Part shown: one piece after another, positions 1 through 45,048 of the stretch
How the letters are laid out: each line of letters opens with the position of its first letter
Position numbering within the stretch: position 1 is the first letter of the stretch
Translations under genes and position numbers: made by a program
Notes under the pieces: model-generated
What the model saw: only the letters and a program-made list of their open reading frames with translations
What the model was told of the DNA's origin: nothing
Database searches by the model: none
NCBI GenBank assembly: GCA_016793775.1
Contig: JAEULK010000106.1
Location: 1-45,048 of the forward strand
Direction of reading: 5' to 3'
Length of the DNA: 45,048 nt
Source of the DNA: Sphingopyxis sp.
Lineage (GTDB): Bacteria; Pseudomonadota; Alphaproteobacteria; Sphingomonadales; Sphingomonadaceae

Positions 1-101
1 CGGTCGGCCCGCGCCCCCTCGACACACCCTGGGGCAGCGGGTCCCTTCCCTGGTCCCTACTCCCCGCGACACGAACGGATTGAGAGGACGGTCTTAAAGT
101 C

Positions 102-1034
102 ATGCGTATCCTCTTCGTCCTGATCTTCGCGCCGCTGATCACGCTGGCCCTGCTCTATTTCCTCTTCCCCGGTCGCCTCGTCGCCTTGGGCCGCTGGATG
201 CTCCGCAAGCGCGGCGGGACGGTGCAGAAAAGCCTAACCGTCGATGGCCGCGACTGGCCCTATCTCGAGGGCGGCGACCCCGCCAAGCCTCTGCTGCTGC
301 TCGTCCACGGCTTCGCGGGCGACAAGGATAATTGGTCGATGATCGCGCCGTACCTGACGCGCGACTATCATGTCATCGCGCCCGATCTGCCCGGCTTCGG
401 CCAGAATGAGCGTAATCCGCAACTCGCCTATGACATCGCGGCGCAGACCGCGCGGCTCAAGAGTTTCGCCGACGCACTGGGGTTCCCGCGTCCCCATGTC
501 GCGGGCAATTCGATGGGCGGCTGGATCGCGCTGCGCTACGCGCTCGACTATCCCGACGCGCTCGCCAGCCTGACATTGCTCAACAATGCCGGGGTCAATG
601 GCGCGGACGAGAGCGACCTTCAGAAACAGGCGGCGAACCAGGATTACAACCCGCTCGTCCTCGCCAGCCTCGAGGATGCCGACCGGTTGGTCGCGATGGT
701 GGTGCACAAGCCGCCCTATCTGCCCAAGCGGCTCAAGCCGGTCTTCTACGCCGACGCGCTCAAATATCGCGACCAGCTCGACACCATCTTCTGGATCATC
801 GCCAACGAGGGCCGCGACCATCCGCTCAACGACCGGCTGGGCGAGGTCAAGGCGCCGACCCTGATCATCTGGGGCCGCCACGACCGGCTACTCGACGTCA
901 GCTGCGTGCCCGTGCTCGAAGCCGGTATCGCGGGCAGCCGAAGCCATATCTTCGAGCATGTCGGCCATGTCCCGATGATCGAGGACCCCAAGGCGACCGC
1001 CGCGGTGATGAAGGGCTTTCTTGCCAAGCACTGA
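102..1034 (+). CDS. membrane-anchored alpha/beta hydrolase
   Basis: A 310-aa alpha/beta-hydrolase-fold protein with a hydrophobic N-terminal segment (about residues 3-22) that probably anchors it in the inner membrane. The catalytic triad is visible: nucleophile Ser137 in GNSMGG, Asp261 in the strand IIWGRHD, and His289 in HVGHVP. The HGF oxyanion motif is at 69-71. A purine-rich GAGAGGA lies upstream of the ATG. The fold covers esterases, lipases, C-C hydrolases and haloperoxidase-like enzymes, so the substrate cannot be told from sequence. It precedes gpsA on the same strand by about 40 bp, which hints at a link with phospholipid metabolism, but this is only context. Confidence 0.85.
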   Translation: MRILFVLIFAPLITLALLYFLFPGRLVALGRWMLRKRGGTVQKSLTVDGRDWPYLEGGDPAKPLLLLVHGFAGDKDNWSMIAPYLTRDYHVIAPDLPGFGQNERNPQLAYDIAAQTARLKSFADALGFPRPHVAGNSMGGWIALRYALDYPDALASLTLLNNAGVNGADESDLQKQAANQDYNPLVLASLEDADRLVAMVVHKPPYLPKRLKPVFYADALKYRDQLDTIFWIIANEGRDHPLNDRLGEVKAPTLIIWGRHDRLLDVSCVPVLEAGIAGSRSHIFEHVGHVPMIEDPKATAAVMKGFLAKH

Positions 1035-1072
1035 TTGTGCCGCCACTCTCCCTAAAAACAGGGAGAGCGTTC

Positions 1073-2074
1073 ATGCGGTTGAAGGTCGGCCTGCTCGGCG
1101 GGGGCAGCTGGGGTACGACGGTGGCGGCGATGGTGTCGCGCAACGCGCCGATCACCCTGTGGGCGCGCGATGCCGAGACGGTCGAGAGCATCAACAGTTT
1201 CCGCGAGAACCGGAAATATCTCCCCGGCATCACCCTGCCGTCGGCGGTCCGCGCGACGAACGACATGGCAGAGGTTGTCGCGGGCGCCGATGTGCTCGTG
1301 ATGGGCGTGCCTTCGCACAGCTTTCGCGGCGTGCTCGAGGAGGCGAAGCAACATCTCCGCCCCTGGGTGCCCGTTATCAGCCTGACCAAGGGCCTCGAAC
1401 TCTCGTCGGGCAAACGCATGACCGAGCTGATCGAGGAGGTGCTACCCGGCCATCCCGTCGGCGTGCTCACCGGCCCCAACCTCGCGCGCGAGATCATGAG
1501 CGGCCAGGCGGCGGCCAGCGTCTTGTCGATGGAGGACGAGATCGTCGTCCGCGCGCTCCAGCCGGTGTTCCACTCCGGGCTGTTCCGCGTCTATACCAAC
1601 ACCGACCTCTTGGGCTGCGAGCTCGGCGGGGTGCTCAAGAACATCATCGCGATCGCGGTCGGCATGGGCGACGGGCTCGGCGCGGGCGACAACACCCGCT
1701 CGGCGCTGATGACGCGCGGGCTTGCCGAGATCACCCGGCTCGGCGTCGCGATGGGCGGGCGCGCCGAGACCTTTGCGGGGCTGACCGGCATGGGCGACCT
1801 CATCGCAACGTGCACCAGTCCCTTGAGCCGCAACCGCCATGTCGGGGTCGAACTCGGCAAGGGCCACAGGATCGACGACATCATCGCGGGCATGAACATG
1901 GTCGCCGAAGGGGTGAAGAGCGCGCCGACGGTGATCGCGCTCGCCGAAAAGCACGGCCTCGTCATGCCGATCGCGCAGGACGTCTACGACGTGACGCAGG
2001 GCATTCGCGACGCGCAGGAGGTGTTTCGCGGCCTGCTTCGCTCGTCGGTGGGTGACGAAGCGCACCCCGGCTGA
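1073..2074 (+). CDS. gpsA: glycerol-3-phosphate dehydrogenase [NAD(P)+]
   Basis: Reduces dihydroxyacetone phosphate to sn-glycerol 3-phosphate for phospholipid synthesis in the cytoplasm. The N-terminal Rossmann motif GGGSWGTT is at residues 9-16. The substrate domain carries GVLKN, with the expected catalytic Lys189, followed by a GDNTRSAL stretch typical of GpsA. The 333-aa length is normal for the family. The ATG at 1073 is preferred because GGGAGAG precedes it at a proper distance; a GTG at 1037 would add a 12-residue extension that looks unlike the family. It ends close to the unrelated small gene at 2178. Confidence 0.95.
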   Translation: MRLKVGLLGGGSWGTTVAAMVSRNAPITLWARDAETVESINSFRENRKYLPGITLPSAVRATNDMAEVVAGADVLVMGVPSHSFRGVLEEAKQHLRPWVPVISLTKGLELSSGKRMTELIEEVLPGHPVGVLTGPNLAREIMSGQAAASVLSMEDEIVVRALQPVFHSGLFRVYTNTDLLGCELGGVLKNIIAIAVGMGDGLGAGDNTRSALMTRGLAEITRLGVAMGGRAETFAGLTGMGDLIATCTSPLSRNRHVGVELGKGHRIDDIIAGMNMVAEGVKSAPTVIALAEKHGLVMPIAQDVYDVTQGIRDAQEVFRGLLRSSVGDEAHPG

Positions 2075-2177
2075 GCCGATTCCACCGCCAGCCGTTCTGA
2101 ATCCCCGCCGAGCCGGGAAGAAATCGGCGCGGCTGATCGTTCTACCTCCGACCACCGTGTCAATCAGGAGATGGACG

Positions 2178-2513
2178 ATGAAAAAATGGACCACCCTAGC
2201 CATTCTCGCGGCGCTTCCGGCAGGTGCCGTCGCTGCGGTGCCCTATGGTTCGATGCCGCCGGGTTTCGACCCGCCGCCGGTGCGCTCGACGCCGATCGCG
2301 GGCAAGTACAATCAATATTGGTATAATTACAAAACGGACATTCTGGAGGCCGAGAAGGAGCTGGTCAGCGACCTGCGCCATTCGACCGACCGCGAGGACC
2401 GCTGGGACGCGTGGGATGAATGGACCGTCGAGGTCGCCGATGCCGACAAGGATTATGTCAAGGAAATGCGCAAGAAGGGCTATCGCACCGGCCGCGTGAC
2501 GGTCGGCGGCTGA
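2178..2513 (+). CDS. small exported protein, unknown function
   Basis: A 111-aa protein with a clear Sec-type signal peptide: two Lys, a hydrophobic core and an AVAA-like cleavage region near residue 20. The mature part is charged, Tyr/Trp-rich and contains many Asp/Glu, with no recognisable domain. The start at 2178 is set by AGGAG at 2166-2170. A longer in-frame reading back to 2052 overlaps gpsA and lacks protein-like sequence. It is followed by a terminator hairpin shared with the convergent operon. Confidence 0.7.
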   Translation: MKKWTTLAILAALPAGAVAAVPYGSMPPGFDPPPVRSTPIAGKYNQYWYNYKTDILEAEKELVSDLRHSTDREDRWDAWDEWTVEVADADKDYVKEMRKKGYRTGRVTVGG

Positions 2514-2560
2514 GCCGCGCCACGAGCTCCCCGGGAGCGAGACTTCCGGGTCGCAAGGGA

Positions 2561-2590
2561 AGGGCGGGTGTCACATGGGGCGCCCGCCCT
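2561..2590. terminator. hairpin between convergent genes
   Basis: AGGGCGGG at 2561-2568 pairs with CCCGCCCT at 2583-2590, and the right arm runs into TTCTC. It lies between the end of the small exported gene (+) and the end of the acyl-CoA dehydrogenase gene (-). It could terminate the plus-strand transcript; the T tract is short. Confidence 0.5.
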
Positions 2591-2601
2591 TTCTCTTGCG
2601 C

Positions 2602-3756
2602 TCAATAGCTGCGCGGCATCCCCAGCACATGCTCCGCCACGTAAGACAGGATCATGTTCGTACTGATCGGCGCGACCTGATAAAGCCGCGTTTCGCGGAA
2701 CTTGCGTTCGATGTCATATTCGGCCGCGAAGCCGAAACCGCCGTGGGTCTGGATGCACGCCTCGCCCGCCGCCCAGCTCGCCTCGGCGGCGAGCATCTTC
2801 GCCATATTGGCCTCGGCCCCCGCATTGTCCCCCGCCTCATATCTGGCGATGCCGTCGTGGACGAGCAGTTCGGCGGCGCGCATCTGGGCGTAGGCGCGGG
2901 CGATCGGGAATTGCACCCCCTGGTTCTGGCCGATCGGGCGGCCGAACAGCACGCGTTCCTTGGCGTATGAACTCGCCTTCTCGATGAACCATTTCGCATC
3001 GCCGATGCATTCGGCGGCGATCAGCAGCCGTTCGGCATTCATGCCCGAGAGGATGTAGCGGAAACCCTTGCCCTCCTCGCCGATCAGGTTCGCGGCCGGG
3101 ATGCGCATATTGTCGAAGAATATTTCGGTCGTCGCATGGTTCATCATCGTGTCGATCGGGCGGATCGACAGCGTGCCCGCGGCGAGCGCCTCCTTCATGT
3201 CGACGAGGAAGACCGAAAGGCCTTCGGTGCGGCTCGCCGCTTCCTCGCGCGGCGTCGTGCGCGCGAGCAGGATCATCAGGTCGCTATGCTCGGCACGGCT
3301 GGTCCACAGCTTCTGGCCGTTGACGACATATTCGTCGCCGTCCCTCTTGGCCACGGTCTTCAAACTCAGCGTGTCGGTGCCGCTCGTCGGTTCGGTGACG
3401 CCGAACGCCTGCAGCCGCAGTTCGCCGGTCGCGACGCGCGGCAGGTAGCGCGCCTTTTGCTCCTCCGACCCGTGGCGCAGCACCGTGCCCATCACATACA
3501 TTTGCGCGTGGACGGCGCCGCCGTTACACCCCTGGCGCTGGATTTCCTCAAGGATCGCGGCGGCGGCCGAGAGCGGCAGCCCCGCGCCGCCATAGTCCTC
3601 GGGGATCAGCGCGGCGAGATAACCCGCCTCGCCGAGCGCGGCGACGAACTCGCTCGGATATTCGCGGGCGCCGTCCTTGGCCTGCCAATACGGGCCGGGA
3701 AATTGCGCGCAAAGCTTGGCGACCTCTTCGCGGATATCCGAATAATCCCGCATCAT
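2602..3756 (-). CDS. acyl-CoA dehydrogenase
   Basis: A 384-aa FAD-dependent acyl-CoA dehydrogenase that introduces the alpha,beta double bond in an acyl-CoA. Family blocks seen are GVTEPTSGTDT (119-129), the NGQKLWTS strand (146-153) and the C-terminal QTHGGFGF block (336-343). The usual catalytic Glu near the C-terminus (medium-chain type) is replaced by Pro363. Glu242 in the AERLLIA helix occupies the position used by isovaleryl-CoA and long-chain dehydrogenases, which fits branched or long substrates. The start ATG overlaps the thiolase stop (ATGA at 3756-3753), so translation is probably coupled. Last gene of the operon. Confidence 0.9.
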   Translation of the reverse strand: MMRDYSDIREEVAKLCAQFPGPYWQAKDGAREYPSEFVAALGEAGYLAALIPEDYGGAGLPLSAAAAILEEIQRQGCNGGAVHAQMYVMGTVLRHGSEEQKARYLPRVATGELRLQAFGVTEPTSGTDTLSLKTVAKRDGDEYVVNGQKLWTSRAEHSDLMILLARTTPREEAASRTEGLSVFLVDMKEALAAGTLSIRPIDTMMNHATTEIFFDNMRIPAANLIGEEGKGFRYILSGMNAERLLIAAECIGDAKWFIEKASSYAKERVLFGRPIGQNQGVQFPIARAYAQMRAAELLVHDGIARYEAGDNAGAEANMAKMLAAEASWAAGEACIQTHGGFGFAAEYDIERKFRETRLYQVAPISTNMILSYVAEHVLGMPRSY

Positions 3757-4964
3757 GCCGCCTCGAAGATCGCGGCGATGCCCTGGCCGCCGCCGATGCA
3801 CATCGTCTCCAGCCCATAGCGCCCGCCGCGCCGATGCAGTTCGCGGGTCAGGTTGGCGAGGATGCGCCCGCCCGTCGCGCCGATCGGATGGCCGAGCGAG
3901 ATGCCCGAGCCGTTGACGTTGAGTATCGCCATGCGGCTGTCGTCGTCGCTCCAGCCCCAGCCCCCCAGCACCGCGAGCACCTGCGGCGCGAAGGCCTCGT
4001 TGAGCTCGACAAGGTCGATGTCGCCCCAGCCGAGGCAATTGCGCGCGAAGAGGCGCTCGACCGCGGGCACCGGGCCGATGCCCATGCGGCTGGGGTCGCA
4101 GCCCGCAGCGGCCGAGCTGTGATACCAGGCGATGGGGGTGAGCCCGAGTTCTTCGAGCTTGTCCTCGGCGACGACGAGGCACGCCGCCGCGGCGTCATTC
4201 TGCTGGCTGGCATTGCCCGCGGTGACGACGCCGCCTTCGAGCGGACGCAGCCTGCCGAGGCTTTCGAGCGTCGCGTCGGCGCGATAGCCCTCGTCATGAT
4301 CGAAGATGACCGGGTTGCCCTTTTTCTGCGGCACCGCGACGGGCACCAGTTCGTCGGCGAACAGTCCGTTCGCCCAGGCGGCGGCGGCGTTCTGGTGGCT
4401 GCGCACCGCATAGGCGTCGCACGCCTCGCGGCTGATGCCATAATCCTTGGCGAGGTTTTCGGCGGTCTCGATCATGCCGCTGATCACGCCGAAACGCTCG
4501 ACCGGCTGCGACATCACGCGCCCGCGCGTCAGCCGGTCGTAGAGCGTGAGATTGCCCGCGCGCACGCCCTTGCGGATGTCGGTGCTGTAATGTTCGACGT
4601 TCGACATGCTTTCGACGCCGCCCGCGACCACGACGTCGGATAGGCCCGTCTGGACCATCATCGCGGCGTTGACGATCGCCTGCAGCCCCGAGCCGCAGCG
4701 GCGGTCGAGCTGGTAACCGGGCACCTCGATCGGCAGCCCGGCGGCGAGCCACGACCAATGGCCGATGCACGGCGCTTCGCCATTGCCATAGCCTTGCGAA
4801 AAGACGACGTCGTCGACGCGCGCGGGGTCGATCTTCGTCCGCTCCATCAGCGCCTTCAGGATGACGGCGCCGAGATCGCCCGCGGTCAGGCTCGACAATG
4901 CGCCGCCGAACTTGCCGACGGGGGTGCGGATGGGGGCGACGATGGCGGCGCGGCGAAGGGTCAT
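3753..4964 (-). CDS. acetyl-CoA acetyltransferase (classical thiolase)
   Basis: A 403-aa thiolase that cleaves 3-ketoacyl-CoA to acetyl-CoA and a shortened acyl-CoA. All catalytic elements are present: nucleophilic Cys90 in RRCGSG, NEAFA at 322-326, His359 in GHPIGATGG and the second Cys389 in CIGGGQG. A GGAG precedes the ATG by 7 bases. It sits between a class III CoA transferase and an acyl-CoA dehydrogenase, so it most likely supplies the thiolytic step for unbranched intermediates, while the SCP-x-like thiolase upstream handles other ones (inference). Confidence 0.9.
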   Translation of the reverse strand: MTLRRAAIVAPIRTPVGKFGGALSSLTAGDLGAVILKALMERTKIDPARVDDVVFSQGYGNGEAPCIGHWSWLAAGLPIEVPGYQLDRRCGSGLQAIVNAAMMVQTGLSDVVVAGGVESMSNVEHYSTDIRKGVRAGNLTLYDRLTRGRVMSQPVERFGVISGMIETAENLAKDYGISREACDAYAVRSHQNAAAAWANGLFADELVPVAVPQKKGNPVIFDHDEGYRADATLESLGRLRPLEGGVVTAGNASQQNDAAAACLVVAEDKLEELGLTPIAWYHSSAAAGCDPSRMGIGPVPAVERLFARNCLGWGDIDLVELNEAFAPQVLAVLGGWGWSDDDSRMAILNVNGSGISLGHPIGATGGRILANLTRELHRRGGRYGLETMCIGGGQGIAAIFEAA

Positions 4965-4979
4965 CTCTGTTCTCCGGAT

Positions 4980-6176
4980 TCAGGAAAGGCCGACGATACC
5001 GGCATCGACCAGCCGCGCAATCTCGCCCGACGGCAGCGATAGCCGCTCGGCCAGCACCTCTTCCGAATGCTGGCCGTTGCGTGGGGCGGGGGCGGGGGGT
5101 AGGCGGTCGGCCTGCGGGATCGTCGCAAAGGCGCCCGCGGCGGGATAGGCGAAGCCGCTGGGGTTTACCGCTGCACCGAAGATCGAATTGTCCGCGACCA
5201 GCGCGGGGTCGTGCGCGGCGTCGAGCATCGTGCGATAGGGCGAATGGACGATCCCCCCCGCGTCGAAGGCGGCGGCGAGGTCGGCATGATCGCGCACCGC
5301 AATGGCGCGCTCGAACAGCGGATAGAGCGTATCGCGGTGATCGAAGCGCAGCCCGTCGTCCTTGGCGAAGGAAACCCCGCGCGCGGCTTCGATCGCGGCG
5401 ACCGCTTCGCCGAGATCTAGCGCCGTAACAAGGTTCGCCCATTGGCGCGGGGTGACCACGACGATCATCGTCCGCTCGCCGTCGCGCGTCACGAAGTCGC
5501 GCCCGAACAGGCCATAGACGGCGTTGCCGAGCCGCGGGCGGTTCGCCCCGCCGTACATGACCTCCGCGATGCCGCCGAGATTGGCGACGGTGCCGATCGC
5601 GATGTCCGACAGCGGCAGCCGCACCTCGCCGCCTTCGCCGGTCGCGGCGCGGCGCTGGATCGCCGCCATCAGCGCGAAGGCGGCATAGGCGCCGGTCAGC
5701 AGGTCCCAGGCGGGCAGCACATGGTTGACCGGTTCGGGCCCCGCGCCGGTGAGCATCGGATAACCGACCGCATTGTTGACCGTATAGTCGAGCGCGGGCG
5801 AGCCGTCGGCCCAGCCCATCACGCGGACGGTGATCAGGTCGGGGCGCCCCTTGGCCACCGTCTCGTGCGACAGGAAACCGCCGACCGGAAAGTTGGTCAC
5901 GAACTGGCCGGTCGCGCGCACCAGCGCCTGCAGCAATTCGCGCCCCTCGGGCCGACCGAGGTCGAGCGCGACCGACTTTTTCGCGCGGTTGAGATTTTCC
6001 CAATAGAGCGAGTCGTTATTCTCCGTCACTGGCCAGCGCCGGAAATCGGGACCGCCGCCGATCTGGTCGACGCGGATCACCTCCGCCCCCATCTGCGCGA
6101 GATAGAGGCCCGCGGTCGGCGACGCCACAAAGGACGACGCCTCTATGACCGAGAGATTGGGGAGGAGGTTATACAT
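4980..6176 (-). CDS. class III (CaiB/BaiF) CoA transferase
   Basis: A 398-aa member of the family that moves CoA between acyl groups or racemises 2-methylacyl-CoA. It shows the N-terminal region ending in AEVIRVDQIGG, the NLNRAKKSVALDL block (61-73) and the likely catalytic Asp158 in AWDLLTG followed by an Ala-rich helix. In this operon it would activate the organic acid substrate as a CoA ester, or act as a 2-methylacyl-CoA racemase. The ATG at 6176 is chosen because the upstream in-frame extension runs through a palindromic repeat and is not protein-like. No strong ribosome site is visible. Confidence 0.85.
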   Translation of the reverse strand: MYNLLPNLSVIEASSFVASPTAGLYLAQMGAEVIRVDQIGGGPDFRRWPVTENNDSLYWENLNRAKKSVALDLGRPEGRELLQALVRATGQFVTNFPVGGFLSHETVAKGRPDLITVRVMGWADGSPALDYTVNNAVGYPMLTGAGPEPVNHVLPAWDLLTGAYAAFALMAAIQRRAATGEGGEVRLPLSDIAIGTVANLGGIAEVMYGGANRPRLGNAVYGLFGRDFVTRDGERTMIVVVTPRQWANLVTALDLGEAVAAIEAARGVSFAKDDGLRFDHRDTLYPLFERAIAVRDHADLAAAFDAGGIVHSPYRTMLDAAHDPALVADNSIFGAAVNPSGFAYPAAGAFATIPQADRLPPAPAPRNGQHSEEVLAERLSLPSGEIARLVDAGIVGLS

Positions 6177-6195
6177 GGCGTGCCACGCAACCCAT

Positions 6196-6280
6196 GTGTC
6201 CCCGCGAAGGCGGGGACCCAGAGCGCTCGTACGCGACGTAAAAGCTGCTCCGCTCTGGGTCCCCGCCTTCGCGGGGACAC
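6196..6280. repeat. perfect 30-bp inverted repeat
   Basis: The arms at 6196-6225 and 6251-6280 are exact reverse complements separated by 25 bases. The arms contain the palindromic core CCCCGCGAAGGCGGGG. It occupies the gap between the SCP-x-like thiolase and the CoA transferase and resembles the extragenic palindromes common in sphingomonads. In RNA it would form a very stable hairpin inside the operon transcript, which could attenuate transcription or protect the upstream message. Confidence 0.85.
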
Positions 6281-6292
6281 GAGAAATGCGAA

Positions 6293-7498
6293 CTATGCAT
6301 CCGCTCGCCCGATGATCGCGATCGACGAGACATTCTGGTTCGGCATCCCGCCCAGATTGTGACTGAGCGCGAAGACCGGATTGTCCCGCCGCTGGCGCTC
6401 GCCCGCGCGGCCGAGGATCTGGAGATAATTCTCGTAGATCATGCGCAGCCCCGACGCGCCGATCGGATGCCCGAAGCATTTGAGGCCGCCGTCGATCTGG
6501 CACGGAATCGGGCCATCGCTATCGTAGAATCCGTCGAGTACGTCGCGCCAGCCCTGGCCTTCCTTCGAGATATGCAGATCCTCCATCGTCACCAGTTCGG
6601 TCACCGAGAAACAGTCGTGCACCTCGATCAGGCTGAGCTGCGATCGCGGGTCGGTGATCCCCGCCTCGTCATAGGCCTTGGTCGCGGCGACGCGCGTGGT
6701 GTGGAAATAGCTGCCGTTCCACCCCTGCGCCTGCATCTCCCAGCCGTTCGAGGTCGCGAGCTGCAGCGCCTTCACCGTGACGATATCGGTCTTGCCGAGC
6801 GCGCGGGCGATTTCGGGGGTGGTGACGATCGCGCAGGCGGCGCCGTCGCTGACCCCGCAGCAATCGAACAGCCCGAGCGGCTCGGCGATCATCGGCGCGT
6901 TCAGCACCTGATCCATCGTCACCGCCTTTTGCAGATGCGCCTTGGGGTTTTTAGCGCCGTTCGCATGGCTCTTGACCGAGACATGCGCCATCGCGCGTTT
7001 GAGGTCGTCCTTGCCGACGCCGTGAACGCCGCGATAGGCACTGGCGAGCTGCGCGAAATTGCCCGGCGCCGACCCGGTGATCCCGACCATGTCGTGCGTC
7101 GTGCCGCGCGTGCGGACGGGCAGGCCGCCATAGCCGGTGTCCTTCAATTTCTCGGCGCCCATCGCGAGCGCGATGTCGCAGGCGCCCGAGGCGACCGCAT
7201 AGACCGCGCCGCGAAAGCTTTCGGTGCCGCTGGCGCAGTAATTTTCGACCTTGGTCACCCCGATGTCGGGCAGGCGCAGCGCGACCGCGAGCGGGATGCC
7301 GCTCGGCCCGATATTCTGCGCGTCGAACGCGGCGCCGAGCCAGGCGGCGTCGATCTGGCTCGCCTCGATCCCGGCGTCGGCCATCGCCTCTTCATAGGCT
7401 TCGAGCATCAGCTGGTCCTCGTCCTTGTCCCAGCGTTCGCCGAACTTGGCGCAGCCCATGCCCAAAATGGCGACCTTGTCGCGGATACCCTTGGCCAT
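6293..7498 (-). CDS. SCP-x-type thiolase / lipid-transfer-like thiolase
   Basis: A 401-aa thiolase-superfamily protein of the SCP-x/Ltp branch, used in side-chain degradation of sterols and branched acyl-CoAs. The nucleophile is Cys88 in ENYCASGTESF. The His motif GHPIGASG lies near residue 350. The usual second-Cys CxGGG motif is replaced by SHNLGGMP, as in this branch. The ATG at 7498 has GGAGGT five bases upstream; the longer TTG start at 7510 would begin inside that ribosome site. Its upstream neighbour carries a DUF35 domain, the usual partner of such thiolases. Confidence 0.85.
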   Translation of the reverse strand: MAKGIRDKVAILGMGCAKFGERWDKDEDQLMLEAYEEAMADAGIEASQIDAAWLGAAFDAQNIGPSGIPLAVALRLPDIGVTKVENYCASGTESFRGAVYAVASGACDIALAMGAEKLKDTGYGGLPVRTRGTTHDMVGITGSAPGNFAQLASAYRGVHGVGKDDLKRAMAHVSVKSHANGAKNPKAHLQKAVTMDQVLNAPMIAEPLGLFDCCGVSDGAACAIVTTPEIARALGKTDIVTVKALQLATSNGWEMQAQGWNGSYFHTTRVAATKAYDEAGITDPRSQLSLIEVHDCFSVTELVTMEDLHISKEGQGWRDVLDGFYDSDGPIPCQIDGGLKCFGHPIGASGLRMIYENYLQILGRAGERQRRDNPVFALSHNLGGMPNQNVSSIAIIGRADA

Positions 7499-7515
7499 AT
7501 TCACCTCCAACTATT

Positions 7516-7695
7516 CCCCTCTCCCCTTGAGGGAGAGGGATGCGAAGACTTGGCAGCTTGCTGCCTAGTCGTAGCTGGGTGAGGGGTTGTGGTCGCTTGC
7601 GACCACGCGAGCCAAGGGCTCGCAACCCCTCATCCAAGTTCGCCTAATCGCTTCGCGATAAGGCTCCCTATCCTTCTCCCTCAAGGGGAGAAGGA
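7516..7695. repeat. long nested inverted repeat between operon genes
   Basis: The ends at 7516-7540 and 7671-7695 are inverted copies (22 of 25 match), each itself palindromic around CTCCCCTTGAGGGAG. Inside, GAGGGGTTG and CAACCCCTC form a second inverted pair around two small hairpins. The right end abuts the stop codon of the HMG-CoA-synthase-like gene. The layout suggests a small non-autonomous element or compound REP in the operon gap. No coding capacity is visible. Confidence 0.75.
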
Positions 7696-9135
7696 TCAAA
7701 ACGCCGGCGCGGCTTTCCAGAAATAGCGGCGGAACCCGCGGTTCTCGTCATACGCCTTGATGCGGAACATCATGCGCAGATCGGCGCCGACGTCGAGCGT
7801 ATCGCCCGCGAAATCGGTGAACTCGGTCATCATGCGCCCGCCGCCGACAAAGTCGATATTGCCATAATAGCTCGGCGGATCGGGCGAGTAGGTGAGCGCG
7901 TCGGCGGTCCAGGTCATCACCTTCGCCGGCACCTCGGCAAGCGGATAATCCTCCTGCGTGCCGACTGCATGGTCGTTGGCGTTGACGCTGACTTCGCTCT
8001 TCGGGAATTGCACCGTGCCGGTCTTGGTGCAGCGCCCGCCGACGAGGCCGAGCACCGCCTTGCGACCCCGCCACAGCGCGGTCAGCGCGGTCTTGCTGTC
8101 ATGCTCGGCGCGCGCGCCGCGGTCGAGCGGGAGCAGCCCGCGGTGGAAGAGATATTTGGCGTAATTGGTCGATTCGATCCGCCGCGCGAGCCAGCCCGAT
8201 ACGCCGAGTCGCGGTTTGATCGAACCGATCTTGTCGGTGACCTCGAACAGCAGCAGGTCGCAGCCCTGCCCGAAGCTGGCCAGCAGGATGCGCTGGCCGG
8301 CCTTGGCGGTTTCGAGCGTCGCGCTCAGCATCACCAACGCATGCGCGACGCCAGCATGGCCAAGCGTCGCGGTGAGGGCGTCGGCGACCGCGCTGTCGGC
8401 GACTCCGGCCTTTTTCGCGAGCATTTCGGGCACGCCCTTGACCGCGACGGGCACCAAGAAATGATCGATCGCGTCGCCCTTCACGCCCGCCTTGGCGAGC
8501 AGCGCGGCGATCGCCGGGGTCATGATCCTGGCGAAACCTTCGTCGCGGACCCAGCGCGCTTCCCAGTCATAGTCGTGCGCTTCGCCCGCTTCACGGAAAT
8601 GATCGACGAAGTCGACCGTCACGCTGTGGCTGGCGATCAGCTTTGCCAGCGGCTCGCCGCTGCCGACGAGCACCGCGGCCGCCGCGTCGCCGCTGGTCAT
8701 CTCGCGTTCCGACGCGGGTTTGGGGGTGGTGATTTCGGCGGCGGTCACCAGCGTCGTTTCGCTGCCGTCGAGGGCTGCCAGCAGCGCCGAGGTCGCCGCG
8801 CGCTGTGATCCCGCGACGTCCAGCGCGCCGACCGCGTCGGGCAGGTTCAGCGCTTCCTTGACGATGCCGGCGTTCTGGCGGTCGGCAAACGGGAGCGTGG
8901 TCGAGGCGATGGCGACGCGCTGGACGATCGCACGGTCGAGGCCGTCGAGCGCATCGCGCGCGGCCTCGAGCGCCATGGTGACGCTATCCTCGTCCCAATT
9001 GGCGACCGCCTTTTCGCCCTTTGCCAGCCCGCGCAGCCCCCCGGCGAACCAGCCGTTCGTCGCATGGATGGCGCTGCGCTGCAGCCGGGTGATCGGCACA
9101 TAGGCGCCGAAGGACAGGATTCCGAACTCGCTCAT
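7696..9135 (-). CDS. HMG-CoA synthase-like protein fused to DUF35 OB domain
   Basis: A 479-aa protein in two parts. Residues 1 to about 325 have the thiolase-fold layout of HMG-CoA synthase/KAS III. Residues from about 345 form a DUF35-type domain with an N-terminal helix and an OB-like barrel. The nucleophilic Cys position of HMG-CoA synthases (CYAATAAL) reads QRAATSAL here, so Cys becomes Gln111, and the His of the H-V-P strand appears to be Leu. The DUF35 zinc ribbon keeps only one Cys (GGRCTKTG). It is therefore probably not a normal condensing enzyme and may be a scaffold for the adjacent SCP-x thiolase. The start overlaps the MaoC stop (ATGA). Confidence 0.75.
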   Translation of the reverse strand: MSEFGILSFGAYVPITRLQRSAIHATNGWFAGGLRGLAKGEKAVANWDEDSVTMALEAARDALDGLDRAIVQRVAIASTTLPFADRQNAGIVKEALNLPDAVGALDVAGSQRAATSALLAALDGSETTLVTAAEITTPKPASEREMTSGDAAAAVLVGSGEPLAKLIASHSVTVDFVDHFREAGEAHDYDWEARWVRDEGFARIMTPAIAALLAKAGVKGDAIDHFLVPVAVKGVPEMLAKKAGVADSAVADALTATLGHAGVAHALVMLSATLETAKAGQRILLASFGQGCDLLLFEVTDKIGSIKPRLGVSGWLARRIESTNYAKYLFHRGLLPLDRGARAEHDSKTALTALWRGRKAVLGLVGGRCTKTGTVQFPKSEVSVNANDHAVGTQEDYPLAEVPAKVMTWTADALTYSPDPPSYYGNIDFVGGGRMMTEFTDFAGDTLDVGADLRMMFRIKAYDENRGFRRYFWKAAPAF

Positions 9136-9965
9136 GCCGCCTCCGCATAGCCGTTGGTGAAGATGATCGTGTCGCGCTCGACGACGCGGGCGCGGAAGGC
9201 GAGCTTGCCACCTTCCTCGTCCCAGATCGAGGTCTCGATCGTTTCGCCGGGATAGACCGGCGACGAAAAGCGACCGTCGAGGCGCTTGAGGCGCGCGGGT
9301 TCGTTGCCGCAGCGCGCCGCGAGCAGCGCGCGGCCAATTACGCCATAGGTGGCAAGGCCATGCAGGATCGGTCCGTCAAAGCCGGCGCCCGTCGCGACAT
9401 CGGGGTCGATGTGCAGCGGGTTGAGATCGCCCGACAGGCGATAGATTTGGGCCTGATTAGCGGCCGTGGTCAGCGTCACCACCTCGTCGGGGGCGCGGTC
9501 GGGGATGGCGTGCGGCACCGGCGCACCCTCGGCCGATCCGCCGAAACCGCCGTCGCCGCGCAGGAAGGTCATCGAGCGCGAGGTGGCGAGATGCATGCCG
9601 GCGCCGTCGTGGATCTCGCGCGTGACCATCGCGAGCGCGCCCTTGTCGGCGCCCTTGTCGTAGAGCGCCTCGACCACCGTCGACCCGACGATCTCGCCCT
9701 CGACCGGCAGCGGCGCGTGCAGGATCGTCGACTGCTCGCCGTGGAGCACTTTCTGCCAGTTCGCGCCGAGCGCCGGGTCGCGCCAGATGAAGCCCGGATA
9801 GCCGAGCGTCACCGCCATCGTCGGCAGCGCCTTCAGCCGTTCCTCGAACAGGAAATCGAGCTCGCCCGCCCCGATGCCGAGCGCGTAGAGGATCGTATCG
9901 CGCGGCGTCAGCGTCTGCCGCGTGACGATCGGCGGCATCGCGAGGAGGTAGGCGGGATCGATCAT
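9132..9965 (-). CDS. MaoC-type 2-enoyl-CoA hydratase (hydratase 2)
   Basis: A 277-aa double-hotdog hydratase of the MFE-2/hydratase-2 type, which adds water to trans-2-enoyl-CoA to give (R)-3-hydroxyacyl-CoA. The active-site signature YRLSGDLNPLHIDP (175-188) contains the catalytic Asp180 and His185. The N-terminal half is a second, non-catalytic hotdog that binds the acyl chain. The start at 9965 has GGAAGGA a few bases upstream; the longer in-frame reading passes through repeat sequence. It lies between the SDR dehydrogenase and the HMG-CoA-synthase-like gene, giving hydration directly before oxidation. Confidence 0.9.
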   Translation of the reverse strand: MIDPAYLLAMPPIVTRQTLTPRDTILYALGIGAGELDFLFEERLKALPTMAVTLGYPGFIWRDPALGANWQKVLHGEQSTILHAPLPVEGEIVGSTVVEALYDKGADKGALAMVTREIHDGAGMHLATSRSMTFLRGDGGFGGSAEGAPVPHAIPDRAPDEVVTLTTAANQAQIYRLSGDLNPLHIDPDVATGAGFDGPILHGLATYGVIGRALLAARCGNEPARLKRLDGRFSSPVYPGETIETSIWDEEGGKLAFRARVVERDTIIFTNGYAEAA

Positions 9966-10155
9966 ACGGTCCTTCCCCAACGGGGGAGGGGGACCACCCG
10001 AAGGGTGGTGGAGGGGCACTGGAGATCATACGCGGCGCTCGACACCGCGTGCCCCTCCACCATGCTTCGAGTTTGGGGTTGAATTGCCCCCGGCAATCCA
10101 AGTCCGGTCCGGGGGACCGGACGACCCCAAACTGTCTCCCTCCCCGTTCCGGGGA
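9966..10155. repeat. cluster of palindromes in operon gap
   Basis: Several inverted pairs fill this gap of about 200 bases. GTGGAGGGGCAC at 10008-10019 matches GTGCCCCTCCAC at 10049-10060. AGTTTGGGGT at 10070-10079 matches ACCCCAAACT at 10124-10133. GTCCGGTCC and GGACCGGAC form a palindrome at 10102-10122. The last part, CTCCCCGTTCCGGGGAG, resembles the palindrome at 40571. No gene is visible. Confidence 0.7.
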
Positions 10156-10163
10156 GGATCACG

Positions 10164-11078
10164 TTAAATCGGATCATAACCGAACACGTCCCCCGAACGC
10201 TCGGCCGGATCGGCAAAGCTGCCGCGGAACGCCGGGAGCATTTCGTCGGCGATCGCCTGCGGCGTCCAGCCCTCATTCTTCTGCATCGAACGGATCGGGC
10301 GCGGTTTCGAGAAGAGGAAAATCTCGTTCTTGCGGACGCCGAACACTTGGTTCGACACTTCCTGCGACGCGTCGCTGGCGAGGAAGGCGACGAGCGGCGC
10401 GATCTTGTCGGCCGTCATCGTCTTCATCCGCTCGATGCGCAGCGCCTCGGCCTCGTTGGTCGCGGGGATCGTGGCGATCAGCCGGCTCCACGCAAAGGGG
10501 GCGATGCAGTTCGAGCGCACCCCGGCGCGCGCCATGTCGAGCGCGATCGACTGCGACAGCCCGACGATGCCGAGCTTCGCCGCCGAATAATTGGCCTGGC
10601 CGAAATTGCCGATCAGTCCGCTGGTCGAGGTGAAGTGGATGAAGCTGCCCGACTGCTGATCGCGGAAATAGGGCGTCGCCGCCTTCGAGACGTTGAAGCA
10701 GCCGTTCAAGTGAACGTCGATGACGGCGTTCCAATCCTCATGGCTCATCTTGTGCCAGATGCGGTCGCGCAGGATGCCGGCGTTGTTCACCACCGCGTCG
10801 ATGCGGCCGAAGTTCTGCACCGCATCCTCGACGATGCTCGCGGCCCCCTTGGGGTCCGACACGCTGGCGCCATTCGCCAGCGCCTTGCCGCCGGCGGCCT
10901 CGATGTCGTTCACGGTTTCCTGCGCGGGGCTGAGGTCGGCGCCTTCGCCTTCGGCGCTGCCGCCCAGATCATTCACAACCACAGACGCGCCTTCCCTGGC
11001 GCAGAGCAACGCGATCTCGCGCCCGACGCCGCGTCCCGCTCCCGTCACCGCGACCACCTTGCCGTCCAGCATGCCCAT
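10164..11078 (-). CDS. SDR-family 3-hydroxyacyl-CoA dehydrogenase
   Basis: A 304-aa short-chain dehydrogenase resembling the dehydrogenase unit of MFE-2 (17beta-HSD4), which oxidises (3R)-hydroxyacyl-CoA to the ketone. The cofactor motif TGAGRGVG is at 12-19 and NNAG at 98-101. The catalytic triad is Ser151, Tyr164 and Lys168 in the GNFGQANYSAAK region. It is about 50 residues longer than a minimal SDR, as MFE-2 dehydrogenases are. The start at 11078 is preceded by GAGGAG. It is the first gene of the seven-gene operon, so the promoter should lie in the 108 bases up to 11186. Confidence 0.85.
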   Translation of the reverse strand: MGMLDGKVVAVTGAGRGVGREIALLCAREGASVVVNDLGGSAEGEGADLSPAQETVNDIEAAGGKALANGASVSDPKGAASIVEDAVQNFGRIDAVVNNAGILRDRIWHKMSHEDWNAVIDVHLNGCFNVSKAATPYFRDQQSGSFIHFTSTSGLIGNFGQANYSAAKLGIVGLSQSIALDMARAGVRSNCIAPFAWSRLIATIPATNEAEALRIERMKTMTADKIAPLVAFLASDASQEVSNQVFGVRKNEIFLFSKPRPIRSMQKNEGWTPQAIADEMLPAFRGSFADPAERSGDVFGYDPI

Positions 11079-11186
11079 GTCGGCTCCTCTCCCGTCCGTT
11101 ATCGCCGACCTTAATAGATAGCAGTCTAACCAATCAAGCGCGGCCTTGCGGTGGCCGTAACCCATATCACCTAGTTATACAACTCA

Positions 11187-11813
11187 TCAGAGGCTGGCTT
11201 CGCCCAGCAGCGCCTTTGCCTCATCGCCCTGCCAGTCGATTGCGCCGACCACGCGCCAGATTTCGCGCCCCTTGGTGTCGTAGAGGATGCTCGTCGGCAG
11301 CGCGCTGTTATAGGCGTCGAGCAGGCCGTTCTCGGGATCGAGATAGGGCTGGAGCGTCGATAGCCCCGCGCGCTGGAACCAGGGATCGACTACCGCAGCG
11401 CCCTGCAAATCCTGCGCGACCGCGACCACCGTAAGCTCGTCCTGCTGCGAGGCAGCGAGCTTGTCGAGCGTCGGCATCTCGGCGACGCATGGGGCGCACC
11501 AGGTCGCCCACAGGTTGACGAGAAAAGGCTTGCCCCGGAAGGACGCGAGCGTGACCGAAGCGTCGTCGGGGCCGGTGAAGGCCGCCTCGGGCGCGGGCCT
11601 GCCCGCTTCGGTGCGGATCACCTGGTGTTTGAAGGTCTTGACCCCCGGCCCCGCTTCGGAACCCGAAATATTTGCTTGGCCCGGCGCGGGTTGCTCCCCG
11701 GCGGCCTTTTCCCTATCGCAGCCCGCGATCGATCCGGCCAGCAGCACGGCGAGGATCGCAGGGACAAGGCTTGGGACGCGGCGGATGGCGGATTCTCCGA
11801 ACAGCAACAGCAT
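11187..11813 (-). CDS. TlpA/ResA-like thiol:disulfide lipoprotein
   Basis: A 208-aa periplasmic thioredoxin-fold lipoprotein. The signal peptide ends in a lipobox with Cys32 (AGSIAGC). A low-complexity linker is followed by the thioredoxin-like domain with the redox pair Cys106-Ala-Pro-Cys109 in WATWCAPC. Such proteins reduce cytochrome c apoprotein or other periplasmic disulfides. The ATG at 11813 is the only one giving a complete lipoprotein signal, but it makes the 5' end overlap that of argH on the opposite strand by 29 bases. A TTG or CTG start just downstream is the alternative. Confidence 0.85.
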
Positions 11814-13182
11814 GTGGGGCGGCCGCTTCGGTGCCGGTCCCGCGGCGATCATGCAAGAGATAAACGCATCGATCCCGGTCGATAAGCGCCTGTGGGAAGA
11901 AGATATCGCCGCGAGCCGCGCGCATGCCGCGATGATCGGCGCCGCGGGAATCATCTCGCCCGACGATGCGGCGACGATCGACGCCGGCCTCGCGCAGATC
12001 GCCGGGGAATTCGCGGCGAACGGCGTCCCCGTCGACCTCGCACTCGAAGACATCCACATGACCGTCGAATCGCGGCTCAAGGAAATCATCGGCGAGCCCG
12101 CCGGGCGGCTCCACACCGCGCGCTCGCGCAACGACCAGGTCGCGACCGATTTCCGCCTGTGGACGCGCACCGCCTGCACCCGCATCGACGCGGGACTGAA
12201 AGCGATCCAGGCGGCGCTGCTCGCGCGCGCCGAGGAACATGCCGACAGCATCATGCCGGGTTTTACGCATCTTCAGGTCGCGCAGCCGGTGACGCTCGGG
12301 CATCACCTGCTCGCCTATGTCGAGATGTTCGCGCGCGACCGGTCGCGCTTTGCCGATGCGGCGAAGCGCCTCAACGAATCGCCGCTCGGCGCGGCGGCGC
12401 TCGCGGGCACCAGCTTCCCGCTGGATCGCAACGCCACCGCCGCGGCGCTCGGCTTCGACAGGCCGATGGCGAACAGCATCGACGCGGTGTCCGACCGCGA
12501 CTTCGCGCTCGAATTTTGCGCGTCGGCTTCCATCGCCGCGATCCACCTCTCGCGCCTCGCCGAAGAGATTGTGATCTGGGCGAGCCAGCCCTTCGGTTTC
12601 GTCGGCCTGCCCGACGCTTGGTCGACCGGCAGCTCGATCATGCCGCAAAAGCGCAACCCCGACGCCGCCGAACTGGTGCGCGGGCGCGCCGGCTTGCTGC
12701 TCGGCGCCTTCCAGCGCCTCAGCGTCATCGTGAAGGGGCTGCCGCTCACTTACTCGAAGGACCTGCAGGACGACAAGGAAACGGTCTTCGGCGCCTTCGA
12801 CGCGCTCGCGCTGTCGCTCGCCGCGATGACGGGCATGGTCGAAACCCTGACCTTTCGCACCGACCGCATGCGCGCGCTCGCCGCCTCGGGCTTCTCGACC
12901 GCGACCGACCTCGCCGACTGGCTGGTGCGCGAGGCGGGGGTGCCGTTCCGCGACGCGCATCATATCGTCGGCGCCTGCGTGAAACGATCCGAGGAACTCG
13001 GCGTTGAGCTGTCGGCGCTGCCTGTGGAAGAAGCCGCCGCGATCCATGTCGCGGTGACCCCCGCGGCGCTCGCGGCGCTGACCGTCGAGGCGTCGGTCGC
13101 CAGCCGCACCAGCTATGGCGGGACGGCGCCCGAACGGGTAAGGCAGGCCATTGTCGCGGCACGCGACGCGCTGGAGGAATAG
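11785..13182 (+). CDS. argH: argininosuccinate lyase
   Basis: A 465-aa enzyme that splits argininosuccinate into arginine and fumarate, the last step of arginine synthesis. Seen are [12 protein letters not shown] near the N-terminus, HTARSRNDQ, and the superfamily signature [12 protein letters not shown] with the catalytic loop serines at 283-284. Length and order match the family. Start 11785 fits the common alphaproteobacterial N-terminus; 11812 (MWGGRF) is possible. It leads a run in which the next gene starts 3 bases after its stop, so argH, the small lipoprotein gene, lysA and the following genes are probably co-transcribed. Confidence 0.95.
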
Positions 13183-13185
13183 GAA

Positions 13186-13440
13186 ATGGCGAGAGCCCTC
13201 GTTCTGATCGTGGCCGGTGCCGCCTGTGTTGCGGCGCTCGGCGCGTGCGGCAAGCGCGAGGATCTGAAGCCCGCTGCGGGCGAGGCGCCACCGCCCTTGC
13301 CCGTCGGCGCCAAGCTACAACCCACAACGGAGGAACTCACGACGCCCGACGCGCAGGCCCGGCCCGCGCGCAGCGACGAACTTCTCAAACGGTCGGAACA
13401 ACGCGAACCCGACGATTTTGATTTGCCCCCTCCGGGCTGA
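13186..13440 (+). CDS. small lipoprotein, LptM-like
   Basis: An 84-aa lipoprotein with a lipobox ending at Cys21 (AALGAC), followed by GKREDLKP, similar to the CGxxGxLxxP start of LptM (YifL). The rest is Pro/Asp/Glu-rich and probably disordered. LptM assists oxidation and maturation of the LPS translocon protein LptD in the outer membrane, and LptM-type genes often sit beside lysA or dapF, as here. The resemblance is short, so the name is inferred mainly from size, lipobox context and neighbours. Confidence 0.65.
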   Translation: MARALVLIVAGAACVAALGACGKREDLKPAAGEAPPPLPVGAKLQPTTEELTTPDAQARPARSDELLKRSEQREPDDFDLPPPG

Positions 13441-13458
13441 GTTTTCAGGACTTCTCCA

Positions 13459-14724
13459 ATGAACCATTTCGACCTTCGTGACGGCGTCATGCACGCCGAG
13501 GATATTCCGCTGCCGCGTATCGCCGAGGAGATCGGCACCCCCGTCTATGTCTATTCGCGCGCGACGCTCGAACGCCATGCCCAGGCGTTCCGCGACGGGC
13601 TGAAGGATGTGCCGAAGAAGCACCTCGCCTTCGCGATTAAGAGCAACCCGAACCTAGGCGTGCTGCGCGTGCTCGCGCGGCAGGGCTATGGCGCCGACGT
13701 CGTCTCGGGGGGCGAGCTCGAACGCGCGCTCGCAGCCGGCATGGCGGCCGAGGACATCGTCTTTTCGGGCGTCGGCAAGACGCGCGCCGAACTGGCACTC
13801 GGCCTCGACCGCGGCATCGGCCAGTTCAACATAGAGCATGAGCCCGAAGGCGTCGCGCTCGCGGAGATCGCGCTGCGCAAGGAAATGACCGCGCCGGCGG
13901 TGCTGCGGGTCAACCCCGACGTCGATGCGGGCACCCACGCCAAGATTTCGACCGGCAAGGCCGAAAACAAGTTCGGCGTCGGTATCGACGCCGCACCCGA
14001 AATCTTCGCGCGGCTCGCGGCGCTGCCGGGACTCAACCTGCGCGGCATCGCGGTCCATATCGGTAGCCAGCTGACCAGCCTCGCGCCGTTCGAAGCGGCG
14101 TTCAAGCGCGTTGGCGAACTCGTCGCCGACCTGCGCGCGGCGGGGCACAGCATCACCCATGTCGACCTCGGCGGCGGGCTTGGCGTGCCCTATCGTGCTG
14201 GCGATAACGTCATTCCGCCGTCGCCCGCCGATTATGGGGCGATGGTCGCGCGCGTTACAAAGGACTGGGACGTCACGCTGATGTTCGAGCCCGGCCGCGT
14301 CATCGCGGGCAATTCGGGGGTTTTGCTGACCGAGACATTGTGGGTGAAGCCCGGCGCGACGCATCCCTTCGTCATCGTCGATGCGGCGATGAATGATCTG
14401 GCGAGGCCCGCGCTCTATGACGCCTGGCACGATTTCGTCGCGGTAAAGCCGACGGGCGAGACGATGACCGCGTCGATCGTCGGCCCGGTCTGCGAAACCG
14501 GCGATACCTTTGCGCGCGACCGGCTGATCGACAAGGTCGAGGCGGGTGACCTCGCGGTCTTCTGCAGCGCGGGCGCCTATGGCGCGACGATGGCATCCAC
14601 CTACAACAGCCGCAGCCTCGTTCCCGAGGTGCTCGTCGATGGCGACCGCTATGCCGTCGTCGCCGACCGCATCACGGCGGGCACGATCATGGCGGCCGAG
14701 CGCGTGCCCGACTGGATCGACTGA
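13459..14724 (+). CDS. lysA: diaminopimelate decarboxylase
   Basis: A 421-aa PLP enzyme of fold type III that decarboxylates meso-diaminopimelate to lysine. The PLP lysine is Lys61 in FAIKSNPN. The HIGSQ motif, the glycine-rich phosphate loop DLGGGLGVPY and the C-terminal GPVCETGD block with the active-site Cys are all present. Length is typical. It follows the small lipoprotein gene by 18 bases and is followed almost at once by the siroheme-synthase-like gene. Confidence 0.95.
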   Translation: MNHFDLRDGVMHAEDIPLPRIAEEIGTPVYVYSRATLERHAQAFRDGLKDVPKKHLAFAIKSNPNLGVLRVLARQGYGADVVSGGELERALAAGMAAEDIVFSGVGKTRAELALGLDRGIGQFNIEHEPEGVALAEIALRKEMTAPAVLRVNPDVDAGTHAKISTGKAENKFGVGIDAAPEIFARLAALPGLNLRGIAVHIGSQLTSLAPFEAAFKRVGELVADLRAAGHSITHVDLGGGLGVPYRAGDNVIPPSPADYGAMVARVTKDWDVTLMFEPGRVIAGNSGVLLTETLWVKPGATHPFVIVDAAMNDLARPALYDAWHDFVAVKPTGETMTASIVGPVCETGDTFARDRLIDKVEAGDLAVFCSAGAYGATMASTYNSRSLVPEVLVDGDRYAVVADRITAGTIMAAERVPDWID

Positions 14725-14726
14725 TA

Positions 14727-15497
14727 ATGGAGCAGCTTCCCATCTTCCTGAACCTGCGCGGCCGTACGGTCGTGCTGGTCGGGGAGGGGGAAGCCGCCGA
14801 TGCCAAGGCGCGGCTGATCGCGCGCGCGGGTGGCCGGATCGTCCCCGCGTGGGAGGCGGGCGCGACGCTCGCCTTCGTCGCGCTGGGCGACGGCGCCGAG
14901 AAGGTCGCCGCCGATCTTCGCGCGCGCGGCCTGCTCGTCAACGTCGTCGATCGCCCCGATCTGTGCGATTTCACCACCCCCGCGATCGTGGATCGCGCTC
15001 CGGTGACGATCGCGATCGGGACGGGCGGCGCGTCCGCCGGGCTGGCGAAGGCCGTGCGCCAGCGTATCGAAACGCTGCTGCCGCCGCGCCTCGGCGCGCT
15101 CGCATCGGCGCTCCGTGCCGCACGCGACGCAATGAAGGCGCGCTGGCCCGCCGCGGCCGACCGCCGCCGCGCGATCGATGCCGCGCTGGCACCCGGCGGC
15201 GCGCTTGACCCGCTCGATGATAATGCCACTGACCGCGTCGCCGACTGGCTCGCCACCGACGCCGCAACGCCCGCTTCGCGCCTCGAAACGATCGCGCTGA
15301 CCAGCTCCGACCCCGACGACCTGACCCTGCGCGCCGCGCGCCTGCTGGGCGAGGCGGACCATGTCTTCCACCCCGTGCCTATTCCCGCCGCGATCCTCGA
15401 TCGTGCGCGCGCCGACGCGGTGCGTCATGTCGCAGCTACGCCGCCCGCCGATCCGCCGCCGGGCCTGTCGCTCTGGCTTGCGCCGCCCACATCATGA
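14727..15497 (+). CDS. siroheme synthase-like protein (precorrin-2 dehydrogenase domain, shortened C-terminus)
   Basis: A 256-aa protein. Its first ~110 residues match the CysG N-terminal domain (precorrin-2 dehydrogenase/sirohydrochlorin ferrochelatase): a Rossmann-like GRTVVLVGEGEAADAK and the block FTTPAIVDRAP followed by IAIGTGG. The last ~70 residues resemble only the start of the uroporphyrinogen-III methyltransferase domain (SDPDDLTLRAARLL), and the rest of that domain is missing. It could supply siroheme for sulfite or nitrite reductase, or be a remnant. The gene starts 3 bases after the lysA stop, and its stop overlaps the next start (ATGA). Confidence 0.7.
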   Translation: MEQLPIFLNLRGRTVVLVGEGEAADAKARLIARAGGRIVPAWEAGATLAFVALGDGAEKVAADLRARGLLVNVVDRPDLCDFTTPAIVDRAPVTIAIGTGGASAGLAKAVRQRIETLLPPRLGALASALRAARDAMKARWPAAADRRRAIDAALAPGGALDPLDDNATDRVADWLATDAATPASRLETIALTSSDPDDLTLRAARLLGEADHVFHPVPIPAAILDRARADAVRHVAATPPADPPPGLSLWLAPPTS

Positions 15498-16657
15498 CGG
15501 CGATCCATCCCGTCTACGCCGCGATGGCGCCGACGATCTTCGAGCATATGTCGGGGCTCGCCCGGGCGCATGGTGCGATCAATCTGGGGCAGGGTTTCCC
15601 CGATGCGCCGCCGCATCCCGACATGATCGAAGCCGCGGCGCGGGCATTGACCGAACGGTCGAACCAATATCCACCGGCGTTTGGTGTTCCCGAACTGCGC
15701 GATGCGATCACCGGTTTTTATGCGCGGCGGCAAGGGCTGTCGCTGACGCGCGAGCAGGTCGTCGTCACGTCGGGAGCGACCGAGGGGCTCGCCGCGGCGC
15801 TGCTCGCGCTCGTCAATCCCCATGACGAGGTCATCCTCTTCCAGCCCGCCTATGACAGCTATGCCCCGATGGTGCGCCGCGCCGGCGGGGTTCCGGTTTC
15901 GGTGCCGCTGAGCCCGCCCGACTGGCGCTACGACGCCGACCGGATCGCGGCAGCGATCACCCCGCGCACGCGGCTGCTGATGCTCAACGACCCGCTCAAC
16001 CCTGCGGGGACGGTGGCGAGCGACGCCGAACTCGCGATGATCGCCGACGTCTGCGGTCGTCACGACCTCACCGCGATCTGCGATGAGGTGTGGGAGGACG
16101 TCCGCTTCGACGGCGTAGCACACCGGTCGTTGCTGGCGATGCCCGGCATGGAGCGCCGCGCGATCAAGATCGGCTCGGCGGGCAAGATTTTCGGCCTCAC
16201 GGGGTGGAAGGTCGGCTGGTTCTGCGCCGCGCCCGACATTGCGCAGGCGCTGGGCCGCGCGCACCAGTTCCTGACCTTCACCACGCCCCCCGTGCTGCAA
16301 TGGGCGGTCGCCGAGGGGCTGGCCAGATCCGATAGCTGGTTCGCCGAACAGCGCGCGGGCTGGACGGCTTCGCGGCGCCACCTCGCCGACGCCCTCGAAC
16401 GCGCCGGCTTCGTCGTCCTCCCGAACGCCGCCACCTGGTTCCTGTGCGTCGATCTCGCCGCCTCGGGTATCGCGCTCGACGACCGCGAAATCAGCGAACG
16501 CGCGGTGCGCGAAGCCGGGGTCGCATCGATCCCGGTGTCGGCGCTGTTCGAAGGCGACGGTCCGCGCCACATACTGCGCCTCTGCTTCGCCAAGGACCAT
16601 AGAACCCTCGACGAAGCCGTCGCCCGCCTCACCGCCTTTCGCGCGGCGTTGACCTGA
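15494..16657 (+). CDS. class I/II PLP aminotransferase
   Basis: A 387-aa fold-type I aminotransferase, similar in layout to kynurenine/methionine aminotransferases of the YbdL type: INLGQGFPD near the N-terminus, SGATEG for PLP phosphate binding, the Asn/Pro block LNDPLNPAG, DEVWED, and the Schiff-base Lys231 in GSAGKIFGLTGWKVGW. The amino-acid substrate cannot be fixed from sequence. Its start overlaps the stop of the preceding gene, so it belongs to the argH-lysA run. A palindromic repeat follows the stop. Confidence 0.85.
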   Translation: MTAIHPVYAAMAPTIFEHMSGLARAHGAINLGQGFPDAPPHPDMIEAAARALTERSNQYPPAFGVPELRDAITGFYARRQGLSLTREQVVVTSGATEGLAAALLALVNPHDEVILFQPAYDSYAPMVRRAGGVPVSVPLSPPDWRYDADRIAAAITPRTRLLMLNDPLNPAGTVASDAELAMIADVCGRHDLTAICDEVWEDVRFDGVAHRSLLAMPGMERRAIKIGSAGKIFGLTGWKVGWFCAAPDIAQALGRAHQFLTFTTPPVLQWAVAEGLARSDSWFAEQRAGWTASRRHLADALERAGFVVLPNAATWFLCVDLAASGIALDDREISERAVREAGVASIPVSALFEGDGPRHILRLCFAKDHRTLDEAVARLTAFRAALT

Positions 16658-16667
16658 TCGGCGTTCG

Positions 16668-16760
16668 ACCCTCACCCTTCCGGCGCTGCGCGCCTCCCTC
16701 CCTCTCCCGGCGGGAGAGGGAAGGGGTCCGCCGGCAAAGCCGGTGGGAAGGGTGAGGGTG
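16668..16760. repeat. MITE-like repeat with 14-bp terminal inverted repeats
   Basis: ACCCTCACCCTTCC at 16668-16681 is the exact reverse complement of 16746-16759. Between them is a second palindrome, CCTCTCCCGGCGGGAGAGG. The left half is nearly identical to the repeat copy at 44468-44524. It fills the gap between two convergent genes and may double as a terminator. No coding capacity. Confidence 0.8.
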
Positions 16761-16774
16761 ATAAAAAGGGCGCG

Positions 16775-17725
16775 CTAAGGCGCGATCGCCAGCCCGTCGC
16801 CATTCTTGCCTGCGGACAGGCGGCGCAGCACTTGGCCGCTCGCCACGTCGATCTCGGCGACCTTGTCGATCCCGGTCTCCGCGGCATAGAGCCGCCTCGA
16901 ATCGGCGCTGAACAGCAAGGTCACCTGCCGGGCCGCGTCGCCCTCCGACACTTTGATCGTCTTGACCGGTGCGCGCGTCTCGGCATCGAACAGGCTGATT
17001 GTTCCGGCGCCGATATTGCTCGTCGCGATCAGTCGGCCATCGGGGCTGGCGAGCACGCGGATCGCGACCGGATCGACCGCCTTCTCGTCGATCTTCTCGC
17101 CCGTCGCCGTGTCCCACACCGACACCCGCGGCGCGTCGAGGTCGCCGACCCACAATTCGCGCCCGCCCTTGGCCAGCGCCAGCCCCTCGGGCTGGCCGCC
17201 GACGGGAAGGTCACGCAGCTTCTTTCCGTCCTTCAGGTCCAGCACGCTCACCGTCCCCGACGCGATATTGGCGGTGTAGGCGGTGCGATGGTCGGGTGCG
17301 ACGACGACCATATGCGTGCCCTGCTGCCCCGTGGCGATCGACGTGACGCCTCCGCCGGGCGCCACCACCGCGACCGACCGGCTCGCCTCCGCCGTCGCCA
17401 CCAGCCGCCCGTCGGGCAACCACGCCAGCCCGTGCGGGCGCTGGTTCGGGCTGAGGTCGATCGTCCTCACCTTCGCGCGCTTTGCGACATCGACGATGTC
17501 GATCGTCGTCCCGCCATAAGCGGCGACCGCCGCCCGTTGTCCGTCGGGCGACACCGCAATCTCGTGCGGCATCTTGCCCGTCGGCACTCGCGCCAGCTCG
17601 ATCCCGGTGTCGAGCGCGACCAGGCTCAGCGTGTCCTCGCCCTTGTTGCCGATCAACAGTGTTTCGGCCGCCACAGGCGGGACCGCAAACAGCAGGATGG
17701 ACAGGATGGCGGCGGTGCGGCGCAT
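16775..17725 (-). CDS. secreted YVTN-type beta-propeller protein
   Basis: A 316-aa protein with a signal peptide (MRRTAAILSILLFAVPP, cleavage near AAE) and about seven repeats of the YVTN/NHL type, such as EIAVSPDGQRAAVAAYGG and RVLASPDGRLIATSNIG, filling the whole chain. Such propellers are periplasmic or secreted binding scaffolds; some accompany PQQ-dependent catabolism. No catalytic residues are recognised. The start at 17725 is set by GGGGAGA; a longer reading adds a non-signal leader. It diverges from the peptide cassette at 17900. Confidence 0.85.
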   Translation of the reverse strand: MRRTAAILSILLFAVPPVAAETLLIGNKGEDTLSLVALDTGIELARVPTGKMPHEIAVSPDGQRAAVAAYGGTTIDIVDVAKRAKVRTIDLSPNQRPHGLAWLPDGRLVATAEASRSVAVVAPGGGVTSIATGQQGTHMVVVAPDHRTAYTANIASGTVSVLDLKDGKKLRDLPVGGQPEGLALAKGGRELWVGDLDAPRVSVWDTATGEKIDEKAVDPVAIRVLASPDGRLIATSNIGAGTISLFDAETRAPVKTIKVSEGDAARQVTLLFSADSRRLYAAETGIDKVAEIDVASGQVLRRLSAGKNGDGLAIAP

Positions 17726-17899
17726 GGCGTGTCTCCCCGAAATGTCGCCGCACCCTATGGCGCCGCGACGCGCGGGCAAGGGCCGTTCGACGAACGGCGT
17801 CGTGCGACATTACGATAAGTTAACTGGCTCTCACGGTGCGCTTTTCCGATCCTCCTTTGCGGCGGCTAGCCGGCCGTCCTTTTGTTCAGGGAGGGAAGA

Positions 17900-18046
17900 A
17901 TGAATCTGCCATCCATCGACATCGACGCCATCCCGTTGCTCGACACCGTCGTCGGGCTCTTCGGCTCGCTCATGACGCCCATGGCGCAATCGGGGCCGTC
18001 GGTCTTCGAGGTGTCGGTCACCGTCGTGCTGATCATCAACGACTGA
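17900..18046 (+). CDS. 48-aa peptide, candidate precursor peptide
   Basis: A short gene preceded by GAGGGAAG at the right distance. The product begins MNLPSIDIDAIPLLDTV, then has a GLFGS block, a Met/Gly-rich middle and a hydrophobic Val/Ile-rich tail ending in IND. There is no Cys, no signal peptide and no long charged tract. It lies 53 bases before two overlapping genes that share a HEAT-like tail, one of which looks like a metal-dependent cupin enzyme. Size and position fit a precursor peptide with an acidic, hydrophobic leader. I do not recognise the family, and the assignment as a substrate is inference. Confidence 0.6.
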   Translation: MNLPSIDIDAIPLLDTVVGLFGSLMTPMAQSGPSVFEVSVTVVLIIND

Positions 18047-18099
18047 CCGGGCTGCGGGCGTAGGCTTCGGCGCTGCGCCCGCATTTCGAAAGCCGTACG

Positions 18100-19077
18100 A
18101 TGCCTGCATTTTCCCGCCACGATCATTTCCCCCGGTCCGACGCGGCGCGTTGCCGGTCGATCCGCCGCACCGCGGCCGATCTCGCCGCGCTATGGTCGAT
18201 CGCGGATGCCGCGCCAGGCGGCCTCACCGCCGCGCTTGATGCCGCAGCCGGGCTCGATCCCGGCCAAGCCATCGACCATCTTCGCCCTTGGCTCGCCGAT
18301 CCGCGCTGGCTTGCGGCGCGATTGACGCAGGCGCTCGGCCTGCTCGCCGCCGATCCCTTCGCGCGCCCGCCTCTGCGCATCGTCGGCGGCGGTGGTTCCG
18401 GCGGGCTGATCCTGGCCGAGCGCGGTCCGATCCGCCTGTCGCTCCAGCTGATCCCCTTCGACATGATCGCCTCCCCGGCGACCGTGCTGTTCCTTCCCGG
18501 CCGCACGGCGACCCGCGTCCTCGCCGCGGGCGGTGCATGCCGGACCTCGCACCATGTCGCGCTCTCCGCCGCCGAGGAAGCGGGCGGCTTCACCGCGGGG
18601 GGCGCCGCGCCCTGTCGCAGCGATCCGCCGCAGCCGCTGATGGTCGGCGAGATATTCGATCTCGACACCACGCGCACCGCCTTCACCGTGGTCGGCGCGA
18701 CCGGCGATGTCCTCCTCCTCGAACTCGCGGTGCAGCCGCCGTCGCCGCTGCCGATGCGCGCCTACGACATCGCGAGCGGGCGCCTTGTCCATGTGGCGGC
18801 GTCGCGCCGCGACAGCAGTTTCCGTGGCATGGCACTCGCGCTGCTTCGCACGATGGGATGCCGCGCTGCCGCGCCGCTCTTCGTCGAAGCGACCGAGGCC
18901 CAGGATTTCGCGGCACGCTGGGGCGCGATGCGCGAGCTGGTCGCGCTCGATCCCGCCGCCGCCCACCCGCGCCTCGCCGCGATGGCCGCGTCCGACCCGC
19001 ACCCCGAGGTGCGTGCTGCCGCGGCCGCGACGCTGGCGCTCTTCACCGTTTCCAAGGCCGAGCCATGCCCCGCCTGA
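18100..19077 (+). CDS. HEAT-repeat protein, cupin-like middle without metal ligands
   Basis: A 325-aa protein of unknown function. Residues 20-85 are Ala/Leu-rich helices; 95-215 look beta-rich (ERGPIRLSLQLIPFD, LFLPGRTATRVL, GDVLLLELAV); 268-316 form one or two HEAT-like helical repeats ending DPHPEVRAAAAATLALF. The beta-rich part lines up in spacing with the cupin-like part of the next protein, but GRTATR stands where that protein has the HDH motif, and no later histidine pair is present. It may be a non-catalytic partner. Its end overlaps the next gene by 13 bases, implying translational coupling. Confidence 0.65.
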   Translation: MPAFSRHDHFPRSDAARCRSIRRTAADLAALWSIADAAPGGLTAALDAAAGLDPGQAIDHLRPWLADPRWLAARLTQALGLLAADPFARPPLRIVGGGGSGGLILAERGPIRLSLQLIPFDMIASPATVLFLPGRTATRVLAAGGACRTSHHVALSAAEEAGGFTAGGAAPCRSDPPQPLMVGEIFDLDTTRTAFTVVGATGDVLLLELAVQPPSPLPMRAYDIASGRLVHVAASRRDSSFRGMALALLRTMGCRAAAPLFVEATEAQDFAARWGAMRELVALDPAAAHPRLAAMAASDPHPEVRAAAAATLALFTVSKAEPCPA

Positions 19078-19949
19078 TCGACCCGCCCGCCGGCCCGGCT
19101 CTCGACCTCCAGGAAGTCGCCGCGCGCCTCGACGAAAGCATGATCGACCTCCATGACGAAGCGAGCGTCGCCGATGCCGCACGGCTCGTCGCTGGTCTCG
19201 CGCAGAACCGCACCTTCCTTGCCGACCATATCGTCGCCGAACTCAAGACGAGCTTCACGAACCAGCTCGGCCTCAGCCATTATTCGGCGCAGGTGCTGGT
19301 GCTCCATCGCAGCCCGCGCGGCCCGTTCCTGCGCGCCAACCTGTGGCCCGCCGCCAGCGACGCGGCCTATGCGGCGAGCGGCGCCGCCGCCTTCGCCTAT
19401 GGCCTGCCGCACGACCATAATTTCAGCTTCGTCACCACCGGCTATTGGGGCCCGGGCTATGTCAGCGACGATTATGCCTGTGACCCCGAGGCGATCGATG
19501 GCCGCATCGACGAGCCGCTGGACCTGCAATTGGCAGGGCGCAGCCAACTGAGCGAAGGCAAGACCATGCTCTACCGCGCCCACCGCGACATCCACAGCCA
19601 GCACCCCCCGACGAGCTTGTCGGTCAGCCTCAACATCATGGAAGAGGGCGAACACACCTCCTGGCGCGACCAATATATCGTCGATCGGGAGCGCGGTACG
19701 ATCGCGCGGCGCCCGACGGTGACGCCGGCGGAGATGCTGCTGCGCTGCGCGGTGCATTTGACCGACGAAGCCAAGGACATCGCCGACCATTTCGCGAGCG
19801 CGCACCCGGTGCCGCGCGTCCGCGCCAATGCGATCGCCGCGCTGGCCGCGGTGGAGGACGGCGCGGGCAGGGCGGCGGTGCTGGAGCTGGGGCTGCGCGA
19901 TGCCGATGCGCGGGTGCGCGATGATTGTGCGCGCTGGCTGGCGGTTTAG
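19065..19949 (+). CDS. cupin-like protein with three-His metal motif and HEAT-like tail
   Basis: A 294-aa protein. Residues 75-192 look like a cupin/cysteine-dioxygenase-type barrel. His116 and His118 lie in LPHDHNF, followed by a GYWGPGY turn. A later strand carries His173 and His177 in YRAHRDIHSQH. These would give the three-His iron site of thiol-dioxygenase-like enzymes, with no Glu after the first pair. Residues about 243-294 are HEAT-like (VPRVRANAIAALAAVED, DARVRDDCARWLAV). I do not recognise a named family. With the 48-aa peptide and the paralogue-like partner upstream, an oxidative peptide-modifying role is the working idea, not a demonstrated one. Confidence 0.65.
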   Translation: MPRLIDPPAGPALDLQEVAARLDESMIDLHDEASVADAARLVAGLAQNRTFLADHIVAELKTSFTNQLGLSHYSAQVLVLHRSPRGPFLRANLWPAASDAAYAASGAAAFAYGLPHDHNFSFVTTGYWGPGYVSDDYACDPEAIDGRIDEPLDLQLAGRSQLSEGKTMLYRAHRDIHSQHPPTSLSVSLNIMEEGEHTSWRDQYIVDRERGTIARRPTVTPAEMLLRCAVHLTDEAKDIADHFASAHPVPRVRANAIAALAAVEDGAGRAAVLELGLRDADARVRDDCARWLAV

Positions 19950-19993
19950 CTTCGCCTGCTGACAGCGCGGCTTTCCGCTGCTAACGGCGCCCG

Positions 19994-21817
19994 ATGACAA
20001 CGCCTCTTTCGCATATTCGCAACTTTTCGATCATCGCGCACATCGACCATGGCAAGTCGACGCTTGCCGACCGGCTGATCCAGTTCACCGGGGGGCTGAC
20101 CGCGCGCGAAATGTCGGCGCAAGTCCTTGATAACATGGACATCGAGAAGGAGCGCGGGATCACGATCAAGGCGCAGACGGTGCGCCTGTCGTACAAGGCG
20201 CACGACGGCGAGACCTATGAACTCAACCTGATGGACACGCCCGGCCATGTCGACTTCGCTTATGAAGTGTCGCGCAGCCTGGCGGCGTGCGAGGGCGCGC
20301 TGCTGGTCGTCGACGCGGCGCAGGGGGTCGAGGCGCAGACGCTGGCCAACGTCTATCAGTCGATCGAGCACGACCATGAAATCATTCCCGTCATCAACAA
20401 GATCGACCTGCCCGCGGCCGACGTCGACAAGGTGAAGGCCGAGATCGAGGATATCATCGGCCTGCCCGCCGACGACGCGGTGCTCGCCAGCGCCAAGGCC
20501 GGCATCGGCATCGAGGAAGCGCTGGAGGCGATCGTCACGCGCATCCCGCCGCCGAAGGGCGACGCCGCGGCGCCGCTGGTCGCGATGCTCGTCGACAGTT
20601 GGTACGACCCCTATCTGGGGGTCGTCATCCTGATCCGCGTCGTCGACGGGGTGCTGAAAAAAGGCCAGCAGATCAAGTTCATGCAGGCGGGCACCACCCA
20701 TCTGATCGACCGCGTCGGATGCTTCACGCCCAAGATCGAGCAGCTGACCGAGCTCGGCCCCGGCGAAATCGGCTTCATCACCGCGCAGATCAAGGACGTC
20801 GCGCAGGCGCGTGTCGGCGACACCGTCACCGACGCCAAAAAGCCTGCGGCACAGGCGCTGCCGGGGTTCAAGGAGGTCCAGCCGGTCGTCTTCTGCGGCA
20901 TGTTCCCGACCGACGCCAACGACTTCGAGAAATTGCGCGAATCCATCCAGAAGCTTCGGCTCAACGATGCGTCGTTCAGCTTCGAGATGGAAAGCAGCGC
21001 GGCATTGGGCTTCGGCTTTCGCTGCGGCTTCCTGGGCCTGCTCCATCTGGAGATCATCCAGGAGCGGCTGACCCGCGAATATGACCTCGACCTGATCACC
21101 ACTGCGCCATCGGTGGTGTACAAGCTGAAGCTGGGCCATACGAAGAATGAGGCGGCGAAGGAGATCGAGCTCCACAACCCCGCCGACATGCCCGACCCCA
21201 ACCGCATCGACGAGATCGAGGAGCCGTGGATCGAGGCGGTGATCTATGTCCCCGACGAATATCTGGGGCCCATCCTGAAGCTGTGCCAGGACCGCCGCGG
21301 TATCCAGAAGAATTTGACCTATGTCGGCGGCCGTGCGCAGATCACCTATGAACTGCCGCTCAACGAGGTGGTGTTCGATTTCTATGACCGGTTGAAGAGC
21401 ATCAGCCGCGGTTATGCGAGCTTCGACTATCACCAGATCGGCCACCGCCCCGGCGACCTCGTCAAGATGAGCATCCTGGTCAACAACGAGCCGGTCGACG
21501 CGCTGAGCATGATCGTCCACCGCGGCACCGCCGAGACGCGCGGCCGCGGCATGTGCGAGCGGCTGAAGGACCTGATCCCGCGCCACATGTTCAAAATCCC
21601 GATCCAGGCCGCGATCGGCGGCAAGGTGATCGCCCGCGAAACCATCGCCGCGCTGCGCAAGGACGTGACCGCCAAATGCTACGGCGGCGACGCGACGCGC
21701 AAGAAGAAGCTGCTCGAGAAGCAGAAAGAGGGCAAGAAGCGGATGCGCGAATATGGCAACGTCAATATCCCGCAGGAGGCGTTTATCGCGGCGCTGCGGA
21801 TGGGGGATGATGCCTGA
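19994..21817 (+). CDS. lepA: elongation factor 4 (LepA), ribosome-associated GTPase
   Basis: A 607-aa translational GTPase that acts on stalled or mis-translocated ribosomes. The G-domain motifs are AHIDHGKST (G1), RGITIKAQT (G2), DTPGHVDF (G3), NKIDLP (G4) and SAKAG (G5). It has the EF-G-like domains and the LepA-specific C-terminal region with [16 protein letters not shown]. Length is typical. It starts 44 bases after the HEAT/cupin gene, so it may share transcription, but its function is unrelated. It is convergent with the gene at 21821. Confidence 0.97.
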
Positions 21818-21820
21818 GCG

Positions 21821-22138
21821 TTAAGCGGCCAGCTCACCTGCGGCCGTCAGCCGCGCGATTTCGGCACGGAATTCGGCGAGCAGGCGTTCGCCTTCGCCGC
21901 CTTCTTCCAGCCATTCGGCCATATAGGGGTATAGGCCGACATGGCTCTGCAACTCGCGCGGGGTGAAGGGCATGGTCTCGGCGTTCCGCGCGGTTTCGAG
22001 GATGCCAAGCATGAGCGCCCGAATCGTTTCAGGCGTGTGCTGGGTCGGGCCTCGCGATACGGGCGCGGCGGTTTCGATCGGCAACTCGTCCGCCTGCGGC
22101 ACATGGCCGAACAGGTCATCCATATTCTTGGCTCTCAT
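21821..22138 (-). CDS. small hypothetical protein following restriction gene
   Basis: A 105-aa acidic protein of unknown function, probably helical, with blocks MDDLFGHVPQ, TPETIRALMLGILETARN and FTPRELQSHVGLYPYMAEWL. The start at 22138 (MRAKNMDD) is taken; 22123 (MDDLF) is the alternative. It begins 31 bases after the stop of the type IIG-like gene on the same strand and may be co-transcribed. The compact size and position would suit a regulator or accessory factor of that system, but nothing in the sequence proves it. Confidence 0.6.
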   Translation of the reverse strand: MRAKNMDDLFGHVPQADELPIETAAPVSRGPTQHTPETIRALMLGILETARNAETMPFTPRELQSHVGLYPYMAEWLEEGGEGERLLAEFRAEIARLTAAGELAA

Positions 22139-22169
22139 GGCACGGAATCTATCCTGATACGACGCAGCG

Positions 22170-25100
22170 TCAAGGGCTGGGAGCAGGCCCCAGCAGATTC
22201 TCCACAAGTTTTTCGATCTCGCCGGCGATGCCATCGGCGATCAGAGCGTCGCGTACCCGCTTCCGCGCACGCTGGAATTTTTCATCTTCCTTCAGGATGA
22301 CCATTGCCGCCTTTTCTTCGGCCTGCGCGCCTGCTTCGGCGAGATCACGATGGAGTTTGAGTTTGGCGTTGTAGCGCGGAATTGGGAGGTTCCAGATGAC
22401 CTTGTGAAAGTGGCGAGCGCCAAATTGACCTCGGGCCTGAAAATTCTCTGCGCGGACCCTTGCAATTTCGCTATTCAGAATGGCTATCAAGTACGCCGCT
22501 TCATCTTCATCATTTGCTGCGCACCAGTAGAGGGAACTATCTACCACAGCGATATGATCGCGAATGATGCACGCAGCCAATAATGATCCAGATGTCGCGT
22601 AGACTACTCGCAGATTTGGTATAGGGAACTGGCTTGACAATTTCCCGTAGTAATCAAATTGCTCGATAAGGCTTATAGTGGTTGAATCCGACCGGTTTGT
22701 GTTCCAAACTTCTTCTGCGATCTGCATCCAGTCAGCGATATTTTTATAGCCAGCAGCAGTTTTTATGCCATTTTCGAGATTGTGGGCGGCTTGTGCGTCA
22801 AGGGGCCCACGATCCGACTCAAATGGGATAACCCCTTCAAAAGGTTGAAAAATACGATAGGGTAAGATGCTCTCGCCTAGATAAATGGGTCGCAGAAATC
22901 GTGACTCTACCCGATTCTCAATTCCATCAAGGCTTTTCCACGGTTCCTTTTCAAGCGATGAACGTTTGCTCATTACCATTGGCGCACTTGGATCTGCGCC
23001 TAAGCGGCCCATCGCTTTATGATCGACCAAGCATAACATCCGAGGGACCAGAATAGCGCCCTGCGAGAACATATTTCGATAGGGCGAGCCCCCAGTAAAA
23101 ATCGCTTCCGTCGGCGCGTCGACGTTCTCGCGGACCGTTAGCCGTTCATCGGCCATTTCTTCGGGAGCGTCACGCATGGGTAGCCAGCCCGAGTAAGCGC
23201 GCACCTTATCCGGCATTTTTTGTGCAAGGGCACGTTTGCGACCGAAGACGGTGCAGGCGGGGACGGGAAACAGCGGCGTCACGCTATCGTCCATCGTCCA
23301 GGCTTCGTCCCAAGCGATACAATAGCTGGCAAAGCTGCCGCGCCGGAATTTTTCAAACTGGCCGCGCGATAAAACGGCAAGCGGGAGGACGAAAGCGAGA
23401 CGGCCAGCGGGGCGAAGATAGAGATGCGACGCGCGGACGGTGAACAACGCACACAGGTCATTCTGCGTCGCGAATTTGCCGCCAACAAAAACACGTTCGC
23501 CATTAGACAGCGCCTTGAACCGCTTCTGCAAATCGCCGCTCATATGCCGGAACGCCACCCAGGGCGGATTGCCGACCAACACATGGGCCCAGCCGCTGCG
23601 CGTCGCGAGCGAGAGCGGGCGCGACAGGTTGCGTGCGACATAGGACCAGATGGTGTCGCGCCCTTCGCGCCGCAGCCGGTCGAAGATCTCGTAAGTCGCG
23701 CCAAGGTCGCGGATGGCGCGGCGATGCTCGTCATCGATGCCTTCGGGCCTCTTGCCGCTGGCGCGTTCGATCTGGGTCATCGGCCGCTCGAGCAGATGGC
23801 GGTCGGTGATGGTCTCCAGCGACGTCTCGATCTGGTCGCGCGTCAAATCGGCCAGGCTGCCGGTGCGCATGCGCTCGATCGCCTTGTCGAACAGCCCCGG
23901 ATCGCGGCAGAAGGTCTCGGGAAAGGACAGGACTTCGCGGCCGCGGATTTCCCCCCGCAGTTCGGCCCCGGCAGGAGGCGGCGGCACACGGATTTCCAGC
24001 CTTGTGTCGTTGATGGTCTGGGCAATGCCGAGCTGCATCGCGTCACCCAGATAGACCGGAACGCCAAAGCCGCCGTTGCGCCCGACGAGCGCCGGGGCGA
24101 GCGCGAGCAGATAGGTGACGCGGGCGATGATGACCGCGACCGGATGGATATCCATGCCGGTGACGCGCTGCGCTGCTTCGGCGGCACGCTCGCCGCGCGG
24201 GATGCCGGCGTCTTCGGCTTCGGCGAGCACGCGGCGCACCGCGTGGAACAGGAAGGTGCCCGAGCCGCAGGCGGGATCGAGGACATTCTGTTCGAGCGGA
24301 CGATCGACGGCATGGCGGACGACTTTCGCAGCGAGCCAGTCGGGTGTGTAATATTCGCCGAGTCCGTGGCGTTCGTCGCGGTCGATCAGCGATTCATAGA
24401 GGATTTTGAGGACGTCGCTCTCCACCTCATTCAGCCGGAAACGACGGACATGGGCGATGATTCTGCGCACCAACGCCTCGCCATCGGGGTCGGCGACGAC
24501 CCAGTCGAAGAAATCGCTTTCGACGGCGCCGTTTATGCCCGCCGCGGTGAAGGCTTCGCCCGAGAGCAGCTTTTTCGGATCATCCTCGGGCAAGTGCATG
24601 ACAGCGAGCGCGATGCACTTTGCGACGATGACGAGGTAGCTATGCTGGAACCAGAGCGCGTCGTTTTCGACATCGCGGCCATAGACCTGTTTGAGCAGCT
24701 CGGCCCAGAGTTGCCGTTTCAGCGCCTCGGCCGGGACGGTTTGCAGCTTGGCCCACAGCGCCCGGAGCTCGGTATCGACGCGATGGAAAGCAAAGCTGTC
24801 GTGCCCCAGTTCGGCGCGGATGGTGAGGGCATCGGGGGGCAGCGAAGATTTGAGCGCCAGAGCGCCATCGAGCCACGCCAGAAAGGCCTCGCCCTTTTCG
24901 GGATCGAGGATGGTTTCCTTGATGGTGGCCAGCTTGCCTTCGGCGAGTTCGAGGGCCACCCAGCGGCGTCCGTCGGACGCGATGCCGACATAGGGTTCCT
25001 TGTCCTGTCGTTCGCGGTCCGACAGATAGCCGGGCATTTTCCGTTCGACGTCGGCCCATTCCTTGTCGAGATCGCGTTTCGCCTCAAAGATGGTGCGACC

Positions 25101-25277
25101 GACGAGCGCGTCGAGGCGGCCCGCAATGACGGGCTGACGAACCTCGAAATTCAAATTTCCGCGTTCGATATCGAATTCGCGAACGAGCAAATCGAGAAAG
25201 CCAGCCTTGACCTCGTCATGCCCTGGCTTGCCCGCGAGTTGTTGGAGAAGCGTCTTGGTCGCGTCGTCGATCGTCAT
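22170..25277 (-). CDS. type IIG-like restriction endonuclease / N6-adenine DNA methyltransferase
   Basis: A 1035-aa fused restriction-modification protein. A PD-(D/E)xK-type nuclease motif is visible at the N-terminus: Asp56, then Glu65-Ala-Lys67 (TIFEAKRD). The gamma-type methyltransferase carries the SAM motif DPACGSGTFLF near residues 333-343 and the catalytic NPPW near 567. The C-terminal third is the likely target-recognition region; its DNA (about 22440-23100) is clearly richer in A/T than the rest, suggesting exchange of specificity domains. It would both methylate and cut the same site, using one polypeptide. No separate specificity subunit is seen nearby. Confidence 0.85.
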   Translation of the reverse strand: MTIDDATKTLLQQLAGKPGHDEVKAGFLDLLVREFDIERGNLNFEVRQPVIAGRLDALVGRTIFEAKRDLDKEWADVERKMPGYLSDRERQDKEPYVGIASDGRRWVALELAEGKLATIKETILDPEKGEAFLAWLDGALALKSSLPPDALTIRAELGHDSFAFHRVDTELRALWAKLQTVPAEALKRQLWAELLKQVYGRDVENDALWFQHSYLVIVAKCIALAVMHLPEDDPKKLLSGEAFTAAGINGAVESDFFDWVVADPDGEALVRRIIAHVRRFRLNEVESDVLKILYESLIDRDERHGLGEYYTPDWLAAKVVRHAVDRPLEQNVLDPACGSGTFLFHAVRRVLAEAEDAGIPRGERAAEAAQRVTGMDIHPVAVIIARVTYLLALAPALVGRNGGFGVPVYLGDAMQLGIAQTINDTRLEIRVPPPPAGAELRGEIRGREVLSFPETFCRDPGLFDKAIERMRTGSLADLTRDQIETSLETITDRHLLERPMTQIERASGKRPEGIDDEHRRAIRDLGATYEIFDRLRREGRDTIWSYVARNLSRPLSLATRSGWAHVLVGNPPWVAFRHMSGDLQKRFKALSNGERVFVGGKFATQNDLCALFTVRASHLYLRPAGRLAFVLPLAVLSRGQFEKFRRGSFASYCIAWDEAWTMDDSVTPLFPVPACTVFGRKRALAQKMPDKVRAYSGWLPMRDAPEEMADERLTVRENVDAPTEAIFTGGSPYRNMFSQGAILVPRMLCLVDHKAMGRLGADPSAPMVMSKRSSLEKEPWKSLDGIENRVESRFLRPIYLGESILPYRIFQPFEGVIPFESDRGPLDAQAAHNLENGIKTAAGYKNIADWMQIAEEVWNTNRSDSTTISLIEQFDYYGKLSSQFPIPNLRVVYATSGSLLAACIIRDHIAVVDSSLYWCAANDEDEAAYLIAILNSEIARVRAENFQARGQFGARHFHKVIWNLPIPRYNAKLKLHRDLAEAGAQAEEKAAMVILKEDEKFQRARKRVRDALIADGIAGEIEKLVENLLGPAPSP

Positions 25278-25361
25278 GCCAAGAACTCATAGTGCGGCGA
25301 TACAGAAAGGCTAGGGCGGGTTGGCGTAAGCGCCACTTTGGATCATTCAGCACGAGCTTAG

Positions 25362-25672
25362 TCATAACTCCTCCAACCGAACAATCCGCACCACGCACCG
25401 TGCCGGAATCTCGATCACGCCGCTGACCTCGATCCGCTCCTCGTCGCCGACGACCACCGCCGATCCCGCGAGGATCTTGACGAAATCGTCGTCATGGACC
25501 AGCCGGCCGACCGAATAGCAGGTCTGCGCGGGCTGGGGCTCGACGTGGGCGAGGTCGGTCCAGCCGCCATAGGGTTCGCGCGGCTGGATCCATTCGATCG
25601 CGACGGTGCGGCCGAAGCGGCGGGACGGTCGGGGTGGGGGCGCCCTTCGCGCAGGTCCTGTTCGATGCTCAT
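25362..25672 (-). pseudogene. small hypothetical gene with frameshift
   Basis: The ATG at 25672 overlaps the stop of the preceding gene (ATGA) and gives MSIEQDLREGRPHPD. The protein-like sequence then continues in another frame: RRFGRTVAIEWIQPREPYGG to the end RIVRLEEL at 25362. The change of frame falls at a C-rich run on the minus strand near 25630-25645, and one missing base would restore a protein of about 103 residues. Function unknown. It could be a true inactivation or a base-calling error. Confidence 0.55.
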
Positions 25673-26608
25673 GCGCCGGAGCCTTCGATCGGGCCGCGGC
25701 CGACCTCGCCCGCTTGCCACGCGGCCCAGCTCTCCTCGCTGTAGGCGGCGGCAAATTCGCGTTCGAGTTGCTGGATGTCGCGCTGGACGCGGCGGCGAAT
25801 GCGGTCGCGTTCGCCGAGGGTGGGGCCGCCCCGCATGGAGACGGGATTGGGGATGCCGTAGGGGCGGTCGAGGACGGGCGGGCGCGCGGCTTGCCAGGCC
25901 TCGGCCCGGTCGCGCAGCGTTTGGGCGACGAGGCGCAGGTCGCCGCGCGCGATCGTGCCGCTGCCGGGGACGGTCGCGCCCGGCTCGCCCTCGACGAGAT
26001 GGTCTTCGTAGCGGGCGAACCAGATTTCGTCGCATTCGCCCGCGCTGCCGTCGGGGTCGTGCGCGGGCGGGTGCCACTCGGCGTGGGTCAGGTCGCCGCC
26101 TTCGGCTTCCTCCCAGTCGACAGTGCCCGCTTCGGCGGCGAGCGGGACGATCATGTCGGGGTGGTACATATGCCATTCGTGCTTGTACGGGTTGAGATAG
26201 GCGTCGGCGGCGCGCAGCGCGTCCCAATCGGTGCCGGGGCCGGTGAGCAGGTTCCAGGCGGCGCACTTGACCGGGTCGTGCGAAATCTTGCGCAGATAGA
26301 AGGTGCGGATGATGCGCAGGCGATCGTCGAGTTCGGTCGCCTGTGCCTTTTCCCTTTTGTTATATTCGAAGCGGCGCTGGCGCTCTTCGGCCTGGCGCTC
26401 GTCGGCCCATTCCTGGCGCCAGCGTTCGCGCAGGCGGCGGACGGCGTGGGGGACGGCGGCGGGACGCCGTCGATGATGAGGTGGCCGGCGAAGCTTTCGG
26501 GCATATGCGCGGCGGCGATATGCTGCATCGCGCGGATGTTCGGGCGGCGGCGCTCCATGGTGACGCGGCCCTCGCGCGACCAGGTTTCGGGGACGCCGTA
26601 GATGGCAT
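25669..26608 (-). pseudogene. hypothetical gene, apparently frameshifted
   Basis: Two protein-like segments lie in different frames. The first runs IYGVPETWSREGRVTMERRR to FAGHLIIDGVPPP (about 26600-26460); the second from VPHAVRRLRERWRQEW to the stop at 25669 (about 260 residues, Trp- and charge-rich). One missing base in the C-rich stretch near 26450-26465 joins them. A well-placed AAGGA precedes an ATG at 26608 that is also one base out of frame; ATG 26558 is in frame with the first segment. No domain recognised. It overlaps the small gene downstream by ATGA. Confidence 0.55.
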
Positions 26609-26758
26609 CGCGGGTCCTTTCGGTTCGTCGAGTTGATAGAACGAGCCATATAGGAATAAAGTAGGAATACGATTTCTCCTCTGCGGTTGGCAGGGCCCGA
26701 TTGCCAGCGGGGCGGGCGGGGCCTATCTTCCACCCCGGACGCGGCAGCGGAGGCGGCG

Positions 26759-27391
26759 ATGGCGGCGACGGCGGACGGGGAGCGGCGGCAGGCACTGGCC
26801 GATATCGTAGTGCACAGCCGGCTGGCCGACGGGACGGCGGTGTGCCTGCGCACCATCACCCCCGACGATGCGCCGCTGCTGCGCGCGGGGATCGCGGCCT
26901 TGTCGGCGGAGTCGCGCTACCTGCGCTTTTTCTCGCCCGCGAAGGCGCTGCCCGATGCGGTGATCGAACGGCTGGTCGATGTCGACGGGCACGACCATAT
27001 CGGCTGGGGGGCGCTGTGCGCCGAGTGCGAGGGCACGCCGGCGATCGGCGCGGTGCATGCGGTGCGGATGGCGGGGCGGTCGGCGACCGGCGGTGCGATG
27101 GCCGAATATTCGGTCGCGGTGGCCGACGCCTTTCAGGGGCAGGGGCTGGGGCGGATGCTGACCGCGGCGCTGCTGATCGACTGCCGCGCCGAGGGGCTGG
27201 AGACGCTCGACCTGCATATCCTGTCGGAGAATGTCGCGGCAAAACATCTGGTCAAGGCGCTGGGCGCGACATGGAAGGGCGAGGCGGCGGGGGTAACCGA
27301 ATATTGGCTCGACATCGCGGGGGCGCTGACCGCGCTGCGCGGCGACGATGCGACGCGCGGGGTGCAGGATGTGTTCGCGCAGCTGATGTGA
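26759..27391 (+). CDS. GNAT-family N-acetyltransferase
   Basis: A 210-aa acetyltransferase that moves acetyl from acetyl-CoA to an amine. The acetyl-CoA loop is in VADAFQGQGLGRML, followed by the helix and LHILSENVAAKHLVKALGA typical of the fold. N-terminal residues 15-60 resemble the acetyltransferase domain of protein-lysine acetyltransferases (VCLRTITPDDAPLL, ESRYLRFFSP). GGAGG lies five bases before the ATG at 26759; a TTG at 26687 would add a low-complexity leader. It diverges from the frameshifted pair. Target unknown. Confidence 0.85.
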   Translation: MAATADGERRQALADIVVHSRLADGTAVCLRTITPDDAPLLRAGIAALSAESRYLRFFSPAKALPDAVIERLVDVDGHDHIGWGALCAECEGTPAIGAVHAVRMAGRSATGGAMAEYSVAVADAFQGQGLGRMLTAALLIDCRAEGLETLDLHILSENVAAKHLVKALGATWKGEAAGVTEYWLDIAGALTALRGDDATRGVQDVFAQLM

Positions 27392-27452
27392 CCGGTCGCC
27401 ACGCCGCCCGCTTGCCGCTATGCGGGGGCGCGAGGATGCAGGAGCGACAGGC

Positions 27453-28376
27453 ATGCGGCGGATGATGGCGATGGCGATACTGGCCGCGGCGCTGGTCGGC
27501 TGCTCGGCTCCCGGGGTGACACAGGAGGGCGCGGTGCCGCAAAAACCGATCATGCTGTGGGGCGATCTGCTGGGGCGGCCGCAGCCGAAACCCGATGCGA
27601 CGCTGAGCTATGGCACGGATGATTTGCAACTGGTCGATGTGTGGGTGCCCGCAAAGGACAAATGGGGCGAGGGGCCGTTTCCCGCGGTGATCATGATCCA
27701 TGGCGGTTGCTGGCAGACTGCGGTCGCCGAGCGCGACATCATGAACTGGATCGCCGACGATTTGCGCAGCCACGGCGTCGGGGTGTGGAACATCGAATAT
27801 CGCGGGGTCGATCGCGGTGGCGGTTATCCCGGGACTTATGACGATGTCGGTGCGGCGGCGGATCTGTTCGTGCGTGAGGGCGCGCGATATGGGTTCAAGA
27901 CGGGTGCGCCGCGGATCGCGATCGGGCATAGCGCCGGCGGGCATCTGGCGCTGTGGCTGGCGCGGCGGCCGGGGCTGGCGGCGGACGATGGCTTGCGCGG
28001 GCGCGATCCGGTGACGATCGACCTTGCGATCAGCCAGGGCGGGCTGCCCGATTTGCGCGCGGGCGCGGCGAGCAGCGGTCATGCCTGCGGGGCCGAGGCG
28101 CCGCGCGATATGGCGCGCGGCGAGTTCGGGCGGACCTCGCCGCCCGAAATGCCCCTGGGCGATGCGACCGAGATGCAGTTCAACAATGCGCTGGACCATG
28201 TGACGCCGCCCGCGACGGGTGAGGCCTATGCCGCGGCGATGGCGAAGCGCGGGCGGACGGTGACGATGACGGTGACGCCGGGCGAAGGCCATGTCGAACT
28301 GATCGCACCCGACAGTGTGAGTTGGGCGAAGCAGCGCGCGGCGATCCTGGCCGCGTTCGGGATGGCGGCGAAGTGA
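27453..28376 (+). CDS. lipoprotein alpha/beta hydrolase, kynurenine formamidase/BD-FAE-like
   Basis: A 307-aa HGG-type alpha/beta hydrolase: HGGCW at 83-87 (oxyanion hole), nucleophile Ser160 in GHSAGG, and a late His in GEGHVEL. It has a lipoprotein signal with Cys17 (AALVGC). Its stop overlaps the GTG start of kynureninase (GTGA), a strong link to tryptophan breakdown, so hydrolysis of N-formylkynurenine to kynurenine is the likely job. The lipobox is odd because formamidase is normally cytosolic. A general esterase is the alternative. AGGAG precedes the start. Confidence 0.75.
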   Translation: MRRMMAMAILAAALVGCSAPGVTQEGAVPQKPIMLWGDLLGRPQPKPDATLSYGTDDLQLVDVWVPAKDKWGEGPFPAVIMIHGGCWQTAVAERDIMNWIADDLRSHGVGVWNIEYRGVDRGGGYPGTYDDVGAAADLFVREGARYGFKTGAPRIAIGHSAGGHLALWLARRPGLAADDGLRGRDPVTIDLAISQGGLPDLRAGAASSGHACGAEAPRDMARGEFGRTSPPEMPLGDATEMQFNNALDHVTPPATGEAYAAAMAKRGRTVTMTVTPGEGHVELIAPDSVSWAKQRAAILAAFGMAAK

Positions 28377-29602
28377 CGACGCTGGCCGAAGCGCGGGCGC
28401 TGGATGCGGCCGATGGACTGGCGCCATTGCGTGCGCGGTTCGTGAGACCCGAGCGGCTCATCTACCTCGACGGCAATTCGCTCGGCATGTTGCCCGCCGC
28501 CAGCGTCGCGGCGAGCGCCGATATGGTGGCGCGGCAATGGGGCGAGCGGCTGATCCGCAGCTGGAACGAGGGCTGGATCGAGGCGCCGGCGCGGATCGGG
28601 GCGCTGGTCGCGCCGCTGATCGGGGCCGCGGCGGACGAGGTCATCGTCTGCGATTCGACCAGTGTGAACCTGTTCAAGGCGATCGTCGCGGGCCTGCGCG
28701 AGGCGGGACGCCGTGACCCCAAAAGGACGGTGGTGGTCAGCGAGGCGGGCAATTTCCACACCGACCTGCATATCGCGGCGGGCGCGGTCGGCTGCGTGCC
28801 CGGCGCCGAGTTGCGCATCGTGCCGCGCGAAGGGCTGGCCGAGGCGCTGGGCGACGACACGGCGCTGCTGCTGCTCACCCATGTCCATTACAAGAGCGGC
28901 GCGCGCTTCGACATGGCTGAATGGACCGCGCGGGCGCAGACGGCGGGCGCGCTGATGCTGTGGGATTTGAGCCATAGCGCGGGGGCGGTGGCGGTCGATT
29001 TGAACCGCGCGGGCGCCGACCTCGCGGTCGGTTGCGGCTATAAATATCTGAACGGCGGGCCCGGCGCCCCGGCGTTCCTCTATGTCGCGAAGCGCTGGCA
29101 GGGCGGTCTGGGCAATCCGTTGTCGGGGTGGATGGGGCACGCGGCGCCGTTCGATTTCACCGACGATTATGCGCCCGCCGACGGCATGACGCGCTGGTTG
29201 ACGGGGACACCGCCGATGCTGGCGCTGGACGGCCTCGAAAGCGGATTGGCGCTGTGGCGCGGCATCGACATGCCCGCGGTCGAGGCGAAGTCGGCGGCGC
29301 TGTTCGACATATTGCTCGCGGCGGGGAGGCGCGCGGGACTCGACTGCGTGACCCCGCTCGACCCTGCGGCGCGGGGGAGCCATATCAGTTTTCGCCATGC
29401 CGAGGCTTATGGTGTGGTCCAGGCGCTGATTGCGCGCGACATCGTCGGCGATTTTCGCGCGCCCGACGTGGCGCGCTTCGGGCTGACGCCGCTGACGCTG
29501 AGCCATGAAGAGGTGTGGCAAGCCGGCGAGGCGCTGGCCGAGGTCGTGGCGGAGCGGGAATGGGACCGGCCCGAATATCGCATGCGGTCGGCGGTGACAT
29601 AG
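28373..29602 (+). CDS. kynU: kynureninase
   Basis: A 409-aa PLP enzyme that cleaves kynurenine to anthranilate and alanine. Seen are YLDGNSLGMLP at the N-terminus, SWNEGWIEAP, the PLP-binding region WDLSHSAGAVAVDL, and the Schiff-base Lys224 in GCGYKYLNGGPG followed by the family block LSGWMGH. The GTG start at 28373 is chosen for the 4-base overlap with the hydrolase gene; the longer reading lies entirely inside that gene. Together the two genes form a short kynurenine operon. Confidence 0.93.
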   Translation: MTTLAEARALDAADGLAPLRARFVRPERLIYLDGNSLGMLPAASVAASADMVARQWGERLIRSWNEGWIEAPARIGALVAPLIGAAADEVIVCDSTSVNLFKAIVAGLREAGRRDPKRTVVVSEAGNFHTDLHIAAGAVGCVPGAELRIVPREGLAEALGDDTALLLLTHVHYKSGARFDMAEWTARAQTAGALMLWDLSHSAGAVAVDLNRAGADLAVGCGYKYLNGGPGAPAFLYVAKRWQGGLGNPLSGWMGHAAPFDFTDDYAPADGMTRWLTGTPPMLALDGLESGLALWRGIDMPAVEAKSAALFDILLAAGRRAGLDCVTPLDPAARGSHISFRHAEAYGVVQALIARDIVGDFRAPDVARFGLTPLTLSHEEVWQAGEALAEVVAEREWDRPEYRMRSAVT

Positions 29603-29604
29603 CA

Positions 29605-30015
29605 CTATGTCGGCGGGTCGCCGAAGATGTTGGTTTCGGGCTGGCTGTCGGCGAGCAGAAAATAGAGCAGGATGAACGGTCCGCCATAAGGAAGCGCGAC
29701 GATGAGGAGCGCGAACCCATATCGGCCCGTATCGTGCATCCGGCGGATCAGCACCGAGAGCAGCACGATCAGCGGAAGGCAAATGTTCAGAATGGCGGCG
29801 ATCGCTTCAGCGATATGCGGCTGTGCGGAGTTGGCCGCAGGAAACAGCAGGCCGGCGCTGCCCAGACACCCCCAGATGGCGACGATCGCCAGGATTTGGA
29901 GCCAGGCCGGGAGACGCGCCAGGCGGCCGCGAAAATCGGGCGCATAGCCGAGGCTCCAGCGCAGCCAGCGCCCGGCTTTGCGGATGGGACCTGGCGGAGA
30001 GGCGATGTTATGTCG
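29605..30015 (-). CDS. DUF805-family membrane protein, start unclear
   Basis: Translating the minus strand between kynU and the J-like gene gives an open frame of about 136 codons. The DUF805 features are two or more hydrophobic segments (WLQILAIVAIWGCLG, LNICLPLIVLLSVL), RRMHDTGRYGF, and the ending NIFGDPP. DUF805 proteins are small inner-membrane proteins of unknown role. There is no in-frame ATG, GTG or TTG between the upstream stop (30018-30016) and the first membrane segment, so it uses a rare start, reads through, or is truncated. It sits directly behind the J-like gene. Confidence 0.6.
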   Translation of the reverse strand, partial: RHNIASPPGPIRKAGRWLRWSLGYAPDFRGRLARLPAWLQILAIVAIWGCLGSAGLLFPAANSAQPHIAEAIAAILNICLPLIVLLSVLIRRMHDTGRYGFALLIVALPYGGPFILLYFLLADSQPETNIFGDPPT

Positions 30016-30927
30016 TCACAGCCATCGGCTGGCCAGCGCGGCGATATTGGCGACGACGGCGGCGAGGATGAACCAGCCGAACCAGCTGACCCCGTCGGCG
30101 CGGGGCGCGGCGGGGTTTGATCGCTGGCGAACGACCGCCTCTTCCCAAAGCCGGACATGCGCGCGGTCGAGCGAGCGGAGTATGCCGGGGTTGTGGAAGC
30201 GCAGACTGTCGAGCATGTCCCCCATAAAGGGGCCGTAGAGCAGAAGATCGCCGCGTGCGATCGCGACCGGCGCGGGCTGTTCGAGCATCTTGTAGAGTGC
30301 GTTCCAGCGATGCGCGGGCGCGCGCAGGCGCTCGCTGGCCTCGAGATCGTTCAACCGTTGCAACGCGCCGGCGATGGCGGGATCGACGCGCATCATGCCG
30401 TCGAAGCGGCGCCAGCCGAACCGCTCCGCCGCCAAAGCAAGGATGGCGTCCGCGCGCGGCGCGGTTTCCACGATCAGCCGCGCCAGCCAAAGCTCGACCT
30501 CGCTTGCGAACCCGACATTGTCCATTGCGGCATGATCGAAAAGCGCGCGCGCCGCGCGTTCGGCGGCGCCCGCGTCGCGCTTTGCGCGGCGCCGGAAGAG
30601 TTCGGCGAGTTCGCTGCGGGGGTCGCGTTCGGGCGCAGGGACCGGTTGCGGTGGTGCGGACTTGGGCCGATCGACGACCACAGCGGCCGGCGTGGCCGCG
30701 GGCTCGGGTCCGGCGGCTTCGACGACGGGCATGCGAGCCGGGCGCGGCGCGGAATCGCCGTCGCTCTGCTGCCGGGCGAGATCGAAAGCAGCGCGCAGTT
30801 CCAGAAAGGCCTCGACCTCGCGGTCGGGGTCGATCGCCTTGAGCTTTGCGGCGTAGGCGCGCTTGATCGCCGTCATGTCCGATCCGGGCGAGCGGTCCAG
30901 GATCGTCCATGCCCGCCCGGGATGCAT
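30016..30927 (-). CDS. J-like-domain protein without HPD, C-terminal membrane anchor
   Basis: A 303-aa protein. Residues 5-50 resemble a J domain (AWTILDRSPGSDMTAIKRAYAAKLK in two parts), but the HPD tripeptide that activates DnaK reads DPD (33-35), so it probably does not stimulate Hsp70. A Pro/Ala-rich linker (about 60-105) leads to a helical region, then a C-terminal membrane segment WFGWFILAAVVANIAAL. A DUF805 gene follows at once. A TATAAT lies 12 bases before the ATG, so the mRNA could be almost leaderless. Function unknown. Confidence 0.75.
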   Translation of the reverse strand: MHPGRAWTILDRSPGSDMTAIKRAYAAKLKAIDPDREVEAFLELRAAFDLARQQSDGDSAPRPARMPVVEAAGPEPAATPAAVVVDRPKSAPPQPVPAPERDPRSELAELFRRRAKRDAGAAERAARALFDHAAMDNVGFASEVELWLARLIVETAPRADAILALAAERFGWRRFDGMMRVDPAIAGALQRLNDLEASERLRAPAHRWNALYKMLEQPAPVAIARGDLLLYGPFMGDMLDSLRFHNPGILRSLDRAHVRLWEEAVVRQRSNPAAPRADGVSWFGWFILAAVVANIAALASRWL

Positions 30928-30939
30928 CGACCGATGCCG

Positions 30940-30945
30940 ATTATA
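30940..30945 (-). promoter_or_regulatory. consensus -10 box before the J-like gene
   Basis: TATAAT reads on the minus strand here, 12 bases from the ATG at 30927. A start site 6-8 bases after the box would give a leader of only a few bases. No convincing -35 is seen. Confidence 0.4.
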
Positions 30946-30996
30946 AGCGATGGCCGATCCCCCTCTGCGCCAGCACCTCGCTATAGCGTCAGGGGC

Positions 30997-31104
30997 GGCC
31001 TGCCAAGATCGGGATTTGCGGGATCGCGGGAGCTAGTCCCTCCCGCCGCCGCGGGTCGCAGATCGGCGACGGGAGGGTGTAGCCGTGGCCGGTCTGGCAG
31101 GGCC
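30997..31104. other. unassigned potential structured RNA or cruciform
   Basis: Most of the stretch 30928-31258 holds no gene. Within it, GGCCTGCCAAGA (30997-31008) can pair with TCTGGCAGGGCC (31093-31104) with one bulge on each side. Inside, CCCTCCCGCCGCCG (31038-31051) pairs with CGGCGACGGGAGGG (31064-31077). The single mismatch is a G-U pair if the RNA is read from the minus strand. I could not match it to a known RNA class. Confidence 0.35.
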
Positions 31105-31200
31105 CCCGGATCCACATGCTCTGTTTAGCCGGCGCGCTGCGGCGGCGGCGTGACATGCGTCACAGGGCGAAAAAAATCCGAAAATCACGCGCCCACGACA

Positions 31201-31229
31201 AAGGGCGCCGGAATCGATCCGGCGCCCTT
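31201..31229 (-). terminator. terminator hairpin of the small lipoprotein gene
   Basis: AAGGGCGCCGG at 31201-31211 and CCGGCGCCCTT at 31219-31229 form an 11-bp stem with a 7-base loop, about 30 bases past the stop of the minus-strand lipoprotein gene. Only a short T run follows on the minus strand. Confidence 0.65.
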
Positions 31230-31258
31230 CACCCTGCCCTTTAGGGGAGGCAGCCCGA

Positions 31259-31534
31259 TTATTTCTTTTCGGGCGTCGCGCCGGGAACTTCCGACGGGGC
31301 GACTTCGCCATTGTCGTCCATGGCGTTGGCCTTTTCCTCGCCGGCGGCTTCGACGGCGTCAGCCTTTTCCTCGGTCGCTTCCTTCGCCTGGCCGTCGGGC
31401 ATTGCCTCGGCCTGCGCGTCGATGGCTTCGGCCTGAGCTTCGGCCTTGTCTTCGACCTTGTCGGCGGCCGGGCTCTGGCAGGCGCCGAGCGCGAGGGCGG
31501 AGGTGGCGGCGAGGGTGATGAGGATCTTACGCAT
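31259..31534 (-). CDS. small Ala/Glu-rich lipoprotein
   Basis: A 91-aa lipoprotein with a signal peptide ending at Cys19 (ALALGAC). The mature part is almost wholly Ala, Glu, Asp and Lys in irregular heptad-like arrangement (KVEDKAEAQAEAIDAQAEAM), expected to be helical or disordered. No domain is recognised; function is unknown, perhaps envelope spacing. The start at 31534 has GGGAG upstream. A terminator hairpin follows the stop. Confidence 0.7.
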   Translation of the reverse strand: MRKILITLAATSALALGACQSPAADKVEDKAEAQAEAIDAQAEAMPDGQAKEATEEKADAVEAAGEEKANAMDDNGEVAPSEVPGATPEKK

Positions 31535-31696
31535 AGTGAGTGGCTCCCGTGGTTGACTTGGGGGCTTAACGCGGGGTGAACGGGAGGGTTGCAAAGAAAA
31601 TGTCAAATGGCGGGAATGCCTTGGCTTTCCGTACATCCGGAAGCCTGTTGAAGAACCGGAATGCGCCAAGGCTCGCTCCCGCGCGTCGCCGACCGT

Positions 31697-32164
31697 TCAA
31701 TCTTTCGCTGCGCCGGCCCGCGTCGCGCGGACGAGATTGTCGCGCAGGCGGACGATCGATTGGTGGACGGGGTGGAAGTCGGCGCCGAGGCCGGTGGCGT
31801 CGAGCAGTGTGGCGCTGAAATCGCGGTCGAGCAGCGCGCGACCAGCGGCGGTCAGACTGAGGCGGACTTGGCGTTCGTCGGCGGGATCGCGGCGGCGCAC
31901 GATATAGCCCGCCGACTCGAGCTTCTTGAGCAAAGGGGTCAGCGTGTTCGATTCGAGGAACAGTTTGTCGCCGAGCGCCCCGACCGTCTGGTCGTCGCCG
32001 TCGCTGAGTGCGACGAGCGCGATATATTGGGTATAGGTCAGTCCCAGTTCGTCGAGGATCGGCTTATAGGCGCGGCCGAAGGCGAGGTTCGCCGAATAGA
32101 CGGCAAAGCACAGGAAATCGGGGAGTCCCGGCGCCTTGGCAGGGAACGGTTCGGGGGCGGTCAT
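31697..32164 (-). CDS. ohrR: OhrR-type MarR-family organic peroxide sensor
   Basis: A 155-aa winged-helix repressor. The N-terminal FLCFAVYSANLAFGRAYKP carries the peroxide-sensing Cys19, followed by the Tyr-containing GLTYTQYIALVAL helix and the wing RRRDPADERQVRLSLT, all typical of OhrR. Oxidation of Cys19 by organic hydroperoxide releases DNA. It is divergent from ohr, and two similar operator-like sites lie in the 158-bp gap, so it should control both genes. Confidence 0.93.
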   Translation of the reverse strand: MTAPEPFPAKAPGLPDFLCFAVYSANLAFGRAYKPILDELGLTYTQYIALVALSDGDDQTVGALGDKLFLESNTLTPLLKKLESAGYIVRRRDPADERQVRLSLTAAGRALLDRDFSATLLDATGLGADFHPVHQSIVRLRDNLVRATRAGAAKD

Positions 32165-32203
32165 GGTGGCGGTCTCCCTGATGGGTTCGTGTTTCCTATA
32201 TAG

Positions 32204-32224
32204 ATCGTATACGATTAAATCGGA
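32204..32224. promoter_or_regulatory. OhrR operator-like site 1
   Basis: ATCGTATACGATTAAATCGG contains the palindrome ATCGTATACGAT. It lies on the ohrR side of the gap and recurs with two changes at 32260. Confidence 0.6.
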
Positions 32225-32230
32225 AGGGGG

Positions 32231-32258
32231 TTGACGCCGAAAAGTCTTTCGCTATTTA
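32231..32258 (+). promoter_or_regulatory. ohr: putative ohr promoter
   Basis: TTGACG at 32231-32236 is followed after 16 bases by TATTTA at 32253-32258. Operator-like site 2 begins two bases after the -10, placed to block transcription of ohr. Confidence 0.5.
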
Positions 32259-32259
32259 T

Positions 32260-32280
32260 ATCGTATCCGATCTAATCGGA
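32260..32280. promoter_or_regulatory. OhrR operator-like site 2
   Basis: ATCGTATCCGATCTAATCGG matches site 1 at all but a few positions, in the same orientation, with starts 56 bp apart. It overlaps the expected start site of ohr. Confidence 0.6.
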
Positions 32281-32322
32281 CGAGATAAAAATGTTTCCAA
32301 CCCTCTTCCAAAGGAAAAGACC

Positions 32323-32718
32323 ATGACCGACAAGATCCTGTTCAGCGGCTCCACCCATACCGTCGGCGGCGCCGAAGGCTATGCGCGCGGCGTCGACGGC
32401 AATTTCGAGATCGAGCTGCCCGAACCGCACCCGGCGGCCGAAAATCTGTTCGCCGCCGCCTGGTCGGCGTGCTTCCTCGGGGCACTCGGACTCGTTGCCG
32501 GCCAGCGCAAGATCGCGCTGCCCGAAACCCCCTCGATCGATGCGACGATCGACCTGCTCCATCGCGGCGGCGGTTTCGAATTGCGCGCACGGCTGGACGT
32601 CGCCGTTCCCGGGATCGACCGCGCCGTCGCGCTGGACCTGATCGAAGCCGCGCACAAGGTCTGCCCCTATTCGAAGGCGATCGCGGGCAATATCGAGGTC
32701 GAACTCAACCTCGCCTGA
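32323..32718 (+). CDS. ohr: organic hydroperoxide resistance protein (Ohr)
   Basis: A 131-aa OsmC/Ohr thiol peroxidase that reduces organic hydroperoxides to alcohols in the cytoplasm. The reactive pair is Cys50 in WSACFLGAL and Cys114 in HKVCPYSKA, the second closing the disulfide. GRPHP-like ELPEPHPAAENLFAAA precedes the first Cys as usual. AAAGGA lies before the ATG. It is divergent from ohrR and ends at a strong hairpin. Confidence 0.95.
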   Translation: MTDKILFSGSTHTVGGAEGYARGVDGNFEIELPEPHPAAENLFAAAWSACFLGALGLVAGQRKIALPETPSIDATIDLLHRGGGFELRARLDVAVPGIDRAVALDLIEAAHKVCPYSKAIAGNIEVELNLA

Positions 32719-32744
32719 GGTCGCCGCGATCCAGTGATGGCACA

Positions 32745-32772
32745 AAAAAGGGCGCCCAGCGGCGCCCTTTTT
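32745..32772. terminator. bidirectional terminator between ohr and sciP
   Basis: AAAAAGGGCGCC (32745-32756) and GGCGCCCTTTTT (32761-32772) form a perfect 12-bp stem with a 4-base loop, flanked by A and T runs on both sides. It serves ohr (+) and sciP (-). Confidence 0.85.
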
Positions 32773-32794
32773 CCCTTTTTTTTCGCGCCCGCGA

Positions 32795-33094
32795 TCAGAA
32801 GCGCTGCTGGCGCTCGTAAAGGTCGCGATAGTGCTGGATGCGCGTCACGCGCAGCCCCGGCATGCCGCTGCGATCGATCGAACGCTGCCAGCTCGCGAAC
32901 TCCTCGAGCGTCAGGCTGTATCGTTCGCAGACCTCGTCGACGGTCAGCAGACCGCCGTTGACCGCCGCCACGACCTCTGCCTTGCGGCGAACGACCCAGC
33001 GCGTGGTGTTCGGCGGCGGCAGCGAATCGATGGTCAGCGGTTCCCCGAGGGGGCCAATGACCTGAGCTGGACGGATTTTCTGGTTTTCGATCAT
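32795..33094 (-). CDS. sciP: CtrA inhibitor SciP (DUF1153)
   Basis: A 99-aa winged-helix-like protein matching SciP: TRWVVRRKAEVVAAVNGGLL, then the helix VCERYSLTLEEFASWQ and the ending GLRVTRIQHYRDLYE. In Caulobacter SciP binds the cell-cycle regulator CtrA and blocks it from recruiting RNA polymerase after replication starts. ATG 33094 is preferred since GTGGA lies six bases before it; 33100 would overlap the upstream stop as ATGA. It follows the 126-aa gene on the same strand with touching ends. Confidence 0.9.
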   Translation of the reverse strand: MIENQKIRPAQVIGPLGEPLTIDSLPPPNTTRWVVRRKAEVVAAVNGGLLTVDEVCERYSLTLEEFASWQRSIDRSGMPGLRVTRIQHYRDLYERQQRF

Positions 33095-33096
33095 GT

Positions 33097-33477
33097 TCAT
33101 TCCACTTTTTCGCCGTCGGAGCGGGGGGTGTCCGACGCGAGAATGTCTACCGTGGAGGAGTTCAACATCGGCTGAAATCCTCTGGTAAACAGGCTGTTCA
33201 TAGTTTCGGGCAGAGCGGTCACTTCTTCCGACAGGTCGAAAAAGCGTGCCGGCCGGGGGCCGAACGCCGATGCGCCTGCCGACGTTCCACACAGCATCGC
33301 GCGCCGCGCCGACGCCAGGTCGGCTTGGGTGTCGTGCGCGTTGCCGGCGTGCAGCAGACCGGCGGTCGGCAGCACGGCCTGCCGCGCGGCGGACACGGCC
33401 AGGATGATGTCGAAGCCGGGCTTCGACAGGCTGGACGCACCGGCAAGGCGCGGAAGATCGGACGGGGCGAGGTTCAT
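33097..33477 (-). CDS. hypothetical protein upstream of sciP
   Basis: A 126-aa protein with no domain I recognise. It is Ala/Ser-rich at the start (LARLAG-like region), carries one Cys in AMLCGTSAGASAFG, and a polar C-terminus. No signal peptide is evident. Its stop overlaps or nearly touches the sciP start, so the two are likely translated from one message and may share cell-cycle control. The start at 33477 is the first ATG after the divergent promoter region; no strong ribosome site is seen. Confidence 0.5.
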   Translation of the reverse strand: MNLAPSDLPRLAGASSLSKPGFDIILAVSAARQAVLPTAGLLHAGNAHDTQADLASARRAMLCGTSAGASAFGPRPARFFDLSEEVTALPETMNSLFTRGFQPMLNSSTVDILASDTPRSDGEKVE

Positions 33478-33609
33478 GAGGCCGGTCTAGCCAAGACCAG
33501 CTAAGGTCCCGTAAATGCCTATTTCATGGCTCGTTAGCGAAGCTTAACCTGCGTCAATATCTTGACAGGGGGCGCCGAAAAGCTGGCATTTTTGCATGAT
33601 CGCCCCTAG

Positions 33610-34767
33610 ATGGCGGCGACCATGGCCACGCTTATTTCCTCCCCCGCCGGGCTTGCCCGGGCCGACTTCCAGCTCGCCGAGCCGCTCAGGGACCGGCGAA
33701 TCGTCGTTGCGATGTCGGGCGGAGTCGATTCGAGCGTGGTCGCCGCGCTCGCGGCGCGATCGGGCGCCGAAGTGATCGGGGTGACGCTTCAGCTTTACGA
33801 TCATGGGGCCAAGGCGAAGCGCGTCGGCGCCTGCTGTGCGGGGCAGGATATCCGCGACGCGCGCGCGGTCGCCGACCGGCTGGGCTTCGCGCATCATGTC
33901 TATGACCATGAAAGCCGCTTTCGCGACACGGTGATCGACCAGTTCGCCGACGAATATCTCGCCGGGCGCACGCCGATCCCCTGCGTGCGCTGCAATATGG
34001 GGGTGAAGTTCACCGACCTGTTCGCGCTTGCCCGCGAACTGGGTGCGGACTGCCTCGCGACGGGCCATTATGTGCGGCGGATGATGGGGTCCGAAGGTGC
34101 CGAGCTGCACCGCGCGGTCGACCCGGCGCGCGACCAGAGCTATTTCCTGTTCGCGACGACGCAGGACCAGCTCGATTTCCTGCGCTTCCCGCTGGGCGGG
34201 CTCGAGAAGAGCGTGGTGCGCGAGATCGCGCGCGACCTCGGTCTTGGCGTCGCGGGCAAGCCCGACAGCCAGGACATCTGCTTCGTGCCCGACGGCGATT
34301 ATGCGACGCTGGTGCGCAAGCTGCGCCCAGAGGCCGACGACCGGGGCGACATCGTCCATGTCGACGGCACCGTGCTGGGCGCACACAAGGGATTGATCCA
34401 CTATACCGTCGGGCAGCGGCGCGGGATCGAGATCGGCGGGCAGGCCGAACCGCTGTACGTCGTGCGGCTCGATGCGGCGGCGAAGCAGGTGGTCGTCGGG
34501 CCGCGGCGCGCGCTCGCGGTGTCGGGCGCGCGGCTGGGCGAGGCGAACTGGCTCGCCGATGTCGCCGGGCGCGACGTGCTGGCGAAGGTGCGCAGCATGG
34601 CGAAGCCGGTGCCGGCGCGGGTCGCGGGCGAGCGGCTGGTCTTCGCGGCCCCCGAATATGGCGTCGCGCCGGGGCAGGCGGCGGTGCTTTACGATGCCGC
34701 CGACGCGAGCCGCGTTCTGGGGGGCGGCTGGATCGAAGAAACGTTCGCGGCCGAGGCGACGGAATAG
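33610..34767 (+). CDS. mnmA: tRNA-specific 2-thiouridylase
   Basis: A 385-aa ATP-pyrophosphatase that puts sulfur at C2 of the wobble uridine of Lys, Glu and Gln tRNAs. The PP-loop SGGVDSS is at 36-42. The catalytic Cys128 lies in [10 protein letters not shown] and the persulfide Cys224 in [11 protein letters not shown]. The central tRNA-binding and C-terminal barrel domains are present. ATG 33622 is an alternative start. A TTGACA at 33562 is a possible -35 box, with only a weak -10. Confidence 0.95.
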
Positions 34768-34821
34768 ATTGAACTTTCCGCCCCGATGCCGCAGCCTGCG
34801 CGGCAACCAGGGGAGACGATC

Positions 34822-35235
34822 ATGGTCAATTGGGTCTTGCGCGGCGCCGTCCTGTTGTGGGCGGTCTTTTTCTTCATGATCGGCGCGCGCGGGGTGCTCG
34901 ATCCGGCGAGTTACAGCGAAACCTTCGGCTTCACGATCAGCGGCGTCGCGATCAACACGCTGCGCGCCGACCTGTCGGCCTTCTTCCTGGTGTCGGCCGC
35001 CGCCGCAGCGCTCGGCGCGCTGGTGCCGTCGTGGGTGCGCGCGCTGCTGGTCCCGGCGGCGCTCTATGGCACCGCGCTGACCGGGCGGCTGATCGGCGTC
35101 GTGATGGGCGATCCGACCAATTTCGGGATCGTGCAGGGCATGATCGTCGAGGCGCTGTCGGTGCTGCTGCTGGTCGGAGCTTGGTGGGTGCTGTCGCGGC
35201 CGGTGGCGGTCGCCGCACCCGCGGAGCCAGGCTAA
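34822..35235 (+). CDS. DUF4345-type membrane protein
   Basis: A 137-aa protein with four predicted membrane segments (near residues 5-22, 50-68, 72-95 and 108-128). The layout GARGVLDPASYSETFGF then a hydrophobic stretch with NTLRADLSAFFL fits small DUF4345 inner-membrane proteins of unknown role. GGGGAGA precedes the ATG at 34822. It follows mnmA by 54 bases on the same strand. Confidence 0.75.
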   Translation: MVNWVLRGAVLLWAVFFFMIGARGVLDPASYSETFGFTISGVAINTLRADLSAFFLVSAAAAALGALVPSWVRALLVPAALYGTALTGRLIGVVMGDPTNFGIVQGMIVEALSVLLLVGAWWVLSRPVAVAAPAEPG

Positions 35236-35309
35236 TCGGCCGTTAACCTTTTCGCATTGCCTTTGCGCGATAATCCTCGCTTCCGCCGGTGGGGCGGGGA
35301 GGACCGATC

Positions 35310-35453
35310 ATGGAATCCAGTGCAGACCAGCGCAGCAGCATGGGCCGCCGCGCCGAAGATCGCCGCAAGGCGCAGGACCCGAACTATAGCGGCCCCGAGC
35401 GCCGCTCGGGCCGCGACCGTCGTTCGGGCAGCGACCGCCGCATCGTCCTTTAA
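35310..35453 (+). CDS. 47-aa Arg-rich protein with ERRxGxDRR repeats
   Basis: A very short, strongly basic protein: MGRRAEDRRKAQDPNYSGPE followed by three RR-containing repeats (ERRSGRD, RRSGSDRR). The ribosome site GGGGAGGA is close to consensus. Such motifs also occur at the start of PilZ-type and other sphingomonad proteins, but here they form the whole gene. Nucleic-acid or membrane-surface binding is possible; function unknown. Confidence 0.55.
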   Translation: MESSADQRSSMGRRAEDRRKAQDPNYSGPERRSGRDRRSGSDRRIVL

Positions 35454-35517
35454 GCGGGCCTACGGGCTGGCGTCAGAAGCAAGCGCGGTTTAGGCTGGGC
35501 CCGAGAAAGGCCCCGCC

Positions 35518-36210
35518 ATGACCCAAAGCCCGCTGCCGCGCCTGAGCGTCGATATCGTCTCCGACGTGATGTGCCCCTGGTGCATCATCGGCTGGAAGAA
35601 ATTCGAGGCCGTGATGGCGCATTTCGCCGGGCGGCTCGATTTCCGGGTGCAATGGCACCCCTTTGAACTCAACCCCGACATGCCGCCCGAGGGCGAGGAT
35701 GCGGCCGCGCATGTCATGCGCAAATATGGCATCACCGCCGAACAGAGCCGGGCCAACAGCGGCCGGATGGCGGGGGTCGCGGCCGAGCTGGGCTTCGCCT
35801 TCAATCGCGGACCCGAGTTCCGGATGCGCAACAGCTTCGATGCGCACCGGCTGTTGAGTTGGGCGGGGGCACTCGAGGAACCCGACCAGGCGGCGGCGAC
35901 GGGGGTGCAGACCGCGCTCAAGCTCGCTTTGTTCGCGGCGCATTTCACCGACAATCGCGATGTGAGCGATCATGATGTGCTGACCGACGTCGCGGCGTCG
36001 GTCGGGCTCGACGGCGCGCGGGCGGAAGCGATCCTTGCGGGCGACGAGTTCGGCGAGATGGTGCGCACCGAGGAGGCCTATTGGGCCGACCAGAATATCA
36101 GCGGCGTGCCCGCCTTCATCCTCGGGGGGCGGATGCTGGTGCCGGGGGCGCAGGACGCCGAGGTCTTCATTCGCGTCATCGAGCGCAAGGTCGTTGCCGA
36201 CGCGGCCTGA
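35518..36210 (+). CDS. DsbA/FrnE-like thioredoxin-fold oxidoreductase
   Basis: A 230-aa cytoplasmic protein of the FrnE/2-hydroxychromene-carboxylate-isomerase-like DsbA group. The active site is Cys19-Pro-Trp-Cys22 (DVMCPWCIIG), followed by WHPFELNPDMP, and a long helical insertion. The cis-Pro loop is GVPAFIL near residue 198, and the end GGRMLVPGAQDAEVF is typical. No signal peptide. It probably handles cytosolic thiols or glutathione adducts. Confidence 0.85.
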   Translation: MTQSPLPRLSVDIVSDVMCPWCIIGWKKFEAVMAHFAGRLDFRVQWHPFELNPDMPPEGEDAAAHVMRKYGITAEQSRANSGRMAGVAAELGFAFNRGPEFRMRNSFDAHRLLSWAGALEEPDQAAATGVQTALKLALFAAHFTDNRDVSDHDVLTDVAASVGLDGARAEAILAGDEFGEMVRTEEAYWADQNISGVPAFILGGRMLVPGAQDAEVFIRVIERKVVADAA

Positions 36211-36264
36211 GGAACGGTCGGGCGGACGCGCGCGTTGATCCGCCGTCCACCAAAGGAGTTCCCC

Positions 36265-36570
36265 ATGACCGACGATCCGCGCGACACCCAAGCCCCCGAA
36301 GCGGTCAACCGCGAACAGGAGGATGAGGAAGCGCAGGCGCAGACGGTCGCCGAAGCGTCGCGGCGCGAGCGGCCGCTGGGCGACAGCGTCAAGGCCAAGG
36401 GGCCGGGCGACAGCGGCGACGTCCAGGACCTGGTGGACCATATGCGCCAGATGGAGCGGTCGGGCCGCATCGACATGGGCGCCTATCGCGGCGAACGCAG
36501 CGACGACGACGAGGATGGCGAACTGGGCGAAGACGGCATCGAGGACGACGAACCGCGCGGCGCGCCCTGA
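36265..36570 (+). CDS. acidic hypothetical protein
   Basis: A 101-aa protein rich in Asp, Glu and Gln, probably largely disordered. One conserved-looking helix is VQDLVDHMRQMERSGRIDMG, followed by AYRGERSDDDEDG. AAAGGAG lies before the ATG at 36265. It is 54 bases downstream of the DsbA-like gene on the same strand. No function can be assigned. Confidence 0.6.
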   Translation: MTDDPRDTQAPEAVNREQEDEEAQAQTVAEASRRERPLGDSVKAKGPGDSGDVQDLVDHMRQMERSGRIDMGAYRGERSDDDEDGELGEDGIEDDEPRGAP

Positions 36571-36682
36571 CGACGGACTTGCTCCCTTTCGGCGCCGCGC
36601 CGGCGCAGTCCGGCGCCGGTCGCCGCCAGAGCGGAGCGGGCGTCTTGAGACTTTGGTAAGGGCGTGATGGCAGGGCCGGTGC

Positions 36683-37258
36683 ATGGCCGGCCCCGATTTC
36701 CTGTCAACCCATCGCCGCCGGCGGCGCCATCGCAAACCCGTACGGGCGCGCCGCGGGGTCGGGGCGATCGGCTTCGCGACGCCGATGATGGCGCTGGGGT
36801 TTCTGGGGATGCTGGCGGCGCTGCAAATGCCGCCTGCGGCACGCGACAGCGCAACCGCCAGCGTCCTCGCGCTGGTATCGGGCGCCGAAGCGGCGGCACC
36901 GGGTGACCGATTATCGGCGCGCTTCGCTTATTGTCACAGCGGCGGCGGCACCAATTGCGTGGTCGATGGCGACACCTTCTGGTTCGCGGGCGAGAAATAT
37001 CGCATCGCCGACATCGACACGCCCGAGACGCACCCCGCGCGCTGCGCCGAAGAGGCGCGGCTGGGCAGCGCCGCGACGCAGCGATTGCAGATCTGGATGA
37101 ACACGGGGGCCTTCAGCCTCGAAAGCGCCGGGCGCGATACCGACCGTTATGGCCGCAAGCTGCGCATCGTCTCGCGCGGCGGCACCAGCGTAGCCGACAC
37201 GCTGATCGGCGAGGGGCTGGCGCGGCCGTGGGAAGGCAAGCGGCGGCCATGGTGCTAA
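36683..37258 (+). CDS. thermonuclease (SNase)-like protein with membrane anchor
   Basis: A 191-aa protein with a basic N-terminus, then a membrane segment (about 27-50), then a staphylococcal-nuclease OB fold. Active-site features are CVVDGDTFWFAG, YRIADIDTPETHP (Arg and Asp) and the later GRDTDRYGRKL, as in the family. It should cut nucleic acids in the periplasm or outside. The N-terminal RRRRRHRKPVRARR tract is unusual. It converges on the gene at 37260, with stops one base apart. Confidence 0.8.
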   Translation: MAGPDFLSTHRRRRRHRKPVRARRGVGAIGFATPMMALGFLGMLAALQMPPAARDSATASVLALVSGAEAAAPGDRLSARFAYCHSGGGTNCVVDGDTFWFAGEKYRIADIDTPETHPARCAEEARLGSAATQRLQIWMNTGAFSLESAGRDTDRYGRKLRIVSRGGTSVADTLIGEGLARPWEGKRRPWC

Positions 37259-37259
37259 G

Positions 37260-38018
37260 CTAGTCGCCGCGTGGGGCTTCCGCTGCGGCGCGTTCGGTGT
37301 TCGCCGCCGCGCGCTCGGCGGCGGTCGCAGCGCGCGGCGGCGCGGGCGTGTAGCTTTCGTCGGTTTCGGCCGGCGGCAAGGCTTCGCGCAGCGGTTTGCT
37401 CGGTCCCGCGAGCTGGCGATCGATGTCGAGCGCCATCAACTGCGCCACCGGATCGTCCCGCATCGCGCCCCAGCCGGCACGGCGCGCGAGCAGCGCCGCC
37501 TTGCGCTGGGCGGGGGGCAGCGCCTGGACCTCGACATAGAAGCGCGCCAGCTTGAGCCAGGGCGCATCGTCGGTCAGCACATCCTCCGCCCAGCGCGAGA
37601 ACAGCCCCTCGGTCGGCGCCCAGCCCGCGCCGTTGCGTCGCAGGAAAAACAGCACGCGGGTGCCGAGCGGAAAGGCATAGCGGTTGCAGGCACCGGCCAT
37701 CGCCTGCGGATGCGCCGCGGCGAGATCATAGGGGTTGCTGAGCAGCGCGCTTTCGGGATCGGGGGCGATCATCGCGTCGAGGGTCAGGTCGCCGGGCGGC
37801 GGATTGCCTTTCAGGGCGGCGACGGGGTGGATGGTGATGGTCCGGTTGCCGGCACCGCCGTCCGACGTACCACCGGCTACGGTGCCGATCAGGATCAGTT
37901 CCGCGCGGTCGACCAGTTCCATATTCGTCGGCACGCGCGCGCCGGGCGCGGGCGAGCAGGCGGCGGCGGGCGGCGCCCAGAGCAGAGCAAGAGCGGCGAG
38001 GGGGAGTGGGAAGCGCAT
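37260..38018 (-). CDS. exported hypothetical protein
   Basis: A 252-aa protein with a Sec signal peptide (PLAALALLWAPPAAAC; the Cys at 21 could also be lipidated, though the lipobox is poor). The mature part has the pattern VDRAELILIGTVAGG and ALKGNPPPGDLTL, seen in secreted proteins of unknown role, a single conserved-looking ACNRYAF, and an Ala/Glu-rich C-terminal tail. Function unknown. Confidence 0.65.
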   Translation of the reverse strand: MRFPLPLAALALLWAPPAAACSPAPGARVPTNMELVDRAELILIGTVAGGTSDGGAGNRTITIHPVAALKGNPPPGDLTLDAMIAPDPESALLSNPYDLAAAHPQAMAGACNRYAFPLGTRVLFFLRRNGAGWAPTEGLFSRWAEDVLTDDAPWLKLARFYVEVQALPPAQRKAALLARRAGWGAMRDDPVAQLMALDIDRQLAGPSKPLREALPPAETDESYTPAPPRAATAAERAAANTERAAAEAPRGD

Positions 38019-38165
38019 AAGGCCAGCTTATCGCTTGCGAGCCTGAATGAAAGACAAACGCCGCTTTGGGGCAGGTCGTCGATGTCGGGGATCGAATATC
38101 GGGGTCGGGCGTATCGCCCCCAGGACCCGCAACCCGATCCCCGGCGAGCGGCAAGGAGATATCCC

Positions 38166-38423
38166 ATGGCAGAGCATGACCATAGCGCGATCAAGGAAAA
38201 GATGACTGTCGTCGGCGCCGACGGCGTCCATGTCGGCACCGTCGACCATATCGACGGCGAACGCATCAAGCTGACCAAGGGCGACAGCCCGCAGGCCGAA
38301 GACGGCGAGGGCGCCAAGCATCATTATCTGCCCGCCGGGCTGGTTGCGTCGGTCGACGGCGATACGGTGCGGCTGTCGGCGACGGCCGCCAATGCGGTCG
38401 ATCTGTTCGAGGAAGCCGAATAG
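38166..38423 (+). CDS. DUF2171 protein
   Basis: An 85-aa protein with IKEKMTVVGADGVHVGTVD, IKLTKGDSP and HHYLPAGLVASVDGDTV, matching DUF2171, a small PRC-barrel-like fold of unknown function often linked to stress. AAGGAG precedes the ATG. It ends before a terminator hairpin. Confidence 0.85.
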   Translation: MAEHDHSAIKEKMTVVGADGVHVGTVDHIDGERIKLTKGDSPQAEDGEGAKHHYLPAGLVASVDGDTVRLSATAANAVDLFEEAE

Positions 38424-38446
38424 GCATAGGGGCGCCAGCGCCGACG

Positions 38447-38486
38447 AAAACGCGGCCCATTCCGCCTTTGCGGCGTGGGCCGTTTT
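38447..38486. terminator. terminator after DUF2171 gene
   Basis: AAAACGCGGCCCA (38447-38459) pairs with TGGGCCGTTTT (38476-38486) with a small bulge, plus an inner CCGC/GCGG stem. A-rich and T-rich sides suit both strands, so it may also end the minus-strand pair at 38494. Confidence 0.65.
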
Positions 38487-38493
38487 GGTGGGG

Positions 38494-38847
38494 CTAAGTC
38501 ACCACCTGCACGACGAGCGCGACGACGCCGAGACCATAGGCGGCGAGTTGAAGTCCGTAGAAGAGGCGCAGCCCGGCGGCATAGCTGTCGGGCGTGGTGA
38601 CCCGGGTGCTGCCGAGCTGGCCGGCGATCGCGCCGAGCGCCATCAGCCCGCAGACGACGCTAAACGCCATCAGGACCAGCGCGATGCGCACCCAAAGGTC
38701 GGCCGCGCCGAAATCGACCCCCGCCTTGGCGCCGTCGTCGAACAGCGCGATCGCCGCGCCGATCGACGCCGTAGCGAGCGCGAGCAATTGCTTCACCGTG
38801 TCGCCCGCAGCGGCGAAGGCGGCGTTGGTGCGGTCGTCGAAGCTCAT
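38494..38847 (-). CDS. small membrane protein
   Basis: A 117-aa protein with three hydrophobic segments (near residues 22-35, 52-75, 92-116) and no recognised domain. The ATG at 38847 overlaps the stop of the upstream gene (ATGA), so the two are translated together. Function unknown. Confidence 0.6.
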   Translation of the reverse strand: MSFDDRTNAAFAAAGDTVKQLLALATASIGAAIALFDDGAKAGVDFGAADLWVRIALVLMAFSVVCGLMALGAIAGQLGSTRVTTPDSYAAGLRLFYGLQLAAYGLGVVALVVQVVT

Positions 38848-39173
38848 CGGCAGAAGGGCCAGATCGGGCAGAGTTTGTGCAGGGCTTCGCCGAGCGTCTG
38901 TTCGCCGATCACGGGGTCGGCCAGAAGCGCAGCGTTGTTGGCGTAAACGGTGGCACGGGCGGCGATCATGGCGTCGACCAGCTTGGTCGCATTGCGGAGC
39001 GCTTCCGCCAGCTTGGGGTCGTCGGTATCGACCGAAGTCGGCAGCCTCCGCACGCCCCTCCTTGTAAGCTCGGCGAGAGAATTCGACGCGCCGTGGCCCA
39101 GATAATGGCCGCGCTTCACGGCGTGCATCGCCGCGGTCCCGACGATCAGCGCCGCCGCCTGTGTCCGGTTCAT
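38844..39173 (-). CDS. hypothetical protein coupled to membrane protein
   Basis: A 109-aa protein starting MNRTQAAALIVGTAAMHAVKRGHYLG, mostly helical, with two Cys near the end (KLCPIWPFCR). No domain recognised. Its stop overlaps the start of the three-segment membrane protein gene. The close coupling suggests the two products act together. Confidence 0.55.
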   Translation of the reverse strand: MNRTQAAALIVGTAAMHAVKRGHYLGHGASNSLAELTRRGVRRLPTSVDTDDPKLAEALRNATKLVDAMIAARATVYANNAALLADPVIGEQTLGEALHKLCPIWPFCR

Positions 39174-39304
39174 CGCTTCGCTCCCCGTTGCGCCGACGGC
39201 GCCATCCTACCCTATCGGCGGGGGCGACGCCATGGCTGGTTGGGGCGCCCATGATCCCCCCGCACCGGCGGCGCGGAGGGATGAGGGCGTCGGCGATGCG
39301 GCGG

Positions 39305-40051
39305 TCAGCCCCCGGTAACGGGTGCGGCGGTCGCGGGTTCGGCTGCTGGTGCCGTCGCCGGCGTTTCCGCGGGCAGCGCCGTCGGCGTCGTGACGGCGGC
39401 GTCGGCGGTCACCGGCGCTTCGACGGCGGAGGCCATCACCGCGGCGGGCGCCGCCGTCGGCATGGTCGCGGGCACCGCGAAGGCCAGTTCTTCCTTCGTA
39501 CGCACGCTGAGCTCGCGCCCGGCGGGGATGCGGCCCGACTTGCCGGTGATGAAGGCGGCGAAGACGCCTGCGGCGATCACGCCGGCGACGGTCGCGACGG
39601 TGTTGCCTTCGCCTTCCTGGCGGAAACTGCCGACGAGCGGGATACGCTTGCCGCCGACCTCGACATAGCGCAGCTCGATTTCCATCTTGCCCGATTTGCC
39701 GAAGGCGCCCTTGCCGGTGCGCCAGGTGATCTCACCCGCGGCGCGCGCGCCCTTCGGGATCACGACGAAGCCGTCGTGGGTGACGTTATGGACGACGCTC
39801 ATGTAGAAGGTGTCGCCTTCTTCATTCTTTTTGGTCGTCAGTTCCTCGTTCATGCTGAGCAGGATTTCGGTGTTCGCCGGCAGTGTGCGGGTCGCATCGG
39901 ATGCGGTGACCGGTGTCGCGGCAACCGGGGACGCGACGACGGTCGGGACGACCGGCGGCGCGACGGGCGCGGCATCCTGTGCGAAGGCGGGCGAGAAGCT
40001 GGGCAGGACAAGGGCGAGCGCGACGGCGCCCGCAAGCGGATTCGATTTCAT
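39305..40051 (-). CDS. exported protein with Ala/Pro-rich ends
   Basis: A 248-aa secreted protein. A signal peptide (ending SPAFAQ) is followed by a Pro/Val/Ala-rich linker, a folded core (about 48-190) with TRTLPANTEILLSMNEEL and GFVVIPKGARAAGEITWRTG, a hydrophobic segment VATVAGVIAAGVFAAFI, and an Ala/Pro/Thr-rich tail. The PANTEI and IPKGARAAGE phrases recall envelope proteins with SAF-like or VirB10-like strands, but I cannot name it. Confidence 0.65.
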   Translation of the reverse strand: MKSNPLAGAVALALVLPSFSPAFAQDAAPVAPPVVPTVVASPVAATPVTASDATRTLPANTEILLSMNEELTTKKNEEGDTFYMSVVHNVTHDGFVVIPKGARAAGEITWRTGKGAFGKSGKMEIELRYVEVGGKRIPLVGSFRQEGEGNTVATVAGVIAAGVFAAFITGKSGRIPAGRELSVRTKEELAFAVPATMPTAAPAAVMASAVEAPVTADAAVTTPTALPAETPATAPAAEPATAAPVTGG

Positions 40052-40173
40052 GGTAAGGCAACCCCCAAAAACGGCGAGCCCCCTGCCCGCCATCAGCGGT
40101 GACAATCAGGATTCGCGCGCAGCGTCAATCGCGTTAACCTGTTGCTGCGACGAAGCGTTGCCGGGGGCGCAGG

Positions 40174-40476
40174 TCAAGGCGCCTTGGAGCCGCCGCCGAC
40201 CAGTTTGACGAGGGTGGCGAGGCGGCGCCGCACGGCGCTCCAGTCGCGTTCGGGATGCGCCTGAATCTGGGGCGGGGCGAAGGCGATGCCGCGGTCGCTG
40301 CCGGTTTCGGCGCGGACCAGATACGCGCTGAAGGCGACGGGTGCCTCCTCGACGACGCGCGCGGATTGCTCCGCCGTGGGCTCCCATTGCAGCGCGAGGC
40401 AGGGGGTCGGGAGGTCGGCGAGCGGGGTGGTCGCGCAGGCGGCGAGCGCGAGGGCGACGGTGCGGCGGACGATCAT
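40174..40476 (-). CDS. small lipoprotein-like exported protein
   Basis: A 100-aa protein with a short hydrophobic signal and a lipobox-like end at ALALAAC (Cys about residue 13). The rest contains VVEEAPVAFSAYLVRAETG and a helical C-terminus. No domain recognised. ATG 40476 is chosen because the upstream part of the frame is low in protein character. Confidence 0.5.
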   Translation of the reverse strand: MIVRRTVALALAACATTPLADLPTPCLALQWEPTAEQSARVVEEAPVAFSAYLVRAETGSDRGIAFAPPQIQAHPERDWSAVRRRLATLVKLVGGGSKAP

Positions 40477-40570
40477 GCGGCGCCTGTCCCCGGCGGCGGT
40501 GGCGGTCGGCGCCGTCAAGGGTTGGGTGCGCTGGTGGGCGGAGGGAGTCAAGCGGGGTGAGGCCTCATCG

Positions 40571-40593
40571 ATCCTCCCCGTGCCGGGGAGGAT
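40571..40593. repeat. short palindrome
   Basis: ATCCTCCCCG at 40571-40580 and CGGGGAGGAT at 40584-40593 form a perfect 10-bp inverted repeat with a 3-base loop. A related sequence ends the cluster at 9966-10155. Confidence 0.6.
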
Positions 40594-40662
40594 TGGCTAT
40601 GTCCGCTCCCGCCCCAATCCGACGGGTGGCGCGACGGCGCGGGCGTGCCTATCTAGGCGGCG

Positions 40663-41172
40663 ATGAGACAGGTGACGAGCAACGGGGACCGCAGGACGAT
40701 CGTGATCGCGCGGTTGAAGCCGAAGCCGCTGGCGGCGGGGCAGTTGCTGTGCGTGGTCGCGCTCGGCGTGCTGGTCGCGGTGCAGGCGCGCGGCGATACG
40801 GCGGGCGAGGTGGTGCGGAGCATCGTCTTCGGCGACATCGCGATGACTGCGGCGATGGCCGCCGCGGTGCTGGGGTTCGTATATTTCCGGCGGCTTTGGC
40901 GCTGGCGCGATGCTTATGTGCGGCACGATGGTGCGACGCTGTATCGCGGCGGCAGCGCGCGCTGGCCGCTGGCGCTGGTGCGGGACGTACTGCTGGTCAA
41001 GGACGGCGTCGGCGTCGAGACGCTGCGGCTGGTGGTCGACGACGACAGCGAAGTGACGCGCGAACTGGTAAAGCTGGCGATGCTCGATGGCTCGGTCGAG
41101 GCGGTGAAGGGCGGCGTGCTGTTCGCGGTGTCGGGCATGCGCGGGGTGCCGGGCGGGGTTACGGTGAATTGA
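40663..41172 (+). CDS. two-segment membrane protein, PH-like tail
   Basis: A 169-aa protein with two membrane segments (about 24-42 and 58-74), then a basic FRRLWRWRDAYV and a beta-rich C-terminal half (LYRGGSARWPLALVRDVLLV, LRLVVDDDSEVTR) resembling a small bacterial PH-like domain. Function unknown. Confidence 0.6.
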   Translation: MRQVTSNGDRRTIVIARLKPKPLAAGQLLCVVALGVLVAVQARGDTAGEVVRSIVFGDIAMTAAMAAAVLGFVYFRRLWRWRDAYVRHDGATLYRGGSARWPLALVRDVLLVKDGVGVETLRLVVDDDSEVTRELVKLAMLDGSVEAVKGGVLFAVSGMRGVPGGVTVN

Positions 41173-41923
41173 TCGCGCGCCTGGCCCAGCCCGAAAATCC
41201 CGCCGTGCCGGGGCGCGAAGGGACCGGCAACCGGATCGGAAGGTCGCAAAGGTCATGCTACACACCCTTCTGACCCTCGCGCGAGCGCGGGGTGCGACCA
41301 GCCGGTCTTGCGGCCGCTTCTTCGGCGCCGGCACCCGGTCATAGGCGGCGGGATCGCGACCATGCGCGTCGCGCGCGGTGTTGGCGGCGGGATCGGGCGA
41401 GGGGGTCGGTGCTATGTTGCGCATCTGCCAGTTTGGAACATGGCGGGATAATTTAGGAAAGACGGTTTTTGCACGCGATGTACGAAATAGGATTTTGTGG
41501 TGTGATAGTTTTGCGAAGGCACGGCGAATTACTTCCGCTTCCTCATCCCAGTACTCGGGCTTCGTCACCCCGGACTTGATCCGGCGTCCATGTGGCATAT
41601 GCGGTGCCGAAAAGTCGGATTGGCACCGGTCTGGATACTTACGGAATTTTTCTATTTGTAGCCCTTGTCAGCATGCAGGGTCATTTTCTCAAGATTTCCG
41701 AGTACCATCTCAAAATGATCTTTGATTTTTCCGACAGCATCGGGTCTTTTGAATCGAATAACGAACCCAGTATTGCATCCTTAAACTGTTTTGCTGTTTC
41801 GCTGTTCGCCGGGAAGTATTTATGCTTTTTCAGCGATCTGACATGACCACATTAGCGAGGGCGCTCCGAACGCATGTTCTATCGCTAGCATTCTAGCCAG
41901 GTCGTCGGAGTTCCAATCAGCAC
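41173..41923. other. gene-poor, partly AT-rich stretch
   Basis: No intact gene is visible. 41173-41430 is GC-rich and non-coding in appearance. From about 41434 to 41850 base composition shifts to A/T, unlike the flanks. A short REP-like palindrome half, CGTCACCCCGGACTTGATCC, is at 41563. Remnants of a minus-strand gene cover the right part. Confidence 0.5.
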
Positions 41924-41990
41924 TCAAACCGAAAACCCGCCTGAATTTCTCCGGTTCGATCCCGCCGCGAGCACCTTCTTGCCCGTCGGG
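41681..41990 (-). pseudogene. remnant of an unidentified gene
   Basis: Two protein-like fragments in different frames: KFRRVFGLSADWNSDDLARM with following helix (about 41990-41855), and HVRSLKKHKYFPANSETAKQ continuing to RWYSEILRK before the stop at 41681. One base gained or two lost near 41845 would join them. The upstream part overlaps the winged-helix gene. Base use is AT-rich, suggesting foreign origin. Not recognised. Confidence 0.4.
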
Positions 41991-42157
41991 GTCAGCGCCC
42001 ATTTACTGCCCTGCTGGACGACGAGGCCCAACGCGACGAGTTCGTCGCGGACGGCGTCGGTCGGGAGTTGGGGGCGGCGGTTCGATATGCCTTCGAGGGT
42101 CGCGCGCTGGGGCTGGCTGAGGATCAGCAGTTTGAACTTGGGTTTCTTGTCGGTCAT
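41924..42157 (-). CDS. small winged-helix-like protein
   Basis: A 77-aa basic protein: KFKLLILSQPQRATLEGISN, then LPTDAVRDELVALGLVVQQG and WALTPTGKKVLAAG, the pattern of a minimal winged helix (MarR-like last helix and wing). The start overlaps the DUF2442 stop (ATGA). It may be the regulator of the cassette. The C-terminal end (SNRRNSGGFSV) runs into the decayed gene and may be shortened. Confidence 0.6.
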   Translation of the reverse strand: MTDKKPKFKLLILSQPQRATLEGISNRRPQLPTDAVRDELVALGLVVQQGSKWALTPTGKKVLAAGSNRRNSGGFSV

Positions 42158-42420
42158 GCGGCTTTCCGGCTGAGTAAGCCGCCTTCCTTCAATTCCTGGT
42201 GGAGCGTCCATGGGGCGAGTTCGAGGCCGTTGGGCCAGGCGAGCGCGCCCGCCTCGATAAAGGCGCGCGAGAATTCGGAGGGTTGCAGCAACGGTTCGGT
42301 CAGGACCGTCGGGCGGCCGGCGAACAGCGGATAGGCATTCCAGACGCCGGTGCTGCCGTCGGAAAAGGTCAGTTTCAACCGGTGGTCGCCGGCAAGTTCA
42401 AGGGCGGTAATCTTAATCAT
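42154..42420 (-). CDS. DUF2442 protein
   Basis: An 88-aa protein with KLTFSDGSTGVWNAYPLF, FSRAFIEAGALAWPNGLEL and a short helical tail, the layout of DUF2442. Such proteins commonly pair with DUF4160 proteins and the pair has been suggested to be toxin-antitoxin-like. The start overlaps the end of the DUF4160 gene by 8 bases. Confidence 0.85.
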   Translation of the reverse strand: MIKITALELAGDHRLKLTFSDGSTGVWNAYPLFAGRPTVLTEPLLQPSEFSRAFIEAGALAWPNGLELAPWTLHQELKEGGLLSRKAA

Positions 42421-42682
42421 CCATGTCGGCTCCCGGGATCATTTCCATGGGTAGCAGGTCGACGCCTTTCTGCCAATTCGCCATCAATTCGTCGCGGTGG
42501 CGCTCGGCCCAGTCTTGCACGATGCGCAGCGCCTTTTTGGGGAGCGCGCCGGCCATCACTTTGCCGTCGGCGATGCCGATCAGCGCTTCGAAGCCCTGAC
42601 GGCTGGCATGGAAATGCGGTGGCGCATGATCGTTGTGATACATGCGGATGATGATGCCGAAGAAGAGCGAGATGATGGGCAT
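42413..42682 (-). CDS. DUF4160 protein
   Basis: An 89-aa protein with MPIISLFFGIIIRMYHNDHA, PPHFHASRQGFEALIGIADG and VQDWAERHRDELMANWQ, matching DUF4160. The conserved PPHFHA suggests a metal or nucleic-acid site. First of three overlapping minus-strand genes (DUF4160, DUF2442, winged helix). Likely an accessory toxin-antitoxin-like module. Confidence 0.85.
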   Translation of the reverse strand: MPIISLFFGIIIRMYHNDHAPPHFHASRQGFEALIGIADGKVMAGALPKKALRIVQDWAERHRDELMANWQKGVDLLPMEMIPGADMDD

Positions 42683-42685
42683 GAT

Positions 42686-42895
42686 CTATCCGTCCCACCA
42701 ATCGAGATCATAGTAGCTATTCTCGCCGTTGGGGCACTCATCCCGCAACGTCGCGGCACCTCTTTTTGCCGATGCAATTGACGTTCCGAACACCTCAACA
42801 CGATGGCCCCATCGTTCGCGGGTGACGATCAGGCCGTCCACATAAGCATAGTCGCCTTCAATTTGATCTTCGGCAATGTCTACCGAGACCTTCAT
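42686..42895 (-). CDS. 69-aa hypothetical protein
   Basis: A small acidic protein: MKVSVDIAEDQIEGDYAYVD, VTRERWGHRVEVFG and a Tyr/Asp/Trp-rich end (YYDLDWWDG). No domain recognised. It starts 3 bases after the nrdB stop and is followed at once by the DUF4160 gene, so it is co-directional with both and may be read from the nrd message. Confidence 0.55.
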   Translation of the reverse strand: MKVSVDIAEDQIEGDYAYVDGLIVTRERWGHRVEVFGTSIASAKRGAATLRDECPNGENSYYDLDWWDG

Positions 42896-42898
42896 TGC

Positions 42899-43957
42899 TT
42901 ACTCCGCGGCGATGCCGGCCTTGGCGAACATGTCTTCGCCGTCGCTTTCGATCGCGGGGGCGGTGTCGTCGTTGGCTTTCGCTTTCTTGCGGTTGTCGAA
43001 GCTCGACCACACGCTGTTCCATTCGCCGCGGGTCGCGCCCTTGCTGTATTCGGTCGCGCGGGTTTCGAAGAAGTTGGCGTGCTCGACGCCGTTGAGCAGG
43101 GGGGCGAGCCAGGGCAGGGGGTGTTCGTCGATCATGTAGATCGGCTGGAAACCGAGCTGCCCCAGGCGCCAGTCGGCGATGTAGCGGATGTAGCGCTTGA
43201 TCTCCTTGGGCGTCATGCCGGGGACCTGGCCTTGTTCGAAGGCGAGGTCGATGAACGCATCCTCGAGCCGCACGGTCTTCTGGCAAGTGTCGATGATGTC
43301 TTCCTTCACCGCCTTGGTCAGGCAGCCGCGTTCCTTGGTGAAGGTGTGGAACAGCTTGATGATGCCTTCGCAATGCAGGCTCTCGTCGCGGATCGACCAG
43401 CTGACGATCTGGCCCATGCCCTTCATCTTGTTGAAGCGCGGGAAGTTCATCAGCATCGCGAAGCTGGCGAAGAGCTGAAGCCCCTCGGTAAAGCCGCCGA
43501 ACATCGCGAGGGTGCGCGCGATATCCTCGTCATTCTCGACCCCGAACTGCTGCATATAATCATGCTTGGCGCGCATCTCGTCATATTCGAGGAACATGCC
43601 ATATTCGCTTTCGGGCATGCCGATGGTGTCGAGCAAATGGCTGTACGCCGCGATATGCACGGTCTCCATGTTGCTGAACGCGGTCAGCATCATCTTGATC
43701 TCGGTCGGCTTGAACACGCGGCCATATTTGTCGTGGTAGCAATCCTGCACCTCGATATCGGCCTGGGTGAAGAAGCGGAAGATCTGGGTGAGCAGGTTGC
43801 GTTCATGGTCGCTGATCTTCTGCGCCCAGTCGCGGCAATCCTCGCCCAGCGGCACTTCCTCGGGAACCCAGTGAATCTGCTGCTGGCGCTTCCAGAAATC
43901 GAACGCCCAGGGATATTCGAAGGGCTTGTAGGTCTTGCGGGCTTCCAGAAGGGGCAT
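42899..43957 (-). CDS. nrdB: ribonucleotide reductase beta subunit (class Ia)
   Basis: A 352-aa di-iron subunit that holds the tyrosyl radical for reduction of ribonucleotides. By spacing, the metal ligands are Asp67, Glu98, His101, Glu158, Glu192 and His195, and the radical tyrosine is Tyr105 (ETVHIAAYS). The C-terminal tail that docks on NrdA is long and acidic. GGAG precedes the ATG. nrdA lies upstream on the same strand, separated by a repeat-flanked nuclease gene. Confidence 0.97.
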   Translation of the reverse strand: MPLLEARKTYKPFEYPWAFDFWKRQQQIHWVPEEVPLGEDCRDWAQKISDHERNLLTQIFRFFTQADIEVQDCYHDKYGRVFKPTEIKMMLTAFSNMETVHIAAYSHLLDTIGMPESEYGMFLEYDEMRAKHDYMQQFGVENDEDIARTLAMFGGFTEGLQLFASFAMLMNFPRFNKMKGMGQIVSWSIRDESLHCEGIIKLFHTFTKERGCLTKAVKEDIIDTCQKTVRLEDAFIDLAFEQGQVPGMTPKEIKRYIRYIADWRLGQLGFQPIYMIDEHPLPWLAPLLNGVEHANFFETRATEYSKGATRGEWNSVWSSFDNRKKAKANDDTAPAIESDGEDMFAKAGIAAE

Positions 43958-43985
43958 CAGTCAAACTCCGGTCGAAGGCGGTTCC

Positions 43986-44046
43986 AACCCCTCTCCCATC
44001 GGGAGAGGGAGGGGCCCAAGGCTTCAGCCTTGGGAGGGTGAGGGTG
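43986..44046 (-). repeat. repeat copy a (inverted)
   Basis: Read on the minus strand it runs CACCCTCACCCTCCC to TCTCCCGATGGGAGAGGGG, the same frame as copy c but facing it. It encodes the last residues and stop of the DUF559 gene. Confidence 0.75.
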
Positions 44047-44461
44047 TATGGCGGTCGAGTGTCGAGACGTTGTTGCCCTCACCCTTCCGCCGCTGCGCGG
44101 CTCCTTCCCTCTCCCGGAGGGAGAGGGAGATTGTTTCCATGACGCCTTGCGTATTGGCGAGGACGTCATTGTTCCAGAAGCGCAGGACGGTGAGGCCCTG
44201 CGCTTGCAGAAATTCGGTGCGGCGGGCGTCATAGGATGCCGCTTCCGCATGTTGGCCGCCATCCACCTCGATCACCAGCTTCGCAGCGAAACTGAAGAAA
44301 TCGGCGAAATTGGGGCCGATCGGAACCTGCCGCCGCCATTTGAGGGTGGGGAAGGTTTCGCGCAGGGCGCGCCACATCCGCTTTTCGGCTTCGGTGGCGT
44401 CCTTGCGCAGGGTGCGGGCGCGGGGGACAGTGCCGACGGGTTGATTGCGATAGGTCCGCAT
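44024..44461 (-). CDS. DUF559 endonuclease-like protein
   Basis: A 145-aa protein with the DUF559 (Vsr-like PD-(D/E)xK) fold: RTLRKDATEAEKRMWRALR, FADFFSFAAKLVIEVDGGQH with the Asp...Glu-x-Asp acidic site, and FLQAQGLTVLRFWNNDVLAN. The domain ends near VMETISL; the last ~35 residues are translated repeat sequence (REREGAAQRRKGEG). The ATG at 44461 lies at the inner edge of repeat c, whose GAGGGTGA supplies the ribosome site. Likely nicks or cuts DNA; natural target unknown. Confidence 0.8.
   Translation of the reverse strand: MRTYRNQPVGTVPRARTLRKDATEAEKRMWRALRETFPTLKWRRQVPIGPNFADFFSFAAKLVIEVDGGQHAEAASYDARRTEFLQAQGLTVLRFWNNDVLANTQGVMETISLSLREREGAAQRRKGEGNNVSTLDRHTPSPSQG
44076..44128 (+). repeat. 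repeat copy b
   Basis: CCCTCACCCTTCCGCCGCTG continuing to CCCTCTCCCGGAGGGAGAGG. Same family as copies at 44468 and 16668. It lies within the 3' end of the DUF559 gene. Confidence 0.75.
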
Positions 44462-44467
44462 GCGCGT

Positions 44468-44524
44468 CACCCTCACCCTTCCGGCGCTTCGCGCCTCCCT
44501 CCCTCTCCCGGTGGGAGAGGGGTT
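44468..44524 (+). repeat. repeat copy c
   Basis: CACCCTCACCCTTCCGGCGC to TCTCCCGGTGGGAGAGGGG. Nearly identical to the left half of the repeat at 16668-16760. It forms the right terminal repeat and the 5' flank of the DUF559 gene. Confidence 0.8.
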
Positions 44525-45048
44525 TATTGGCATGCCAGACATTCGTCATAGTCGGTGGTCTGCAGCTCATACACTGGCGCTTCGGCCGTGTTGTCGGCCT
44601 CGACCCCGCCCGCGAAGCCGGCGCGTTGCACCGATTTCGAGCGCAGGTAATAGAGCGATTTGATGCCGAGTTCCCACGCGCGATAGTGGAGCATGAGCAG
44701 GTCCCATTTCTCGACGTCGGCGGGGATGAACAGGTTCAGCGAGGCGGCCTGGTCGATGTACGGCGTGCGGTCGGCGGCGAGTTCGAGCAGCCAGCGCTGG
44801 TCGATCTCGAAGCTGGTCTTGTAGCAGTCCTTCTCGTCCTGCGTCAGGAAGTCGAGGTGCTGGACGCTGCCGCCCTTTTCGAGGATCGAGTTCCAGATCG
44901 CGTCCGAGTTCTTCGCCTTGTCGACGAGCAGGGCTTCGAGGTGCGGGTTGCGGATCGAGAAGCTGCCCGAGAGCGTCTTGTGCGTGTAGATGTTCGCCGG
45001 GATCGGCTCGATGCACGCGCTGGTGCCGCCGCAGATGATGCTGATCGA
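44524..45048 (-). CDS. nrdA: ribonucleotide reductase alpha subunit, C-terminal part
   Basis: The last 174 residues of class Ia NrdA; the gene continues beyond the window. It reads SIIICGGTSACIEPIPANIY, later KSLYYLRSKSVQRAGFAGG, and ends YDECLACQ, whose Cys pair is the swinging disulfide shuttle that re-reduces the active site. The catalytic Cys and allosteric domains lie outside. No ATG is available because the 5' end is missing. Confidence 0.95.
   Translation of the reverse strand, partial: SISIICGGTSACIEPIPANIYTHKTLSGSFSIRNPHLEALLVDKAKNSDAIWNSILEKGGSVQHLDFLTQDEKDCYKTSFEIDQRWLLELAADRTPYIDQAASLNLFIPADVEKWDLLMLHYRAWELGIKSLYYLRSKSVQRAGFAGGVEADNTAEAPVYELQTTDYDECLACQ

Follow-up and report, generated by a model that had tools for sequence, protein, structure and literature searches.

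The window, a contig of 45,048 nt from Sphingopyxis sp., contains three consecutive genes on the plus strand. The first (17900..18046), recognised from its ORF, its homologues and the selection acting on it, encodes a 48-amino-acid peptide that is a candidate precursor. A Shine-Dalgarno-like sequence, GGAGGG (17890..17895, plus strand), lies 5′ of its ATG. The second gene (18100..19077), assigned from its ORF, Pfam, an AlphaFold model and alignment, encodes a 325-residue protein named here the partner. The third (19065..19949), assigned from its ORF, alignment and an AlphaFold model, encodes a 294-residue candidate enzyme and overlaps the partner gene by 13 nt. The order given in the preliminary description, a small gene with its own ribosome site followed by two overlapping genes, is thus present in every part. 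By eye, a purine-rich site like GGAGGG precedes most of the peptide homologues displayed from the genus. The 13-nt overlap recurred in 24 of 46 genus loci and in 55 of the 80 loci that hold the best 80 of 382 relatives of the enzyme. One strict search pattern, applied to a collection with a single genome per species (84,980 species), gave 398 candidate stretches, of which 382 encoded a relative; the best 80 of them belonged mostly to Erythrobacter, Qipengyuania, Altererythrobacter and Novosphingobium.

A GC-rich stem-loop (18048..18088, plus strand) lies just 3′ of the stop codon of the peptide gene. It was among the most stable 5% of own-locus windows in 33 of 45 genus loci, but the copy in the window reached only the 7.7th percentile of its own surroundings and, beyond the genus, 1 of 79 loci from the best 80 of the 382 relatives had a stem-loop in this range. 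We therefore rejected it as a system-wide feature; it is frequent in the genus only.

The genes around the cassette were named from their sequences. We take the ORF starting at 19994, downstream, to be lepA, and the upstream gene on the other strand (16775-17779, minus strand) to encode a beta-propeller-like protein, which was found beside the cassette in 36 of the 57 loci of the genus. A 1035-residue ORF (22170-25277, minus strand) contains DPACGSGTF and NPPW motifs and presumably encodes a fused restriction-methylation protein. Genes that we take to be lysA- and cysG-like lie upstream of the cassette. Of 57 genus loci, 37 had the lysA-like and 40 the cysG-like gene close to the set; in the 80 loci from the best 80 of the 382 relatives the number was 17, with limited flanks; their retention across loci points to old vertical inheritance of the set.

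The AlphaFold model of the 294-residue protein showed a predicted cupin barrel of the thiol-dioxygenase type (strands within residues 77-215) and a helical, HEAT-like tail (residues 221-293), the latter as proposed for the last protein in the preliminary description. Its HDH motif occupies residues 116-118 (codons 19410..19418, plus strand) and its AHRDIH motif residues 172-177. H116, H118 and H177 were present in all 119 aligned enzymes, the window copy counted; this alignment was made without L153, L170 and L258. H173, the first histidine of AHRDIH, was kept in only 96 of the 119. The three-His pattern suggested earlier is therefore conserved, with the refinement that the third ligand would be H177 (codon 19593..19595, plus strand) and not H173. 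From this conservation, H116, H118 and H177 are predicted to form a three-His metal site, H116 and H118 being the first two ligands. Two enzyme copies appear to be decaying: H177 is replaced by R in L153, and the ORF is cut short in L170.

Sequence profiles placed this protein in no known enzyme family. Pfam gave only a sub-threshold HEAT match for the window enzyme; neither it nor 24 diverse members matched the CDO or cupin models of Pfam, and none of 24 enzyme relatives exceeded a curated cut-off in NCBIfam. A search for PF05995 proteins as a comparison set in 58 genomes of the class returned none. Kinship with aspartyl/asparaginyl beta-hydroxylases (PF05118) was considered and rejected, with no Pfam match and an hhalign score of 13 (E 0.48) that lies in the range of the controls, in a comparison where at least 1 of 27 fetched rows was read in the wrong frame.

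The partner was predicted by AlphaFold to have a similar build, with helices (residues 15-84), the strands of a thiol-dioxygenase-like barrel (93-233) and a HEAT-like tail (237-320). Pfam recognised HEAT_2 above the cut-off (E 8.6e-8). The partner and enzyme families aligned over 238 columns by hhalign (E 1.3e-8). When the barrel parts alone were compared, E was 0.011, with a score of 21.7 versus 10-16 for reversed or shuffled controls, and narrower family alignments gave an unconvincing E of 0.089. The kinship of the two barrels thus rests mainly on the predicted structures. The partner family has no conserved His, the best columns reaching 56% and 50%, while R273 and W274 are each found in 98% of 117 aligned partners. 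Having a barrel fold and no conserved His, the partner looks like a pseudoenzyme rather than a plain HEAT scaffold. The latter was rejected, since both the model and the profile comparison also showed a barrel. The middle protein had been described as a helical scaffold sharing the tail of the last one; the shared tail holds, the likeness extends to the barrel, and the scaffold does not agree with the model. Weaker matches of the partner, to MccV (E 0.0094, below the cut-off) and to NCBIfam models well short of their cut-offs (the best with E 0.00018 and 19.9 bits against 1196), were treated as HEAT-type or chance matches.

Several lines of evidence indicate that the small gene is real. In 45 aligned peptides of the genus, from which L059 and the remnant L086 had been dropped, uncorrected pS was 0.42 and pN 0.18, and pN was 0.11 in the leader versus 0.24 in the remainder. 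The uncorrected pN/pS was 0.42 overall and 0.26 in the leader. Judged from these ratios, the 48-residue peptide is under purifying selection, and the frame is conserved at the protein level. Residues P4, P12, L14, T16, V18, G19, L20, G22, F36 and V40 were invariant, and E37 and I45 nearly so. Just upstream of the pair, an ORF with the leader motif, 46-58 residues long, was found in 79 of 80 Sphingomonadales loci (the best 80 of the 382 relatives). The sole miss was L213, where a contig end cuts the locus inside the partner gene. The motif, which was derived partly from the same data, was absent from all 80 downstream and all 80 antisense windows and occurred in 5 of 1560 windows with shuffled codons. 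The low pN/pS and a motif at the expected place, against nearly empty controls, argue that the peptide ORF did not arise by chance. A short gene beginning M-x-x-P-x-I-D-x-D had been expected always upstream; the position held in 79 of 80 loci, and the motif proved too narrow. It is better written as approximately M-x-x-P-x-I-D-x-x-x-(L/I)-P-x-L-(D/E/N), followed by G and F-G-S.

The peptide and the enzyme are inherited together. The enzyme matched in 60 of 80 genus genomes, with 53 copies near full length, three diverged (G012, G058, G075) and four broken (G002, G015, G056, G077). A profile search detected the peptide in 55 of the 80, as a single copy in each, and tblastn placed it directly 5′ of the partner gene in most of the genus loci fetched. 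Both were found in 54 genomes, including G015 and G077 with their broken enzymes. The seven discordant genomes comprised three with contig ends (the loci of G007 and G035 are cut by the contig start, and the G049 contig stops 407 nt past the peptide), two with enzyme remnants (G002, G056) and two, G058 and G075, whose diverged peptides were seen by eye at the right place. In six drafts (G021, G029, G038, G041, G043, G050) peptide and enzyme lay on separate contigs, which would fit frequent assembly breaks within or close to the partner gene.

The enzyme is concentrated in one family. Profile A1 detected it in 137 of 397 genomes and 46 of 96 genera of the family, and in 98 of 296 genomes of an order sample, where every match fell within the same family. 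With the broader profile A2, it was found in 5 of 385 genomes of a class sample, including one from beyond the family, and in 15 of 398 genomes of a phylum sample, including two from beyond the class. In the families of these two genomes, which were taken for Gammaproteobacteria of the same phylum, profile A3 matched 6 of 119 and 4 of 118 genomes, those two included. The pair was present in two Gammaproteobacteria on plasmids, Alteromonas stellipolaris (L245) and, much diverged, Vibrio sp. ED002 (L268). A plasmid search with the window protein returned Alteromonas alone, and one with the Alteromonas protein an additional Vibrio match of 23.5%. The Vibrio pair (5255-6823, plus strand) is short and very diverged and lies between Tn3-type and restriction-modification genes; the sole candidate peptide there is downstream of the pair.

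The precursor of the window can be divided into a leader of about residues 1-24 (MNLPSIDIDAIPLLDTVVGLFGS), a variable linker (25-33) and a hydrophobic C-terminal part or core (34-48; SVFEVSVTVVLIIND). Across genera, the leader is kept as about MxLPKIDLxxLPDLDxxxGxFGS, and the C-terminal part varies while remaining mostly hydrophobic, being SGPSVFEVSVTVVLIIND in the window, DDRIVVIMVYxYETxPP-like in many Erythrobacteraceae, and QQEVGGPLCLGVVVAVLLAL and similar GG forms elsewhere. A leader-bearing ORF with a divergent core was present in all 21 plus-oriented family loci, which were the ones surveyed; the other 16 are minus-oriented. Cys was absent from 120 of 124 precursors of the genus and of the best 80 of the 382 relatives, including the window peptide; one of the four exceptions, L068, was an artefact of a start placed too far upstream. 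An acidic residue is constant in the core: D occurred in 79 of 79 cores from the best 80 of the 382 relatives, and among 45 genus cores E occurred in 44 and D in 40. Among ten remote loci, eight (L146-L152, L154) encode a short peptide that ends in a very hydrophobic stretch, the 57-residue ORF of L145 is not hydrophobic, and no candidate peptide was found in L153. Some loci have tandem precursors, three in L257 and two in L245. L155 carries the complete set twice, in tandem; the first copy has one precursor and the second has two. The three of L257 share a related leader (IPxLDxDV and similar), and the latter two have VGGVCVxVGxxAGVxIN cores. The precursors of L263 and L264 have a leader of the GG type, ELTLEDAEFVSGGG. 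In both, the short enzyme and partner pair (7636-9163, minus strand, and 7152-8712, plus strand, respectively) with its GG-leader precursor lies near a large ORF that we take to be NRPS-like from a motif.

Exporter genes accompany the set in some loci outside Alphaproteobacteria. The neighbours were again named from their sequences, so that HlyD, ABC, MacB and the like are presumed identities. L245 and L257 share the order HlyD, ABC ATPase, MacB permease, precursors, partner, enzyme and a second ABC ATPase. Among the 12 non-Alphaproteobacteria loci examined (L245, L257-L266, L268), most of the others being read as ORF lists rather than by profile, the exporter genes were contiguous with the set in L245 and L257 and divergent in L258, where HlyD-ABC-MacB lie on the opposite strand and the partner ORF is short. 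No precursor was found in L258 or L260. The cassette of the window has neither an exporter nor a leader peptidase gene that could be recognised beside it, so the sphingomonad product may leave through a pump encoded elsewhere or remain intracellular. Other neighbours also recur. Downstream of the enzyme in L165-L244, an ORF cluster with a DUF3089 representative occurred in 73 of 80 loci and one with an S26 signal peptidase representative in 67 of 80. In the three most diverged sets of the genus, an ORF directly follows or overlaps the end of the enzyme gene (L037, 4202-5395, minus strand; L064, 5883-6605, plus strand; L077, 3712-4446, plus strand), and we take each to encode a winged-helix OmpR-type regulator from its motif.

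Searches of curated collections returned little for the set. The peptide matched nothing in Pfam, and neither the three window genes nor nine precursors from other loci exceeded a curated cut-off in NCBIfam. A PDB sequence search gave nothing meaningful for the enzyme or partner family, and the PADLOC anti-phage models matched no family up to E 0.01 for the three window proteins and two Alteromonas homologues. Phage records contained no match. Searches of the open-licence PMC literature, by listings and the starts of abstracts, yielded no paper on this gene combination. HEAT was the only curated family, and no paper found there names the set, in keeping with the earlier remark, whose author knew of no described system with this build.

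We consider the cassette to be a ribosomal-peptide (RiPP-like) modification system built on a paired thiol-dioxygenase fold, with a probability of about 0.7. The gene set, the co-inheritance, the leader and core anatomy and the metal triad all support the peptide-modification layout that had been read from the window; the modification itself we infer. The 48-residue gene would encode a precursor with a recognition leader and a hydrophobic core. The partner and the enzyme may form a heteromeric maturase. By analogy with RiPP systems, the partner, with its dead barrel and HEAT tail, probably serves to bind the leader or to keep the peptide close to the enzyme. Most likely it would grip the leader and offer the core to the three-His barrel, and this barrel would probably act on a core residue by means of Fe(II) and O2. 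Enzymes of the thiol-dioxygenase fold normally oxidise thiols. With Cys missing from most precursors (120 of 124), the target here is more likely to be a non-thiol position than a thiol to be dioxygenated. Any choice of the reacting residue would be a guess; the constant features of the core are the acidic D or E and, in the genus, F36 and V40. In clusters of the Alteromonas type, the product would probably be exported by the adjacent HlyD-ABC-MacB pump.

Alternatively, the peptide may stay unmodified as a small constant subunit or regulator of a complex whose substrate is something else, for instance a small thiol. Such a role would suit the conserved core of the genus, with F36 and V40 invariant and E37 and I45 nearly so, but not the family, across which the C-terminal part shifts strongly while the leader stays. 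The conserved genus core accords better with housekeeping or signalling than with an arms race, and resembles a functional peptide of fixed sequence more than a toxin that diversifies. One peptide copy in each of the 55 genus genomes is as expected of a subunit; two or three tandem peptide genes per enzyme pair in L245, L155 and L257 are not. Nor would a subunit call for the exporters of L245 and L257 or the GG-type leader of L263 and L264, although the window cassette has no recognised exporter adjoining it. The scarcity of Cys and a predicted fold found in small-thiol dioxygenases, among others, are compatible with this alternative, which we regard as unlikely. A second alternative is that the enzyme is a thiol dioxygenase converting a Cys of the precursor, N-terminal or in the core, to a sulfinate. 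ADO and plant cysteine oxidases oxidise Cys at protein N-termini in this way. The window peptide and nearly all other precursors have no Cys to oxidise, and this reading is very improbable. Least probable is an unmodified bacteriocin-like peptide with the pair as an immunity protein or chaperone shielding the producer from its own hydrophobic peptide; the glycine-rich hydrophobic cores that follow GG in some loci suit it, as do the HlyD-ABC exporters, but a metal triad in 119 of 119 sequences is not expected of an immunity protein.

The cassette was compared with known systems. Against thiol dioxygenases (mercaptosuccinate dioxygenase 8vni, P. aeruginosa TDO 4tlf, cysteine dioxygenase, ergothioneine dioxygenase, PCO and ADO), the window enzyme had 11-19% identity in the aligned part and no Pfam CDO match; the cassette adds a HEAT tail, an adjoining pseudoenzyme relative and a peptide gene mostly without Cys. 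MNIO (DUF692) systems with a partner, such as those of bufferins, combine a small peptide, a metal oxidase and a partner protein. The layout of the cassette is similar, with a candidate metal oxidase, but DUF692 had no Pfam match to the enzyme or partner up to E 10, and the predicted fold differs. L245 and L257 resemble class II microcin and GG-leader bacteriocin clusters in their HlyD and ABC exporter and GG-containing precursors, and differ in that the permease is of the MacB type and a pair of enzyme and pseudoenzyme is conserved. The pbs RiPP cluster includes PbsQ, described as a cupin-like hydroxylase related to a JmjC protein, which acts on a ribosomal precursor in a cluster with MNIO, arginase and B12-radical SAM enzymes (PMC12257519). 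It provides a precedent for a cupin-like protein hydroxylating a RiPP precursor; in contrast to PbsQ as described there, the present cassette has three genes with one intact barrel and a dead relative.

The enzyme has relatives at 382 places, and HEAT is the only curated Pfam family that the two large proteins match. The pairing of an intact and a dead barrel offers a clear setting in which to study substrate recruitment by pseudoenzymes. Should the peptide prove to be modified, the pair would be a new type of maturase for ribosomal peptides, thiol-dioxygenase-fold chemistry would extend to a peptide mostly without a thiol, and a large hidden set of precursors could be found by the leader motif. 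We see an even chance that, in Sphingomonadales and some Gammaproteobacteria, a thiol-dioxygenase fold with a dead, HEAT-tailed, leader-binding relative makes ribosomal natural products of a new class, having turned from oxidising thiols to oxidising a non-thiol residue of the hydrophobic core.
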